From the NCBI RefSeq assembly GCF_002289565.1, contig NZ_NTFY01000013.1, forward strand, positions 62,001-126,000: a stretch of DNA of 64,000 nucleotides, read 5' to 3'. A model generated the notes under the pieces. It worked only from the letters and a program-made list of their open reading frames with translations. It had not been told where the DNA came from and searched no databases. The stretch's first letter is position 1, and every line of letters starts with the position of its first letter. Made by a program: the position numbers and the translations under genes. Origin of the DNA: Rhodopirellula sp. SM50. Lineage in GTDB: Bacteria; Planctomycetota; Planctomycetia; Pirellulales; Pirellulaceae. Positions 1 to 64,000 of the stretch are shown piece by piece.

Positions 1-3209
<3,209 letters not shown>

Positions 3210-3396
3210 GGCGTCAGACCAGCAATGTGGGGGACGACTCGATTTACCTCCATCATAGCCACTTCAGCCTCAGATGGCGGGCAAATACGGATCGATCAAT
3301 CGAGCTGCCCAAGAAAAGCTGGACCTGGACCGGATGATGAGTAATCATGGTGCCTCTTGCCAAACTACCGATTCTGCAACGAAGAGCCACACAACG

Positions 3397-4689
3397 ATGA
3401 TGCGATCTTGGAGGCCCGCCGCGTGCCGGCCGATGTTCCTGTTTGTCTTGCTACTGACCGTGTCTGTCCCTGCCGGCTATGCAGAGGACAAGGACGACAA
3501 GGCCGCCTCGTCGGGTGACTCCGCCGACGCGACGGTCAAATTGGACGGCACCTTCGAAGCCATCCGGCAATTCGAAGTCACCGCGGACAACAAGCATTTG
3601 ACGGAATTGGTGATCGAGCGAATCGTTCCTTCCGGGACGAACGTCACCCAAGGGCAGACGCTCGTCTGGTTCGAAACCGAACCACTCAACGACAAGATTC
3701 GCAGCGCCGAATCGGATCTCGCGATCGCCCGACTGGATCTGAAATCTGACGAGTTTGCTCACGAGCAGTTTCTGAAACAACAATCGCTCGACAAAGCAAA
3801 GGCACGTCGGACTCGAGATGAGGCACAACAGAATTACGACAACTATCAACGGGTGGACCGGGAGCGGGCCATCAAGCAGGCGAAGTTCTCGCTTGAGTCC
3901 TCGCAGTTTTCGCTCGAGAGTGCCACCGAAGAGTTTCGGCAACTCGAACAGATGTACAAAGAAGACGACTTGACCGAAGAGTCGGAGGAGATCGTGTTGC
4001 GACGGGCCAAGCGGGCGATGGAGTCGGCTCAATTCTCACTCGATCGAGCCCAGATTCAGCATGATCGAACCATCAAGCAGTCGATCCCCCGCGACGATGC
4101 CAATCAAGAAGAAGCCTTGGCACGCGCCGTCATCGAGTATGAAAAAGCCCTCCACGCGATGGGCATCGACAAACAGAAACGCGAGCTTGAATTGCAACGC
4201 AAACGCATCAAGCTGGAACAGCAGGCAGAAAAGTTTGACGAGATGCGAGCCGAACGGAAAAAGGTCGTCCTGAAGTCAGGACTGGACGGGATCTTCGTTT
4301 ACGGCAGCGTCACGCGGGCCAAGCTTCCGGCCAAACCGGTCGAACTGAAAAAGGGGACCAGTGTTAGCGGTAAACAAGTGATCGGCACGGTCCTCGACCC
4401 CTCCAAGTTGCAGGTGCGTGTCGAATTGCCCGAGACGCAATTGAAAGCGATTCACGTCGCAGACCGTTGCAAGGTCGTTCCCAAGGGAATCGCCGACGCG
4501 GAACTCGATGGCGTCGTCAAGTCGATCGGGATCGTGCCCCTCACCGCCGGAAAATACGACTGCATCGTATCCCTGCGTGGCAAAGCCTTGGCCGGCGTGC
4601 TGCCGGCGATGACGTGCGAGTTGCAGTTTGCTCAGGCGAATCAAAAGGCTGCCGATGGCGCCGAGAAAAAGGACGAAGCATCCAAATGA
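3397..4689 (+). CDS. HlyD/RND-type periplasmic adaptor protein
   Basis: This is probably a membrane-fusion (adaptor) protein of an efflux or secretion system. I chose the ATG at 3397 because it places a normal signal peptide (FLFVLLLTVSVPAGYA then EDKD) at the N-terminus; the frame is open further upstream to 3274. Residues 40-105 form the first half of a lipoyl/barrel-sandwich domain, residues 110-290 are a long charged coiled coil, and the second lipoyl half and beta-barrel follow (KSGLDGIFVYG, then KGTSVSGKQVIGTV). No inner-membrane transporter gene is next to it. Its stop overlaps the next start by ATGA, so it is translationally coupled to the cyclase-fold protein. Family assignment is secure; the partner transporter is unknown. 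Confidence 0.85.
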   Translation: MMRSWRPAACRPMFLFVLLLTVSVPAGYAEDKDDKAASSGDSADATVKLDGTFEAIRQFEVTADNKHLTELVIERIVPSGTNVTQGQTLVWFETEPLNDKIRSAESDLAIARLDLKSDEFAHEQFLKQQSLDKAKARRTRDEAQQNYDNYQRVDRERAIKQAKFSLESSQFSLESATEEFRQLEQMYKEDDLTEESEEIVLRRAKRAMESAQFSLDRAQIQHDRTIKQSIPRDDANQEEALARAVIEYEKALHAMGIDKQKRELELQRKRIKLEQQAEKFDEMRAERKKVVLKSGLDGIFVYGSVTRAKLPAKPVELKKGTSVSGKQVIGTVLDPSKLQVRVELPETQLKAIHVADRCKVVPKGIADAELDGVVKSIGIVPLTAGKYDCIVSLRGKALAGVLPAMTCELQFAQANQKAADGAEKKDEASK

Positions 4690-5897
4690 GATTCTTGTCG
4701 CGACGTTGGCTTGTTGCCGTAGCCGTCCTGGTGCTGTTGCAGGCCGAAGGTCATCCCCAGGAGACGGTTCGGATCGGAGAGGAAGTCCGACCGTTGCCGG
4801 TGGTCGAGCCGACCGAGCCGGAGGAACTGCAGGCCGCGATTGAACGTGGCGTGCAATTTTTGATCGACGACCAGAACCCCAACGGATCCTGGGGGTCGCC
4901 GACGAAGACCAAGGGGTTGAATATCTACGCGCCCGTTCCCGGTGCACACCACGCGTTTCGCGCCGGAACGACGTCGTTGGCACTTTCGGGATTGCTGGAA
5001 GTCGCCCCCGATGATCCCAAAACCCAGACGACGATTGATCGAGCCGAAGCTTGGTTGTACGAACACCTCGGATCACTCCGCCGGGCCAGTGGTGACGCGA
5101 TCTACAACGTCTGGGGCCATGCCTATTCGATCCAGGCACTCGTCCGGCTGCACGGGCGACATACCGGCGAGACCGAGGCTCAGGAAAAGATTGTCGCTCT
5201 GATTCGCGATCAATTCGACATGCTGCAACGTTACGAATCGGTGGACGGCGGTTGGGGGTACTACGATTTCCGGTACCAGTCCAATCAGCCCACCTCGAGT
5301 TCGATCAGTTTCGTCAACGGCGCCGTGCTGATCGCTTTGGCCGAAGCGAGAGAGATCGGAGTGGAGCCCCCGAAGCGAATGGTCGATCGAGCCATTGCCG
5401 CAACCAACCGTCAAAAGAAGTCGGATTTCAGCTACCTGTACGGTGAGTATCTCAAAGATCGGCCGGCACGAGAAATCAATCGCCCGGGCGGCAGTCTGGG
5501 ACGGACACAGTGCTGCAACGCCGCGCTGCGGGCCTGGGGTGACGAAACGGTGACCGATGATGTGATCAAGACGTGGCTGTATCGCTTGTACGTCCGCAAT
5601 GGTTGGCTGGATATCGGACGTAAACGACCGATTCCCCACGAGTCGTGGATGCAAGTGGCCGGGTATTTTTATTACTTCGGACACTACTACGGCGCTGTGT
5701 GCTTGGACCAATTGCCCGCCCAACAACGAGCGCCCTATCAAGCAATGTTGGCGAAATTGATCTTGGACCGTCAAGAAAAGAACGGGTCGTGGTGGGATTA
5801 CCCGCTGTACGATTACCACCGACCCTACGGCACCGGGTTCGCGCTGATGACGCTGCATCGGTGTAAGGCCGCCGAGGGGGAGAGGGCAGAAAAATAG
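4686..5897 (+). CDS. Secreted prenyltransferase/squalene-oxidase repeat protein
   Basis: The 403-residue protein has the alpha/alpha toroid fold of terpene cyclases. The start is the ATG overlapping the TGA of the adaptor gene; it gives a signal peptide (RRWLVAVAVLVLLQAEG). QW-like repeats such as LIDDQNPNGSWG, YESVDGGWGYYDF and RQEKNGSWWDYPLYDY are seen. The DXDD acid motif of true squalene-hopene cyclases is not apparent, so I do not infer cyclase activity; planctomycetes carry many such secreted toroid proteins of unknown role. Coupling to the HlyD-like gene suggests a shared envelope function. The stop codon lies inside a short sequence that recurs inverted downstream (see repeat at 5885-6030). 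Confidence 0.85.
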   Translation: MRFLSRRWLVAVAVLVLLQAEGHPQETVRIGEEVRPLPVVEPTEPEELQAAIERGVQFLIDDQNPNGSWGSPTKTKGLNIYAPVPGAHHAFRAGTTSLALSGLLEVAPDDPKTQTTIDRAEAWLYEHLGSLRRASGDAIYNVWGHAYSIQALVRLHGRHTGETEAQEKIVALIRDQFDMLQRYESVDGGWGYYDFRYQSNQPTSSSISFVNGAVLIALAEAREIGVEPPKRMVDRAIAATNRQKKSDFSYLYGEYLKDRPAREINRPGGSLGRTQCCNAALRAWGDETVTDDVIKTWLYRLYVRNGWLDIGRKRPIPHESWMQVAGYFYYFGHYYGAVCLDQLPAQQRAPYQAMLAKLILDRQEKNGSWWDYPLYDYHRPYGTGFALMTLHRCKAAEGERAEK

Positions 5898-6030
5898 GGG
5901 GCAGGAACATGGGGTAGCAGCGAATGGTGCTCGATGGCCAGATGTGTCTCAGAGGGCCTGAATCGGACGGAGTCCCCTTTTCTTGTCCGGTTTCACCTCC
6001 CCATTTTTCTGCCCACCATTTTTCTGGCAT
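5885..6030. repeat. Inverted short-phrase repeat between convergent genes
   Basis: The phrase GGGCAGAAAAAT (5885-5896), which overlaps the 3' end of the cyclase-fold gene, recurs inverted as ATTTTTCTGCCC at 6003-6014. A partial second inverted copy (CCATTTTTCTGGC) lies at about 6016-6030. Apart from this the gap between the convergent genes (5898-6062) shows nothing else recognisable. The arrangement matches other phrase arrays in the window, notably 27248-27480. Confidence 0.6.
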
Positions 6031-6062
6031 CCCGTCCTCACCCTCGCCCCCGGCAATGATCG

Positions 6063-7157
6063 CTAAAGATCAAGTTCAACAGCCCGATGCTGGGCGGCGG
6101 ATTGATAGCAGGCATCGACCAGCGCCATCGTGGCCAGATTGTCTTCGCCGCTGAGCGCCGGATCGACTCCGTTTTCCAACGCCACCAACAATTCGGCCAT
6201 CGGTCCCAAGAAGGCATCGGGGAACCAGACCTCGTCCCAGTGCGGGCGTTGCCAGGTGCCCTTCGCTGTCGTGCTGTACTGAAGGGTGCTTGGCGTCCGC
6301 TGGGGATACTTGGGCCAACCGATGTCGCCCAGCGCCAGGCCTTGGGTGCCTTCGACGCGATAGGTGATACCGATGGCCTCGGCGGCCCCCTCGCGGACCG
6401 GTCCGGCCCAGACGTCGTCACAGATCATGCAACGTAAGCCCGATGCGTACTCCAAGATGTACAGCCCGATCCCATCGGTATGTTGAAACGTGGTGCGTGG
6501 ATCGGAGCGAAAGCTGGCATAAACTCGCTGCGGATCGCCGAACCAAAAACGCATCGTGTCCAAATGGTGGATCGACAAGATTCGGCACGTGACCCAGCCC
6601 TGTCGCTCTTGCCAGGGCATCCAGTGGGGGATCGCACGGGTGTCGATCGTTGCCAGGACCGGATCGCCTAAATCGCCTCGCGCGATCAGGTGGCGGCAGG
6701 CTCGAACGGATTGGTCGTAGCGCATGTTTTGGTTGACGCACAACGTCATGCCGGCGTCGCGGCACAATCGAACGATCTCTTTGGCTTGATCGAGACAAAC
6801 GCCGAGCGGCTTTTGTGCCAGGATGCCGCGGATCTGTTTGTGCCGGACGACTTCGCCGACGACGTCCAACAGGCAATCGGGAGGGACGGCGATGTCGACG
6901 ACTTCGACGCGTGGGTCTTGCAGCAATTGTTGGTAGGTTGGATACACCGATTCGATCGAATGCCGCTGGGCAACCTGTTGGGCATTTTGGATCGTTCGCG
7001 AGCAGATGGCGACCGGTTGCAAGCCGGCGGCGCGATAGGCGACCAGATGGCAGTCGGCCATGATGAATCCCGCGCCGATGCAGCCGATGCCGACGTCCAG
7101 CCGGTCGGGAAGCGTGGGCAGGTAGTCGAGAGTTTCGGAGGCGGGGTGTTGCGGCAT
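6063..7157 (-). CDS. Gfo/Idh/MocA family oxidoreductase
   Basis: This is a probable NAD(P)-dependent sugar or inositol-type dehydrogenase of 364 residues, the usual family length. The N-terminal Rossmann fold shows [14 protein letters not shown] at about residue 24. The catalytic EKP motif appears as AQKPLG near residue 117, with Gln in place of Glu. The C-terminal half is the alpha/beta substrate domain with [10 protein letters not shown] and [12 protein letters not shown]. It starts 7 bp after the stop of the PhyH dioxygenase, so the two are co-transcribed; in planctomycetes this pairing often belongs to catabolism of unusual sugars or osmolytes. The substrate cannot be told from sequence. 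Confidence 0.9.
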
Positions 7158-7164
7158 CGAAGGA

Positions 7165-8004
7165 TTACTCGTCCCGGAGCGACTTGGCGCTGGCGTCGTG
7201 GTCGGGATCCAGGAATGCCGCTTCCGCGGTGTCCGTGTCGAATCGCTTGATGCCGATCTGTTTGATCGCCGCGTCGTCCAGGCGATCGATCGGCGTGTAG
7301 CGGGGGTGGTGCGAGTCCTTGTAGGGGTCGTTGGATTTGGCGTTGTAGCAACAGATCATCGACCAGCGAGGATTGGCGGATTTATTTTGGTCGCTGCGAT
7401 GCAACAGATTGGAATGAAAAAAGAGCACGTCGCCGGGATCCATTTCGACATAGATCAATTCCATGCGTTTCAGGATTTCTGCGACACGCTCGACATCCGC
7501 GCCGGCTTGATCGCCGGTCAATTGATGATGGATCCTGCCACAGTGATGAGAGCCCCGGATGACTTGCAAACAACCGTTCTCCCGCGTGGCCGGATCAACG
7601 GCGATGAAGGCGCTGACCAGGTTCGGTGTTAACACGCCATTGGCGTACCAGTACCCATAGTCTTGGTGCCACGCCCAGGCGCCGCCGACGCGGGCGTCCT
7701 TCATGATCATTTTGGAATGGTAATGATACGGTTCGTCGTTGAGCAGTTGTTCGGCGGTATCGACCATTCGATGGCAGCGGGCGAAGGCACCGTAGATTCC
7801 TTGGCCGGGATGATTCCAAAGCGACAGACGAACCGTCCCGCCTTCACCATCGGCGCGGCCGAACGCGTGATCGTCAAGCTGTTTGTCTTCCCGCGCCGAC
7901 CGATGCAACAGGTCGATCTCTTGGGCATCGAACAATGATTTGCGAAGCAAAAAGCCGTCGCGTTGGTAGTGTTCACGATCGAGCTGGGAGATCGGTGTGG
8001 ACAT
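7165..8004 (-). CDS. Phytanoyl-CoA dioxygenase (PhyH) family protein
   Basis: This is a non-haem Fe(II)/2-oxoglutarate dioxygenase of 279 residues. The metal-binding facial triad is visible: WHQDYGYW supplies His and Asp, and [14 protein letters not shown] supplies the distal His. I set the start at the ATG at 8004 ([14 protein letters not shown]). The frame is open upstream but there encodes only the low-complexity serine/proline product of the GGAGAC-rich repeat at 8005-8070. It lies directly upstream of the oxidoreductase gene (7-bp gap). The substrate is unknown; related planctomycete proteins are annotated only by family. Confidence 0.9.
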
Positions 8005-8070
8005 GGGAGACGGGGGAGACAAGGAGATGGGGAGAGAGGGAGACAAGGAGACAAGGAGATGGGGAGAGCA
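8005..8070. repeat. Low-complexity GGAGACAAGG phrase array
   Basis: Purine-rich units based on GGGAGACAAGGAGATGGGGA are repeated imperfectly about three times just upstream of the PhyH start codon. The tract creates spurious Ser/Pro/Leu-rich open frames on the minus strand. It sits where the PhyH promoter or ribosome-binding region should be. Confidence 0.7.
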
Positions 8071-8139
8071 CCGTGTAGGATAACAAACTTGGGGGATCCC
8101 GAATCGAAAAACGTCGAGCGCGGCGGAGCGATCGACGTT

Positions 8140-8586
8140 TCAGCTCGGCTGGGCGTTTGAGCGGGCGAACTGAAGGATTTGCGGGGTGTTCAGTGCGCCG
8201 GTTTGGCGGGCGATTTCGGATCCGCGGCGGAACAGGATGATCGTGGGGATTCCCGAGAGCGAAAACTGCGCCGCGGTCTGCGTGGCGGCGTCGGTGTCCA
8301 ACTTGGCGAGGATGAACCCCGGTGACAACTCCGCGGCGGCTTCGGCGAACGAAGGGGCCATCATTCGGCAAGGGCCACACCATGACGCCCAGAAATCGAC
8401 CAGGACGGGAACGTCGGATCGCGACACAAATTTGCCGAACGATTGATCGGTCAACTCAATCGGGGTGGCGGGCAACAACGGGGTTTGGCATTTGCCACAG
8501 ATCGGTCGGTCGTCGATCCGATCGCTCGGAACACGATTGACAGCGAGGCAGTCGGAACAAACGAGACTCAGTGGAGGTGCAGTCAT
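8140..8586 (-). CDS. trxC: Thioredoxin 2 (zinc-binding thioredoxin)
   Basis: This is a 148-residue disulfide reductase. Two CxxC pairs at residues 10-13 and 30-33 (CSDC and CGKC) make the N-terminal zinc ribbon that separates TrxC from TrxA. The active site is FWASWCGPC (Cys70 and Cys73), and the cis-proline loop is SGIPTI. Length and architecture match TrxC, which in proteobacteria is tied to oxidative stress. A weak sigma-54-like sequence lies upstream at 8633-8648, and the gene borders the sigma-54 stress island, so stress control is possible. Confidence 0.93.
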   Translation of the reverse strand: MTAPPLSLVCSDCLAVNRVPSDRIDDRPICGKCQTPLLPATPIELTDQSFGKFVSRSDVPVLVDFWASWCGPCRMMAPSFAEAAAELSPGFILAKLDTDAATQTAAQFSLSGIPTIILFRRGSEIARQTGALNTPQILQFARSNAQPS

Positions 8587-8632
8587 GGCAATTGAGTTTG
8601 AAGGCTTGTGTGGGACGCGGCGTCACCACCTG

Positions 8633-8648
8633 TGCATTTTATGCGCCG
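8633..8648 (-). promoter_or_regulatory. Weak sigma-54-like promoter candidate for trxC
   Basis: Read on the minus strand this is CGGCGCATAAAATGCA. It has the GG-N10-GC spacing of sigma-54 promoters, but the -24 box is only a partial match. The -12 element lies about 48 bp before the trxC ATG. It is much weaker than the site at 8867 and could be chance. Confidence 0.25.
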
Positions 8649-8866
8649 CGCGCGGTCGTGTGTAACTTGTGCAGAGGTGAATGGGCTGCCGTGTCATCGT
8701 AGTAATCGTAGGGCATGCTGTGCATGCCACCAGGCCGTCAGCCATCCTCCAACGCCTCCCTTTCGCCAGAACGTAAGCCCACCAACGTTGGATGGAAACG
8801 GCACTCTGCCAGTGTGATTCCAAGGCGGCACGGCCCCCACATTCGAAACGCTACGCGATCGTGAAA

Positions 8867-8882
8867 TGGCACAACTTTTGCA
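8867..8882 (+). promoter_or_regulatory. Sigma-54 promoter of hsp20
   Basis: TGGCACAACTTTTGCA matches the sigma-54 consensus TGGCACG-N4-TTGCA at every position but one. The invariant GG (8868-8869) and GC (8880-8881) are exactly 10 bp apart. The hsp20 start is about 96 bp downstream, so the message would have a leader of roughly 85 nt. Confidence 0.75.
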
Positions 8883-8978
8883 ATTCGACACAAACACAAC
8901 AGTGCACCTGCCTGTCTGCCAAACGGTGCACCGAAAGAGAATACCTGTATCACGTCTGTTTGAATTGAGGAGAGAGAG

Positions 8979-9443
8979 ATGGGACTTCTAACACGACACC
9001 GTTCTAGCTTTCCAACGAGCATTGATCGGATGCGAGATGAATTCGATCGCGCGCTACAAAATTTCTGGGGCGGAAACGGCGATTTTGAAAGCATGCTTCC
9101 GGCCAGCGAATGGCAGCCGAGCGTTGATATCTCGGAAGACGATTCGGCGTTGAAGGTCAAAGTCGATCTGCCTGGGATCAAACCCGAAGACGTCGAGATC
9201 AGCGTCAGCGATGACCGGTTGACGATCAAGGGCGAGCGGAAAGAGGAAACCGAAGACGACAACAAGGAAACGAAAGTGCATCGCATCGAACGCCGTTACG
9301 GATCGTTCTATCGCAGCATCGCCCTGCCTCCGGGCACCAAGGCCGATGATGTGGTCGCCGAAGCCGACAACGGTGTGATCACGATCCACTTGCCCAAGGG
9401 CGAGGTGACCAAAGCCAAGCGGGTGGCGGTGAAGGCCAAGTAG
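8979..9443 (+). CDS. Hsp20/alpha-crystallin small heat-shock protein
   Basis: This is an ATP-independent holdase chaperone of 154 residues. The alpha-crystallin domain covers about residues 40-140, with VDISEDDSALKVKVDLPG, the Hsp20 signature KVDLPGIKPEDVEISV and the GVITIHLPKG strand near the end. A strong ribosome-binding site (GAGGAGAGAG) precedes the ATG. Transcription probably starts at the sigma-54 promoter at 8867-8882, unusual for hsp20 genes, which are more often under sigma-32, HrcA or ROSE thermometers. A bidirectional hairpin terminator follows at 9461-9494. Confidence 0.96.
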   Translation: MGLLTRHRSSFPTSIDRMRDEFDRALQNFWGGNGDFESMLPASEWQPSVDISEDDSALKVKVDLPGIKPEDVEISVSDDRLTIKGERKEETEDDNKETKVHRIERRYGSFYRSIALPPGTKADDVVAEADNGVITIHLPKGEVTKAKRVAVKAK

Positions 9444-9460
9444 GGTTGCCGCCGTGACCG

Positions 9461-9494
9461 TCGTCGAGTTGCTCGCCATCGAGCAACTCGACGA
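9461..9494. terminator. Bidirectional hairpin terminator between hsp20 and kinase gene
   Basis: A perfect inverted repeat with 15-bp arms (9461-9475 and 9480-9494) and a CCAT loop sits 17 bp after the hsp20 stop and 7 bp after the stop of the convergent gene. No long T-run follows, so termination efficiency is a guess. Confidence 0.65.
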
Positions 9495-9501
9495 ACGTGC
9501 G

Positions 9502-11058
9502 CTAATTCGGCATCTCGACGACGCTGTCTCGTTCGCTTTCGGACAGCGGTTCGATGCTGGACAGTTGGCCATCCAGCACGTCCAGATCGGCATCCGAGGC
9601 GTCATCGTCGCGGGCGATCCGGTCGCTGATGCGTTGCCGCAGCGTTTGCTCCTCGGCGTGGCAGTTGAGGATGGCAAACGTCGCCGATTCGCGAGTCGCC
9701 AGGGTCTTGAACATCTGGCGGTCGGCCCGTCGCAGAAACGTCGCGTCGATGACGACCGAGTGGCCGGAACGGAGGATGCAACGGGCCATCCGACGCAACC
9801 GTTCGTAGGTCGCGTGATTGGCGGTTTCACCATACAGTTCGCGTTGTTGCCGTTGGTTGGGACGGTCGGTCGGCTGCATTCCAAAATGCCGCTTGCGTTC
9901 GATGTCGCTGCGGAGTCGGATCGCACCGTGCCGCTGGACGACCCACTCGCTGGCGGTGGTTTTTCCGCTGCCGCTGACGCCGTGGGTGATCCACAATGCG
10001 GGGCGATCACGCAAGGAAAACCGATAGGCCAGTTCGATGTGGTGCTCGCAATCCTGCATCGCGGTGGCCCGCTCGGCGTCGGATAGACCGGGTTGCGACG
10101 CCCGCATCACCGCCACCTTGGCACGGATCAGCGCGCGATAGACCAAGTACCATCTCAGCACGACGAGTGACGCATGGTCGCCGGTGTGTTCCAGATAGGC
10201 ATTGATGAAACTGCGTGACAGATCCATCCGGTCACGGGCGGCGAAGTCCATCGCGGCAAACGCCGCGTCGCTGAGCACATCGATCCAGCGAAACTGATCG
10301 TTGAACTCGATCCCGTCAAAGGGGATCAACCGGTCTTGCCAGTGAACGATATTGGCCAAGTGCATGTCGCCATGGCATTCGCGGATGAAACCGTTGGCGA
10401 CTCGTTGCACAAACACGCGACGGTGTTCTTCAAAAAAGGTGCCGGTCCAATCGCCGAGCACGCGTAGGATCTTGGCCGACGGACCCGTGACGGCATCCTT
10501 CAGCGCGGCCAAGTTGTCGGTCGCGTTCTGGTAGATCAAGTCGATCGATCCGAGCCGCTTTCCATCGGCATCACTGGGCAGTCGTTCGGCCGAACCGTGA
10601 AACTCTGCAACACATTGGGCTAAATCGAACACTTCGTCGGTCGTCAGCTTGCCGGCGTCGAGTCGTTCACTGAGCAGCGAGCCGGCGGGAAACCGACGCA
10701 TTTTGACGGCGTATTCCACCGCCGACCCCGTGCCTTCGACCACCGGTTTTCCGTCCTGCCACGTCAGTGGCACGACATCCAGGTAAAGTTCCGCAGCGAA
10801 CCGTCGATCCAAGCGGAGTTCCTGTTCGCAAAACTGTTTGCGTTTTTCGAGTGAGGAGTAATCCAGGAACGCGGTGCGCACCGGCTTTTTGATCTTGTAG
10901 GCAAAATCGCCGACCAGAAAGACCCACGAAATGTGGGTCTCGTGCAACTCCACGTCATCCGCTTGGACCTCCGGATAGGCCTCGGGATTGCGAAGACCGT
11001 TGATCAATTCTTCGCTGGATGGGCCGTTTGCGGTCGCGGTGGCGTCGGCGTGACTCAT
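9502..11058 (-). CDS. Fused aminoglycoside-phosphotransferase-like / P-loop kinase protein
   Basis: This is a 518-residue two-domain protein. Residues 1-330 are an APH/choline-kinase-like fold (COG2187 type) with the Brenner-like loop ECHGDMHLANIV and metal motif PFDGIEFND. Residues 345-518 are a P-loop kinase (COG0645 type) with Walker A GVSGSGKTT, an RSDIERKRHF segment and ARCILRSGHSVVIDATFL. The substrate is unknown. The same fusion beside a universal stress protein gene exists in the mycobacterial DosR dormancy regulon (Rv2004c-Rv2005c, from memory). Here it starts 77 bp after the usp stop with no promoter of its own that I could see, so it is probably the second gene of the sigma-54-driven usp operon. 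Confidence 0.88.
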   Translation of the reverse strand: MSHADATATANGPSSEELINGLRNPEAYPEVQADDVELHETHISWVFLVGDFAYKIKKPVRTAFLDYSSLEKRKQFCEQELRLDRRFAAELYLDVVPLTWQDGKPVVEGTGSAVEYAVKMRRFPAGSLLSERLDAGKLTTDEVFDLAQCVAEFHGSAERLPSDADGKRLGSIDLIYQNATDNLAALKDAVTGPSAKILRVLGDWTGTFFEEHRRVFVQRVANGFIRECHGDMHLANIVHWQDRLIPFDGIEFNDQFRWIDVLSDAAFAAMDFAARDRMDLSRSFINAYLEHTGDHASLVVLRWYLVYRALIRAKVAVMRASQPGLSDAERATAMQDCEHHIELAYRFSLRDRPALWITHGVSGSGKTTASEWVVQRHGAIRLRSDIERKRHFGMQPTDRPNQRQQRELYGETANHATYERLRRMARCILRSGHSVVIDATFLRRADRQMFKTLATRESATFAILNCHAEEQTLRQRISDRIARDDDASDADLDVLDGQLSSIEPLSESERDSVVEMPN

Positions 11059-11135
11059 TGTCTTACCTGTTTGGGTCGCGTAGCACGGACCGCGATTGTC
11101 TCAAGCAACCTCGTCCAATCGACGGATCCGTTTGG

Positions 11136-12110
11136 TCAAGTCATCGGCAACAAGCATGTTTCGATCGACTGATCATCTTCGCTGATGTGGATCGGGGATT
11201 CAAAGCCTTCGGGTTTCAGGGCAAGTACGGAACTGTTCAACTGACAGAGCAGGTTTTCGGCCGTATTGCCGATCAGGAATCCGGCCACTCCGGTCCGACA
11301 GACCGTCCCCATGACCACCAAGTCGGCTTCGATGTCTTCGGCGACGGCGAGGATGTTGGGGGCAGCGGGACCGCGACGCAGATGGACCTGGATGTCGTCG
11401 GCGTCGGCAAAGGGTTCATGCAACAGTCGATCAAGCCGTTTGCGAACCTTGGCTTCGCGTTTGGCCAACGCGGCATTGACTTCCGCGTCGCCGGCGCGTC
11501 GCCGCAGGGCGTGTTCCATCCACATGTCCCAGACGCTGACGACGTGCAGTTTTGCGCGGTCACGCAACGCGATCGCGTACGCCAATTCGAGGATGGTGTT
11601 GTTCAAATTCAAATGGGTTTCATCATCGGCATCCAGATCGATCGCCGCGAGCACCTGTTTGAACTCCTGGTGGATCAGCGGTTTGAGGATCCAGACGGGA
11701 CAGGGGCAGACACGCAGCAGCGATCGAGCGATGCTGCCGAATAAACGCCCCGTGGTCGACAACCCGTCGGCCGTCTTGATGACCAAGTCGTGTCCGCCGG
11801 TGAGCACGCGTTTGGTGATTTCCTGTGCCGGATCGCCACAACGAACGAGGATCTCCACGGTGAGACTTTCTCGGCAAAATTGATTCGCCAGTTGGACCAA
11901 TTTTTGCCCGCGGTCCTCGATCATCAGATGTTCCAGTTCCTCGTGACTGGCCCCATGTGCCACCAAGCCGATCGCACCAGGCAGCGGCTTGACCACGTCC
12001 ATCAGCGTGACCACCGCCTTGTTCTCCTTGGCGATCTCAAAAGCCCGTTGAATTGCCGTCTCGGGATCGTTCGTTCCCGCGTAGACCAAGATGTTCTTAA
12101 ATCGTTGCAT
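11136..12110 (-). CDS. Tandem universal stress protein (UspE-like)
   Basis: The 324-residue protein consists of two Usp domains (about 1-145 and 155-310). ATP-binding signatures appear in both halves: GRLFGSIARSLLRVCPCPV in the first and GTVCRTGVAGFLIGNTAEN in the second. Such proteins bind ATP or act as stress sensors in the cytoplasm. A good sigma-54 promoter lies at 12147-12162, 37 bp before the ATG. An AGAGTG/CACTCT inverted repeat at 12123-12139 falls at about the transcription start or leader. The APH/P-loop kinase gene follows in the same direction. Confidence 0.93.
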   Translation of the reverse strand: MQRFKNILVYAGTNDPETAIQRAFEIAKENKAVVTLMDVVKPLPGAIGLVAHGASHEELEHLMIEDRGQKLVQLANQFCRESLTVEILVRCGDPAQEITKRVLTGGHDLVIKTADGLSTTGRLFGSIARSLLRVCPCPVWILKPLIHQEFKQVLAAIDLDADDETHLNLNNTILELAYAIALRDRAKLHVVSVWDMWMEHALRRRAGDAEVNAALAKREAKVRKRLDRLLHEPFADADDIQVHLRRGPAAPNILAVAEDIEADLVVMGTVCRTGVAGFLIGNTAENLLCQLNSSVLALKPEGFESPIHISEDDQSIETCLLPMT

Positions 12111-12146
12111 CGCAGATTCCTAAGAGTGTTACTCACTCTCTAGGTT

Positions 12147-12162
12147 TGCATGATTTGTGCCA
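12147..12162 (-). promoter_or_regulatory. Sigma-54 promoter of usp operon
   Basis: On the minus strand this reads TGGCACAAATCATGCA. The -24 box TGGCAC is perfect, the -12 box ATGCA has one mismatch, and GG-N10-GC spacing is exact. It lies 37 bp before the usp ATG. Confidence 0.68.
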
Positions 12163-12406
12163 AAATCAATCCGCGACGGATTGCAAGCGTTTGCCGCGGG
12201 AAGGCGCGCTTATTGTCGCGCCTGTGCGGAATGGGCACAGCGTCTTGTGGCAAAATTCTACGACCTACTTCGCGCAGCACGGGCGTGCCTGGCGACCGTG
12301 AAGCCGAAGATGCGGCCTGCAGCACCGTGGCAGGTGCAAGAACGCCGCCCGGCTTGGCCACCCTCGGGCGACGGCCAACCACGGCCGCACCTGATCGCCG
12401 GCATGA

Positions 12407-12422
12407 TGGTATGCACATTGCA
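12407..12422 (+). promoter_or_regulatory. Sigma-54 promoter of ppsA
   Basis: TGGTATGCACATTGCA has a perfect -12 TTGCA, the invariant GG and GC with 10-bp spacing, and two transitions in the -24 box. The ppsA ATG is 47 bp downstream. Confidence 0.6.
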
Positions 12423-12469
12423 CGCCGTGTCTGTGGTCATCCATCGAACTTCAATCTCCGGTATGCACG

Positions 12470-14884
12470 ATGAGTACGGCAGCAGAATCCGCCACGGACC
12501 TGATTCGCTGGTTCGACCAAGTCGGCATGGGCGATGTCGCGGTGGTGGGCGGCAAGAACGCTTCGCTGGGCGAGATGTATCGCGAATTGACATCCCGCGG
12601 TGTGCGGATTCCCAACGGGTTTGCAACCACGGCAGCGGCCTACCGGCATCATTTGTCCGCAAGCGGGTTGGACGACAAGATCCAACAGATTTTGAGCGGG
12701 ATCAACTACCGGGACGTGGGGTCGTTGCAACATCATGGCAGGATCATCCGGCACATGATCTTGGACACGCCGCTGTCGGACGATCTCTCCCACGCGATCG
12801 TCAGGGCCTATCACGTGTTGTCCAGCGGTCGTGGCGAATTGGCCGACGTGGCGGTCCGCAGCAGCGCGACGGCGGAGGATTTACCGGACGCGAGTTTCGC
12901 CGGCCAGCAAGAAACTTATTTAAATGTTCGCGGTCAGGCATCGCTGTTGGATGCGTGTCGTCGTTGTCTGGCGTCGTTGTTCACCGATCGCGCGATTTCG
13001 TATCGCACCGACCAAGGTTTTGACCACATGCAGGTCGCGTTGTCGATCGGTATCCAGGAAATGGTGCGATCGGATCTGGCGACGTCGGGGGTGATGTTTT
13101 CGATCGACACGGAGACCGGGTTTCGAGATGCCGTGCTGATCAATGCCGCCTACGGGTTGGGAGAAAACGTCGTCCAGGGAAGCGTCAATCCGGACGAATA
13201 TTATGTCTTCAAACCGACATTGCGGACCGGTCACCGCCCGATCTTGAAGCGAACGCTGGGATCGAAAGCCATCAAGATGGTGTACGACTTGGGTGGCAGC
13301 AAGATGGTCAAGAACGTTCCGGTGTCGGACGACATGGCGAAACGATTCGCGTTGTCGGACGATGACATCTTGCGACTGGCCCGATGGGCGTGCGAAATCG
13401 AAGACCACTACAGCAGCGTTCGCGGTTCGTTTTGCCCGATGGACATGGAGTGGGCGAAGGACGGCGTCACCGGCGAATTGTTTATCGTGCAGGCCCGCCC
13501 CGAAACGGTGCAGTCGCGGCGATCGGCCAACGCCCTGCAGCGTTATCACCTCAATCAGGAAGGCGTCAAGCTGTTGGAAGGACGTTCGGTCGGAGAGAAA
13601 ATAGCTTCGGGACCGGTTCGGTTGATCCGCGACGTCCATGAGTTGTCGCAGTTCCTTGACGGGGAGATTCTGGTCACCGACAAGACCGATCCGGATTGGG
13701 AACCGGTGATGAAGCGCGCCGCGGCGATCATCACCAATCGCGGCGGACGGACCTGCCATGCGGCGATCGTCAGTCGCGAGTTGGGATTGCCGGCGATCGT
13801 CGGCACCGGCGACGCCACGGATCGACTTCGCAACGGCCAAGTCGTCACGATCAGCTGCGCCAGCGGAGACACCGGCGTGGTTTATGAAGGCGAGTTGTCA
13901 TTTGAAATCGAAACGATCGACCTGGGAGCGATCGGGCGACCGCAGACCAAAATCATGATGAATGTCGCGACGCCCGACGAAGCGTTTGCGCTCTCGGCGA
14001 TCCCCAACGACGGCGTGGGATTGGCGCGGGAGGAATTCATCATTTCCAACTACGTCAAGGTGCATCCTCAAGCGTTGCTGGATTACGATCAACTGGATCC
14101 CACCACGCGGGCCGCGGTCGATCAGGCCTCCCAGGGCTACGACGACAAGCCGCAGTTCTTTATCGATCGCCTATCTGAAGGCATTGCGATGATCGCCGCG
14201 GCGTTCTATCCCAAAGACGTGATCGTGCGGATGAGCGATTTCAAGACGAACGAGTACGCGAACTTGATCGGTGGCCGCCGGTATGAGCCGAAAGAAGAGA
14301 ATCCGATGATCGGATTTCGCGGCGCCTCGCGTTATTACCACGAAAGTTTTCAAGCCGCGTTCGCACTCGAGTGCCAAGCCGCGCTGCGGGTCCGGCGCGA
14401 CATGGGGTTGAGCAATGTCAAGTTGATGATCCCGTTCTGCCGCACCATCGAAGAAGGCAAAAAGGTGCAGGCGGAGATGAAAAAGAATGGCCTGGTGCGG
14501 GGCGAAGACGGCTTGGAGATCTATGTGATGTGCGAGATCCCCAGCAACGTGATTCTGGCCGACCAATTCTCCGAGATCTTTGACGGTTTTTCCATCGGCT
14601 CGAACGATCTGACCCAATTGACGCTGGGCGTGGATCGCGATTCGGCGATCGTGGCGCATGTCTTCGACGAGCAAAACGAAGCGGTCAAGCGGATGATTTC
14701 CAGCGTGATCGCCGAGGCGAAGCGTTGCGGTCGCAAGATCGGCATCTGTGGCCAAGCGCCCAGTGATTACCCCGAGTTCGCCGAGTTTCTGGTCCGCGAA
14801 GGGATCGACAGCATGTCGTTGACCCCGGATTCGATTCTGAAAACGACGGTTCACATTCTAAAAGTCGAAGGGTCTGGTTCCTGA
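12470..14884 (+). CDS. ppsA: Phosphoenolpyruvate synthase
   Basis: This enzyme (EC 2.7.9.2) converts pyruvate and ATP to PEP, AMP and phosphate, the entry to gluconeogenesis. Its 804 residues match the family. Residues 15-345 are the PPDK N-terminal ATP-grasp (VGGKNASLGEMY near residue 25 and RSSATAEDLPDASFAG). Residues 370-460 are the swivelling phosphohistidine domain with GGRTCHAAIVSRELG (catalytic His430). The rest is the PEP/pyruvate TIM barrel with GSNDLTQLTLGVDRDS and the catalytic-cysteine loop GICGQAPSDYPEF. It is probably transcribed from the sigma-54 site at 12407-12422, which would tie carbon rerouting to the same signal as hsp20 and usp. The globin gene follows 59 bp downstream. 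Confidence 0.96.
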   Translation: MSTAAESATDLIRWFDQVGMGDVAVVGGKNASLGEMYRELTSRGVRIPNGFATTAAAYRHHLSASGLDDKIQQILSGINYRDVGSLQHHGRIIRHMILDTPLSDDLSHAIVRAYHVLSSGRGELADVAVRSSATAEDLPDASFAGQQETYLNVRGQASLLDACRRCLASLFTDRAISYRTDQGFDHMQVALSIGIQEMVRSDLATSGVMFSIDTETGFRDAVLINAAYGLGENVVQGSVNPDEYYVFKPTLRTGHRPILKRTLGSKAIKMVYDLGGSKMVKNVPVSDDMAKRFALSDDDILRLARWACEIEDHYSSVRGSFCPMDMEWAKDGVTGELFIVQARPETVQSRRSANALQRYHLNQEGVKLLEGRSVGEKIASGPVRLIRDVHELSQFLDGEILVTDKTDPDWEPVMKRAAAIITNRGGRTCHAAIVSRELGLPAIVGTGDATDRLRNGQVVTISCASGDTGVVYEGELSFEIETIDLGAIGRPQTKIMMNVATPDEAFALSAIPNDGVGLAREEFIISNYVKVHPQALLDYDQLDPTTRAAVDQASQGYDDKPQFFIDRLSEGIAMIAAAFYPKDVIVRMSDFKTNEYANLIGGRRYEPKEENPMIGFRGASRYYHESFQAAFALECQAALRVRRDMGLSNVKLMIPFCRTIEEGKKVQAEMKKNGLVRGEDGLEIYVMCEIPSNVILADQFSEIFDGFSIGSNDLTQLTLGVDRDSAIVAHVFDEQNEAVKRMISSVIAEAKRCGRKIGICGQAPSDYPEFAEFLVREGIDSMSLTPDSILKTTVHILKVEGSGS

Positions 14885-14943
14885 CAGAATGCGTGGCGGA
14901 GGTTACAACAGGAGCGTTGCTGAACCCCTTCTGTGAGATTTCC

Positions 14944-15327
14944 ATGACCGACGATTCACGAGCCCTGTTTGACCGACTCGGTGGCACCGCCGCCGTCGCA
15001 GCGATTGTTCAGGAGATGTACGCTCGGGTCCTCGACGACCCGGAGTTGGCGCCGTTTTTCGAGAACGCCTCGATGGACCGGTTGCAGACGATGCAGTTTC
15101 ACTTTCTGGCATCCGCCTTTGACGGGCCGGCCGAATACTCAGGGGCCGACTTGACCCGGATTCACGCCGGTCGCGGCATCACGGCGGTGCACTTCGCGAA
15201 ATTCTGTGGGCACTTTGCCGATGCCATGGAAGACCACGGTGCCTCCAAACGCGATGTCGATGACGCCTTGGGACGACTGGCGCTCTACAAAGACAAAATC
15301 ACCGGTGACGCCAACGTCGATGGCTAG
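14944..15327 (+). CDS. glbN: Group I truncated hemoglobin
   Basis: This is a 127-residue 2-over-2 globin, the usual length for the group. The B-helix tyrosine lies in EMYARVLDDPELAPFF and the proximal haem histidine in RIHAGRGITAVHFAKF. These proteins bind O2 and NO and often act in NO detoxification. I preferred the ATG at 14944 over an in-frame GTG at 14893 because it starts at the globin N-terminus. It probably shares the ppsA transcript. Its TAG stop lies inside the left arm of a hairpin element (15323-15440), so the element may have supplied the stop codon. Confidence 0.92.
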   Translation: MTDDSRALFDRLGGTAAVAAIVQEMYARVLDDPELAPFFENASMDRLQTMQFHFLASAFDGPAEYSGADLTRIHAGRGITAVHFAKFCGHFADAMEDHGASKRDVDDALGRLALYKDKITGDANVDG

Positions 15328-15440
15328 GCTCTGTCCCTAAAGTCCGGCGAGCGAAAAGGGGGGCAGGAGTCAATCGTGCGAAGCACCCGTAGGGCCGTTC
15401 CGGCTATTGACTCCTGCGTCGTTTAGGGACAGAGCCTAGC
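15323..15440. repeat. Hairpin element A (nested inverted repeat at globin 3' end)
   Basis: Perfect 19-bp outer arms (15323-15341 and 15422-15440) enclose a second perfect 12-bp inverted repeat (15363-15374 and 15406-15417). The apical loop contains TGCGAAGCACCC. The same loop word, preceded by a similar GCGRAAAAGGGG stretch, occurs in element B at 34611-34761. It may act as a terminator for the convergent globin and regulator genes; the family resemblance suggests a mobile REP/MITE-type element. Confidence 0.8.
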
Positions 15441-15457
15441 TGGCCCCCTGCGACGGG

Positions 15458-16882
15458 TCACTCGACCACGCTCAAGGGAGCTTCGGCTTCGTTGCAGCTG
15501 AACCGTTCCAGCAGGCGGTAGAGTTTGCGTCGGTGAATGCCTAACACGCGTGCCGCCTTGGCCTTGTTGCCGTTTTCTTTGGCCAACACATACATCACGT
15601 GCGCCTTGGCGATGTCGTCGAGTTTGAGCGAGTCGGGTTTGAACGCGGATTCGGCATCGCTGGCCTCCGCCGCCTCGGGGGCACTGGCCCGGTCGGTGGC
15701 GTGACGCTCGACATCACCATCGACGCAATCGGCGATTTCTGAGGGGAGATCATCGAGGGTCACGTCGTGCCCATCGGCCAGGATCGTGGCGCGTTGGATC
15801 ACGTTGATCAGTTGCCGCACGTTTCCAGGCCAGGCGTAGCGATTGAGCGCATCCCGGGCGGCTTGGTCGACGTGCCAAGGGACCGGCAAGTAGTGGTCGA
15901 CCAAGCGGTCCACGTCGCCTTCACGCTCGCGCAACGGCGGCAGTTCCAGTGAAAGGACATTGACCCGATAGAACAGGTCCTCGCGGAAATTCCCCGATTC
16001 GACTTCTTTGGTCAGATCTCGGTTGGTCGCCGCGATGATTCGGACACGGACAAAACGTTCCTTGTGCGATCCGATCCGTCGCATCGAACCGTCTTCCAAG
16101 ACACGCAGTAATTTGGGTTGCAACGAAAGCGGCAACTCGCCGATTTCGTCGATGAACAGCGTGCCCCCGTCGGCGATCTCGAAGAGCCCAGGTTTGTCTG
16201 ACGTTGCCCCGGTGAACGAGCCTTTCTGGTGGCCGAACAATTCGCTTTCGACCAACTGCTCAGGCAGCGCGGCGCAGTTGATCGTGACAAAGGGTTTGTC
16301 AGCGAGCTTGCTGTTTTGTTGGATCGCCCTGGCCACCACTTCTTTGCCGGTCCCGCTCTCACCCTGGATCAGCACCGGCTTGTCGGTCGGGGCCACCTTT
16401 TGCACCATCTTGACGACCTGTCGCATCGACGGTGATTCGCCGACAAGCTCCAGGGCGGGCCGGCTGCGCGAGATGATCGCCTTGAGTTGTTTGTTCTCGC
16501 GACGCAGACGGCCACGATCCCGGGCCAACATGCAGTGGTGTTCCAAGTCGCCCAGCGAACACGGCTTGGTCAAAAAATCGCAGGCCCCCAGCTTCATCGC
16601 CGAAACCGCCGACTCGATCGTCCCTTGGCCGGTCAAGATGATCACTTCCATCTCGATCTTGTCCTGCTGCACACGCTGCAACAATTCCATCCCGGACATC
16701 CCCGGCATGTTCATGTCGAACACGGCAACGTCAAAGCTGTCTTGCGCGCAAAGCTCCAACGCTTCGGCACCACTCGCCGCGGCGCTGACGTCGTGACCCT
16801 TCCGCTCCATCCAGCGGGCGGAGGTCTCGCGGAAATCATCTTCGTCTTCAACAAGCAGGAGCTTGATCGGTGAATTGGACAT
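15458..16882 (-). CDS. Sigma-54-dependent NtrC-family response regulator
   Basis: This 474-residue activator turns on sigma-54 promoters when phosphorylated. Residues 5-122 form the receiver with Asp56 in VAVFDMNMPG. The AAA+ domain at about 145-375 has Walker A GESGTGKE, the sigma-54 contact loop GSFTGA (the common form is GAFTGA) and Walker B LFIDEIGEL. A Fis-type helix-turn-helix ends the protein (NGNKAKAARVLGIHRRKLYR). I chose the ATG at 16882 because the receiver starts there. No histidine kinase is adjacent. Its position beside hsp20, usp and ppsA, all with sigma-54-type promoters, makes it the prime candidate regulator of that island. Confidence 0.94.
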   Translation of the reverse strand: MSNSPIKLLLVEDEDDFRETSARWMERKGHDVSAAASGAEALELCAQDSFDVAVFDMNMPGMSGMELLQRVQQDKIEMEVIILTGQGTIESAVSAMKLGACDFLTKPCSLGDLEHHCMLARDRGRLRRENKQLKAIISRSRPALELVGESPSMRQVVKMVQKVAPTDKPVLIQGESGTGKEVVARAIQQNSKLADKPFVTINCAALPEQLVESELFGHQKGSFTGATSDKPGLFEIADGGTLFIDEIGELPLSLQPKLLRVLEDGSMRRIGSHKERFVRVRIIAATNRDLTKEVESGNFREDLFYRVNVLSLELPPLREREGDVDRLVDHYLPVPWHVDQAARDALNRYAWPGNVRQLINVIQRATILADGHDVTLDDLPSEIADCVDGDVERHATDRASAPEAAEASDAESAFKPDSLKLDDIAKAHVMYVLAKENGNKAKAARVLGIHRRKLYRLLERFSCNEAEAPLSVVE

Positions 16883-17221
16883 GGTGGCTTGCTGAACTCG
16901 TTGGCAAGGTTTTGCGGGTGGGTAATCAGGTGGAACGACCAATCATGCCAAACCCTTGGCATTCCGTTTGATCGGTCCTATCGGCTGGATACCACCGATC
17001 AATGAGCGTGCATTCTCGCACACTCGTGACAAAAACGCACGGTCAGGGCGCGTTTTTTCGTCTCGACGGCAGTCAACTCGGGAGTCCCGCCCGGCGTAGT
17101 GCCGCGCCGGAGCCAGGCTCCCGGTCGACACAAGGCTATGATGCAAACAGCGGACCAAGTGGGTTGGAGCTGGGGCGAGGCCGGCTGAACCGGTCGGTCC
17201 AGGGCGCCGTGACGCCGGCGG
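16883..17221. promoter_or_regulatory. Regulator upstream region with inverted repeats
   Basis: These 339 bp upstream of the NtrC-family gene contain no credible gene. ATGCCAA-ACCC-TTGGCAT at 16945-16962 is a perfect operator-like inverted repeat about 63 bp from the regulator start. TTGATCGGT (16968-16976) pairs with ACCGATCAA (16994-17002). Either could serve autoregulation. No sigma-54 consensus was found here. Confidence 0.45.
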
Positions 17222-17569
17222 TCACTCTAGGTCAAACTTGATGCCGCCGACGAACGTGGCGCACAGGTTGTAGAGCAGCGCGCCGATGATTCCGCCGATG
17301 AATCCGGCGATCCCGTAGAACAACGGCATCAGGATGATCGCGCCGATGCCGCCGATCAGGCCTGCCAGCGCGTCGCCTCCCTGTGCCGCCATCCCGGCCA
17401 GTGCCATCAGCGTGACCAACGCGCCTGCGATCAAACCGATGAAGGCGTACAGCACGCCCAGCATGGTTCCACAGGACATGACGTCCAGCCGTTTCACCGT
17501 GACGGTCCGACGTGTTGGGGTGACCGATTGAGCGACATTGGGAGTTTCGTAGGGATTGCCGGTTGACAT
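17222..17569 (-). CDS. Small membrane protein with N-terminal NPYETP motif
   Basis: This 115-residue protein begins MSTGNPYETPNVAQS, a short motif common at the N-terminus of planctomycete membrane proteins. It then has two to three hydrophobic segments (about 38-62, 70-90 and 90-108) rich in Gly, Ala and Ile. It resembles DUF3566-like proteins, which is a weak call. I set the start at 17569 because the upstream open frame reads as non-coding and overlaps the PPK2 gene. The function is unknown. Confidence 0.7.
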   Translation of the reverse strand: MSTGNPYETPNVAQSVTPTRRTVTVKRLDVMSCGTMLGVLYAFIGLIAGALVTLMALAGMAAQGGDALAGLIGGIGAIILMPLFYGIAGFIGGIIGALLYNLCATFVGGIKFDLE

Positions 17570-17741
17570 GTTGGGATCCTTGAGCAAAGCGGTCGGTTGC
17601 AAGAGAGAAAGAAAACGCGTTACCAACGTAGCGTATCGGATCCATGCGGGTGGGGGGTGACGGTTTAAGGATCGTTCTATGGCGGGACAGCGGGGGCCTA
17701 CCGCGTCCGAATCGAGAAACCGTCGCGTCCCAGCGTCGGAT

Positions 17742-18899
17742 TTAGTCTCGGTTCTGGGAGACCAAATTCGCTCGACCGACAAGCAGCGGATCGACTGTGC
17801 CGATTCGATCCTGGTCTCGGTTGGCGTACGGAATGGTGTTCAAGACGAATCGCATCGCATTGAGTCGTGCGCGTTTTTTGCAATCCGATTTGACGACCGT
17901 CCACGGGGCGTCATACGTGTCTGAATAGAAGAACATTGCTTCTTTGGCGCGCGTGTAGTCATCCCATTTGTCCAGCGACGCGAGGTCGACCGGCGAGAGT
18001 TTCCATTGTTTCAGCGGATGGGCTTCACGCTCCTTGAAACGTCTCCGCTGTTCGTCTTGGCTGACCGAGAACCAGAACTTGATCAACCAGGTGCCGCTGC
18101 GGACCAGGTTTCGTTCAAAGTCGGGGACTTGCCGCATGAATTCCGCATATTCATCATCGCTACAGAATCCCATCACGCGTTCGACGCCGGCGCGGTTGTA
18201 CCACGATCGGTCAAACATTGTGATTTCGCCGGCGGTGGGGAGATGTTGGATGTAGCGTTGAAAGTACCATTGTCCGCGTTCGGTTTCGCTCGGTTTCTCC
18301 AACGCGACGACGCGTGCACCACGGGGGTTGAGGTGTTCCATGAAGCGTTTGATGGTTCCACCTTTTCCTGCGGCATCGCGGCCTTCAAACAGGAGGACGA
18401 CTTTCTCTTTCGATTCCTTGACCCAGGCCTGAAGTTTGAGCAGTTCGACCTGCAGTTGGTACTTTTGTTTTTCGTAGTTTTTTCGCGACATCAAGTTGCG
18501 ATAGGGGAAGGCACCGTCACGCCAGCCGCTGGCGAGTTGGTCGTCGGGGCTGCTGTGTCGCCCCGCGGAGCCGGGGCGTGCTTTTTTGAGCAAGGCATTG
18601 CGCAGCACGGTGGCGTCTTCGGGTGAAGCGCCATCGATGATCACTTCCAGCGTCTTGGCCAGCGTGTGCACGTCATGCGGCGGCGTCGTCTCAATGATGT
18701 CGCGGACCGCGGTGATCTTGCTCTGCTGGGCCGCGGCGACCGATTGGTCGACCTCGAAGGCCTCCAGCTCGTCGGGGGTCAGCGACGGAGAGGTGTCGCC
18801 CTCAGCGACCAGGCGATTGCGACGTTTGGATTTCTTCTTAGATTTCGTCTTCGTGCGACTGCTGCCGTTTTTCGACGGTTTGGAGGGTTTTGGCGACAT
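17742..18899 (-). CDS. ppk2: Polyphosphate kinase 2
   Basis: PPK2 enzymes move phosphate between polyphosphate and nucleotides. The core at about residues 135-365 shows Walker A FEGRDAAGKGGTIKRF, the lid-region RGARVVALEKPSETERGQWY, and Walker B MFDRSWYNRAGVERVMGF. The last part (DDYTRAKEAMFFYSDT and APWTVVKSDCKKRARLNAMR) is typical of the single-domain class. The 385 residues include an N-terminal extension of about 130 that starts with a very basic Lys/Arg tail (KKKSKRRNR), possibly a polyphosphate or nucleic-acid contact. It stands alone without ppk1 or ppx nearby. Confidence 0.93.
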   Translation of the reverse strand: MSPKPSKPSKNGSSRTKTKSKKKSKRRNRLVAEGDTSPSLTPDELEAFEVDQSVAAAQQSKITAVRDIIETTPPHDVHTLAKTLEVIIDGASPEDATVLRNALLKKARPGSAGRHSSPDDQLASGWRDGAFPYRNLMSRKNYEKQKYQLQVELLKLQAWVKESKEKVVLLFEGRDAAGKGGTIKRFMEHLNPRGARVVALEKPSETERGQWYFQRYIQHLPTAGEITMFDRSWYNRAGVERVMGFCSDDEYAEFMRQVPDFERNLVRSGTWLIKFWFSVSQDEQRRRFKEREAHPLKQWKLSPVDLASLDKWDDYTRAKEAMFFYSDTYDAPWTVVKSDCKKRARLNAMRFVLNTIPYANRDQDRIGTVDPLLVGRANLVSQNRD

Positions 18900-19227
18900 T
18901 TCCGATTCGGAGGTGCAAGGGGCGGACAGGCGGGCGGACTGGCGGGCGGACCGGCGGGGGATTCATCCGATGTAGCATAGCTCGTACCAAACGATCGATG
19001 GATCCGCGGCGCCGAGTTGCCAGCCGCGCCGTGGCCTGTCCGCTGTGGCCGATCCGCTCGCCGGTGCGCGGGTTGGCACACGCACGGATTCGCCGGGTTC
19101 AGCCGACCGTGGAGGATTGTGATTCCGCCATTCTTTCTCCGCCACGAAGCCAACGCGGGGGCTCGGTGAGGGTTACAATCAACGCCTTGCTGTTTTCCCC
19201 CGCCGTCGCTTCGTCCGGAGCTGATTC
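18900..19227. other. Intergenic region ppk2 / PQQ-propeller gene
   Basis: No gene is credible in these 328 bp. A GC-rich direct repeat based on GGCGGGCGGAC lies at about 18920-18958, just upstream of the divergent ppk2 start. The plus-strand gene start at 19228 follows a stretch without an obvious strong ribosome-binding site. Confidence 0.5.
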
Positions 19228-22200
19228 ATGTTGCGATTTCCGATTCGAGCCGTCGTTTGTGCCTTGCTGTTGCTTGGCGTGACTGGATTTCCCGACGTCA
19301 GCCGTGCGGACGTGCAGGAGGATGCAGCCAAGCTGATCGATCAAGCGGGCGTCCAGGCTGGATTTTTTGTGCATCTGGGCGCGGGCGATGGTCAGCTCAC
19401 CGCGGCGCTGCGACAGAACGATTCGACTCAGGTGCACGGCTTGGTCACCGATGCGGACCGGTTGAAAACGATTCGCGACCGAGTGCTGGCCGAGGGCGGT
19501 TACGGTGATGTCGCGTTTGACCGCATCGAGGGGTACCAGCTTCCCTATGTCGACAACATGGTCAATCTGTTGATCGCCGAATCGCTGGGCGATGTGGCGA
19601 TGGACGAGGTGACGCGGGTGCTGGTTCCCAACGGCGTCGCGCTGATCAAAAAAGACGGTCAGTGGACGAAGTTTCGCAAGCCGCGTCCGGACAACATCGA
19701 CGAGTGGTCGCATTACCTGCACGATGCCACCGGAAACTCGGTCGCCCATGACGACGTCGTCGCGCCGCCGCGTCACTTGCAATGGGTGGGCAGCCCGCGT
19801 TGGTCGCGGCACCACGACCGGATGGCCAGCATGAGCGCATTGGTTTCCACCGGCGGACGGATGTTTTACATCATGGACGAGGGCAGCCGGATCTCGATCC
19901 AGTTGCCGCCGAAATGGAAATTGATCGCCCGCGATGCCTTCAACGGCAGCGTGTTGTGGAAAAAAGACATCGACAATTGGCAGCCGCACCTCTGGCCGCT
20001 CAAAAGTGGGCCGACACAATTGTCGCGGCGATTGGTTTCGACGGACTCGGAAGTTTTCGTCACGCTGGGATTCAACGCGCCGCTTTCGGCACTCGATGCC
20101 GCCACCGGTGAGTTGCTGCGGACCTACGAGGGCAGCGACGCGACCGAAGAAATCATTTCGACCGGCGACCTGTTGTTCCTGGTCGTGCGAAAAGGCAAGG
20201 CGGAATTGGAAGATTACGCCCCGCTGCACGGCACGGTCGGCGACCAGGCACGCTCACGCAGCTTTTTCTGGAACGAAGAACCGCGCGTGTTGATGGCGTT
20301 CCAGGCCAGCACGGGAAAGCAGTTGTGGGCCAAGAAGACCAAGGTTTCTCCGCTGACCTTGGCCGCCAAAGATTCGCAACTTTACTTTCACGACGGCGAG
20401 AAGATCGTCAGCCTGGACGGACGCTCGGGAGACGTCGTTTGGGAAAGTGAATCGGTGACCCGCCGCGATGCGTTCACGTTTAACTTCGGGCCGCGTCTGG
20501 TCGTCTACAACGACGTGGTGTTGTATGCCGGCGGCGACGGCAAGATGATTAGCAGCGACGCCAAGAGTGGAGAAAAGTTGTGGGAGGCGAGTTTTCCCAA
20601 TAGCGGCTATCAATCACCGCAAGACTTGATGGTCGTCAACGACTTGGTGTGGTTGGCGCCGTTGACGTCGGGTAAGGACAGCGGCGTTTACACCGGACGC
20701 AATCCGAGAACCGGTGAAGTCGTCAAGTCGTTCGCGCCCGATGTGGACACGTATTGGTTTCACCACCGCTGCTACATCGCCAAAGCGACCGATAACTTCT
20801 TGATGCCGTCACGGACCGGGATCGAGTTTGTCGATCCGGACAAGGAGCACTGGGACATCCATCACTGGGTCCGCGGTGGGTGTTTGTATGGCGTGATGCC
20901 GTGCAACGGATTGACCTACGCACCGCCACACAATTGTGCCTGTTATCCGGAAGCCAAGCTGTTCGGGTTCAATGCCCTGGCGCCGCTGGCCCCCACGCGA
21001 CCGATCCCGACCAAGGTTTTGGAAGCGGGACGGCGTGAAAAAGGCCCGGCGTTTGGAGCGGAGTTGGCCGCGGCCGAACCGGCCGGCGCGACGCCGGCGG
21101 ATGACTGGCCGACGTACCGTCACGACGCGGGCCGCAGCGGCACGACCAGCGGCCCGATTTCCGAGGACGTCGATTCCAAGTGGACGGTCAACCTGGGTGG
21201 CCGTCTGACCTCGCCGGTCATCGCCGGTGGAATCGTCTACGTGGCTCAGATCGACCAGCACACCCTGCACGCTTTGGATGAGACGTCGGGCGAATCAAAA
21301 TGGACCTTCACCGCCGGTGCGCGGATCGATTCGCCGCCGACGATCCATCGCGGACGAGTCGTCTTCGGCGGTGCCGACGGATGGGTGTATTGCTTGACCA
21401 CCGACGGGCAATTGGTCTGGCGTTACCGTGCCGCGCCGATGGATCGTCGTGCGATGGCGTACGAACAACTGGAATCCTTGTGGCCGGTCCACGGCAGCGT
21501 TCTGATTCACGACGACACGGTGTACACCGTCGCCGGACGATCCAATTTCCTGGACGGCGGGCTGCGTCTGCTGCGTCTGGATTTAGCCACCGGGAAGAAA
21601 CTTTCCGAAACGATCATGGATGAAACCAATCCCGATAGCGGCAACAACCTGCAGGAAAAAATTCAGATCCTGCAAATGCCGGTCGGGCTCCCCGACATCT
21701 TGTCCACCGACGGGCGGCACATCTACATGAAGTCACAGAAATTTGACTTCGAAGGCAACCGGCTGGAGATCGGACCGAATTCCGGCGACTTTGCCACCCA
21801 GGCGTCCAAGCAACGCGGCGAGGACGCACACATCTTTGCACCGATGGGTTTCCTGGATGACACCTGGTTCCATCGATCGTATTGGGTGCTGGGGCAAAGC
21901 TTTGCCGGTGGTCACGGCGGTTACTATCAAGCCGGCAAGTTTGCGCCTTCGGGCCGAATCTTGGTCAAGGGCGACGGGTACGTCTACGGTTACGGCCGCA
22001 AGCCACAGTACCTGCGTTGGACCACGGTGTTGGAACACCAGCTGTTCTCCGCCGAGCAGAACCCGCCGGAGATCCCGGAGGGGTTTGGGAAGAAGCGTGG
22101 CGGCGGCGGCCCGTCGGCTCCTTCGGCCTCGTTCCCGAAATCGCCGAGCTTGAATCCCCAAGGCAAACCGATCACCGTCGAGGCCTGGATCACGTCGACC

Positions 22201-23145
22201 AAGCCCCAGGGTGTGATCATTGCCCGCGGCGGGCCGTCCGCCGGATTTGCCCTGACGCTGAAAGCCGGCAAGCCACAGTTCTTGGTTCGCGGCGATCAGG
22301 GGCTCGCCACCGTGGAAGGCCCGAAACGGATCGTCGGCGGTTGGCATCATGTCGTCGGGGTCTTGGGCGAAGACAAATCGATGTCGCTGTATGTCGATGG
22401 GAAACTGGCCGCCAGCGGCAAGGCGGGCGGATTGATTCACATCGACCCCGCACAGGGCATGGATATCGGTGCGGACGGACAGACGGCCGTCGGCGATTAC
22501 ACGTCTCCGCTGCCGTTTTCCGGTGCGATCGACGAAGTGCGGTTGTATTTCCAAGCCGCCAGCGCCGAGCAGATTGCCAAACGCTACGCCGACGGATCCG
22601 AGATCTCTTCTGACGCCGTGTTGGCGGTCAGCTTTGACGACGGCACCGCCCGAGACCACAGCCTGCATCGCAACAACGGAACCCTGGAAGGCGGCAAACT
22701 CGTCGAAGGCAAGTTCGGCAAAGCCGTTCAGTTCACCAACCGCAATCAAGGTCCCGCCAAGAAAGGCGGTAACAACAGCACCGTCAAACCCGGCGACTCG
22801 CTGGTCAAACCGAAGTGGGCCAAGGACGTGCCGGTCTATGTGCGCGGCATGGTGTTGGCCGGGAACAAACTGTTCATCGTCGGTCCACCGGACACGATCA
22901 ACGAAGAAGAAACGTTCCAAAAACTCAGCGAGAGTGATCCGGAAGTGCAAGCATTGCTCGATGACCAAGATGCGGCACTGATGGGCAAAGACGGCTCGTC
23001 GTTGCTGGCCGTGAACATTGACACCGGCGAGATTGAAAACGAGATCAAGCTGGACACGCTGCCCGCCTGGGACGGGCTGGCCGGAGCCAACGGAAGCCTG
23101 TTCCTGTCGACACTCGACGGCAGCGTGATGTGTTTTGGAAAGTAG
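19228..23145 (+). CDS. Secreted methyltransferase-like / PQQ-propeller / LamG protein
   Basis: This 1305-residue protein starts with a signal peptide (VVCALLLLGVTGFPDVSRA). Residues 35-160 resemble a SAM-methyltransferase Rossmann fold (FFVHLGAGDGQLTAAL, then NLLIAESLGDVAMDEVTRVLVPNG). The catalytic fitness of that part is unknown and it may be a scaffold. Residues 190-900 are PQQ-type beta-propeller repeats (AFNGSVLWKKDI, GRSGDVVWESE, DETSGESKWTF, TTDGQLVWRYR). Residues 960-1160 form a LamG/concanavalin-type jellyroll (ITVEAWITS, VVGVLGEDKSMSLYVDGKLAASG, FSGAIDEVRLY). The C-terminus returns to propeller sequence (LLAVNIDTGEIENEI), so the jellyroll seems inserted in the propeller. It is probably a periplasmic or surface protein. 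Confidence 0.85.
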   Translation: MLRFPIRAVVCALLLLGVTGFPDVSRADVQEDAAKLIDQAGVQAGFFVHLGAGDGQLTAALRQNDSTQVHGLVTDADRLKTIRDRVLAEGGYGDVAFDRIEGYQLPYVDNMVNLLIAESLGDVAMDEVTRVLVPNGVALIKKDGQWTKFRKPRPDNIDEWSHYLHDATGNSVAHDDVVAPPRHLQWVGSPRWSRHHDRMASMSALVSTGGRMFYIMDEGSRISIQLPPKWKLIARDAFNGSVLWKKDIDNWQPHLWPLKSGPTQLSRRLVSTDSEVFVTLGFNAPLSALDAATGELLRTYEGSDATEEIISTGDLLFLVVRKGKAELEDYAPLHGTVGDQARSRSFFWNEEPRVLMAFQASTGKQLWAKKTKVSPLTLAAKDSQLYFHDGEKIVSLDGRSGDVVWESESVTRRDAFTFNFGPRLVVYNDVVLYAGGDGKMISSDAKSGEKLWEASFPNSGYQSPQDLMVVNDLVWLAPLTSGKDSGVYTGRNPRTGEVVKSFAPDVDTYWFHHRCYIAKATDNFLMPSRTGIEFVDPDKEHWDIHHWVRGGCLYGVMPCNGLTYAPPHNCACYPEAKLFGFNALAPLAPTRPIPTKVLEAGRREKGPAFGAELAAAEPAGATPADDWPTYRHDAGRSGTTSGPISEDVDSKWTVNLGGRLTSPVIAGGIVYVAQIDQHTLHALDETSGESKWTFTAGARIDSPPTIHRGRVVFGGADGWVYCLTTDGQLVWRYRAAPMDRRAMAYEQLESLWPVHGSVLIHDDTVYTVAGRSNFLDGGLRLLRLDLATGKKLSETIMDETNPDSGNNLQEKIQILQMPVGLPDILSTDGRHIYMKSQKFDFEGNRLEIGPNSGDFATQASKQRGEDAHIFAPMGFLDDTWFHRSYWVLGQSFAGGHGGYYQAGKFAPSGRILVKGDGYVYGYGRKPQYLRWTTVLEHQLFSAEQNPPEIPEGFGKKRGGGGPSAPSASFPKSPSLNPQGKPITVEAWITSTKPQGVIIARGGPSAGFALTLKAGKPQFLVRGDQGLATVEGPKRIVGGWHHVVGVLGEDKSMSLYVDGKLAASGKAGGLIHIDPAQGMDIGADGQTAVGDYTSPLPFSGAIDEVRLYFQAASAEQIAKRYADGSEISSDAVLAVSFDDGTARDHSLHRNNGTLEGGKLVEGKFGKAVQFTNRNQGPAKKGGNNSTVKPGDSLVKPKWAKDVPVYVRGMVLAGNKLFIVGPPDTINEEETFQKLSESDPEVQALLDDQDAALMGKDGSSLLAVNIDTGEIENEIKLDTLPAWDGLAGANGSLFLSTLDGSVMCFGK

Positions 23146-23165
23146 CGTGATGTGTTTCGGAAAGT
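23122..23165. repeat. 22-bp tandem duplication across the stop codon
   Basis: The last codons of the propeller gene are duplicated. The unit at 23122-23143 is followed directly by a near-identical unit at 23144-23165 with a single T-to-C difference. The TAG stop (23143-23145) spans the junction. It looks like a recent slippage or recombination duplication. Confidence 0.85.
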
Positions 23166-23197
23166 TGCAGCCCGGGATCGGTCGGTGCTCCGTTTCA

Positions 23198-24259
23198 ATG
23201 TACAAGAGGTTCAGTTTGTTAAGCTCGGCAAGACACTTGGAACACCGTTCAAAACTCGACGGACTGCTTGATCCTTCACGCGGATTTCTCCTGACCTTCA
23301 TCGTTTTGGCCTGTAGTTCTTGCGCCGGCGCGTGCAACATTCCGGTCTTTCGCTACGCACTGGAACGTTGGACGCCGGATGATTGCGAAGTGATGGTTTT
23401 TCACGATGGACCGCTCTCGCCCGCCGACACCACCTTGATGAATCGATTGAATGCGTCAACCGACGATTACGGCGGGCATGCCAATGCCAAAGTCATGGCG
23501 GTCGATGTCAGCGGTGACACGAGTGGCGAGCGTGTGGCTTTGTGGAAAGAAATCGACGCCAACGCGGAGAAGACGACGTTGCCCCACGTCCTGGTTCGAA
23601 CGAAGCTGGGGCGGGGACGTTTCGTCAACCATTGGCACGGAACACTTGCCGACGCCGATCGGTTGGGGATCTTTCACTCGCCGATTCGAACCGAACTCCG
23701 CGATCGTCTGTTGGCCGGGCACAGCGTCGTTTGGTTGCTGATTCGATCGGCCGACCACGAAAAGAACGAGAACGCCAAGCAGCTTGTCCAACAAACGTTC
23801 CAGACGCTGTCATCGAAGGTGACGTTGCCCGAGGGGATCGGGCTGCCGGGGTCCGAGTTGTACGCCGACTTGCCGCTGGTCGTCAAATTCAGCCTGCTGG
23901 AGATCGATCCGAAGGACCCGAAAGAGTCCTTTTTGGTCGGTCTGCTGTCGGGGTTGCGGTTGTCGGCCTTCGAAGCAGGCGAGCCGTTGCTGGTTCCGGT
24001 ATTTGGACGAGGTCGGGCGTTGGAAGTCATCCCGGCAGGCGACCTTTCGGCCCGATTGATGGAAGAGCTGACGGTCTTTCTCAGCGGGGCGTGTTCCTGT
24101 CAGGTCAAAGAGCAGAACCCCGGTTTTGATTTGCTGATCGATGCCGATTGGGACGGTCAGCTTTTTGGGGACATCGACAATCGTCCGCCCGACCGTAGTG
24201 CCGAAGAAGGACGCAATCGCAATCCCGTCCTGGTTCCGATCCCGCAGGGCCGCAAGTAA
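23198..24259 (+). CDS. Secreted hypothetical protein, first gene of the molybdate-type ABC operon
   Basis: I do not recognise the family. The product has about 353 residues, an N-terminal hydrophobic segment (GFLLTFIVLACSSCAGAC) that could be a lipoprotein or Sec signal, and then NIPVFRYALERWTPDDCEV. The central part is mixed alpha/beta with PLVVKFSLLEIDPKD and FLVGLLSGLRLS, and a cysteine pair CSC lies near residue 295. I chose the ATG at 23198 to put the signal near the N-terminus; the frame is open to 23135 but runs through the duplicated stop region. It ends 9 bp before the binding-protein gene, so it belongs to that operon and may be an accessory envelope protein. Confidence 0.7.
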   Translation: MYKRFSLLSSARHLEHRSKLDGLLDPSRGFLLTFIVLACSSCAGACNIPVFRYALERWTPDDCEVMVFHDGPLSPADTTLMNRLNASTDDYGGHANAKVMAVDVSGDTSGERVALWKEIDANAEKTTLPHVLVRTKLGRGRFVNHWHGTLADADRLGIFHSPIRTELRDRLLAGHSVVWLLIRSADHEKNENAKQLVQQTFQTLSSKVTLPEGIGLPGSELYADLPLVVKFSLLEIDPKDPKESFLVGLLSGLRLSAFEAGEPLLVPVFGRGRALEVIPAGDLSARLMEELTVFLSGACSCQVKEQNPGFDLLIDADWDGQLFGDIDNRPPDRSAEEGRNRNPVLVPIPQGRK

Positions 24260-24268
24260 ACTAAAATC

Positions 24269-25768
24269 ATGAATCGCACCTACATTTTAATGGCCGGCTC
24301 GCTGGTCGCGTTGATCGGCATCGTCGTGTTACTCGGTGACCGAGAAAAACCCTCGACGAGCGGACGGGCAGTGATGCTGTACTGTGCCGCCAGCAACCGC
24401 GCGGTGATGGAATCGATCCGCGAGCAATACGAGCAAGAGTTCGAACGCAGCGTCGATATTCAATACGGACCGTCGCAAACGCTGTTGTCGTCGATCGAAG
24501 TGGCCAAACAGGGGGACCTGTATTTGCCGGCTGATGACAGCTACCTGAAACTGGGCAAGCAAAAGGGGCTGATCGCCGAACAGATCCCGATCGCAAAAAT
24601 GCAAGCCGTGATCGCGGTCCCCAAAGGGAATCCCAAATCGATCCAAAGCTTGGACGACTTGTTGCGTGATGATGTCCGCGTGGTCCTGGCGAGTCCCGAT
24701 TCGGCGGCGATCGGCAAGGTCGTCCGTGAATCGTTACGCGAGGCCGGTCGCTGGGACAGCCTGGACAAAGCCAGCAAAGCGTATCGTGGGACCGTCAATG
24801 AAGTGGCCAACGACATCAAGATCGGTGCCGCCGACGCCGGGATCGTGTATGACGCGGTGTTGCACACCTATCCCGATTTGACCTTTGTCGAAATCCCCGA
24901 GCTGGCTGCGACGGCGTCACAGATTTCCGTCGGGGTGATCGCGTCGACACAGCATTCTGCCGATGCGTTGCATTTCGCCCGCTACATTTCGTCCGCTGAT
25001 CGAGGCTTGCAGCATTACGCCGATCACGGCTTCCGCGTCTCCGGCGGTGACAACTGGGCCGACCGACCCGAATTGTCGGTGTTTGCCGGATCGATGTTGC
25101 GTCCGGCGATCGAAGACACGATCGCGGCGTTCGAAAAACGCGAAGGGGTGAAGGTCAACCGCGTCTACAACGGGTGCGGCATTTTGGTGGCGCAGATGAA
25201 AGCCGGCCAGCATCCGGACGCCTACTTTGCCTGTGACAACGAATTCATGAATCAAGTCCACGACCTGTTTCCCGAACCCGTTCCCGTTTCGCAGAACGAA
25301 TTGGTGATCTTGGTGCAAAAGGGAAATCCCAAGGGAATCGCATCGCTGCGTGACTTGGCCAAAGAAGGTCTGCGTGTGGGGATCGGTCATGAAAAACAAT
25401 GCGCGATGGGCTGGATCACTCAGAACACGTTTCGCGAGGGCGGGGTTCAGCAAGAGATCATGCCCAACGTGACCGTTCAAACGCCGACCGGCGACATGCT
25501 GGTCAACCAATTGCAGACCGGTTCGCTGGACGCCGCGGTGGCGTACTTGAGCAACGCGGCCGGAGCTTCAGAATTTTTGGACGCGATCCGCATTCAAGGC
25601 ATCGATTGCAGCGTTGCGACCCAGCCCTGGGCGGTCGCCAAAGAGTCGCCGTATCCGAATCTGGCATCGCGTTTGTTCCAGAAAATCTGCTCCACCGAGT
25701 CGCAAGACGTCTTCGCCGCCGAAGGATTTCGTTGGCAGAATCTCGGCAACGATGCGACTGATGAGTGA
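24269..25768 (+). CDS. Tandem-duplicated molybdate-type ABC substrate-binding protein
   Basis: The 499-residue protein has an N-terminal membrane anchor (ILMAGSLVALIGIVVLLGD) and two ModA-like lobes in tandem. The first (about 35-265) starts VMLYCAASNRAVMESI with DLYLPADDSYL and IAVPKGNPKSIQSLDDL. The second (about 270-490) starts LSVFAGSMLRPAIEDTI with DAYFACDNEFMNQV and ILVQKGNPKGIASLRDL. Each lobe is about the size of a complete ModA, so this is a fused duplicate rather than one large protein. The permease gene start overlaps its end. The likely cargo is an oxyanion such as molybdate, tungstate or sulfate, inferred from homology and neighbours. Confidence 0.85.
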   Translation: MNRTYILMAGSLVALIGIVVLLGDREKPSTSGRAVMLYCAASNRAVMESIREQYEQEFERSVDIQYGPSQTLLSSIEVAKQGDLYLPADDSYLKLGKQKGLIAEQIPIAKMQAVIAVPKGNPKSIQSLDDLLRDDVRVVLASPDSAAIGKVVRESLREAGRWDSLDKASKAYRGTVNEVANDIKIGAADAGIVYDAVLHTYPDLTFVEIPELAATASQISVGVIASTQHSADALHFARYISSADRGLQHYADHGFRVSGGDNWADRPELSVFAGSMLRPAIEDTIAAFEKREGVKVNRVYNGCGILVAQMKAGQHPDAYFACDNEFMNQVHDLFPEPVPVSQNELVILVQKGNPKGIASLRDLAKEGLRVGIGHEKQCAMGWITQNTFREGGVQQEIMPNVTVQTPTGDMLVNQLQTGSLDAAVAYLSNAAGASEFLDAIRIQGIDCSVATQPWAVAKESPYPNLASRLFQKICSTESQDVFAAEGFRWQNLGNDATDE

Positions 25769-26606
25769 GCCGGTGAACGCATCTTCGTCGCCGACGTTTC
25801 GGCGCCGCAGCGACACGCCGTTCTTTTTGGTGATGGGCGGGATCTCGGCCTGCTTCATCATCTTGATTGTGCTGCTGTTGGCCGCCGATGTCGTGTTCAC
25901 CTCCCCGAGCGACTTCATCGATGCACTTCGCAAGCCGGAGATTCAGGCCGCGTTCCGATTGACGATTTTGAGTTGTTCGGCGGCGGCGGTGCTGTCGTTG
26001 TGGGTCGCAACGCCGCTGGGGTACCTGTTGTCGCGGTATCGATTTCCCGGCCGCTGGCTGGTCGACACCCTGGTCGACATACCGATCGTGTTGCCCCCGT
26101 TGGTGCTGGGATTGAGTCTGTTGATTTTGTTTCACCTGCCGATTTTCGGTTGGGAGTTGGAAGCCTGGTTGCGTGACAGCGTCGGTTTTCCGGTCACGTA
26201 TCAGTGGCCCGCCGTCGTGCTCGCGCAGTTCTCGGTCGCGTGCGCGTTTGCGGTGCGAACGATGCGGGTGACGTTTGACCAAATTGATCCGCGCGCCGAA
26301 GACGTGGCGCGGACGCTGGGTTGCACGCGGGGGCAGGCTTTCATGCAGATTGCACTACCGCAGGCGTGGCGCGGGATGATCGCCGCGACGACGATCGCCT
26401 GGGCGCGGGCGCTCGGCGAGTTCGGGCCGATCCTGGTGTTTGCCGGGGCGACGCGGATGCGGACGGAGGTGCTTTCGACGACGGTCTTTTTGGAATTGAG
26501 TATCGGGCAGCTGAACGCCGCCGTCGCCGTCTCGCTGTTGATGGTCGCGATGGCGGTCGTCGTGTTGTTGATTCTCCGCGTGCTGGGAACGGGGTTGAAC
26601 GCGTGA
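25761..26606 (+). CDS. modB: Molybdate/tungstate-type ABC transporter permease
   Basis: This is an integral membrane protein of 281 residues with five to six hydrophobic helices. The cytoplasmic EAA loop is clear: DVARTLGCTRGQAFMQIALP followed by WARALGEFGPILVFAG, as in ModB and WtpB. I chose the ATG at 25761, which overlaps the stop of the binding-protein gene by 8 bp; an in-frame ATG at 25752 is also possible. The frame is open far upstream but that part is a shadow of the previous gene. Its TGA overlaps the GTG start of the ATPase gene. Confidence 0.88.
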   Translation: MSEPVNASSSPTFRRRSDTPFFLVMGGISACFIILIVLLLAADVVFTSPSDFIDALRKPEIQAAFRLTILSCSAAAVLSLWVATPLGYLLSRYRFPGRWLVDTLVDIPIVLPPLVLGLSLLILFHLPIFGWELEAWLRDSVGFPVTYQWPAVVLAQFSVACAFAVRTMRVTFDQIDPRAEDVARTLGCTRGQAFMQIALPQAWRGMIAATTIAWARALGEFGPILVFAGATRMRTEVLSTTVFLELSIGQLNAAVAVSLLMVAMAVVVLLILRVLGTGLNA

Positions 26607-27241
26607 TCGAGCTGGACGATGTTTCCATTCATGCCGGCGAGTTCTCGCTCTCGGGCATCAGCATGCAAGTGCCCCGCGGCCACTACGCGGTGCTGATGGG
26701 GCGGACCGGCCGCGGCAAGACCACGATCCTGGAATCGATCTGCGGGTTGCGCAAGATCACGTCGGGACGGATTCTGATCGATGGCGTGGACGTGACGACG
26801 TGGTTGCCGGGGGATCGCCAAATCGGGTATGTCCCCCAAGACTTGGCGCTGTTTCCCACCCTGACGGTCGCACAACATTTAGCGTTCGCGCTGCGGTTGC
26901 GGAAACGTCCGCAGAGCGAAATCGACGAAAGAATTTCGCAACTCGCCGAAGTGCTCGGGATCATGCGGTTGTTGGGCCGCAAGGTGGACGCGCTCAGTGG
27001 TGGTGAATCACAACGCGTCGCACTCGGGCGGGCGCTGTCGTTTCGCCCCGCCGTCTTGTTGCTCGACGAACCCCTCAGTGCGCTCGACGAATCGACCCGG
27101 GCGGAAATGCACGAGTTGCTTAAACGGGTCAAAAAGACCACCGGAGTCACGACGCTGCATGTCACGCACAGCAACGAAGAAGCCGAGGTCTTGGCGGATC
27201 AGCGTTTTGAACTCAACGACGGGGTGGTGACGGAGGGCTGA
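26603..27241 (+). CDS. modC: Molybdate-type ABC transporter ATP-binding protein
   Basis: This is the 212-residue ATPase of the transporter. Walker A is GRTGRGKTT (the common form is GxSGSGKS/T), the Q-loop is GYVPQDLALFP, the signature is LSGGESQRVALGRAL, Walker B is VLLLDEPLSALDE and the H-loop is HVTHSNEEAE. The start is a GTG at 26603 overlapping the permease stop. The protein ends right after the ATPase domain and lacks the C-terminal TOBE/MOP domain that many ModC proteins use for molybdate sensing. A phrase-repeat array follows immediately. Confidence 0.9.
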   Translation: MIELDDVSIHAGEFSLSGISMQVPRGHYAVLMGRTGRGKTTILESICGLRKITSGRILIDGVDVTTWLPGDRQIGYVPQDLALFPTLTVAQHLAFALRLRKRPQSEIDERISQLAEVLGIMRLLGRKVDALSGGESQRVALGRALSFRPAVLLLDEPLSALDESTRAEMHELLKRVKKTTGVTTLHVTHSNEEAEVLADQRFELNDGVVTEG

Positions 27242-27247
27242 TCGGTC

Positions 27248-27480
27248 GGTCAAAAAATTGAATGGTCAAAAAATTGAATGGTCAAAAAATTGAATGGTCA
27301 AAAAATTGAATGGTCAAAAAATTTGGTGGTCAAAAAATTTGGTGGTCAAAAAATAGAGGGCCGCAATGGATGCTCAGCGTAGGCGGATCGGCTCCGGCAA
27401 ACCATCGCGTACGTGTTCGCTACCACGCAAGACCGCCCCGCACCCCGTTCCCCATTTTTTGACCAACCCATTTTTTGACC
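27248..27480. repeat. 16-bp phrase array with inverted downstream copies
   Basis: Four exact 16-bp units GGTCAAAAAATTGAAT (27248-27311) are followed by three variants: GGTCAAAAAATTTGGT twice (27312-27343) and GGTCAAAAAATAGAGG once. About 95 bp later ATTTTTTGACC occurs twice (27454-27464 and 27470-27480), also 16 bp apart but inverted. The array fills the gap between the convergent modC and moeB genes. There are no spacers, so it is not CRISPR. Confidence 0.85.
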
Positions 27481-27531
27481 AATGTTTTCAATGATCCGAT
27501 TTCGTCCCGCTGTCATTAAGCGGTTGCAGTA

Positions 27532-28677
27532 CTAATACGTCGGCACGGTGGCGTCAATCTGTTTGGACCAGCGATTGATTCCGCCGTTTAAATTACTGAC
27601 GTCGGTGAATCCGGCGTCGCGTAACAACTGGACGGCTTTTGCACTCCGCAAGCCCATCTTGCAGTGGACGACGATCGGCAACGAACGATCCAATTCGTCG
27701 GTTCGCGTCGGCAATTCATCGAGCGGAATCAGGGTCCCGCCGAGATTGCAGATCTGATACTCATGTTGCTGCCGAACGTCCAAGATCGTCATCGGCTCGT
27801 CGGCGTCCATGCGCCGTTTCAATTCGGTCGGTTCGATGTCCCAGGGGCTCTGCGACGTGTCCTGTTTGGGCGTTCCGCAGAACTGGTCGTAGTCGATCGG
27901 CGCGGTGATCGTCGGCTGGTCGCCACACACCGGGCACTTCGGATCTCGGCTGACTTTTAATTCGCGAAACTTCATCTCCAGGGCATCCAGCAACAGCAGT
28001 CTGCCGGAAAGGGACTCGCCGATCCCCAGGATCAACTTGATCGCCTCGGTCGCTTGGATCGTTCCGACGATGCCTGGCAAGATCCCCAGCACCCCGCCTT
28101 CGGCACAGTTGGGAATCATTCCGGGGTCGGGCGGTTTCGGGTACAGGCATCGATAGCAGGGTCCGCCGGGAAGTCCGAATACGGATGCCTGGCCTTCGAA
28201 TCGAAAGATGCTGCCGTAGCAATTCGGTTTGCCGAGCAGCACGCAGACGTCGTTGACCAGATAGCGTGTGGCGAAGTTATCGGTGCCATCGATGATGATG
28301 TCATACTCGGCGCCGATCCGCATCGCATTGGAGCTGGTGAACGCTTCGTCGTGCTGGTCGACTTGAATCAAGGGATTGACGCGTCGGATGGATTCGGCAG
28401 CCGACTGGACTTTGGGCCGGCCGACGTCGTCGGAGCCATGGATGATTTGACGCTGCAGATTCGAATACTCGACACGGTCAAAGTCGACGATCCCGAGCCG
28501 GCCGACGCCGGCGGCGGCCAGATACAGGCTGACCGGTGATCCCAGTCCCCCGGTTCCGACGATCAAAACCGATGCCGATTTCAGTTTGACTTGGCCATCG
28601 GTGCCGACTTCCGGCAATGTCAGATGCCGCGCGTAGCGTGCCGTCTCTTCCCGCGCCAGAAGTGATTTCTCCGCCAT
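27532..28677 (-). CDS. moeB: Sulfur-carrier adenylyltransferase with C-terminal rhodanese (MoeB/ThiF type)
   Basis: This E1-like enzyme adenylates the C-terminal Gly-Gly of a MoaD/ThiS-type carrier; the rhodanese domain can then deliver sulfur. Residues 25-260 hold the nucleotide loop GTGGLGSPVSLYLAAAGVG, the DFDRVEYSNLQRQ motif and zinc cysteines in CYRCLYP and CPVCG. Residues 285-380 are the rhodanese domain with active-site loop VHCKMGLRSAK, whose Cys is present. Its partner carrier gene lies 4 bp upstream and a second E1-like gene precedes that. The nearby molybdate-type transporter supports a molybdopterin role, but thiamine or cysteine sulfur transfer cannot be excluded. Confidence 0.9.
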   Translation of the reverse strand: MAEKSLLAREETARYARHLTLPEVGTDGQVKLKSASVLIVGTGGLGSPVSLYLAAAGVGRLGIVDFDRVEYSNLQRQIIHGSDDVGRPKVQSAAESIRRVNPLIQVDQHDEAFTSSNAMRIGAEYDIIIDGTDNFATRYLVNDVCVLLGKPNCYGSIFRFEGQASVFGLPGGPCYRCLYPKPPDPGMIPNCAEGGVLGILPGIVGTIQATEAIKLILGIGESLSGRLLLLDALEMKFRELKVSRDPKCPVCGDQPTITAPIDYDQFCGTPKQDTSQSPWDIEPTELKRRMDADEPMTILDVRQQHEYQICNLGGTLIPLDELPTRTDELDRSLPIVVHCKMGLRSAKAVQLLRDAGFTDVSNLNGGINRWSKQIDATVPTY

Positions 28678-28681
28678 CGGT

Positions 28682-28951
28682 TTAACCTCCGGCGATCGCC
28701 GGTACCAACAGAATCTCGTCCGATTCGGTCAGCGGCGTCGCTTCGTTTTCCAAGTCGCGGATATTGCGATCATTGACGAACACGTTGACGAACGAAACCA
28801 ATTGTTCGCGGTCATCGAACAGACTGCTGCGCAGCTCCGGGTGCGTGGTGACGACTTGCTTCAAGGCGTCTTCGACCGTGGTGGCGGTGACGCAGAGATG
28901 ATTCTGCCCGTCGGTATGTTTTCGCAGCGCGGTGGGTATGATGACTTTCAT
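28682..28951 (-). CDS. MoaD/ThiS-type sulfur carrier protein
   Basis: This is an 89-residue beta-grasp ubiquitin-like protein ending in LVPAIAGG, the Gly-Gly tail that is adenylated and thiocarboxylated. FVNVFVNDRNIRDLENEATPL matches the MoaD core. The ATG at 28951 overlaps the TGA of the upstream E1-like gene, so the start is well supported; longer upstream reading is unlikely. It sits between two E1-type genes. The fit to MoaD or to CysO-type carriers is about equally good. Confidence 0.88.
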   Translation of the reverse strand: MKVIIPTALRKHTDGQNHLCVTATTVEDALKQVVTTHPELRSSLFDDREQLVSFVNVFVNDRNIRDLENEATPLTESDEILLVPAIAGG

Positions 28952-29727
28952 GCGACATCCGTGGAGGGATCGGGTGGCAAGTGGCCACAGGTGGGGCAAT
29001 CGGGACGTCGAGTCACGTTGAGCCGGTGGAAGCTCATGTCCCGTAAATCCATTTTAAGCAAACGGCCCGCGAGCGGGTCGCCGATTCCGGCGATTGTTTT
29101 GATCGTTTCCATCGCGGCCATGCAGGCAACGGTGCCGGAGACGGCGCCGAAGACGGGGAATTGGCGGGTCCACGTCGGCGGCTCCTGCGGGAACAGGCAG
29201 CGTAGACAGGGCGTCCGTCCCGGGATCAGCGTGGTCAGATGGGCTTCCAGTTCGTACATCGCACATTCGACCATCGGTTTGTTTTGCAACACCGCTTGTT
29301 CGTTCATCGCGAATCGTTCGGGAAACAGCGGCGCACAGTCGACGACGATGTCACATTGGGCGACCAATTCGGCGGCGTTGGATTGGCTGACGTTTTCTCC
29401 CACGGCCACGACTTCCAGCCGGGGATTCAATTCCAACAACCGGCGTGCAATCGACTCGATCCGCGGCTTGCCGATCCAATCGTGTGTCATCAACAGTTGG
29501 CGATTCAGGTCGCTCGGCTTCACGTTGCCGGCGTGCGCGAGCACCATTTTTCCGACTCCCGCGGCGGCAAGCTCGTACGCCACCACACTGCCGACGCCGC
29601 CGACCCGCGAGATCATCACCGATGCGGCCTTCAGTTTTTCCTGTCCCGATTCGCCGAAGTCGGGGACCCACATCTGCCATTGGTAAGTGGCGCGTTCTTC
29701 GTCGGTGAGTGGTTTGGGGGTCGGCAT
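28948..29727 (-). CDS. ThiF/E1-like adenylyltransferase
   Basis: This is a second E1-type protein, 259 residues without a rhodanese domain. It has the nucleotide loop RVGGVGSVVAYELAAAGVG, the degenerate PSDLNRQLLM in place of YSNLQRQ, DCAPLFPERFAMNE, and zinc cysteines in CLRCLFP and CPTCG. I chose the ATG at 29727; the longer reading starts at a TTG. It heads a three-gene operon E1 / carrier / MoeB-rhodanese joined by overlap or a 4-bp gap. Why two E1 proteins serve one visible carrier is unclear; one may act on a carrier elsewhere. Confidence 0.85.
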   Translation of the reverse strand: MPTPKPLTDEERATYQWQMWVPDFGESGQEKLKAASVMISRVGGVGSVVAYELAAAGVGKMVLAHAGNVKPSDLNRQLLMTHDWIGKPRIESIARRLLELNPRLEVVAVGENVSQSNAAELVAQCDIVVDCAPLFPERFAMNEQAVLQNKPMVECAMYELEAHLTTLIPGRTPCLRCLFPQEPPTWTRQFPVFGAVSGTVACMAAMETIKTIAGIGDPLAGRLLKMDLRDMSFHRLNVTRRPDCPTCGHLPPDPSTDVA

Positions 29728-29820
29728 CAGGCTCAGCACGCTCAAAAACAGGCGGAATCGATCGGTCGGGCCGGCCTAGTTTATCGCGTGGCAGCGTTGT
29801 TTCCTACCGATCCAAGCCAA

Positions 29821-30226
29821 GACGTCACGCTGTGCGTGACACGAGGCATGCACCGCATGCCCTTCGGTGCCCTTGTTCCCAGGCTCCCGCCTGGGAACAC
29901 ACTGTCACGGAGGCTCCCGCCTCCTGATCGCTCTCAGCGTGTGGCGGGAGCCACACCGGCCTTGCGTTCCAAGGCAGAGCCCTGGAACGAGTAGAAGACG
30001 TCACGCGGTGCGTGACACCAGGCATGCACAGCATGCCCTACCGTGCCCTTGTTCCCAGGCTCCGGCCTGGGAACACACTGTCATGGAGGCTCCCGCCTCC
30101 TGACCGCTCTCAGCGTGTGGCGGGAGCCACACCGGCCTTACGTTCCAAGGCAGAGCCCTGGAACGAGTAGAAGACGTCACGCCGTGCGTGACACGAGGCA
30201 TGCACAGCATGCCCTACCGTGCACTA
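29821..30226. repeat. 176-bp tandem repeat made of palindromes (2.3 copies)
   Basis: Units start at 29821, 29997 and 30173 (the third partial), an exact 176-bp period with few substitutions. Each full unit is a string of palindromes: GTCACGCxGTGCGTGAC, GGCATGC..GCATGCC, TTCCCAGG..CCTGGGAA, GGAGGCTCCCGCCTCC, GTGTGGC..GCCACAC, and CGTTCCA..TGGAACG. The whole E1 to ATP-grasp gap (29728-30223) is taken by this array, which ends at the ATP-grasp stop codon. The open frames on both strands inside it are products of the repeat, not genes. Confidence 0.9.
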
Positions 30227-31474
30227 AACGCTGAATCCGATTCGCCGCGTAAATTTTCCCAGGACCGATCGGGCGAAATGAACGAGTGTGGCGAGCTGGG
30301 GACGCCAATCATCGGGGGCATAGAAATCGAGATAGTCCTTACCGAACAACAAGTTTTCCAGGTCAAACTCCTCTGCCTTCTGATGCCGGAAGGCACGCAG
30401 ATCGTTGATCAGATTTCGGCAACGGACGCCGATCGTGTGGTTGGTGTGAAAGTTTGTTTGGCCTTTGACCAACAGTTCGTACAAGGCAAACGGGAAATTC
30501 GCTTTGGCCGCGATCGCCAGCGGCAACGAACCCCAGAACCTGGCGTTGATTTCCAGGAACACCCAGTCACCGGTTTCTCGGTTGTAGCGAAATTCGAACA
30601 TCCCGACCCCGGTGTAGTTGAGATGCTGGACCAGTTTTCGTGTCGCTTCGGTCAACTCGGGGAGTTCGGCGATCGTTTCTCGGTACGTGCTGCCTCCGTC
30701 GATCGTTTCGCGTAGCCGTTGATGCTGGATTTGCATCAGAACCTTCCCCTGGTGGGCCAGGATTTCGACGCCGATCCCGACCCCCGAGAAACTTTCCTGG
30801 ATGAGCACGCCGTCGTGGGGGAACTCATGAATCAGGTATTCAGCCAGCGCGTCGGGCGAATCGACCCGCTGCGCGGAACGTTTGTTGGTCACGTCCGATG
30901 CGGTGATCGAGGAGCGTGGTTTGACGTAAACCGGGAATCGCAGCGAGCGACGGTCGGGCAGGCTGAATTCCCGGTTCGAGAAACCGGATCGAACGTCAGC
31001 GTCGGTGATTTCACATTCACGCGGCACATTGATCCCCAGCTCCGATGCGACGCGGCTTGTTTTGGCTTTGTCAAACGCGACCTGAAAGGCGTCGTCGTTG
31101 ATCAGGTACCAATGGGTGTCGGGATCCAGTTTCTCGCGTTCAAGTTGCAGCGGCACGACTGCATAATCGTTGCAGGGGATGACCAGATCGTAGTCATATT
31201 GTTTGACCAATCGATGCAAGCCGTCGAGCCATTGATCGTCGTGGGGGGAGTAGGGGACAACGGAGTGAAACGCGTGAACATATTGGGATTTCAGTGCCGG
31301 CGAATCCGGATCGCACCAGGCGACGTCGACCGAGATGCCGTTGCGCCCCAGTCCCCGCGCGACGGCCAGCAGGACGCGGTCGTCATTGCCCAGCAGTAAC
31401 ACGCGACGTGTCTGATGTCGGGGGGATTCGTGGTGGCCGAACTCGGGTTGGTCGATTAATTCTGCCAAACTCAT
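30224..31474 (-). CDS. ATP-grasp domain protein (polysaccharide cluster)
   Basis: This is a 416-residue carboxylate-amine ligase-type protein. An N-terminal Rossmann-like region (RRVLLLGNDDRVLLAVARGL) is followed by an ATP-grasp core: RFPVYVKPRSS, LIQESFSGVGIGVEIL and GMFEFRYNRETGDWVFLEINARFWGS, with the metal-binding E..N pattern. The ATG at 31474 overlaps the TGA of the flippase gene, which fixes the start; the long frame upstream is a shadow. Such proteins in polysaccharide clusters are thought to add amino acids or other amide groups to sugars; the substrate here is not known. Confidence 0.87.
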   Translation of the reverse strand: MSLAELIDQPEFGHHESPRHQTRRVLLLGNDDRVLLAVARGLGRNGISVDVAWCDPDSPALKSQYVHAFHSVVPYSPHDDQWLDGLHRLVKQYDYDLVIPCNDYAVVPLQLEREKLDPDTHWYLINDDAFQVAFDKAKTSRVASELGINVPRECEITDADVRSGFSNREFSLPDRRSLRFPVYVKPRSSITASDVTNKRSAQRVDSPDALAEYLIHEFPHDGVLIQESFSGVGIGVEILAHQGKVLMQIQHQRLRETIDGGSTYRETIAELPELTEATRKLVQHLNYTGVGMFEFRYNRETGDWVFLEINARFWGSLPLAIAAKANFPFALYELLVKGQTNFHTNHTIGVRCRNLINDLRAFRHQKAEEFDLENLLFGKDYLDFYAPDDWRPQLATLVHFARSVLGKFTRRIGFSV

Positions 31475-32997
31475 GGAGTGTTCCCAGCAAGCGTGGAGCG
31501 AAGTTTCGCGATCGCGTTGCGACGAAACGGATCGCTGAAAAGAAGAGGGGTGAACCAAACGCTCAGCAGCAAGGGGATCAGACACAGCAGGGCGATCCAT
31601 TTGCCGAAGCAGAGCGCAAACAATGCGATGGAAACCACAAACACGCCGAAATCGATTCGGAGCTTGTGGTACTTGCTGATCAGCAGCACACCGGCCAAAA
31701 CGATCGCGTGCGAAATCAACGTGGAGGCGACGACACCGTCGATACCGAAGTCGCCGATCAGTGCCAGACCGACCAGGAAATTGCAGACCAGCCCGAGCAG
31801 CAAAAAGCAACTGCTGATCCAAGTCTTTTCCAGGCACCAGAAGTACTTTTGGGCAACCATCGTCATCGCCGCCAATGAACAGTAGCAAAGCGTCATCGGC
31901 AATAACGACTCGCCCATCGCAAATTTGTCTTTCCAGATTTGCCCGAACAACAGCGGGGCGAGCAGCAGGATGGCAACCGATGCGGTGACGCAGAACAAAC
32001 CGATCGCTTTGAGCATCAGGTTCATCCGATCGGCGACCGCTTGGCGATCACCCGATTCCCAGTCCTTGCTCAAATAGGGCATGCCGGTCGATCCCGCCAT
32101 CGCGCCGATCGTCATCAGCAACAGGGGGAAGATACATGCGGTGTGATACTGGCCGACCAGGAATTGAATGTCGACCTGTTGATCGGGATAAAAATTGACC
32201 AACAGCAAACGGTCACAAACCGAAAACAGATTGATGAGCGCATTGCTGATCCAGACCCAGACGGCAAAGGGAAGGATTTTTCGCCAAATCGGATCGGCCG
32301 GGTCGGATGTTGGGTGATCGTCCCCGTGCTCCGCCTCGGATCGTCCGTCAACCAGGGTGTAGCTGGCGGCAAGCGTGGTGCCGACAAAACAGGAAGCCAG
32401 GTAGGCGACGATGACCGAAAACGCGCTGACCGAAGTCAGCTGAAACAGGACGACGCACAGCAGGGCAAAGAATAGGGTTTGTGCGAACTGGATGCGAAAG
32501 ACAAATCGATTGAGACGTTTCCCTGAGAACCAACTGGTGGCGAAATTAAAGAACACGACGACGGGTAGCCCGATCGCCAGCAGCGAGACCATCGGCGCCT
32601 CATCGGCGCTGCCGAAAAAGTATCGTGCGACGGTTTCTCGGAACCACCAGATCGCGACGGAAGCCAGCAGCGTCAGCGCGAGACAGGCCAGCAGGGTCTG
32701 GCGAAGGAAACGTGATTGCTGGCCCTTTTTTTCGAACCGGGCGACATAGCGTCCGAAGGAGCCCGGGATACCGAACACCGCCAGCGGTGCGACCAGCATC
32801 AAAAAGCTGAACGCCAAATCCCAACGACCGACTTCGGCTGCCGACAGCGTGCCGCAGACATAAAAGCTGCGGACAAACCCGATGCCGCGCTGCACGATCA
32901 TCAGCAGGCTGATCAGGACAACACTTTGGGAGAACGAATCGGCGACGATCTTGTTGGCGGACTTCGGACGCGGTCGGGAGAGGGTGGCTTGGCTCAT
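31471..32997 (-). CDS. Polysaccharide flippase (Wzx/MATE-like)
   Basis: This is a 508-residue membrane protein with about 12-14 hydrophobic segments spread evenly from residue 25 to the end, of the kind that flips lipid-linked oligosaccharides across the inner membrane. Typical features are FVRSFYVCGTLSAAEVGRWDLAFSF near the start and MPYLSKDWESGDRQAVADRMN between helices. I chose the ATG at 32997 (MSQATLSRPRPKS), since the upstream 187 residues of open frame are arginine-rich and non-coding in character. It is coupled to the ATP-grasp gene and divergent from the acyltransferase. Confidence 0.87.
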   Translation of the reverse strand: MSQATLSRPRPKSANKIVADSFSQSVVLISLLMIVQRGIGFVRSFYVCGTLSAAEVGRWDLAFSFLMLVAPLAVFGIPGSFGRYVARFEKKGQQSRFLRQTLLACLALTLLASVAIWWFRETVARYFFGSADEAPMVSLLAIGLPVVVFFNFATSWFSGKRLNRFVFRIQFAQTLFFALLCVVLFQLTSVSAFSVIVAYLASCFVGTTLAASYTLVDGRSEAEHGDDHPTSDPADPIWRKILPFAVWVWISNALINLFSVCDRLLLVNFYPDQQVDIQFLVGQYHTACIFPLLLMTIGAMAGSTGMPYLSKDWESGDRQAVADRMNLMLKAIGLFCVTASVAILLLAPLLFGQIWKDKFAMGESLLPMTLCYCSLAAMTMVAQKYFWCLEKTWISSCFLLLGLVCNFLVGLALIGDFGIDGVVASTLISHAIVLAGVLLISKYHKLRIDFGVFVVSIALFALCFGKWIALLCLIPLLLSVWFTPLLFSDPFRRNAIAKLRSTLAGNTP

Positions 32998-33475
32998 GGA
33001 CGGCAAAAGCGTAAACGTCGAATGTCGTTGCGATCGTGGGTTGGTGACAGCCGTCCTTGTGTCCCGAACCGCGAATCCCGCGACGAACGACCACCGTTGG
33101 CCAACCTTACGTTGCCAACAAAGCGGCTTGCGGTGATCCGGACCGCGAGCGGTTTTTGACGCAAGGGCACGTGCGGTTTGTTTCGATGGGGGCGGTTGCG
33201 CGGATTGATCGATTCGCGTTCTGGTTTCACGGAGGGGCCGGGCGGGGCGGCAGCGCGTCTGCCCGTGGGTTCGTGCCCACCGGCCGAATGAGTCCACACG
33301 CGGGTCGACCCTAATGGCCGCCGACACAAGCGGTGCAACCGGCGGATGTGATTCAAGTTCCCTCGGCAAGTTGCCTCCACACGTTTGCCTTGTCGATGCT
33401 TCAACCCAAAGTTCTTTGCGTGGACCGATCCACGCACGCTTTCGGAAGCAACTGAATCCCTGGCCGGAACGAAGC
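32998..33475. other. Divergent intergenic region flippase / acyltransferase
   Basis: No gene is credible in these 478 bp; open frames here are arginine-rich shadows. GTGGGTTCGTGCCCAC (about 33259-33276) is a small hairpin. Promoters for both flanking genes must lie here but I cannot pick a convincing consensus. Confidence 0.45.
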
Positions 33476-34612
33476 ATGATTCCATCGGTTGAATTGATCA
33501 CAAACGTCGAACAACTTTCCGCAGACGACCTCAATCGCTGGAACGAGCTCGCCCGCAACCCGCTGCAACGTTGGGAGTGGTTGGGCAGTTGGTGGCGGGC
33601 GTACCAAGGCGATTACCGCTTGTGTGTGTTGAAAATCAAGCGGCAAGACGAAATCATCGCCTTTGCGCCATGGTGTTTGGAGAGTCGCGTTGGAACGGGT
33701 AAGACGATTCAGTTTCTGGGCTCTGGAAAGGCGTGTACTGACCACTTGTCGCTGCTGGTCGCCGATGGTGACATCGACGACGTCTGTTCCGCGGTCGCTC
33801 GCTGGTTGGCCCACTCGGCGGATCCGACCGGAAACACCGACGAACAACGTCTGCTCTGGGATTCGATCGAGTTGATCGGCGTCGATCGATCGGATCGGAC
33901 GATGAACACGTTGGTCGAGTCGATGCAACGGGAAAAACTAGATGTTGAACTCGCCGACGGGTTGGGGTGCTACGCGATCGATCTGCCCGCAACCTGGGAT
34001 GAATACGTCCGCATGCGATCCAAGAGCGGCCGTCGCGAGGTTCGCCAGTCGCTGAAAAATATCGATACGGGAACGATTCGCGTGGATCGGGTGCAGGACC
34101 AGCAACAGCTCGATGCGGTTTGGGATCAGTTCGTCACGCTTCATCAGCGACGTCGGCACGCCTCCGGCACGACGGGCTGTTTCGACCATCCGCCCTTTGA
34201 CGTGTTCCTGCGTGATGCGGCATCGAAACTGCTCGATGCCGGGTTGCTGGAATTGATCATCGCGACCGTTGATGGTGTTCCGGTGGCGGCCCATTTCGCG
34301 ATCGCCGACAACGACCGTTGGTACTTTTACCAATCAGGCATGGATCCGGACGCCGAAGCGTTACGTCCGGGGTTGAGCATGTTTTGCCACGCGATCCGTG
34401 AATCGATTCAGACGGGTCGAACGACGTTTGACATGATGCGTGGAGACGAACCGTACAAATTGCGTTGGCGGGCTGAGCTAATACCAGCTCGGGAGATTCG
34501 TGTCTGCAGCCCTAGGCGATCGGCCCAATTGCGTCAACAAGTCGTCAAGGTCGGCGTGACCTTTAAAAACCTGGTCAAGTCGGGTCTCGGGATCGGTCAA
34601 CCGCAGTCCTAG
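33476..34612 (+). CDS. GNAT-fold acyltransferase (CelD/BcsL, FemAB-like)
   Basis: This 378-residue protein belongs to the acetyltransf_6 family, tied to polysaccharide assembly. The N-terminal lobe has NPLQRWEWLGSWWRAYQGD; the second lobe holds the FemAB-type core (YVRMRSKSGRREVRQSLKN) and a GNAT fold with GVPVAAHFAIADNDRWYFYQSGMDP, followed by DMMRGDEPYKLRWRAE. I chose the ATG at 33476 rather than the upstream in-frame start at 33314. It lies in the polysaccharide region between the flippase and deacetylase genes. Its TAG stop overlaps the start of hairpin element B. Confidence 0.85.
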   Translation: MIPSVELITNVEQLSADDLNRWNELARNPLQRWEWLGSWWRAYQGDYRLCVLKIKRQDEIIAFAPWCLESRVGTGKTIQFLGSGKACTDHLSLLVADGDIDDVCSAVARWLAHSADPTGNTDEQRLLWDSIELIGVDRSDRTMNTLVESMQREKLDVELADGLGCYAIDLPATWDEYVRMRSKSGRREVRQSLKNIDTGTIRVDRVQDQQQLDAVWDQFVTLHQRRRHASGTTGCFDHPPFDVFLRDAASKLLDAGLLELIIATVDGVPVAAHFAIADNDRWYFYQSGMDPDAEALRPGLSMFCHAIRESIQTGRTTFDMMRGDEPYKLRWRAELIPAREIRVCSPRRSAQLRQQVVKVGVTFKNLVKSGLGIGQPQS

Positions 34613-34761
34613 TGCTTTGTCAACTTTTAAACTTGGGGTGCCGCGGAAAAGGGGTCAGGTACCAAAAATGCGAAGCACCCTGCGGGCCATTTGGTTTTTG
34701 GTACCTGACCTCTTTTCCGCTCGACAAACGCAACCCGAACATTTAACGCTGACACAGCACT
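34611..34761. repeat. Hairpin element B (nested inverted repeat at acyltransferase 3' end)
   Basis: A 26-bp inner inverted repeat with one mismatch (34643-34668 and 34695-34720) encloses a loop containing TGCGAAGCACCC, the same word as element A. Outer imperfect arms (AGTGCTTTGTCA at 34611-34622, its near complement at about 34750-34761) bracket the element. Like element A it starts at the TAG stop of the upstream gene. Its plus-strand stem starts GCGGAAAAGGGGTCAGGTAC. Confidence 0.82.
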
Positions 34762-34806
34762 CGCGTCCGCAGCCCGAGGTTCCTTGATCCACCCCTGAAA
34801 CGCACA

Positions 34807-35751
34807 ATGAGACGAAGTACCCGGATGTCCGTGACGATGAAGATTCGTGAACTCGCACTGCACGCCTATTATTACAGCAGCTTGCCGATGCGGATGCGTT
34901 ATCGCAACCGACTCGAAGCGGAAGGGCAAGCGCCGCTGTGCGTTCTGTTTTATCATCGCGTCGCCGACACGCATCCGAACGGTTGGTCGATCGGCAATCG
35001 TGAATTCCAACGTCAGATGCTTTGGTTGAAGCAGCATGTCGACGTGGTCTCACTGGATGAAATTCAAACGCGGATGCGATCCGGTCGCAACGATCGGGTG
35101 GCCGTCGCGGTGACGTTTGACGACGGGTACGCGGAAAATTGCCAGCAGGCGATTCCGTTTTTGATCGAACACGAGATCCCGATGACGTATTTCGTTGCAT
35201 TGGATTTTGTACTTCACGATCGCCCGTTTCCGCACGATGTTGCCGAAGGTCAGCCGTTGCCGGTCAATACGCCCGAGCAGCTTCGACAGATGGCGGCGTC
35301 GGGGATCGAAATCGGGGCGCACACTCGCCATCATTGCGACGTCGGGGCGATCCGGGATCCCGGGACGATGGTCGATGAAATCGTGACCGCGACGGAGGAG
35401 CTCGGCAAATTGGTGGAGCAGCCGATTCGCTACTTCGCGTTTCCCTATGGTCAGAAAGCCAACTTGAGCGCGGCGGCCGTCCATCTGGCCAAAGACCAGG
35501 GCTTGTCGGGCGTCTGTTCGGCCTATGGCGCGTACAATTTCCCGGGCAGCGATCCGTTTCACATCCAACGGTTTCATGCCGATCCCGAGTTCATTCGATT
35601 GAAGAACTGGGTCACGATCGATCGTCGCAAAGTCGGTTTCGGACGCGGCTACGAGTTTGCCGATACGGGCGTCAAGGTGGCCGATGTTGCGGGACGGTCC
35701 GGCCACGACGCTGCTCCGGTCGCCGTTGCCAGCTGGAGTTCAGAAGCTTGA
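34807..35751 (+). CDS. Polysaccharide deacetylase family protein (CE4)
   Basis: This is a 314-residue NodB-fold hydrolase that removes N-acetyl groups from polysaccharide. CE4 motif 1 is AVTFDDGYAE with the catalytic and metal Asp pair, motif 2 is GAHTRHHCDVG (metal His residues) and motif 3 is FAFPYG. PLCVLFYHRVAD near residue 40 is typical of the branch found in exopolysaccharide clusters. In-frame ATGs at 34825 and 34837 are possible starts. No signal peptide is clear. It probably works with the acyltransferase, flippase and ATP-grasp proteins on the same surface polymer. Confidence 0.9.
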   Translation: MRRSTRMSVTMKIRELALHAYYYSSLPMRMRYRNRLEAEGQAPLCVLFYHRVADTHPNGWSIGNREFQRQMLWLKQHVDVVSLDEIQTRMRSGRNDRVAVAVTFDDGYAENCQQAIPFLIEHEIPMTYFVALDFVLHDRPFPHDVAEGQPLPVNTPEQLRQMAASGIEIGAHTRHHCDVGAIRDPGTMVDEIVTATEELGKLVEQPIRYFAFPYGQKANLSAAAVHLAKDQGLSGVCSAYGAYNFPGSDPFHIQRFHADPEFIRLKNWVTIDRRKVGFGRGYEFADTGVKVADVAGRSGHDAAPVAVASWSSEA

Positions 35752-36025
35752 TTCGGGATAAAGCACCCGACGGCGGGAAACTTTCTCTGACCTTCTGCGT
35801 CTAAGTCCACGCGGCGACGTCGGCGCCGGCGCCGCCGAATCGTTCGGCGCTGCGCTTCGCCGGCCGAAATCTGAGGCAACCCGCCGATTGGATTGGAACT
35901 ACCTCGGGATCGTTGACCACTATGCAAACGTGGTCCACCCCAAGGGCGGGATTGTGAGTAAGATGACGCGTTGAAAAGCGACGCGGAGTCCCGCGGCCAT
36001 CAATTGAATCGTGGAAAGAAAGATC

Positions 36026-38356
36026 ATGTGGTTACGAGGTGGGCGGAGATCGGCCGGAAGCAGTGTGGGTCGGCCAAAGACAAGCGGCCGAGTGCGACCG
36101 TTGCGCCATGAATCGCTGGAGCAGCGACGGTTACTGGTGGCGACGGTTTCGGTGACGGTCCAGGCGCCGGTCGCCGTCCCCGAGGCACCGCTGCAGCGGA
36201 TCGTTTACACGTTCAATCGGGACGAGACCGATGATTTTTTGGCAGTCCCGTTTGAACTGTCCGGAGACGCAACGTACGACGTGGACTACACGGCACGGGA
36301 GCGGGACCGCGATACGATTTGGCTGCCCGACGGTGCCCCCGTCAGCGGTGACGTCGTCGGCACTGCCACGTTTTTTCCGGGTGAGTCGACGGTCGATTTG
36401 ATCATCACCGCGCGAACCGACTCGATCAGCGAACCCCACGAAAGCGTGGTGGTGACCCTGGTCGAAGCGGACGAATTCGGCCCGGTCTACAGTGGTGCGG
36501 CGTTGTTCGTCAGTCATCAAGACACCGAGTACTTTATCGCAGATGATCAGAATCGACTGGGCACGGTCGTGATCGAAACAGGTGTCGTTGAGGTGCTCGG
36601 CGCTATCAATACCGCCGACACGATCACGGACATCGCGTTCACCGAAGACGGCCGGCTGTTCGCAATCTCGTTCGAGCGTCTCTACGAAGTCCATTTGGCC
36701 GATGCGAGCGCGGGACTGATTCCGGTCACGTCGCTCGGACAACATGGAATCAGTGGCGCCAATACGCTCATCGACGCTCGGGACGGTGATTTTGGAAGTG
36801 AATCGGGGGATCTGTTTGCCGTCGGGGACTCCTTCTTGGATTTGCAGCGAATCGATTTGGAGCTGGTCAACGACGAAGTGGTGATGATGAATGTCACCAC
36901 CGTGTTTGACATCGATGGCACGCTTCAGTCTCAACTGATGCCGTTTCGTTTTGTGGCCAGCGGTGACTTGGATTACCTGTCCGGAGGGCATTTGGCCTTA
37001 TCGGCATCGGGGTACGACCAATTCGGAGTGTTTGACACCTACGATTCGTTGATCGAAATCAAGACGCCCGGTACCGGTGGTGTGATCGAAAACTGGCCGA
37101 AACCGGCCCAAGACCCCGACGAAGACTTTGACAATGTGTTCGGTTATGCTTTTGACGGGAACGACAGCTTTGCGTTCTCCGGGCACACGATGCTATCGGT
37201 CAGCCAGTTCAGCCGGGACACGTCCAGGGAACTGGAAATGACCGGCCGGCCTTACCTGATCGGGACGCCGTCGGTTGCCAGGGGCAGAATTCTTGGTGAT
37301 CAGGTCACGCAAAACACCATCGGGCTGTACCAAGGCGACATCTCGTTGTTCCACTTGAAGGAATCGCTCACGTCGGGGCCTTCGGATCTGTATTTCGGGT
37401 TTGGCCCGAGCGGCAACGTGGGCTGGACTCCCTTGAGCGGGGATTGGAATGGGGATGGCATCGACACGGTCGGTTTTCACCAAGGTGATATCTCGCTGTT
37501 CCATCTGAAAGATACGTTCACGGGCGGGGCCTCGGATCAGTACTTCGCGTTTGGTCCGGGCGGCAACGCCGGCTGGATTCCGTTGGCGGGCGACTGGGAC
37601 GGGGACGGCGTCGACACCATTGGCCTGTACCAGCCGGATATTTCGCTGTTCCACTTGAAGGATTCGTTTACACCGGGGGCGTCGGATCATTACTTTGCGT
37701 TTGGGCCCGGTGGAAACGCCGGCTGGACGCCATTGGCGGGAGATTGGAATGGTGACGGGATCGACACGGTCGGCTTGTACCAACCCGATATCTCGCTGTT
37801 CCACTTGAAGGATTCGTTTACTCCGGGAGCTTCGGATCACTACCTGCAATTCGGCCCTGGCGGCGGCGGTCGGATTCCGCTGGTCGGCGACTGGGACGGC
37901 GACGGCTTCGATACGATCGGGCTGTACCGGGACGACACCTCGTTCTTTCAACTGAAGGATTCGTTCACGCCCGGTGCTGCCGATCACTCGTTTGCGTTTG
38001 GCCCCGGCGGCAATGCGGGCTGGGTGCCGCTGTCGGGTGACTGGAATGGACGGACCATGCCTCCGCCCCCGCCGGCACCGCTCGCCTCAGCCGGATCGTT
38101 TTTTTCTAATCCTGCCCGCGAGTCGCTCGATGAGGTTCATCCCGACTCGGTGTTGCAAGGCTCCGGTTGGGGACTCGCGGCCAAGGCCGAAGTCACAAGG
38201 CTCGGTTCGGCCGGGGAGACGGACTCGGTGGTCGATTCGTCTCGCCGTCCGACGGCTGACCGGACCGCCGAAGCGAACGATTCGGGATCGCGACACACGG
38301 GGCTCGAATCAACGCCGCTCGAGTTGCTGGATGAATCAATGGCCCAGTGGCGCTAA
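36026..38356 (+). CDS. Surface protein with LEQRRLL motif and five 50-residue FG-GAP-like repeats
   Basis: This is a 776-residue exported protein. The N-terminus has the planctomycete pattern RPLRHESLEQRRLL, thought to be a sorting or export signal. Residues 45-165 look Calx-beta-like (VDLIITARTDSISEPHESVVVTLVEAD). Residues 170-420 resemble a propeller or esterase-like region. From about 427 come five near-identical 50-residue repeats (150 bp each, starting about 37313) with cores ISLFHLKDSF and GDWNGDGIDT, a DxDxDG calcium-binding pattern as in VCBS/FG-GAP proteins. The last repeat unit ends early. I chose the ATG at 36026, behind GGAAAGAAAG, over an upstream GTG at 36011. Probably a calcium-binding adhesin or cell-surface protein. 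Confidence 0.82.
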   Translation: MWLRGGRRSAGSSVGRPKTSGRVRPLRHESLEQRRLLVATVSVTVQAPVAVPEAPLQRIVYTFNRDETDDFLAVPFELSGDATYDVDYTARERDRDTIWLPDGAPVSGDVVGTATFFPGESTVDLIITARTDSISEPHESVVVTLVEADEFGPVYSGAALFVSHQDTEYFIADDQNRLGTVVIETGVVEVLGAINTADTITDIAFTEDGRLFAISFERLYEVHLADASAGLIPVTSLGQHGISGANTLIDARDGDFGSESGDLFAVGDSFLDLQRIDLELVNDEVVMMNVTTVFDIDGTLQSQLMPFRFVASGDLDYLSGGHLALSASGYDQFGVFDTYDSLIEIKTPGTGGVIENWPKPAQDPDEDFDNVFGYAFDGNDSFAFSGHTMLSVSQFSRDTSRELEMTGRPYLIGTPSVARGRILGDQVTQNTIGLYQGDISLFHLKESLTSGPSDLYFGFGPSGNVGWTPLSGDWNGDGIDTVGFHQGDISLFHLKDTFTGGASDQYFAFGPGGNAGWIPLAGDWDGDGVDTIGLYQPDISLFHLKDSFTPGASDHYFAFGPGGNAGWTPLAGDWNGDGIDTVGLYQPDISLFHLKDSFTPGASDHYLQFGPGGGGRIPLVGDWDGDGFDTIGLYRDDTSFFQLKDSFTPGAADHSFAFGPGGNAGWVPLSGDWNGRTMPPPPPAPLASAGSFFSNPARESLDEVHPDSVLQGSGWGLAAKAEVTRLGSAGETDSVVDSSRRPTADRTAEANDSGSRHTGLESTPLELLDESMAQWR

Positions 38357-38468
38357 TCTTCGGTTTCCAAGGTCACCGCCGACCGCCGGTATGTTACGCT
38401 GCGGCAATCCTTCACGTTGAGTGAGAGGGTGGTTTGGCGCATGAAGATGTTGAGAGGATTTTCTTTCG

Positions 38469-39863
38469 ATGGCGACTCGACGACCGGCGCGTCGGCGAAA
38501 GCGACGCCCCAATGCCGCCCAATTTGAACAAGAACTGGTCGCACTTGCCCAGCAAGGTCAGTTCAGTGAGATCGTGGCGGCCTGCGAAAAACATCGGCGA
38601 CACGGTCCGCTGTCGGTGCTGGCGATGCATGTCGATGGCGTGGCGTTGACGCAACTGCAGCGATTCGATTCCGCGATTGAGACGCTTCGGGCGGCGGCCA
38701 AACGGAGCGACGCTGCGAGAGACGCGGTCCAAGCGAGGGCGATTCAAAACGATTTGTCCAAGTCGTTTTATGCAGCAAAGCGATACGGGGAAGCCATCGA
38801 AATTCTGACTCGGCTGCGAGATCAGAACCCTGATGAAGTGACTTTTGCGCGAAATCTGATTCTGGTGCTGGAGGAATCTGGACAACTCGATACCGCGTTG
38901 ACCGATTGCCAGGCGGCGGTCAAGCGATGGCCCGACGACGTGCACTTGGCGTTTCAGTTGGGCGACTTGCGGATGGCGGCTGAATCGTGGCAGGAAGCCG
39001 TCGACGCGTTGTCGATTGTCTTGAAGCTGGATCCCGATCATCAGTTGGCGCGGCGAAAGTTGGTGACGGCGTACCGGAGGCTGGATGACCAGGCGGGCGT
39101 CGCCGCGGCACTTCGCGATTGGTTGCAGCGGGACCCCGATAACTCGATCGCTCGTCACCTGCTGTCCGCACAGGAATCCGAGAGACTTGAAGTCGAAGCG
39201 TTGCCGTCGCGGGCCTCGGACGATTACGTCCGGGAGGTGTTTGATCAGTTTGCCGAAACGTTTGACGAGCAGTTGCAGTCACTCGATTACGCCGCACCAC
39301 GATTGCTTCGGTCAATGATTGCGGATCTCGGGTTGTCCGCCGACGGCAGCCGGTCCATTTTGGATGCCGGTTGCGGCACCGGTTTGATGGGCGAACTGTT
39401 GCGGCCGTTTGCTTCGCGACTGGTGGGCGTGGACCTGTCTGCGGGGATGCTCCAGCGGGCCGTCGATCGCGGTTACGACTCGCTGGAGTGTTCGGAGTTG
39501 GTCGCCTTTTTGGATGAGCATCCCGACGAGTTTGACTTGATCGCGTCGATGGACACCTTGATCTACTTTGGTGATCTGGCGGCCGTTTGTCTGGCGGCCA
39601 ATCAGTCGCTGCGTGGTGAGGGCGCCCCGCTGGTCTTTACGCTCGAGAAATGGGACGCATCGGACGGGGCGGCGGGGTACCATCTCAATCCATCGGGACG
39701 CTATTCGCATCGAGTCGATTACGTTCGGGAAACTTTGGAGCGATGCGGTTTTTCCGAGATCAGCGTCAAGGAGTCCGTGTTGCGCAAAGAGGCCGGCAAA
39801 GCGGTGAGCGGACTGTGCTGGGTCGCGCGAAAGAGCGGATCGAGTGTCAGACGCGGTGGATAA
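38469..39863 (+). CDS. TPR repeat protein fused to SAM-dependent methyltransferase
   Basis: The 464 residues contain about four to five tetratricopeptide repeats (residues 20-215, for example AIEILTRLRDQNPDEVTFAR and AVDALSIVLKLDPDHQLAR). A class I methyltransferase follows (about 250-460) with motif I ILDAGCGTGLMGELLRPF and motif II VGVDLSAGMLQRA. The fusion resembles NDUFAF5/TPR-type methyltransferases of unknown targets. An arginine-rich N-terminus (RRPARRRKRRPN) precedes the repeats. Its 3' end overlaps the convergent hypothetical gene by 17 bp. Confidence 0.9.
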   Translation: MATRRPARRRKRRPNAAQFEQELVALAQQGQFSEIVAACEKHRRHGPLSVLAMHVDGVALTQLQRFDSAIETLRAAAKRSDAARDAVQARAIQNDLSKSFYAAKRYGEAIEILTRLRDQNPDEVTFARNLILVLEESGQLDTALTDCQAAVKRWPDDVHLAFQLGDLRMAAESWQEAVDALSIVLKLDPDHQLARRKLVTAYRRLDDQAGVAAALRDWLQRDPDNSIARHLLSAQESERLEVEALPSRASDDYVREVFDQFAETFDEQLQSLDYAAPRLLRSMIADLGLSADGSRSILDAGCGTGLMGELLRPFASRLVGVDLSAGMLQRAVDRGYDSLECSELVAFLDEHPDEFDLIASMDTLIYFGDLAAVCLAANQSLRGEGAPLVFTLEKWDASDGAAGYHLNPSGRYSHRVDYVRETLERCGFSEISVKESVLRKEAGKAVSGLCWVARKSGSSVRRGG

Positions 39864-40320
39864 GCTGCAGATGTCCGCTGCCGTAACGCTCGATGTTGAT
39901 TTGAAAGGCGTCACGTCTCCATGAGGATTGCGACTCGGCCAGAGCGGCGTTCTGTTCGAAGCGAACTTCGCTCAGCACGACGCGGCGACTGGGCCGATAG
40001 GAGAAGAGGTTCACCGAGATGTTGAAGACTTCGTAGGCATTGGCTCTCAGGTTGGCCGACAGTTCGCCGCTTTCCAGGCTGTCGGCCACCGCACCCATCG
40101 GGATTTGGGTCAAGGCGGCGCCCAGGATGGCGACGCAGCGGAGGTCACAGGCGATCTGACCGCGAACGGAACCGTCTCCGTCGGTATAAATCGCGACAGC
40201 GGCCGGCGGATGAATGTGTTCTTGCGGTTTGATCGTGGTAGCCGAAACCTTCAACCCGAACAGGTGGTTCATGAATTTGCCGATTTCGTCGGCAGGGATG
40301 GCAGGGCTGGCGATAGACAT
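39847..40320 (-). CDS. Hypothetical protein of the chemotaxis-type operon
   Basis: This gene encodes about 157 residues downstream of cheY. I do not recognise it with confidence. The stretch IACDLRCVAILGAALTQIPMG followed by ANAYEVFNISVNLFSY has the general look of CheC/CheX-type phosphatase folds (conserved E..N pattern), which would fit the operon, but this is inference. Two starts are possible, 40320 (MSIASPAIPADE) and 40371, the latter 8 bp after the cheY stop; neither has a good ribosome-binding site. Confidence 0.65.
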   Translation of the reverse strand: MSIASPAIPADEIGKFMNHLFGLKVSATTIKPQEHIHPPAAVAIYTDGDGSVRGQIACDLRCVAILGAALTQIPMGAVADSLESGELSANLRANAYEVFNISVNLFSYRPSRRVVLSEVRFEQNAALAESQSSWRRDAFQINIERYGSGHLQLIHRV

Positions 40321-40378
40321 AAAATGGGGCACTAACGGTAAGTCGGGGGCATCGTGAGGATCGGACCGCATGGACACG

Positions 40379-40741
40379 CTAGGTAAGGATCGGATCGAGC
40401 GCCGCTTGCATCGAACCCGGCGTGAAGGGTTTGGTGACGAGGAAATCGGCACCCGCCTCGTGGGCCAGCTCTTTGGTTTCCAGACTGCTTTCTGAAGTAA
40501 TAAAACCGAAGCGGACGTTGTTGCCCGAATCACGAACGCGTTTGAGCAAATCGATGCCTTTCATCTCAGGCATGTTCCAGTCGGACAGCACCAGATCGGG
40601 CGATTCACTGGCGATCTTGTTCAGCGCGTCGATTCCGTTTTCCGCCTCGATCACGGTGAATCCACTGAAGTCGGTTTGTTTCAGTGTGCGGCAGACAATC
40701 ATTCGCATTGCTTTGCTGTCGTCAACGATCAGGATTTTCAT
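40379..40741 (-). CDS. cheY: CheY-like single-domain response regulator
   Basis: This is a 120-residue stand-alone receiver. All key residues are present: the acidic pair Asp7-Asp8, the phospho-acceptor Asp54 in LSDWNMPEMKG, the switch Ser/Thr in GFITSESS and the Lys in VTKPF. It lies 43 bp after the cheX-like gene in the chemotaxis-type operon. The output could be a flagellar motor or a type IV pilus, or a purely regulatory partner; nothing in the window decides. Confidence 0.92.
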   Translation of the reverse strand: MKILIVDDSKAMRMIVCRTLKQTDFSGFTVIEAENGIDALNKIASESPDLVLSDWNMPEMKGIDLLKRVRDSGNNVRFGFITSESSLETKELAHEAGADFLVTKPFTPGSMQAALDPILT

Positions 40742-40784
40742 TTTCGTTCTCCATGAAACGATTGGCCAGTAGCGGGAGAGGAGC

Positions 40785-41264
40785 TCATGCTTGGATCAGT
40801 TCGACGGTGAGAAGGGTTCCACAAACGTCGTACATGATCGTCAGACTGGTGGGTGTCGGATCCGGTTGGGCGGTTCCGACGCAGGGCAGCGAGAGGGTGC
40901 AATCCTGGTCGATCATTCCTTTCACGTTCCCACCGATAACATTGACGACTTCGCCGAACGCATCCAAAACGTCTTCATCGTCCAGGACATCGGCGGCTTG
41001 AGCAAACATAGCACAGGCGATGCGGCGGGCCAGTTTCTCGGAGGCGTAAATCTGCAGAGTTGCTTGCCAGGAGCCAGAAATTCGAACCGCAGCCATGAGC
41101 TGGTTGGGGGCGATGGGTGCGGGCGAACCGTCGAAGGATTGGTGCGGCAGTTCGAGCATGGTCGTCAAGACTTCTTGGACCATCTGCGCGAGACTCTGGT
41201 GACTGATCCTGTCGCGACCGTTCGGCTCAGATGGCCGCGGGGCGATAATAAACGAGGTCATCAA
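40785..41264 (-). CDS. CheX-like chemotaxis phosphatase
   Basis: This 159-residue protein belongs to the CheC/CheX phosphatase group that dephosphorylates CheY-P. The signature GEVVNVIGGNVKGMI carries the E and N residues needed for catalysis (E..xN pattern near residue 105). The start at 41264 overlaps the cheR 3' end by 38 bp; a later ATG would cut into the domain. Placed just upstream of cheY, it is likely the phosphatase of that regulator. Confidence 0.8.
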   Translation of the reverse strand: MMTSFIIAPRPSEPNGRDRISHQSLAQMVQEVLTTMLELPHQSFDGSPAPIAPNQLMAAVRISGSWQATLQIYASEKLARRIACAMFAQAADVLDDEDVLDAFGEVVNVIGGNVKGMIDQDCTLSLPCVGTAQPDPTPTSLTIMYDVCGTLLTVELIQA

Positions 41265-42084
41265 TTTCTTTCCTTTGATAGGGAACGCACAGTCCGATCA
41301 GAGTCTCAGCGGCTCCGATGACAAGGTATCCATCGGGACGCATGGCACCGCGAAGTCGTTTCAGAATGTTTTGCTTGGTCGGCTGATCAAAGTAGAGCAA
41401 CACGTTGCGGGCCAGAACGATGTCGAATTGCCCGAGGTAGGGCCAGGGCCGCGCCAGATTGATGCGATGAAATTCGATCCTCTCGCGCAGCTCAGGCTTG
41501 GCCTGCCAGGCGGCACCGCGGCGATCGAAGTGGCGGAGGAGTTGGGCGGTTGGTAATCCACGGGCAATTTCCAGGGAGCTGAACGTTCCCAGTTGGGCGC
41601 GTTGGATCATTTTTTCGCACAAGTCCGATGCGGTGATGCGAATGTCCCAGTCGTGCAAGTGGCCAAAGTGGTCCGCCAGCAACATTGCGATGGAATACGG
41701 TTCTTGTCCGCTGGAACAGGCGGCGCACCAGATTCGCAGTTGCTTTCGATTGCGGTTGTTGGCGACGATTTGCGGTAGCACTCCTTTGGCGAGCGATTCA
41801 AACACGGAGGCGTCGCGAAAGAAGCTGGTTTCGTTAACGGCGACCGCTTCGACCACCTGGGAGGAGAGCGCCGAATCGTCACCGCGACGCAGCTGTCGGA
41901 CCAGGGACGAGACGTCTTTCAGACCGGCGGTGCCGGCAATCGGCGCGAGCCGTTGTTCGAGCATGCCGACGTGTCGCGGCGCCAACCGTTGGCCCGAGTG
42001 ATCAGCGACCAGCGTGCGAAGGAAGGCGAAGTCGGCGGTTGCGAGTGTCATTGCAAAGGAGACCAGCTGCGTTGCGGTGATCAA
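41227..42084 (-). CDS. cheR: CheR-type protein-glutamate methyltransferase
   Basis: This is a 285-residue SAM-dependent methyltransferase that methylates glutamates on chemoreceptors. Family hallmarks include VNETSFFRDASVFE, the SAM-binding WCAACSSGQEPYSIAMLL, and FDIVLARNVLLYFDQPTKQ. The start ATG overlaps the cheB stop (ATGA). No receptor, CheA or CheW gene is seen in this window, so its substrates must be encoded elsewhere or the system is non-canonical. Confidence 0.93.
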   Translation of the reverse strand: MITATQLVSFAMTLATADFAFLRTLVADHSGQRLAPRHVGMLEQRLAPIAGTAGLKDVSSLVRQLRRGDDSALSSQVVEAVAVNETSFFRDASVFESLAKGVLPQIVANNRNRKQLRIWCAACSSGQEPYSIAMLLADHFGHLHDWDIRITASDLCEKMIQRAQLGTFSSLEIARGLPTAQLLRHFDRRGAAWQAKPELRERIEFHRINLARPWPYLGQFDIVLARNVLLYFDQPTKQNILKRLRGAMRPDGYLVIGAAETLIGLCVPYQRKEIDDLVYYRPAAI

Positions 42085-43181
42085 CTGGTGGATGCGGTCA
42101 GGGTTTCACGCATGCCGGAGCCGACGACGCGAAGGATTTGCGAGGCGATTTGATCGAGCGGCAAAACGCGATCGGCAAGTCCGGCATTGGCCACTTGGCC
42201 GGGCATGCCCCACACGATGCTGCTTTCCTGGTCTTGGACGTAGACTCGCGCTCCGCAGGCTTTGAGCGATTTGGCGCCTCGCGTTCCGTCCTGTCCCATG
42301 CCGGTCAAGACGATTCCCAATGATTGATCACCGAAACAGTTGGCCAGCGAACAGAACAGCGGATTGACCGAAGGACGGCAGGCGTTTTCCGGGGGCTCTT
42401 GATTCAATCGCACGTGGACGCCGTCACGCTCACGTGACGCGACCATGTGATAGTCGCCCGGGGCGATCAGGACGGTGCCCGGTGTGAGCCGCTCGCCGTC
42501 AGCGGCTTCGCGAACACAGTGGCCGGTTTGTGAGGAGAGCCGTTCGGCGAGCAGCCCGGTGAACACCGGTGGCATGTGCTGGACGATCAGAATCGGTGTG
42601 GGGAAGTCTTGAGGGAGTCCCGACAGCAGTTTGGACAAGGCCTGGGGGCCACCGGTGGAAACGCCGATGGCGATCGCGGCGACGCTGCGATTCGATCCCT
42701 CGGCGTCCCTGGTCGGGAAGGTTGTGGTCGGCTCGGCAGCAGAGGTCGCCGCCATCGAATCGGCTCGCTTGCCGGCGGTCCATTGCATCAGCTTGGGGAT
42801 CAGGTCCCGCCGCAGCGAATCCAAGGCTTTTTGGATGTGTCCGGCACCGGTCGGTTTGGTGGCGAAATCGGTTGCCCCGGCGGCGATGGCATCCAGCGAC
42901 GCTTCGGCGCCACGGCTGGTCAGCGAACTGAACATGATGACCGGCAGGGTGCGCCCCAGTTTACGAATCTCTCGGACCGCCTCGACGCCGTCCATGACCG
43001 GCATTTCGATGTCCATCACCACAATGTCGGGACGGGTCTGGTCGAGCTGATCGATGGCGTCACGTCCGTGCTTGGCTTCGCAAACCACTGTCATCGACGG
43101 TTCCAGCTCCAGCGCGGTTCGGATCAACCGGCGCATGATCGCTGAATCGTCACACACCATGACGCGAATCTCATTGTTCAT
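42081..43181 (-). CDS. cheB: CheB-type protein-glutamate methylesterase response regulator
   Basis: This 366-residue protein has an N-terminal receiver (VMVCDDSAIMRRLI, phospho-acceptor in IVVMDIEMPVMDG) and a C-terminal methylesterase. The catalytic triad is visible as Ser in GVSTGGPQALSKLL, His in VQHMPPVFTGLL and Asp in TGMGQDGTRG. I chose the ATG at 43181, which has GGAAG eight to twelve bases upstream, over a TTG two codons earlier. It sits between the HDOD gene (19-bp gap) and cheR (overlap). Confidence 0.94.
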   Translation of the reverse strand: MNNEIRVMVCDDSAIMRRLIRTALELEPSMTVVCEAKHGRDAIDQLDQTRPDIVVMDIEMPVMDGVEAVREIRKLGRTLPVIMFSSLTSRGAEASLDAIAAGATDFATKPTGAGHIQKALDSLRRDLIPKLMQWTAGKRADSMAATSAAEPTTTFPTRDAEGSNRSVAAIAIGVSTGGPQALSKLLSGLPQDFPTPILIVQHMPPVFTGLLAERLSSQTGHCVREAADGERLTPGTVLIAPGDYHMVASRERDGVHVRLNQEPPENACRPSVNPLFCSLANCFGDQSLGIVLTGMGQDGTRGAKSLKACGARVYVQDQESSIVWGMPGQVANAGLADRVLPLDQIASQILRVVGSGMRETLTASTS

Positions 43182-43200
43182 AGTCAAGCTTCCTTCGACG

Positions 43201-44094
43201 TTAGGAAAGATCGCTGGGATCGCGCTGGTTGTCTTGCAGGACTTCGCCGAAAATCGTTTCGACGATCCCGTTGTCGTTGTTCAAGAGCTGCGGATGCCCG
43301 TTCTTGGCGATCACATGAGCCCCGCGGTTGAGTCCGACGTCATAGTCGGTGGCTTCTTCGTACCGTTGGAAGTGATTGGCGATGTGGTCGGCCGCGGCGA
43401 CCAGCGAAATCAGCTTGCCGTCGGGGTGATGGGTTTCTGGCAGGTGATGCAATTCGATGGAGGCCACCAGGGCGCGGGGGAGTCCGTTGTGCGTGGCGAA
43501 CCAGGCGCCGAACGCGCAGTGGTCGATCCCCAGGATTTCGTTTTCGGCCGTCAAGCACTGCCCGTCTTCGACAAACGCCAACGGGTCGGCTTTGGCGAAG
43601 GACTCGGGGGCGGCGACCGCCAACAGCAGGCGGCCGAAATCGTGCAGCAGACCCGCGGTGAACTCTTCACCCTCGAAACCGAGCCGCAGCTGTTTGTTGA
43701 TGTGGCTGGCCACCTTGGCGGTGCGAAAACTGTGTTGCCAAATGACTTCGCGGACCCACTCTTGTTCAAGCGGCATGCTTTTCATCAAGCTCGCCGCGCT
43801 GGAGGTCAGGATCAGGTTCCGGCATTGCCGCAATCCGAGTCGGACGACCGCCTGACGAAGACTGACGACGGGGGAACTGGCAGCGAAATACACGCTGTTG
43901 GACAGCGACAGGATTTCGGTGGCGAGTTTGACATCGCGCTCGATGACTCCGGCGAATTCGGCGGTCACGCAGTCGGGGTCTTGTGCCAACTCCAAGGCTT
44001 CGGTGGCGACCGCCGGCAGCATGGCCAATTCGTCCGAACGCTTGAGAAGGGCTTGTTTGAGCTTTTCGGGTGGTGAGCAGGTTTGGACGGTCAT
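43201..44094 (-). CDS. HDOD domain protein
   Basis: This is a 297-residue regulatory protein of the HDOD group (HD-related output domain without full catalytic HD). LPAVATEALELAQDPDC starts the domain, with KLATEILSLSNSVYF, RQAVVRLGLRQCRNLIL and FTAGLLHDFGRLLLAV following. HDOD proteins act in chemotaxis, gliding and second-messenger signalling. It is the first gene of the Che-type operon. I chose the ATG at 44094; frames further upstream run into the repeat array at 44238-44340. Confidence 0.88.
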   Translation of the reverse strand: MTVQTCSPPEKLKQALLKRSDELAMLPAVATEALELAQDPDCVTAEFAGVIERDVKLATEILSLSNSVYFAASSPVVSLRQAVVRLGLRQCRNLILTSSAASLMKSMPLEQEWVREVIWQHSFRTAKVASHINKQLRLGFEGEEFTAGLLHDFGRLLLAVAAPESFAKADPLAFVEDGQCLTAENEILGIDHCAFGAWFATHNGLPRALVASIELHHLPETHHPDGKLISLVAAADHIANHFQRYEEATDYDVGLNRGAHVIAKNGHPQLLNNDNGIVETIFGEVLQDNQRDPSDLS

Positions 44095-44237
44095 CAGAGA
44101 TACCACTGTAATGATTACGTAGGGGAGTCGGGCAATTGTCGGTGCCGTTGAGCGACGGGGTCGGCAGGAACTGCTAATTTTCTCGAACGTAGGGGAACAC
44201 GGACATCGGACCCCCGCCGTCGCCCCACACCCCCCTC

Positions 44238-44340
44238 CCAACTGGTGCCACCCACCATTCGCCTTTCTCAACTGGCACCCCCCTCCCAACTGGTGCCACC
44301 CACCATTTGCCTTTCTCAACTGGTGCCACCCACCATTCAT
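44238..44340. repeat. REP-like array upstream of RAYT
   Basis: Three copies of AACTGGTGCCACCCACCATT (44239-44258, 44288-44307 and 44318-44337) and one shortened copy (AACTGGCACCCC at about 44269-44280), joined by CGCCTTTCTC-type linkers, lie just upstream of the transposase gene. The 13-mer GGTGCCACCCACC reappears inverted twice behind the gene at 45782-45823. Confidence 0.85.
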
Positions 44341-44402
44341 TTGACTTTTTTTCCCTGCGGGGTATGATCAAGCCACCATTCAGTTGTTGGGAGGAGTATG
44401 TC

Positions 44403-45566
44403 ATGGGACGTCCGTTGCGTTCAGAGCAGGTTGCGGTTGATGAAGTGTCGATTGTCCATGCCGTTCAGCGGTGTGTCCGGCGCGCTTTCTTAGCGGGCGT
44501 CGACCGGGCGACTGGGAAGGATTACGGCTTCAGACGCGAATGGATTCGGCGGCGGTTGGAAGCTCTAGCGTCGGTGTTCGGCGTCGATGTGCTCTCCTAT
44601 GCCGTGATGTCCAATCACATGCATCTGATGCTCCGCAATCGGCCCGACGTCGTTGCCGCTTGGACTGATCAAGAGGTCGCCATCCGGTGGCTGAAAGTCT
44701 TTCCCGGACGTCGAATCGAAGAACACTTGGGCGAGCCCACCGAAAACGATGTACAAATGCTGGTTTCCGACCGGGAGCGTCTCGCCGAAGTACGGCGTCG
44801 GTTGTCGGATATCTCCTGGTTCATGCGTTCCCTGAGTGAGCCGATCGCGCGGATGGCCAACCGGCAAGACGAGTGCACCGGTCGATTCTGGGAGGGCCGA
44901 TTCAAGCTGCAACGCATCACCGATGAGGCCGGATTGTTGGCGTGTGCAATGTACGTGGACCTCAATCCGGTTCGTGCCGCGCTGGCCGAATCGCCGGACC
45001 AGTCGGTGCACACGTCGGGCTACGATCGGATCAAGGGAGAGCAAGGTCAGGAGATCGATTCAGCCGCCTTTGACCTGGTTCCGATCACCACAAAGCAGGC
45101 CGGCGAAGAGCGTCGCACCAAGCCAGTCGATGAGCTGCGTGAGAAGAAGCGAGCGAAACGAAGGAACCCGACCGGCAAACGCATTCGTCGTGACGGTTGG
45201 CTGGCGCCGTTGACCCTGAATCGTTCGAAACTTTCCAGCGATGCGGAGTTGAATCGCGAGGGTGTGCGGGCGAGCGACAAAGGGTTCTTGGGAATCAGCC
45301 TGACAGACTACACGAAACTTCTCCGTTGGACGGCGAAGCAAAGCGAAGAGGGAGCGGGGCGCAAGGTCCCACCGAGCCTGCAGGGACTGGTTTCTCGATT
45401 AGGGATCGACTTATCGATGTGGCGTGATCTCGTCTGGAACTTTCAACGTTACTTCGGCAATAGCTGCTGTGCGGGATCGCCGAGCGGCATGACACAGTTC
45501 GCCGAGTCGAGCGGTCGCAAATGGGCCAAAGGTCACCGGCAAGTCGCCGAGTGTTTCGCTGCATAA
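44403..45566 (+). CDS. REP-associated tyrosine transposase (RAYT, IS200-like Y1)
   Basis: This is a 387-residue single-strand DNA nuclease of the Y1_Tnp group. The HuH metal motif is VMSNHMHLMLRN near residue 78 and the probable catalytic tyrosine lies in CAMYVDLNPVRAAL. GRFWEGRFKLQRI is typical of RAYTs. A strong ribosome-binding site GGGAGGAG (44389-44396) fixes the ATG at 44403. The long C-terminal part (about residues 215-387) is basic, with EKKRAKRRNPTGKRIRR. RAYTs recognise palindromic REP sequences; here oppositely oriented repeats flank the gene. Confidence 0.92.
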   Translation: MGRPLRSEQVAVDEVSIVHAVQRCVRRAFLAGVDRATGKDYGFRREWIRRRLEALASVFGVDVLSYAVMSNHMHLMLRNRPDVVAAWTDQEVAIRWLKVFPGRRIEEHLGEPTENDVQMLVSDRERLAEVRRRLSDISWFMRSLSEPIARMANRQDECTGRFWEGRFKLQRITDEAGLLACAMYVDLNPVRAALAESPDQSVHTSGYDRIKGEQGQEIDSAAFDLVPITTKQAGEERRTKPVDELREKKRAKRRNPTGKRIRRDGWLAPLTLNRSKLSSDAELNREGVRASDKGFLGISLTDYTKLLRWTAKQSEEGAGRKVPPSLQGLVSRLGIDLSMWRDLVWNFQRYFGNSCCAGSPSGMTQFAESSGRKWAKGHRQVAECFAA

Positions 45567-45772
45567 AGAAAATCTAATCAGCATTGCCAAGCATGCTGGG
45601 TCGACCAGTCGGCCAATCGATAGACACGTTGGCGTCTTGTTTTGCGGGCAGGTGACAGCTTCGTGCAAATCGTTCGGTAATTCGAGCTCCAGATCGCTGT
45701 GACTCCCTTCGCAATGCCCTTATCGGTTTGTCAGGCCGGACGGTGTTGTTCTCAAAACACCGAATGCACGCC

Positions 45773-45829
45773 CATAGAGACGGTGGGTGGCACCAAAGAC
45801 GCATAGAGACGGTGGGTGGCACCAAAGAA
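45773..45829. repeat. REP-like array downstream of RAYT (inverted)
   Basis: Two copies of CATAGAGACGGTGGGTGGCA followed by CCAAAGA lie about 200 bp behind the RAYT stop, 29 bp apart. Their core GGTGGGTGGCACC (45782-45794 and 45811-45823) is the exact reverse complement of the upstream core. The rest of the RAYT to hydrolase gap (45567-45837) shows nothing else. Confidence 0.85.
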
Positions 45830-45837
45830 GAGCGGTT

Positions 45838-46677
45838 CTATGACAGCCACTGGTTGATTGTCTCGTAGACCTTGCGCCGATCTTTCTCAATCAACAGGGA
45901 GTGTCGCAGCCCATCAAAAAGTTTGGTCGTGCAGCGTCGTCCAACCAGCCGACAGAACTCCTGACTGGTCTCGCGATCACAGATGTCGTCATCCGCGCCG
46001 ATTAGAAACAACAAGTCGCTCTTGAGTTGATCGGCCGAGTCGAGAATTCGGTGACCGCTGCTCATCAGTTCGCCCCCGATTCCGATCGACAGTTTTTCGT
46101 GCAAAAGCGGATCGCCCGCGAGTTGCTCCAGCATCTCTGGATCTTGAGTTAGTTGCGTGGGCGGCTGTTTGGCGGTGACACGGACACGGGGAATGATCTT
46201 CGACGTCAGCCACGCGGCGAACGATTGGAGTTTGGTTGGCGGATTCTGGGGCAAAATCATGGGATTGGTCACAATGGCCCGCTCGATCGGCGGACGATCT
46301 TTGTCAAGCAAGAACCGCAGCACCATGTGGCCGCCCATGCTGTGCCCCAGCAGTACTGTCTCGGCATCAGGATGATGATCTGCGACATGACCGCACACGG
46401 TTTGGATGTCATCGATGAACGTCTCAATCGCCGGTGCGTGCCCGCGAACGCCGGGGCTCTTGCCGTGACCATGTTGATCGGAAGCGTACACAAGGAACCC
46501 ACGCCCGGCCATGAACTCGCCGAACTCCGCATAGCAACCGCTATGCTCTCCCAAGCCGTGAACGACAACGATCGCAACGTCAGCGGTCGGAGCTCCCCAT
46601 CGACGAACATGAAGGCCCCGCCCATCCCCGGTCGAAATGGTGGATTGAACAGCGGGGACATCAGCGTGAATCATCAT
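45838..46677 (-). CDS. Alpha/beta hydrolase, monoacylglycerol-lipase-like
   Basis: This is a 279-residue serine hydrolase of the Hydrolase_4 group. The nucleophile elbow is LLGHSMGGHMV, the oxyanion region VVHGLGEHSGCYAEF, the acid DFLFLIGADDDICD-like segment near residue 228 and the histidine in DGLRHSLLIEKD. YASDQHGHGKSPG is characteristic of monoglyceride lipases and lysophospholipases. I chose the ATG pair at 46677/46674; the open frame continues about 150 residues upstream but that part has no recognisable domain. Probably cytoplasmic. Confidence 0.86.
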   Translation of the reverse strand: MMIHADVPAVQSTISTGDGRGLHVRRWGAPTADVAIVVVHGLGEHSGCYAEFGEFMAGRGFLVYASDQHGHGKSPGVRGHAPAIETFIDDIQTVCGHVADHHPDAETVLLGHSMGGHMVLRFLLDKDRPPIERAIVTNPMILPQNPPTKLQSFAAWLTSKIIPRVRVTAKQPPTQLTQDPEMLEQLAGDPLLHEKLSIGIGGELMSSGHRILDSADQLKSDLLFLIGADDDICDRETSQEFCRLVGRRCTTKLFDGLRHSLLIEKDRRKVYETINQWLS

Positions 46678-47255
46678 TTTCGTCAGCCCTGGTTCTTTGG
46701 CGTGCGGTTTGCTACGGAGTGTGCCGTTGTCGCACTCATAGCAACCGGTGTGCCGAACGCCTGCCGAATACGATGCATGAAGCTCGCCGATCTTCTCCAC
46801 GCTCTGTTGTTCGCGATCGTGCTGACACCGTTGATTCGGCGTATGGATTGAATGTCCAGCGGCTTCGGCCGGTCGCTCGGTCTTGCGATGACGCCCGGCT
46901 TGCTCGGCTTTGCCCACCGTGCCTCCAAAGACGAACAGCAGAGTCTCTTTCCTGGCTTTCCGGCGGAGATGCTTCGGTTCGCAAGCTGCAAGGGGATCAT
47001 TTTCGCCCAGCTTGGTCCCTGGCGGACCGCTGTGACGTGGTCGACGCCGGGCATTTCCACGGTCAGTCCGATGAGCCAACTGGCACGGCCCACAGAACGG
47101 CCAAACGGTACCATCCACCGGCTGACACTCCCACGACAATGGTCAATGGCATAAAACAAACTCAGTGCACCCGGCAACGGTTGACCGACCAGCCGCGACA
47201 GATGCGACTGAGGCCGCCACAGCGCAACGTGTCGGCACAGAAATCCCGCGGTTGT
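46678..47255. other. 578-bp gap without a recognisable gene
   Basis: Several open frames overlap here on both strands, including a minus-strand one of 164 codons at 46683-47177 and the N-terminal extension of the hydrolase frame. All are rich in Arg, Ser and Pro, and none matches a family I know. It could be a decayed gene or long untranslated spacer. Confidence 0.4.
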
Positions 47256-48713
47256 CTACACCAACATGTCTTTGAGGACATGCGCCTTTTCCACCCCGGT
47301 TAACCGCACATCAAGTCCCTGGAATCGCACACTCAGTCGCTCGTGATCGAGTCCCAATTGGTTCAAAATCGTGGCGTGAATGTCTCGCACGTGACAGGGA
47401 TTCTCGACCGGACCGAAACCAAACTCATCCGTCTCGCCGTAGACATAGCCTGGCTTGAATCCGCCCCCGGCGAACCACATCGTGAAGGCATCGATATGAT
47501 GATTGCGTCCCGTCGACTGACGCACTTCACCCATCGGTGTCCTGCCGAACTCACCGCCCCAGATGACGAGCGTTTCATCCAGCAGACCACGCTGCTTGAG
47601 GTCCGCAATCAAACCTGCGGTCGACTTGTCAATCTCTTCGCAAATCTTCGGTAGGTGTGTCTCCAGATTCTCCGTCGGTCCGCCGTGATGGTCCCAGTTG
47701 GTGTGGTACAGCTGCACAAACCGAACACCGCGTTCGACCAACCGACGTGCGAGTAAACAGTTGCGTGCATAACTCGATTCGTTCGCATCCTTAATGCCAT
47801 ACAGCTCAAACGTCTCGGCCTTTTCGTCACTCGTGTCCATCAACTCCGGTGCACTCGATTGCATTCGGTACGCCATTTCGTAGGCATTGATGCGCGTACC
47901 GATTTCCGGATCGCCGGTTGCCACAAGACGCTTGAGATTCAATTCTTTCAGGGTGTCGACAAGCTGTCGTTGCTCGGTTTGGGTGACTGAATCAGGCGTT
48001 GAAAGATTCAAAATGGGTTCGCCTTGATTTCGCAGCGGCACGCCCTGATAAGTGGTGGGCAACATACCGCTACTCCAGTGAACCGCTCCACCACGCGGGC
48101 CACGTGGACCGCTTTGCAAGACAACGAATCCGGGCAGGTTGTCACATTCGCTGCCCAAACCGTACGTCGTCCAAGCCCCCAAGCTCGGCCGACCGAACTG
48201 GCCGGTTCCCGTGTTCATGAAAAGTTTTGCCGGCGCATGGTTGAACAAATCGGTGCTGCACGTTTTCACAATACTCAGCTCGTCAACGATACCGGCCGTA
48301 TGCGGCAAGTAATCGCTGACCCAAATTCCGTTTTCGCCATGCTGTTTGAATTTCGGTCGAAATCCGAGCAGGTCGGTGCGATGACTGCTGCTCATGAACG
48401 CGAATCGTTTCCCCTTGGTGAAACTTTCGGGAATCGGTTGGCCACTGAGTTCGTTTAGTTTTGGCTTGTAGTCGAACGTTTCAAGCTGTGACGGTCCGCC
48501 GGCCATGAACAGAAAGATCACGTTTTTCACTTTCGGCGGAAAATGGGCCACGCGAGGCTCGAGTGGGTTCTTGATCGCGGCCATCGGATCGTTGCCGAGC
48601 GATTTGTCAGCCATCAAGGATGCCAAGGCGATCGATCCAATCCCCATCGCGCAGTCGCTGAAGAAATGGCGTCGCGTCGAGGCCTGAAGTTCGGAGTCTT
48701 GCTGATGATGCAT
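47256..48713 (-). CDS. DUF1501 domain-containing protein (Tat-exported, sulfatase-like fold)
   Basis: This is a 485-residue planctomycete protein of the alkaline-phosphatase/sulfatase-like superfamily. The N-terminus STRRHFFSDCAMGIGSIALA looks like a Tat signal with a twin arginine. Typical DUF1501 stretches follow: NVIFLFMAGGPSQLETFDYKP, RFVQLYHTNWDHHGG and LVIWGGEFGRTPMGE. The last gene of a two-gene operon, it lies 4 bp after its PSCyt partner, the classic planctomycete pair. Its substrate is not known; the pair is thought to act outside the cytoplasm. Confidence 0.93.
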   Translation of the reverse strand: MHHQQDSELQASTRRHFFSDCAMGIGSIALASLMADKSLGNDPMAAIKNPLEPRVAHFPPKVKNVIFLFMAGGPSQLETFDYKPKLNELSGQPIPESFTKGKRFAFMSSSHRTDLLGFRPKFKQHGENGIWVSDYLPHTAGIVDELSIVKTCSTDLFNHAPAKLFMNTGTGQFGRPSLGAWTTYGLGSECDNLPGFVVLQSGPRGPRGGAVHWSSGMLPTTYQGVPLRNQGEPILNLSTPDSVTQTEQRQLVDTLKELNLKRLVATGDPEIGTRINAYEMAYRMQSSAPELMDTSDEKAETFELYGIKDANESSYARNCLLARRLVERGVRFVQLYHTNWDHHGGPTENLETHLPKICEEIDKSTAGLIADLKQRGLLDETLVIWGGEFGRTPMGEVRQSTGRNHHIDAFTMWFAGGGFKPGYVYGETDEFGFGPVENPCHVRDIHATILNQLGLDHERLSVRFQGLDVRLTGVEKAHVLKDMLV

Positions 48714-48717
48714 CTAT

Positions 48718-51075
48718 TTATTCGCGATTGATGGTTTCGTCGAGGTTCAAGAGAGCCCGCGCAGCGCCGAGCGAATCGAGTTGTCCGAGCAGTTCCAGTT
48801 CTTCCTGAGTCGGCCGGCGTGTGGTGCAGCGGATGAAGGCAGACTCAAGTCCTTCGTCTTCGATCCGCTGTTGCAGCGCCTGGGCGAACTCGTAGAACGC
48901 GGCGTCATTGAGCAACGTGAGTGCCTGCAGTGGCGTATTGCTGCGAATTCGCCGCGTGCAACTGCTTTGCCCATCAGGAGCATCGAACACGTTGAGCGCC
49001 GGTGGCGGTGTGGCTCGATAGACGAATGTGTACAGGCCACGCCGATAGCGATCTTCCCCTTGACTGGCATTCCAACTGCGCCGCACTTGCCCCAGTGACA
49101 TCACTCCCTCTGGAATCGGTGGAAACACCGGTGGGCCGCCCACCTTCGGAGCAAATAAGCCACTGGCAACGAGTGCGACATCGCGAACAATTTCGGCATC
49201 AATTCGCAATCGATTTTGCCTCGCCAGCAGTACGTTGAGCGGATCGACCTCATTCAAGTCGTCTCGAACCACCGAACTCTGGCGATAGGTTTGCGACATC
49301 ACGATTTGGCGGTGCAGCTGCTTCATGCTCCAACCGGACTCGCGAAAAAAAACGGCCAACCAGTCCAACAACTCCGGGTGCGAGGGCGAAGTTCCCTGCA
49401 ATCCAAAGTCGCTGTCGGTTTCGACGAGCCCTCGACCGAAATACTGTTGCCAGATTCGGTTCGCAATCACGCGAGACGTTAAAGGGTTTTCGTCGGCAAC
49501 GATCCAATGAGCCAAATCCAGGCGTGTTGCCGATTCCTGCTCGCTGTTGAGCCGATGCAGTACTGCGGGCGTCCCCGGTTGGACAGGCTCGGCAGGCCGA
49601 GTGAAGTCGCCTTTAATGAACACGGTCGTTTGTCGCGGCTTGGAACGCTCGGACAACACCATCGTCGAAACACCTTTCGCCAATTCTCGATCGATGGCCG
49701 CGATGCGAGCTTGTTTGGTTTTGATTTCGTCTAGCGAATCCAGCACACCGCTCGCTGCAAGGATCGTTAGCTTGTCGCTGAGTTTGCGTTTTTTCGCGTC
49801 CACGGCGATGGCTTTTTGAACCTCTTTGGCGAGCTCTTGGTTCACCTTGTCCTCGTCATCGAGGGATTGTTCCCAAGCGGCAACCGAATCGGCATGCTGA
49901 GTCACAATGGTTTGCAACTCGTTTTCGATTCGTTTCTTCTCGACTTGCAGCTTGGGTGCGTCGACATCGTCGGGATAGACCATCAGCCTTGGTTCGTCTT
50001 GATTGTTCAAGAACGCGAACATTCGGTAGAAGTCTTTTTGCGTGATCGGGTCAAACTTATGGTCGTGGCACTGTGCACAGCCAATTGTCAACCCAAGCCA
50101 AACGGTCCCCGTCGTGCCGACTCGGTCAAAGATGCTGTCGACACGAAACTGTTCCGGATCGACGCCGCCTTCCTGATTGATTTGCGTGTTGCGGTGGAAG
50201 CCGGTGGCAATTTTTTGATCGGTTGTTGCCTGCGGTAATAAATCACCGGCCAGTTGCTCGATGGTAAATTGGTCAAATGGCATGTCGTTGTTGATTGCGT
50301 CGATGACCCAATCGCGGAACTTCCAGATCTCGCGTGGCCCGTCGATGGAATACCCGTGACTGTCGGCATAGCGAGCCTGATCGAGCCACCATCGCCCCCA
50401 ACGTTCTCCGTAGTGCGAACTGGCAAGCAAACGATTCACCAACGACTCATAGGCAGCATCCGAATCGGTTTGCACGTCCCGCTCGAACGCTTCCACTTCT
50501 GCAAGGGTCGGCGGCAACCCGGTGAGATCGAGGCTGACTCGGCGAAGCAACGTTGCCGGGCTGGCAGGCGGTGACGGTTCGATCCCGTTAGCATCGAGTT
50601 TAGCCCGCACGAATCGATCGATCGGATGAGTCACGCCGTTGATGCTCGGCGGCGTCGGCGCGGTCGGTGCCGTGAACGCCCAGTGCGTTTCGTACTCTGC
50701 GCCTTGCTCGATCCACTGACTCAGTTTTTCCTTTTGGGTAGCCGTCAACGTTCGGCCCGATTCGGGCGGCGGCATCATCTCATCATGATCTGTCGACGAA
50801 ATCCGCTCGACGAGAGGGCTCGCCATCGGGTCCCCCGGGACGATCGCCCCGCCTTCTTCAATCGCCCCTTGGCGGGTATCCAGTCGCAAGTCCGCCTCGC
50901 GTGCGTTGGCGTCGAACCCATGACAGGCGAAGCAGTTTTCCGACAAGATTGGCCGAATGTCGCGATCGAAACTCAACCTGTTTCCGACCGATGGCTCAGC
51001 TGCCGACTCGTCAACAAGAACGCCGACCGAACCGATAGCGGCGAGCAACGAAAGTTTGATAAACAGGCGATACAT
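48718..51075 (-). CDS. Planctomycete cytochrome C / DUF1549 / DUF1553 protein
   Basis: This is a 785-residue exported protein with a signal sequence (KLSLLAAIGSVGVLVDESAA). PSCyt1 holds a haem-binding CFACH motif near residue 48 (ILSENCFACHGFDANAR). PSCyt2 (DUF1549) starts around 155 (IDRFVRAKLDANGIEPSPPA) and the PSD1 domain (DUF1553) spans about 500-760 (RLDLAHWIVADENPLTSRV and WQQYFGRGLVETDSDFG). A coiled coil of about 90 residues lies between them. It is coupled to the DUF1501 gene. The family is almost exclusive to planctomycetes and relatives; its redox role is inferred from the haem motif only. Confidence 0.94.
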   Translation of the reverse strand: MYRLFIKLSLLAAIGSVGVLVDESAAEPSVGNRLSFDRDIRPILSENCFACHGFDANAREADLRLDTRQGAIEEGGAIVPGDPMASPLVERISSTDHDEMMPPPESGRTLTATQKEKLSQWIEQGAEYETHWAFTAPTAPTPPSINGVTHPIDRFVRAKLDANGIEPSPPASPATLLRRVSLDLTGLPPTLAEVEAFERDVQTDSDAAYESLVNRLLASSHYGERWGRWWLDQARYADSHGYSIDGPREIWKFRDWVIDAINNDMPFDQFTIEQLAGDLLPQATTDQKIATGFHRNTQINQEGGVDPEQFRVDSIFDRVGTTGTVWLGLTIGCAQCHDHKFDPITQKDFYRMFAFLNNQDEPRLMVYPDDVDAPKLQVEKKRIENELQTIVTQHADSVAAWEQSLDDEDKVNQELAKEVQKAIAVDAKKRKLSDKLTILAASGVLDSLDEIKTKQARIAAIDRELAKGVSTMVLSERSKPRQTTVFIKGDFTRPAEPVQPGTPAVLHRLNSEQESATRLDLAHWIVADENPLTSRVIANRIWQQYFGRGLVETDSDFGLQGTSPSHPELLDWLAVFFRESGWSMKQLHRQIVMSQTYRQSSVVRDDLNEVDPLNVLLARQNRLRIDAEIVRDVALVASGLFAPKVGGPPVFPPIPEGVMSLGQVRRSWNASQGEDRYRRGLYTFVYRATPPPALNVFDAPDGQSSCTRRIRSNTPLQALTLLNDAAFYEFAQALQQRIEDEGLESAFIRCTTRRPTQEELELLGQLDSLGAARALLNLDETINRE

Positions 51076-51450
51076 GAAGGCGGGATGACCTAGAAAATAG
51101 GACGATCAAATGTGGGACTCCTCAGGTTAACCGAAACGCCACGCATTTGTCATCTCGCTTGAGAAAACTCCGACCAGATTGAGTCCCCCCCGCACACGAA
51201 CCGCGAATGGACGTACCTGAGGAAGAAAGTCACCCATCTGCTGCGGCCGGCCACAAACGGAAATCGCACCCGCTGCACCCCGCGAACAGTTTTACATCGA
51301 CACGACTCTCCGTTGTCGAGTCGTTCGTCGGATTGAATTGCGGTCAGGGCAGGCAGGCCAAGCGGCAGGAATGCCTTAAAAACCCCTTTCCCCATTTTCA
51401 TAAAAACCCCTTTCCCCTTTTTCACCCGCTGAGAGCTCAGCTCGCTCCGC
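51076..51450. other. Intergenic region with short direct repeat
   Basis: No gene is credible in these 375 bp. A direct repeat of AAAAACCCCTTTCCCC, linked by ATTTTCAT, lies at about 51379-51418 just downstream of the helicase stop. It is another example of the duplicated short phrases seen at gene ends in this window. Confidence 0.6.
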
Positions 51451-54015
51451 TCAGTTTTTCCGTCGTCCGCTGCTGATCAAGGCGTCTTCGAGAGTTTCGT
51501 CGTGGGCCAAAACTTCGTCGGTCGTTTGCGGGTCGGCTTTGCGACAGGTCTCGGTCAAAATGTCCGCGAGATCGTCCAGCGGGTCTTCCCAGGTTTCCAC
51601 GGTCGTGTTCTCCGGCGGCACGTTCGCCATCTCGTCGAGAAACAAAATCATCCTCAGGCAATGACGCAGCAGAATACCTTCTTCCTTTTGTAGTTTCTTT
51701 GTCGTCACGTACTTATTGAAATCGCCGTCGTAATTGAGCAGCTCTCCGACGATCCAAACCGGTCGCACGCGAACGCCCTGAACCGTGGGATAATCATTCT
51801 GAAACAGGCGATGAATCTTTTCACCGATCGTTAATGGCCAGACTCGCGGTTCTTCGAACATCACGCGGCCGAATCCGCGGTCCTTGACGTCCTCATCGTC
51901 GTCTTCGCCCCGCGCACCAAGCTCTTCCGGAGTCGCCAGGCCGAGCTTCAGCAACTGGGGATCGAGCCGCGTGGTGGCCAAGGTTCCCGGCGGCATGTCT
52001 TCAATCCGTGGCATGCGTGTGAAGCGTGCGACGGTACCGGGAACTTCCAAGACGCTTTCGAACGCCGCGATCCGTTCTTCGGGATCCGCGGTTGCCAACA
52101 GGTCGGCCATGTAGACGCCGAACAGCGGATTGATACTGCGCAGATGAACCAAACGCTCCAAACGCGAGGTCGCGGTCGCGGTTTGCGGCCGATACGCATC
52201 CAGATCGTATTGCTTGACGCGCGACTGGTCGTGATCATCGCCCTCGTCAGTCTCCGGCGACTCCGGGGCCGACTCCGGTACTTCGTCGCGCATTTGGTCC
52301 AACAACTCACCGAACAATCCGCCCGTGCCGGATTTCGGCTCCGCGACCTTTCCCTTCTCACCGGCGATCTTCTTCGCGACCGGCGGTTTCGGTTGCAGAT
52401 CGCTCGCAGACGCGGGAACCGGTTTAGGGTCCAGCTGTAAATAGTCGGCTTGCCACATCGTGATCAGCATCCGATTCAGTTCCCGTTGCCCCTCTTCGAT
52501 CTTCTTGGGTGTCAACAATCGCTTGGAGACCAATTCTCGCAACGGTGCGACACTCGAATCTTTTCCGAGCATGTAGGCCAGCAACCGCCACGGCAATTGT
52601 CCGCGGCTGGAAAGGTCCGCCGAATCCGCCTCTTGCAGTTGGACAAATTGTTGTTCGGTCCAGTACGTTTCACCCGCCCGACGCTTGGGCATCTTTTTCT
52701 TCAGCTTCTTCTTCGCCTTCAACAATCCCGGATCTTTGGTGTCTTCGGGGATGGAGTCATACTTTTCACGCCACTTATTCAGTTTGACGTCGTCTTCGTG
52801 GGCCAAGGCATAAACGAATCCTCGATCGTCAAATTGTGGTCGTCCGGCGCGGCCAAAGATCTGTTGTGCCGAAGCGGTTTCGACCAGTTTGCGTTTGTCC
52901 TTGGGGCCTTTCAGCAAACTCGGCAGCACAACGCTGCGTGCGGGCAAGTTGATTCCCGCGGCAAGCGTTTCGGTGCAAACACACATCGCCAGCAGTTTGC
53001 GTTGAAACAGCTCTTCAACCATTCGGCGGTAGCGCGGCATCACGCCGGCATGGTGAACACCGACGCCGCGCATCAGAATCTGTTTCAGCTTGGGTCCCGC
53101 ACCGTCCGCCATGTCGGCCGCGTTGAGGTAGTCGGCCAATTCCGCTTGCCGCTCTTTGTCGATCAGACTTTTCCCTTTGAGCATCTCGGCGACGGTCCAG
53201 CACTGCGAGCGGGAAAAACAAAACACCAGCGACGGGGTGCGTCGAATCTCGTCATCACCGGCGGCAATCTTCTCGGCAAAGTCATTCAAAATCTCATCGC
53301 CGATCCACTCATACTGCAGCGGGACCTTGCGTTCATCTCCGCTGACCAGTTGCAGCCGGCGGTTGTGGGCGCGCGACAGCCAGGAGGTGAATTCCAGCGA
53401 GTTGCCGACCGTCGCGCTCAACAACATGGTGCGAATGTGCGCAGGCAACAACGCCAGCGTCAGTTCCCACACGATGCCGCGTTCGGGATCGTTGAATGAA
53501 TGAAACTCATCCATCACCACCGACGTGACGTCTGAAAAATCAAAGGCCTCGGGATTGAGCAACCGGTTGAGCAGGATTTCGGCGACGACGACCAGCACCG
53601 GCGCATCTCCATTGACGCGTCGATTGCCGGTGACCAGCCCCACGCTGTCGGCGGGAAACCCCCAGCGCACCGCACTCTCTCGCAGCTCGTCCAATTTTTG
53701 ATCGGTCAGCGCGATCAGTGGCGTGGTGTAATACATCCGCCGGCCGGTCCGCAGCGCCTCGTAGACCGCTGCTTCGGCAATCATCGTCTTGCCGGTTCCC
53801 GTCGGCGCGCAAATCAACACGCCCTGATCGCCGCGATCGGGGTCGCCGGCAAAGTACGCCAGCATCGCTTCCTCTTGAACCGGGTAGGGCTCATAGGGAA
53901 GCAGCGAAAAGTATTCGGTGGCAAGCGTATCGCGATCCAGGTCGCGATCGACGTTCGTCTGTTTTGCTGCCGCCGAAGGTTCAACGGCGGCCGGTTCTTC
54001 GTGATTCATTCCCAT
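51451..54015 (-). CDS. Ski2-like DEAD/DEAH box RNA helicase
   Basis: This is an 854-residue superfamily 2 helicase. Motif I is CAPTGTGKTMIAEAA near residue 70, motif II DEFH in VVMDEFHSFND, motif III LLSATVGNS, and motif VI QIFGRAGRPQFDDRG near 390. The C-terminal 400 residues contain a basic linker (KKKLKKKMPKRRAGE) and a winged-helix/DUF3516-like region ending PLDDLADILTETCRKAD. Related proteins occur in actinobacteria and planctomycetes and are presumed to unwind RNA. The ATG at 54015 is followed by a second ATG two codons later. It stands between unrelated genes. Confidence 0.9.
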   Translation of the reverse strand: MGMNHEEPAAVEPSAAAKQTNVDRDLDRDTLATEYFSLLPYEPYPVQEEAMLAYFAGDPDRGDQGVLICAPTGTGKTMIAEAAVYEALRTGRRMYYTTPLIALTDQKLDELRESAVRWGFPADSVGLVTGNRRVNGDAPVLVVVAEILLNRLLNPEAFDFSDVTSVVMDEFHSFNDPERGIVWELTLALLPAHIRTMLLSATVGNSLEFTSWLSRAHNRRLQLVSGDERKVPLQYEWIGDEILNDFAEKIAAGDDEIRRTPSLVFCFSRSQCWTVAEMLKGKSLIDKERQAELADYLNAADMADGAGPKLKQILMRGVGVHHAGVMPRYRRMVEELFQRKLLAMCVCTETLAAGINLPARSVVLPSLLKGPKDKRKLVETASAQQIFGRAGRPQFDDRGFVYALAHEDDVKLNKWREKYDSIPEDTKDPGLLKAKKKLKKKMPKRRAGETYWTEQQFVQLQEADSADLSSRGQLPWRLLAYMLGKDSSVAPLRELVSKRLLTPKKIEEGQRELNRMLITMWQADYLQLDPKPVPASASDLQPKPPVAKKIAGEKGKVAEPKSGTGGLFGELLDQMRDEVPESAPESPETDEGDDHDQSRVKQYDLDAYRPQTATATSRLERLVHLRSINPLFGVYMADLLATADPEERIAAFESVLEVPGTVARFTRMPRIEDMPPGTLATTRLDPQLLKLGLATPEELGARGEDDDEDVKDRGFGRVMFEEPRVWPLTIGEKIHRLFQNDYPTVQGVRVRPVWIVGELLNYDGDFNKYVTTKKLQKEEGILLRHCLRMILFLDEMANVPPENTTVETWEDPLDDLADILTETCRKADPQTTDEVLAHDETLEDALISSGRRKN

Positions 54016-54072
54016 GTTGTAGCATGGCGGGGCACCGCATTGACACGGGGCGAACAGGGATTGCCCCGTTGC

Positions 54073-54780
54073 TCAATCGTTTTTCAACACCTTGGTGCCG
54101 ACGTACAACCAGTCGGTGAACGATTCCTGAACGTGTTGGTTGAAATAGGTAATCGGATGAGCCGTCGAGGAGGCAAAAACGTGCTGCATCGCATCCCAAA
54201 GGGGCGTGTGTTGATCGTAAGACCACAACGCAAACGCTCCTTGCTCGGTTAGATGCGCCGCGGCCTTTCGTAAGCCGTCAACTTGATAAAACGAATCGTG
54301 CTTCTTTGCCAGTTGGTCCTCGGGCGAATGATCGACATCGATCAAGATCACGTCAAACCGTTGCCCTGTCGGCGACGCGAGCAAGAACTCATAAATGTCT
54401 CCCTCGGAGACGTTCAGACGATTCGACGCGTTAAGTTCCTCGGCCAGCGGAGTCATTTCGTCACGCAACCAGCCGATGACTTGCGGCAGGAACTCGATCA
54501 CCTCCACATGGTCCACTTTTTCGAACGTCAATGCGGAATGGGCGGTGTAGCCAAGCCCCAGTCCGCCGACCAGCACGCGCAGCCCACTTCCCGAAGCCTG
54601 CTGTAACGGAATGGTTGCCAATGCCCGTTCGGAATCGGTGTGCAAGCTACTCATCAGAAACTCATGATTCAGCGTCACTTCCGTGACCCACTGACGCGGC
54701 TCGGACAACGTCTTACGACGCCGCAAGCAAAGGGGTCCCAAGGGAGTCTCTTCATAGGCCAGAATCTTGAGATCGATCAC
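54073..54780 (-). CDS. Spermidine-synthase-like methyltransferase-fold protein
   Basis: This is a 235-residue protein with the aminopropyltransferase/methyltransferase Rossmann core: LRVLVGGLGLGYTAHSAL, the acidic end EVIEFLPQVIGWL and the motif RFDVILIDVDHSPE. It resembles SpeE-like proteins of many bacteria that lack proof of polyamine activity. The start is a GTG with AGGAAACG just upstream. Whether it makes spermidine is unknown; no speD or speA is nearby. Confidence 0.82.
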   Translation of the reverse strand: MIDLKILAYEETPLGPLCLRRRKTLSEPRQWVTEVTLNHEFLMSSLHTDSERALATIPLQQASGSGLRVLVGGLGLGYTAHSALTFEKVDHVEVIEFLPQVIGWLRDEMTPLAEELNASNRLNVSEGDIYEFLLASPTGQRFDVILIDVDHSPEDQLAKKHDSFYQVDGLRKAAAHLTEQGAFALWSYDQHTPLWDAMQHVFASSTAHPITYFNQHVQESFTDWLYVGTKVLKND

Positions 54781-54929
54781 CGTTTCCTACCGTTGGATGG
54801 GGAGCATTGCGCCCACCCGAACCAGCAACTGGTATGGCGGCGCGCAACGAGTTTAACGCGTCAGGCGAAACATGCGGCGGGTAAAGCGCTTAAACCGACG
54901 CCTTTGCCGACTCTTCCGCTTCCCTGCCG

Positions 54930-55085
54930 TCACTTGTTGGCCAACATGCCCACGGCCAGGCCTTGAATGATGATCGAGGACACGACAACGGCGTAAGTCA
55001 CCGAGACCAACAGCCCGCGGTTCATCTCGGCTGGCAAGCTGAGCGCCAACGCGCTCACCGTCGAGGTGATTGTGATCAATTCCAT
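54930..55085 (-). pseudogene. Remnant of a CPA1-type Na+/H+ antiporter (C-terminal helix piece)
   Basis: A 51-codon frame from an ATG at 55085 to a TGA at 54930 reads ALALSLPAEMNRGLLVSVTY and then AVVVSSIIIQGLAVGMLANK. This matches the end of NhaP/CPA1 antiporters (ALALSLP, then a TYxVVxFSIxxQGL helix). The rest of the antiporter, more than 300 residues, is missing; the sequence upstream of this piece is unrelated and soon reaches the CHAT gene. It is therefore a decayed fragment, or just possibly a small membrane protein derived from it. The surrounding gap 54781-55139 holds nothing else recognisable. Confidence 0.7.
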
Positions 55086-55139
55086 CGTCTGCAGATTCCT
55101 ATTTGTGGAGGCTGCGGACCCGCACGTACCCGAGACAGG

Positions 55140-58100
55140 TCAGGGTCTTACATTGATCGCCGGGTTTCCAAAAACGACAAAGGGTGCCCACTGACGGATC
55201 GGCAATCGCTGCTGCGTCGCCTTGCCACCACTTTCACGATTCCCCTGTTTCATCAAGCTTACTTTTGCCCGACGCAGGGCCTCGGACACATCAGTGCCAT
55301 CGACCAGCAAATGATGATAAAAGTGCTGCATCAATTTGATCGTCGACAGGTTTTCGACGCTCCAAAGTGTCGTCACCGATGATTCTGCGCCAGCCGTCGC
55401 GAGAGCCCGTTGGAGGGAAAGATGCCCTTCGCCCGGCACCTTGGCTCCCGCCGCGGTTTCGCAGGCGGACAGCACCACCAATTGTGCCGCGGTGAGGTCC
55501 CACACTGCCAGTTCATCCGCCCAGAGAATTCCGCTCGCTTCGTCCGCTACGTTGATTCCGCGATTGGCGTTGGTCACGGCCAGCCCCGCGCGACTGGTCG
55601 GATGACGGTCTTGAGCATCCCGTTCAGAATCTTCCAGCGGCAAATAAAACCCGTGCGATTGGAGGTGAACCACGCGAGCCCCCCGGGCTCGATCACGGAT
55701 CATCGCCTCCGTCGCATTTTGCCCGGTCAATCGCATCACTTCCGATCCGGCAAACCGCCGACCGAACGCCTCCTCGATCGAAGTCAACTCCCGCTTCGCT
55801 TCCGCGATTTCGCTGAAGTAGTAACGCACCGATCGCAAGCCCTTCACGTCCCCGTAATCGATGTCACCGACCAATAACAACGTGTTCGCCCCGTCGCCAT
55901 CTGCCTCGCTGCCCGCGTCGGGTTGGATCATCAGCCTGGGCGCGATGGTGTACGAAATGGCACAAGACTCCACCAAAAACCGTCCGTCCTGTTTACTCGG
56001 CAATGCGGACAGTGGACATTGGCTGAGCGGCCCGTCCGGCGAAACGAGCACGCGTGACGGAGTCTCTCCCGCGGGAAAAAGGGGGTCCCAGACCAGTCGC
56101 CGCAGCTCTTCACCGAGTTGGTCAATCGTAGGTTCATCGTCACCACGAATGCTCGGCCGGGCTGTCCGCGATTCCGATTTGACCGCGTCGCTCCACCGCT
56201 TCACCTTCTCCCCAATGGCAGCCGAGGGGCCCAAGTGGATGAATTCGACACCGCGACGATCGGAGTAGAGAAACGCACACATTTCCATCTCGTCGCGACC
56301 TCGAAGTGTGGCCAACAAGGACGGGCGGAGAAACTCGACGAAATCAATCACGGTGGTTCCCGGCGGCAGTGCATCAAGGATCGCCGTCACGCCGTGCGTT
56401 TCGTTCAAATTCGAAGGCCATGATTCAAGGGTCGATGGCCCACTTTTAGCAAGCTGTTTTAGAATTTGATCGCGACTGGCCACAAGTTGATCGATTTCGC
56501 TGTCGATCATTTTCTCTGTATCACCGAGTAACCCCGCCAATCGACTCGTCACATCCTGTAACTGCTGGACCTCTTCTTTCAGTTCTGGATTTCGCCGGAT
56601 CGATGATTGGGCACGCTGATATTCCAGCAGGTTACCCTTGGCCGCCAACACCATTTGATAGGCATCACGGACCTCCAGCAGGCCGTTGCGGACAAGCAAC
56701 ATGGCACGGTCGAGCGATTTGCGATCCACCGCCGAACGCTCAAACTGCTCCGCGGTCGAATACACTTGGAACAGCGTTTGTCGCCGCAGGCTTTCAAACT
56801 CGATCATTTCTTTCAAGACGCGACCGGCACCGACGGCATCGCGGATCCCGACACGCGTCTTCAGTTCGGAATCCAAGACTGCATAGTGGGGGCGGCTGTT
56901 GCGTCCAAACAGTTCAATCGCGAGTTGTTTCGCGTGTTGATGTTTTTCCAGTGATTCCTCCGTCCGATTCTCCCACAATAACTGGATCGCCTCCGCGAAT
57001 GCGACGTCGTACTTTGCCGTTGCGTCTTCACCGCCCGATTTTTCCAGGATCCGGCGTTGCTCGTCCAGCAACTGTTTCGCTTTGCGCGCCTCCCCCATCG
57101 CTCGGTAGGTATCCGCCAAGTGGGTACGGATGACCAGAGAGAGCGGACTCAAATTGCGATCCAGTTTGACAAGAATCGCTTGGGCGTGGTTCAATGAATC
57201 GAGCGCGTCTCGAAAACGCCCCACCCGTTTCAAGTGCCGTCCATACAGTTGTAATCCGAGGGCGTGTTCGTACTTGTCGGAACGTCCCTCGCTTTCCATC
57301 ATGGCATTCGCTTGATCGAACAGTCGATCGGCCTCTGCTTTTCTCTGCACAGTGCTATAGGCCGTCGCCAGCTGGTACGTTGCCGTCGCATAATACAGAT
57401 GATCTCGCCCGTACAGCCGCTCTGTCGATTCAGAAACCTCTTTCAGCAATTGCAGAGCACGCCCTGCATTCCCGACGTTCGACGCACCGATCGCGAGGTT
57501 TGTCTTGAGCAAAAGAGTTTTGGGATGGTCACTACCGAGATGATTCAAGCAGGCTTGGTATAGCTCGTTCTCCTGCGCCCGTGATATCGTATCCCCCTTT
57601 TCTCTGGCCTCCGTCAGTCGGGCATAGGACCGGTCGATCTCGATCAGCGTTTGTTTTTCCGCTTCGTCGGCACTGTTGATCTGCTTGGCAAAACTGAGTG
57701 TGTCGACCTGAAACTGGTAGCGTTCCGATTTCCCATCGCTGAGTATTTTCTGAATCGAGATCAACTCCTCGAGGTGTCGCTGATACGCTTCATAATCGGA
57801 CGCGTTGCGGGCCAGCGTGGCCCAGCGTTGAACGGTATTTGCGGCTAGTACCAACGCCTGCTTCGAATGTTCACAATCCGAGCCGGCTAATCGCACGAGC
57901 TCGAACAGGTCCTTGAGCATTTCTCCGTTGTCGCTGGAGACATTCTCGCCACGGGAGGCGACGTCACAGGCGAGGATGCGAGACCGAATGGCTTCGGGAT
58001 GATTAATGCCGAAGGAAACCGAGAATACGTTGGCCGCGTCTCGATACGTTTGCGCCGCGTCGTCAAGTCGAGACTGCTGTTCATAGCACTGGGCAAGGTA

Positions 58101-58940
58101 TTGAAGCTCGACACCGCTGGCGTAAAAGTTTTCGCCAAAGTGTTCGTCGAACAACTTCAACTGATCACGCAGAAAGCTTTCCCTCGCCGAATGCAGGCCG
58201 AGTCGCAAGGAAGAAGCCGCTCGAGTTTTCAAACGGTTGATCTCTTCGTACACCTTGGACTGTTCGGCCGTCTGCTGTGTCTCGGTCCCCGAGAATCGAA
58301 TTGATTGCAGGGAAACCGAACTGTTGAGTTGGCTGATCACCACCGCGTGGCACCAAGCCCCGAGGCATCCGCAGAATGCCGTCCCTATCGAATCGTGCTC
58401 TCGCAGAACATGAATCACGCCCGCCTTGTACTTCAATTTCCATCGCCGTTGATCCGCTTGACTGTCCGTCGGCGGAAATCGACGCAAGAAGTGGGTGCTC
58501 GGTTTGGACCCGGCGTCGGCGCTGCGTAATTCAGCCAACTCAACGTGCTCGGTCCAGGTGTCGTCCGATTTTCGACGAACAATCGCAACCACAACTTGGC
58601 GACCGCCTGAAAAGACCAAACGAAGATGCGTCGCGGCATCGGCCTGCTGGTTCGGATTCGGTCTCAGAGTGATCGCAAGCTCGAAATCCGCCTCTGACTG
58701 GACCCGTCGCACGATCGACGCTCCCGACGTCAGCGAGAGCGACGCATCCATCCAGCGTGCATTTCCGTTGACTTGATAGTCCGCTGTCGTGTCGACGGAA
58801 AAATCGTCTTCAAAAGCCGCCGGAGGTTGCTCGCTCTGCTCCTCCCCGTACGTGCTGCACGACGTCGGCCACGGGAGCAGAGTTACCAACAAGCAGCCCA
58901 TGCATTGGTACAGGGGCGATCTTCGGCGCGAGCGAGTCAT
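55140..58940 (-). CDS. Secreted LamG-TPR-CHAT caspase-like protease
   Basis: This is a 1266-residue protein with a signal peptide (CMGCLLVTLLPWPTSCSTYG, possible lipobox). Residues 40-205 form a jellyroll-like domain (FEDDFSVDTTADYQVNG, then SLTSGASIVRRV). Residues 210-720 contain many TPR-type helix pairs (YLAQCYEQQSRLDDAAQTYRDA and YATATYQLATAYSTVQRKAEA), then a coiled-coil linker. The C-terminal CHAT peptidase (about 890-1266) keeps both catalytic residues, His1096 in VVHLQSHG and Cys1160 in VVLSACETAAG. CHAT proteases are separase/caspase relatives. Export makes an extracytoplasmic role likely. A kinase-WD40 gene lies 226 bp upstream in the same direction. Confidence 0.92.
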   Translation of the reverse strand: MTRSRRRSPLYQCMGCLLVTLLPWPTSCSTYGEEQSEQPPAAFEDDFSVDTTADYQVNGNARWMDASLSLTSGASIVRRVQSEADFELAITLRPNPNQQADAATHLRLVFSGGRQVVVAIVRRKSDDTWTEHVELAELRSADAGSKPSTHFLRRFPPTDSQADQRRWKLKYKAGVIHVLREHDSIGTAFCGCLGAWCHAVVISQLNSSVSLQSIRFSGTETQQTAEQSKVYEEINRLKTRAASSLRLGLHSARESFLRDQLKLFDEHFGENFYASGVELQYLAQCYEQQSRLDDAAQTYRDAANVFSVSFGINHPEAIRSRILACDVASRGENVSSDNGEMLKDLFELVRLAGSDCEHSKQALVLAANTVQRWATLARNASDYEAYQRHLEELISIQKILSDGKSERYQFQVDTLSFAKQINSADEAEKQTLIEIDRSYARLTEAREKGDTISRAQENELYQACLNHLGSDHPKTLLLKTNLAIGASNVGNAGRALQLLKEVSESTERLYGRDHLYYATATYQLATAYSTVQRKAEADRLFDQANAMMESEGRSDKYEHALGLQLYGRHLKRVGRFRDALDSLNHAQAILVKLDRNLSPLSLVIRTHLADTYRAMGEARKAKQLLDEQRRILEKSGGEDATAKYDVAFAEAIQLLWENRTEESLEKHQHAKQLAIELFGRNSRPHYAVLDSELKTRVGIRDAVGAGRVLKEMIEFESLRRQTLFQVYSTAEQFERSAVDRKSLDRAMLLVRNGLLEVRDAYQMVLAAKGNLLEYQRAQSSIRRNPELKEEVQQLQDVTSRLAGLLGDTEKMIDSEIDQLVASRDQILKQLAKSGPSTLESWPSNLNETHGVTAILDALPPGTTVIDFVEFLRPSLLATLRGRDEMEMCAFLYSDRRGVEFIHLGPSAAIGEKVKRWSDAVKSESRTARPSIRGDDEPTIDQLGEELRRLVWDPLFPAGETPSRVLVSPDGPLSQCPLSALPSKQDGRFLVESCAISYTIAPRLMIQPDAGSEADGDGANTLLLVGDIDYGDVKGLRSVRYYFSEIAEAKRELTSIEEAFGRRFAGSEVMRLTGQNATEAMIRDRARGARVVHLQSHGFYLPLEDSERDAQDRHPTSRAGLAVTNANRGINVADEASGILWADELAVWDLTAAQLVVLSACETAAGAKVPGEGHLSLQRALATAGAESSVTTLWSVENLSTIKLMQHFYHHLLVDGTDVSEALRRAKVSLMKQGNRESGGKATQQRLPIRQWAPFVVFGNPAINVRP

Positions 58941-59166
58941 GAGAGCTGATTGTCCTGAACGTCTGGTGTGGTGGCGACCGCGGCGTAAAACTTTAGCTTG
59001 CCGATTGTGGGTAACTTGGGATCGTGCACAAGATCCAAGATGGTCTGGTTAAGAGAATTACTTGCGGTGATCGACGAACGCCCTGACCAGGTTTGTAGTT
59101 GGGGTTGCGCTTGTCTGTCAAAATTGCTGGAGTGCGTCGTCCAGATTCCATCTTAGGATGAACGCA
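58941..59166. other. Intergenic spacer between kinase-WD40 and CHAT genes
   Basis: This 226-bp spacer has no gene. It may carry the CHAT gene promoter, but no convincing box was found and readthrough from the kinase gene is possible. Confidence 0.4.
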
Positions 59167-62100
59167 CTAACGCGGGATGGAATCGAGTCCGACGGCTCGG
59201 GGTGCCGGCCACAGCAGCACTTTTCCGTCTCTGGCAGCGGTCATGATAAGATTTCCGTCCGCGTCACAATCGATCGCCGTGACGCCTTGGGTGTGGCGGC
59301 GCAGGGCCAGCAGCTCGCGACCGAAGATCAAGTCGGAATCCGCCGACAGGTCGTCCTCCAGAACCTCCAGCCGTGGATCCCAGACCCGTGCCGACTTGTC
59401 GCGTGATGCGGTGAGCACTCGCACTTGGCCGGAACCGTCGTTCAACACCGCAATCGATTCGATCCGATCGGCGTGCCCACGCATCACTCGCGGCTTTCCG
59501 TCCGAATTTTCCGTCGAATCAATCAACCAGGCTGTTTTGTCCGACGCGCCGACCGCCACGTAACGACCGTCGGTCGAGAACGCGATACAGGTCGGCGCGA
59601 GTCCGTTGGGCAGTTTCCAGCGGAACGTTGCCGCGGAACCGTCGATTGGGTGTAGCTCGATCGCCCCATCGGAACCGGCCAGCAGCAACCGCCCGCCATC
59701 GGGCGAAAACCGCAGCTGTTTGATTTCGGTTCCTTTGATTTCAAACTCGCGTTCCAAGCGGAAACCCGATTGGCGATCCTTCCAAATCCAAAGGCGTGCT
59801 GCCGCGCCGGCGCCACATGTTGCGATTCGATAACCGTGTTCGTCCACGCGGCTTGAAATATCCAGCCCCGTCATCGCACCGGCGTGCGGGTTTTCCAGCT
59901 TGTCGATCGCCTCACCGGAATCGGTTTGCCACAGTCGCACGCTTCGGCTGGCCGTCGCGGCGATCTTTCCATCGGGAAAGAAACATGCATCGATCACCGA
60001 TGCGTGGGGACGATAGCTCTTCACGTGAGCCATCGCGCTGATCGACCAACGAAAGGCGGCTTCTCCATTGAGCGTGATCAACTGGTCGCTGCCCGACAAC
60101 AATCCCGTCTCGGGTGCTCCGATCGTGGTCGGCAAGTCGAAGGCTGTTTCTTGTTGTCCGGCCAGATCGATCAGTGTCACGCGGCCGCCGCGGCCGTCTT
60201 TGGTTTGACGACAGACCACGACCTGATTTCCCCGATTTCCAAACCGAGCCGACGTCAGCCGCGCGTTGTCACCGGCGGCCCGGCCCTCGGCATCGAGTGG
60301 CGCCTCCACACGATCGAGCCGACGGCTGTCTTGTGTTGCCAGATCCCACCACGTCGCCGTCGTGACGAAGCGGTTATTTGCGGTTTGTGCCGAAAGCGTG
60401 ATCGCCTGATCGCCGCGGTGTGACAACGAGACGCCGGTCACGAATCCGTCGTGATCCAGCCGGCGGCGCGGCTGACGCGATGCAAAATCAATTTCCGTCA
60501 ATTGCCCGTTGTCACTGGCGACCCAAAGCGATCGGTTGTCCGGCGCAATCGCCAGCTCGTTGATGCGGTACCCTCGCAACAGGTCGATCGGCGGCCCGAT
60601 TTGTTGCCCGGTCGCCGCGTTCCATAGCAGACAACGCCCCCCACGATCTCCCGTTGCCGCGAACACCCCATCACTGGACAACGCAAACGCGGTCACGGCT
60701 TGATCGCCGGCGGTAAAACGGTGCACGATTTTGGGAGTTCCGGTGCGCCGATCGACATCCCACAACAAGGCCTTGGCATCCGCTCGGCTGGAACCGGACA
60801 ACAACCGGCGTCCGTCCTGGGAAAGGGCGAAGGCGCTGTTGAGCCCCGTCCCCGGCAACACACCGAGTTGTGTTCCCGAGTCGACATCCCAGATGCGGAT
60901 CGTCGCATCCGCGCTGCCGACAAACAAGCGTGCTCCCGATGCATCCAGCTGCGCTGACATCGCCAGGAACTCGGTCCCTTCGTTCAATTCTCCCGGCGCA
61001 CCTTCTTTGGTGTTGATCCGCGCGATCTCGCGAAACATCATCCGGGTTCGGTCGAGCCTCAGAATCCGAGCGGTGTGGTCGCGGCTGGCGGAAATCAATC
61101 GTGATCCGGAACGGTCGAGCCGGGCGGCCAGGATTTCGTCACGGTGTAGTTGTGCCCCGTGCAACTGTGCCCCCTGCAACTGCGTCCCGGTTGCCTGTGC
61201 CTCGTTTGCCTGACTCGTTGGTCGCCGATTTTCCTGGGCCGGGTCGTCCACGTCGCGCGGAAGCGAGTCGGGTGCCGAACGATCCCAAACCCGGACGGTT
61301 CCATCGGCCGATCCCGACACGACGGCTGCGTCGCCAAGACCAACGGCGTTTGCTCTGATTGCCAACGCGCGGACCCAACCGCCATGGCCACGCAGGGTGT
61401 ACTGCAGCGAATGATCGGCAACCTTCCATGCGGCAATCGTGTAGTCATCCGATCCGGTCAACAGCGTTCGGTCGACGTCATCGAACCGCATCACGGCGAT
61501 CGCGTCCGGGTGCGCTTTCCAGCTCGCGACGACGGCATCTCGGTCGGGGCGCAGGGCTGTTTGTTTTTCCGTGGCAGGCTGTTTGGGCGACTCGGGATTG
61601 TCGCCGATGGACTCGATCGCCTGCTGGAGGGCGGCATCAAAATCCGTCGGCCCCAGTTGCTGGGGACGCCACAGGAAAACGTTGCCGCGTGTGTCTCCGG
61701 ATGCGGCCAGTCGCCCATCGCTGGAAAGCGCCAGCGCAGTGGCCGGGAACGGGTGGCCGGAAAACTCTCCGATCCGCGCGAACCGATCGGACTCGAGATG
61801 CCACGCGACGACTCGTCCCGCTTTCCCGTCGCTGACCGCAGCGATGATGGTCGACGGATCCTCGGCGTCGGCTGGACGGGACGCCAACGAGACAACGGGT
61901 GCGATGTGCCAACCGCGCGAGACTCGCTGCTCGCGGCCGGGATCCCACAGTGCGACGGTGCGATCGGAGGAGGCGGACAATAACCGTCCGTCGGCCAGAA
62001 ACTGCAGATCATTGACAGTCGCCGAATGTCCGTCCAGCGTGTGCAGGGTGCGGCCTGTCATCAGGTCGACGATCAGCACGGCGCCCCGTTGGGTTCCGAT

Positions 62101-64000
62101 CGCACACCAACGGCCGTCGCTGGCGATGTCCGCGCACGTCGCCACGAGATCATCGCGCGTCCAAGTCGGACCCGCCGGCTCATCAAACCAGGAGCGATGC
62201 ACCGTTCCATCGCTGCAGACGACGACGCCAGACAGACCGTCCGCCATGGTGGCAAGATCGATGACGCCGGAATCGAATCGGAACGCCGACCGCGATTGGT
62301 TGGCCAAGTGCCACAGATATCGCCATTCCCAGGCCGGCGGCTGTCCGGGGCGGGCGGCGCGAATCGCAGCCAGGATCAAACGCGCGTCGTCGAACTCATT
62401 GCCGTCGACGCGGGCTTTGGCCAAACCGATCTGCGAGAGATACGACTCATACCGTGCCCGCTGGAGCGCGGCCAGCGCCGCTTTTTCACTCTGCTCGGCC
62501 TTCAGCTTTTGTCGGACCGCATCCTCGGCGTTTTGCTTTGCGATCAGCTCTTGTTCTTTCGCTTTCCGTTCGTTGCTCTCGGCCAAGCGACGGGCATCTT
62601 TTGCATCCTGCTCATTCTCTTCGGCAATTCCCTTCTGAATTTCAACGTTCTCCTTTTCCCGCTGAACCTCGATCAGTCGATTGGCCGCCAACTTTTCCGA
62701 CGTCTCGGCGCGATCCCGCTGCTCGTTCGCGATCCGAGATTGCTCCTCCGCCGCCTGCCGCTGGATGTCGGCGATCTCACGCTGCTCATGGGCCTCCCGA
62801 CGTTTGTCGTTGATCACGTACAACGCGATGCTTCCGCCGACCAGAATGACCAGCAAGCTGGCAGCGACAAGGCGGCGGAGCAGTCGCAACCGAACCAGAC
62901 GATGATCACGCTGGTGAAGCCCCGCGTTCAGTTTTTCGATCAGTGGCAGGTGTTTCGAATCGCTGGGATTGAGCAATGACAATCCCAGATCGAAATCGCC
63001 ATTTTCGTAGGCGGCCGCTGCGTGATCGATCCGGCATCGATCCAATCCTTCTGCAGCGGCTCGATTGCCATCCCAGAGCGCGAGGGCCTGTTCAAATCCG
63101 TGACCGGCGCGTGAAAAGGACTCGTAGCGCAACGTTTCTTGGGCGCGCTGATATTCCCGCTGGGCAGCCGTCGAAATCGCGATGCTTTCGGAGTGGGATC
63201 GGTAGGACCGAATCGCGTGCTGGAACGCCTGCACACTTTCGAAGCGTTCCTTGGGGTCGGTCGCCATCGCCCGCAAGGCGATCTGCAACAATTCGCCGCG
63301 CTGCTGCGCCGGTGTGTCTTGAATCTCGTTCTGAGCGACCTTACGAATGCACTGGCTGACGTTCTCGGCCCGGTGCGGTGGAACGCCGGAGATGATGTAA
63401 AACAGCGTCGCACCGAGTAGATAAATGTCGCTGTGGGGACCGATCGCCTCGACCGGACCGAGCGCCATCTCCGGAGCCATGAAGGCTGGTGTGCCGCCCA
63501 GGCCGGCGGTGAAGGTGATCGAATCGCGTTTTTCGAATTCGGGTTTGGCGATCGCCAGCCCCCAGTCCATCACCAAGACTTCGCCAAAATCCCCGAGCAT
63601 GATGTTTTCGGGTTTGATGTCGCGGTGGATCACGCCACGTGTGTGCGCGAACGCGATCGCGTCACAGACCTTCAGCAAGATTTCCAAGTTTTCATCGCGT
63701 GATTTTTCGTTGATCGTCTTCAGCCAGGGCTGACCGACGACACGTTTCATGGCGTAGAACAGCGTGTTGTCGGCCGCGACGGCGATATCGTGAATGGGAA
63801 CGATATTGGGGTGATCCAGATCACCGGTAACGACAGCCTCGGACAAGAATTGCTGACGGCGTTCGTGTTCGACGTCCTTCAATCGCCCGGATTGATGAAG
63901 CGACTGACGTTTGGCCTTGGGCAGCGGCTTGATCACCTTGACCGCAATCATGCGATCCAGTGATGCTTGACGAGCGACGTAAACATTGCCCATGCCGCCG
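59167..64000 (-). CDS. Serine/threonine protein kinase with WD40 repeats (5' end cut by window)
   Basis: This is a Hanks-type kinase running off the right edge; the visible part has about 1611 residues and starts inside the glycine loop (GGMGNVYVARQ). The VAIK-type lysine is in MIAVKVIKP, the catalytic loop is IHRDIKPENIML and the metal motif is DWG in VMDWGLAI, in place of DFG. GTPAFMAPEMALG is the activation-segment end. One TM helix (VAASLLVILVGGSIALYVIN) is followed by a heptad-rich coiled coil. About 14 WD40 repeats then fill the outer part (GSADGTVRVWDRS, GSADATIRIWDVDSG, TASRDKSARVWDPRLE). The kinase is cytoplasmic and the WD40 propellers are outside if the TM is real. The substrate is unknown. 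Confidence 0.94.
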   Translation of the reverse strand, partial: GGMGNVYVARQASLDRMIAVKVIKPLPKAKRQSLHQSGRLKDVEHERRQQFLSEAVVTGDLDHPNIVPIHDIAVAADNTLFYAMKRVVGQPWLKTINEKSRDENLEILLKVCDAIAFAHTRGVIHRDIKPENIMLGDFGEVLVMDWGLAIAKPEFEKRDSITFTAGLGGTPAFMAPEMALGPVEAIGPHSDIYLLGATLFYIISGVPPHRAENVSQCIRKVAQNEIQDTPAQQRGELLQIALRAMATDPKERFESVQAFQHAIRSYRSHSESIAISTAAQREYQRAQETLRYESFSRAGHGFEQALALWDGNRAAAEGLDRCRIDHAAAAYENGDFDLGLSLLNPSDSKHLPLIEKLNAGLHQRDHRLVRLRLLRRLVAASLLVILVGGSIALYVINDKRREAHEQREIADIQRQAAEEQSRIANEQRDRAETSEKLAANRLIEVQREKENVEIQKGIAEENEQDAKDARRLAESNERKAKEQELIAKQNAEDAVRQKLKAEQSEKAALAALQRARYESYLSQIGLAKARVDGNEFDDARLILAAIRAARPGQPPAWEWRYLWHLANQSRSAFRFDSGVIDLATMADGLSGVVVCSDGTVHRSWFDEPAGPTWTRDDLVATCADIASDGRWCAIGTQRGAVLIVDLMTGRTLHTLDGHSATVNDLQFLADGRLLSASSDRTVALWDPGREQRVSRGWHIAPVVSLASRPADAEDPSTIIAAVSDGKAGRVVAWHLESDRFARIGEFSGHPFPATALALSSDGRLAASGDTRGNVFLWRPQQLGPTDFDAALQQAIESIGDNPESPKQPATEKQTALRPDRDAVVASWKAHPDAIAVMRFDDVDRTLLTGSDDYTIAAWKVADHSLQYTLRGHGGWVRALAIRANAVGLGDAAVVSGSADGTVRVWDRSAPDSLPRDVDDPAQENRRPTSQANEAQATGTQLQGAQLHGAQLHRDEILAARLDRSGSRLISASRDHTARILRLDRTRMMFREIARINTKEGAPGELNEGTEFLAMSAQLDASGARLFVGSADATIRIWDVDSGTQLGVLPGTGLNSAFALSQDGRRLLSGSSRADAKALLWDVDRRTGTPKIVHRFTAGDQAVTAFALSSDGVFAATGDRGGRCLLWNAATGQQIGPPIDLLRGYRINELAIAPDNRSLWVASDNGQLTEIDFASRQPRRRLDHDGFVTGVSLSHRGDQAITLSAQTANNRFVTTATWWDLATQDSRRLDRVEAPLDAEGRAAGDNARLTSARFGNRGNQVVVCRQTKDGRGGRVTLIDLAGQQETAFDLPTTIGAPETGLLSGSDQLITLNGEAAFRWSISAMAHVKSYRPHASVIDACFFPDGKIAATASRSVRLWQTDSGEAIDKLENPHAGAMTGLDISSRVDEHGYRIATCGAGAAARLWIWKDRQSGFRLEREFEIKGTEIKQLRFSPDGGRLLLAGSDGAIELHPIDGSAATFRWKLPNGLAPTCIAFSTDGRYVAVGASDKTAWLIDSTENSDGKPRVMRGHADRIESIAVLNDGSGQVRVLTASRDKSARVWDPRLEVLEDDLSADSDLIFGRELLALRRHTQGVTAIDCDADGNLIMTAARDGKVLLWPAPRAVGLDSIPR

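Follow-up and report, generated by a model that had tools for sequence, protein, structure and literature searches.

Passages of PMC4370416 cite transcription of the Escherichia coli small heat-shock gene ibpB by sigma-54, and the excerpted text of a 2025 in silico survey, aRpoNDB, reports sigma-54 enrichment in Planctomycetota for a chaperone cluster that includes an IbpA-type small heat-shock protein (COG0071), as well as sigma-54 promoter enrichment for UspA (COG0589) in Planctomycetia (PMC12316311). In excerpt, the hypoxia response of Mycobacterium smegmatis comprises DosR-type genes, a hydrogenase, a P-type ATPase and PEP synthase (PMC2799521), and the lxa locus of Burkholderia cenocepacia (PMC6127331) encodes six universal stress proteins (Usps) along with one heat-shock and one BON protein. 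For Rhodopirellula baltica, the available text of an array study ties hsp20 genes to heat and reports that rpoN was lowered under high salt (PMC2754498). Stress control in planctomycetes is poorly known, and a conserved, clustered island offers a concrete regulon to test.

Here we describe such an island in Rhodopirellula sp. SM50, within a window that is the whole 64-kb stretch of DNA analysed. Our preferred reading, to which we assign a probability of roughly 0.75, is that this is an island of Pirellulaceae for stress and limited energy, under sigma-54 control, whose four promoters would be opened together. RNA polymerase with RpoN would wait closed at four −24/−12 promoters until an NtrC-family enhancer-binding protein (EBP), once on, opened all four, and the output would be an Hsp20 chaperone, a tandem Usp plus the kinase-like protein, PEP synthase plus the truncated globin, and PPK2. 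On failure of respiration or of the energy supply, Hsp20 would hold unfolded proteins, PEP synthase would divert pyruvate to PEP, the globin would bind or detoxify O2 or NO, and PPK2 would use polyphosphate to regenerate nucleotides.

Four sigma-54-like sites and the genes they precede

Sigma-54 recognizes a TGGCAC-N5-TTGCW-like 16-mer with GG-N10-GC spacing, and window positions were scored with a sigma-54 weight matrix. A sequence-only reading of the window had proposed three sigma-54 promoters, and all three 16-mers were present with the coordinates, strands, spacing and orientation claimed: TGGCACAACTTTTGCA (8867 to 8882, plus strand), 96 bases before the hsp20 ATG at 8979; TGGCACAAATCATGCA (12147 to 12162, minus strand), 36 bases before the usp ATG at 12110 on the same strand; and TGGTATGCACATTGCA (12407 to 12422, plus strand), 47 bases before the ppsA ATG at 12470. 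These sites scored 18.1, 15.3 and 12.8, ranking 1, 2 and 5 among all window positions on both strands. In random sequence with the same neighbor frequencies, 0.1, 0.7 and 2.4 equal-or-better sites, respectively, were expected per 64 kb, and by score alone the ppsA site therefore falls within chance. A fourth site, overlooked previously, was found at 18974 to 18989 on the minus strand (TGGTACGAGCTATGCT), upstream of ppk2. All four sites are correctly oriented and lie 36 to 96 bases from their start codons, with those of ppsA and ppk2 being the weaker matches.

The case for these putative sigma-54 sites is decided by conservation. When the intergenic regions were compared with those of relatives, the usp and ppsA sites were kept in SM50 and six same-genus relatives, similarly spaced from the start codons, amid DNA that had otherwise diverged. 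The usp site was invariant at 16 of 16 columns over six genomes, compared to 24% of other columns, and took the form TGGCACGATTCATGCA in G008. The ppsA site was likewise invariant at 16 of 16 columns in four genomes (60% of other columns), in an alignment where 24 of 345 16-base windows were also fully invariant; it read TGGCATGCGCATTGCA in G002 and G013 and CGGCATGCGCCTTGCA in G008. Changes between genomes preserved the motif (TGGTAT to TGGCAT and TGGTAC to TGGCAC). The ppk2 site was present in 5/5 genomes scanned, a set that lay outside G002 and G008, with scores of 11.8 to 15.2 and 13 of 16 columns invariant compared to 15% elsewhere. The hsp20 site was present in the four genomes with hsp20 at this position, being identical to the window in G003 and TGGTATGGATTTTGCA in G002 (score 12.8), but it was weaker in G013 (CGGTATGGATTTTGCA, score only 9.0), and its pairwise conservation was no higher than that of its surroundings (p 0.19 and 0.16). 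The genomes compared are related, and the counts are therefore not independent. Sigma-54-type switches thus appear to have been kept while the surrounding DNA drifted. As the three sites noted earlier are conserved and a fourth precedes ppk2, we conclude that four predicted sigma-54-like promoters serve hsp20, usp with an APH/AAA kinase gene, ppsA with a truncated globin gene, and ppk2.

The first gene, hsp20 (8979 to 9443, plus strand), encodes a small heat-shock protein of 154 amino acids (PF00011, 7.7e-25). An RNA thermometer or riboswitch at hsp20 was considered and rejected, as an Rfam search of 8800 to 12500 to an E value of 1 returned zero matches and the fold of the leader was ordinary (z 0.33). 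What had been called usp-kinase proved to be two separate genes. One encodes a UspE-like protein with two Usp domains (11136 to 12110, minus strand; PF00582 in two stretches) that matched the UspE model NF008380 at 9.8e-44, yet under the cut-off of that model. The other encodes a kinase-like protein of 518 amino acids (9502 to 11058, minus strand; AAA_33, PF13671, 4e-34), the N-terminal part of which is APH-like by our reading, with Pfam naming only the AAA_33 part. A PDB sequence search with this protein, which may resemble Rv2004c, gave no match at an E value of 0.001. The kinase-like gene starts 77 bases after usp, is co-oriented with it in 7/7 island genomes and likely shares its transcript.

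The ppsA gene (12470 to 14884, plus strand) encodes a phosphoenolpyruvate synthase of 804 amino acids that passed curated equivalog cut-offs (NF005057, 1204.7 bits, cut-off 598; TIGR01418, 1176.9 bits, cut-off 739.75). The gene for a truncated, bacterial-type globin (14938 to 15327, plus strand; PF01152, 6.4e-23) follows after 53 bases and is likely on the same transcript; no sigma-54 site of its own was found in seven genomes. Finally, ppk2 (17742 to 18899, minus strand) encodes a polyphosphate kinase 2 (PF03976, 1.7e-103; TIGR03707, 383.7 bits, cut-off 301.8).

The signal

The content of the island makes low oxygen or energy limitation about an even bet as its signal. Heat or general stress, rather than low oxygen, is an alternative that falls somewhat below an even chance. 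Consistent with it, Hsp20 genes of R. baltica are heat induced in the available array text (PMC2754498). Moreover, no sigma-54 site was found at the NAD-type hydrogenase operon of SM50 itself, and elsewhere in the genome the stretches that carry sigma-54-like sites contain, by our reading, mixed stress-type genes. Against it, ppsA, the globin gene and ppk2 are, to our knowledge, not usual heat genes, and within the genus ppsA and NiFe hydrogenase co-occur in 10/10 genomes and are both missing in 4/4.

Neighbors of ppsA and sites before it were followed beyond the genus. Within the family, sites precede ppsA in 16 of the 22 genomes scanned. Twenty-five more distant ppsA loci were collected (L050 to L074; L066, L069 and L074 were unscanned owing to a missing 5′ end or broken gene), and among further orthologues in the taxonomic order, 10/22 had a site scoring at least 12, compared to 3.3% of random pieces, and 12/22 did not. 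Outside the order, a site preceded ppsA in only 2 of 27 genomes, the 27 being the ones whose loci were returned among 33 with a ppsA match. In G071, ppsA is directly followed by NiFe hydrogenase genes, among them HypA and a HypB-like gene, PFOR is its neighbor in G031, and a P-type ATPase adjoins ppsA, with a perfect site, in G022 and G085.

Activators and the polymerase

One activator presumably serves all four promoters, and the sequence-only reading had nominated the product of a gene at 15458 to 16882 (minus strand). The domains bear out an NtrC-family EBP, with a receiver (PF00072), an AAA+ sigma-54 interaction domain (PF00158) and a Fis-type helix-turn-helix (PF02954); the loop of EBPs carries the motif GAFTGA, and that of the regulator, GSFTGA, is one residue away. 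The assigned role did not stand equally well, as the genome holds 27 PF00158 matches, 22 of them strong (E 2.6e-29 or better), and the regulator tracks the promoters only in part. The probability that this regulator is dedicated to activating the entire island is a little short of even. It adjoins the island and is 92 to 100% identical in the five relatives with an unbroken copy there; it stands beside globin and Usp genes in G007 and beside globin in G011, with ppsA elsewhere; and of ten more genomes whose ppsA has a promoter of the sigma-54 type, five hold a relative of 68 to 83% identity. In G007, the Usp gene adjoining globin is without a sigma-54 site, as none scoring at least 11.5 lies between the two. 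Pointing the other way, the same-genus G006, G009 and G010 have close orthologues (79 to 80%) and no ppsA; G022, G085, G071, G038 and G099 have ppsA with a site and regulator relatives of only 46 to 58%; G011 has regulator and ppsA and no site; and no histidine kinase was found among the ten neighboring proteins searched.

Conserved sequences that may bind activators were found at two places. Upstream of the regulator by 124 bases lies a palindrome, TGTGC-N6-GCAC (17007 to 17022, minus strand), a candidate autoregulatory site with 0 to 1 mismatches in 6/6 island genomes scanned and in 9 of 420 random 250-base pieces. It was not found near hsp20, and it resembles part of a second conserved block (12203 to 12239), about 40 to 77 bases upstream of the usp promoter. 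This block contains TGTGCGGAATGGGCACA at 12223 to 12239, gave 0 to 2 mismatches in the palindrome scan in seven genomes, and is suggestive of a putative activator site. A sigma-54 site for the regulator itself was rejected, as the G000 match at 17142 to 17157 was absent from the five relatives scanned.

The four promoters might instead each answer to an activator and stress of their own, making the island a neighborhood and not one regulon, a reading that we consider possible but on balance doubtful. In its favor, the 22 strong EBPs offer ample candidates, hsp20 is missing from the island position in G012 and G001, and the palindrome scan found no activator palindrome shared by the four promoters, with the usp-block palindrome having no convincing counterpart at hsp20 and, for ppk2, one in G000 alone. 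Scattered Usp and hsp20 genes, too, have sigma-54-like sites. A second hsp20 operon has a conserved site in 6/6 genomes examined (the G008 copy was unresolved and left out), and 4 of 17 Usp genes have a site scoring at least 12. The 17 genes are 27 domain matches grouped by eye, the count excludes a site that falls within a coding frame (L118), and fragment C134:46034, not scanned in its own frame, has no site of at least 12.5 within 700 bases before it. Arguing for common control, the four sites are clustered in 10 kb, and the usp-ppsA-globin-regulator order is kept in seven genomes, interrupted in G008 by a single inserted gene. The single regulon proposed earlier, now of four promoters, accordingly remains plausible.

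Genome-wide, the strict pattern TGGCACN5TTGCA was unenriched (12 matches compared to 11 for the reversed control), but the degenerate TGGYAYN5WTGCW, picked after the four sites were seen, was enriched (73 compared to 39). Four of the 73 lie within this 10.1-kb stretch, and the simulated chance of any such cluster was 0.005. Moreover, rpoN is intact with its ARRTVTKYR box, and rpoN genes themselves carry a sigma-54-like site of at least 12 in 12/12 cases examined, 11 in like form (for this count, the G011 start was unresolved and G008, an assembly 85% complete, gave no PF04963 match). It is highly improbable that the 16-mers are chance matches or sites of another protein, with transcription by a sigma-70-type polymerase, a reading that the unenriched strict consensus and the chance-level ppsA score would favor but that conflicts with the motif-preserving changes at like distances to different genes, with the degenerate enrichment, and with a sigma-70 scan of 8590 to 12480 (the ppk2 region lies outside it) that gave a single match, equal to shuffles, and none before hsp20, usp or ppsA. 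From the footprinting, the clustering and the intact rpoN, we infer that the four sites are in use by sigma-54 polymerase.

Comparison with described systems

Sigma-54 control of hsp20 together with ppsA had been called unusual, and for this comparison we take COG0574 to be PEP synthase and COG2326 to be PPK2. The claim is weakened, since the 2025 survey predicts sigma-54 control of IbpA-type chaperones and Usps in Planctomycetia, making such control of a small heat-shock protein itself unsurprising; the main text of the survey contains neither COG0574 nor COG2326, and its excerpted text, unlike the present work, does not describe a gene island or footprinting (PMC12316311). The island shares with E. 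coli ibpB, as cited in passages of PMC4370416, a small heat-shock gene under sigma-54, but ibpB differs in being one operon that is also under sigma-32 control. Like the low-oxygen-activated (lxa) locus of B. cenocepacia, as excerpted, it joins Usp and heat-shock genes in a single locus, and it differs in that the word phosphoenolpyruvate is absent from the text of that paper (PMC6127331).

By analogy, the island genes resemble low-oxygen survival kits of unrelated bacteria. Hsp20, Usp and PEP synthase of the DosR-type content are in the island itself, and hydrogenase and ATPase lie beside ppsA only in relatives. We offer only tentatively, and think it rather less than probable, that Pirellulaceae sigma-54, with its own rpoN autoregulated, is a general stress and dormancy sigma factor running a program for hypoxia and energy limitation, one that in mycobacteria is linked to DosR. 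Its members would be Hsp20, Usp, PEP synthase, globin and polyphosphate kinase, joined in some relatives by hydrogenase and an ion pump. PEP synthase and polyphosphate kinase would then be tied to the same stress response. In the excerpted M. smegmatis report, DosR-type genes respond to low oxygen together with NiFe hydrogenase, cation P-type ATPase and PEP synthase, company similar to that of ppsA in the relatives here, but control is linked to DosR/DevR and not to sigma-54 (PMC2799521); if the proposal is true, different phyla would use unrelated regulators to run much the same set of low-oxygen genes.

Putative sigma-54 promoters of the island

Inspection of the sequence confirmed three 16-mers with GG-N10-GC spacing that had been proposed as sigma-54 promoters, at 8867-8882 (plus strand, hsp20), 12147-12162 (minus strand, usp), and 12407-12422 (plus strand, ppsA), which lie 96, 36, and 47 bases, respectively, upstream of the start codons. 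On a sigma-54 matrix, the sites scored 18.1, 15.3, and 12.8 and ranked first, second, and fifth in the window, with 0.1, 0.7, and 2.4 equally good sites expected in random sequence; on score alone, the ppsA site is unremarkable. A fourth sigma-54-like site, TTTGG(T/C)AC-N2-GCTATGCT, overlooked in the sequence-only reading, precedes ppk2 (18974-18989, minus strand).

Besides ppk2 and the small heat-shock gene hsp20, the island encodes a PpsA protein that scores above both of the equivalog cut-offs for PEP synthase, a two-domain Usp protein, an NtrC-type response regulator, a truncated globin, and a kinase-like protein (AAA_33, the APH-like N-terminal part being our own reading only). The "usp-kinase" previously taken as one gene is two, with the kinase-like gene closely behind usp, just as the globin gene lies closely 3′ of ppsA. 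Comparison of relatives found no conserved site belonging to the globin, kinase-like, or regulator genes themselves, and the globin gene is probably cotranscribed with ppsA and the kinase-like gene with usp.

Of the 31 ppsA loci retrieved from related genomes for footprinting, six, all from the same genus (G012, G003, G001, G013, G002, and G008), contain the island in whole or in part. Intergenic comparison indicated that the usp, ppsA, and ppk2 sites are conserved within the genus. The usp site falls within a 27-base block identical across six genomes, whereas 24% of the other intergenic columns were invariant and no 16-base window outside the block was fully so. The ppsA site is identical across four genomes, reads TGGCATGCGCATTGCA in two others and CGGCATGCGCCTTGCA in G008, and is accompanied in the four-genome alignment by further fully invariant 16-base windows (24/345). 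The ppk2 site is conserved in five genomes amid an otherwise diverged upstream region. The hsp20 gene is present in the island of G003, G013, and G002, missing from that of G012 and G001, and not found in G008, where the contig spans 11 kb. The hsp20 site is identical in G003 and reads TGGTATGGATTTTGCA in G002; the G013 version, CGGTATGGATTTTGCA, scores 9.0. Pairwise tests of this site's conservation against the surroundings were not significant because the members of each pair are too alike. We note that part of the hsp20 5′ leader (8900-8933, GTGCACC ... GTCTGCCAAAC) is also conserved in G003, G002, and G013; the leader had no Rfam match and no unusual fold.

The strict consensus was not enriched in the 9.8-Mb genome (12 occurrences versus 11 for the reversed control); a degenerate form covering the island sites was (73 versus 39). 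Four of these 73 fall inside the 10.1 kb of the island, and the simulated chance of any such cluster, 0.005, flatters the claim because the degenerate form was picked after the sites were seen.

Sigma-54 sites beyond the island

Within the order, a site scoring at least 12 was found in the 450 bases upstream of 10 of 22 further ppsA orthologues, while 3.3% of random 450-base pieces from the same loci reached that score. At the family level, 16 of 22 genomes scanned carried a ppsA site, seven island genomes included; outside the order, the count was 2/27, against 1.9% of random pieces. Binomial values for these counts overstate independence, as the genomes are related. We conclude from the family and outside-order counts that the predicted control of ppsA by sigma-54 belongs mainly to this family.

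The genome has a single intact rpoN gene, with the sigma-54-like site TGGCACAAGATATGCT (C143:23554-23569) lying 112 bases before a start codon. Each of the 12 rpoN genes examined across the genus has an upstream site scoring at least 12, in the same or near-same form in 11, and rpoN is likely autoregulated. Sites also accompany a second hsp20 operon, in six of six genomes examined, and 4 of the genome's 17 Usp genes. Together, these sites point to a broad stress role for sigma-54 in the genus; counting against such a role, an array study of R. baltica reports rpoN lowered under high salt (PMC2754498). For Planctomycetes, sigma-54 promoters of the IbpA-type and UspA families have been predicted in a survey from 2025 (PMC12316311). 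Among the open-licence literature matches listed, titles and opening lines name no planctomycete sigma-54 control of PEP synthase, polyphosphate kinase, or globin.

Sigma-54-like sites also occurred at other loci of the same genome. Locus L188 (C80:21000-34000) has six sigma-54-like sites scoring at least 13.8 within 6.4 kb, beside genes read by eye as encoding stress-type and membrane proteins. Loci L190 and L191 (C134) form a Usp-rich island, with Dps-like and dihydroorotate-dehydrogenase-like proteins (by eye) and scattered sigma-54-like sites. An exact consensus (C70:236638, minus strand; loci L004 and L079) lies at a gene end just upstream of a gene read by eye as encoding a BON-domain (OsmY-like) stress protein.

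A candidate activator

The NtrC-type regulator encoded at 15458-16882 had been named as the activator. It has the domains expected and a GSFTGA loop; its co-occurrence with the promoters is incomplete. In its favor, the regulator gene adjoins globin and Usp genes even where ppsA has relocated, and a palindrome upstream of it resembles part of a conserved block that lies ahead of the usp promoter. Counting against it, the genome encodes 22 strong PF00158 proteins, orthologues occur in three genomes without ppsA (G006, G009, and G010), and among ten further genomes with the ppsA promoter, the regulator's relative is 68 to 83% identical in five and only 46 to 58% in the other five. On balance, the regulator is a tentative candidate, its chances somewhat short of even.

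A further palindrome, TGCCAA-N4-TTGGCA (16946-16961), lies about 63 bases upstream of the regulator gene, is largely kept in relatives, and is a possible operator. In G008, the regulator is split across the ends of contigs C221 and C582, with identities of 75% versus 96%, perhaps an assembly or contamination effect.

Gene company and likely trigger

In the relative G071, ppsA is preceded by a site scoring 14.7 and followed directly, on the same strand, by NiFe hydrogenase, HypA, and HypB-like genes. In G031, it adjoins a pyruvate:ferredoxin oxidoreductase. In G022 and G085, the neighboring gene encodes a P-type ATPase (Pfam was run on the G022 copy), and a perfect site is present. The G008 island has a HydB-like gene, with a site scoring 15.4, between usp and ppsA. 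Within the genus, the same 10 genomes have a ppsA orthologue and a match to the NiFe hydrogenase large subunit (four at 58 to 63%, six at only 30 to 32%) and four have neither, a co-occurrence that shared ancestry may partly explain.

Heat is a possible trigger of the island, and the lack of a sigma-54-like site at the genome's own hydrogenase operon (HoxEFUYH, as judged by eye) favors that explanation. Judged from gene company and from likeness to two known systems, low oxygen or energy limitation would be the likeliest trigger. In M. smegmatis, PEP synthase responds to low oxygen together with DosR-type genes, a cation P-type ATPase, and a NiFe hydrogenase (PMC2799521). The lxa locus of B. 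cenocepacia groups a heat-shock protein and a BON protein with Usps (PMC6127331).
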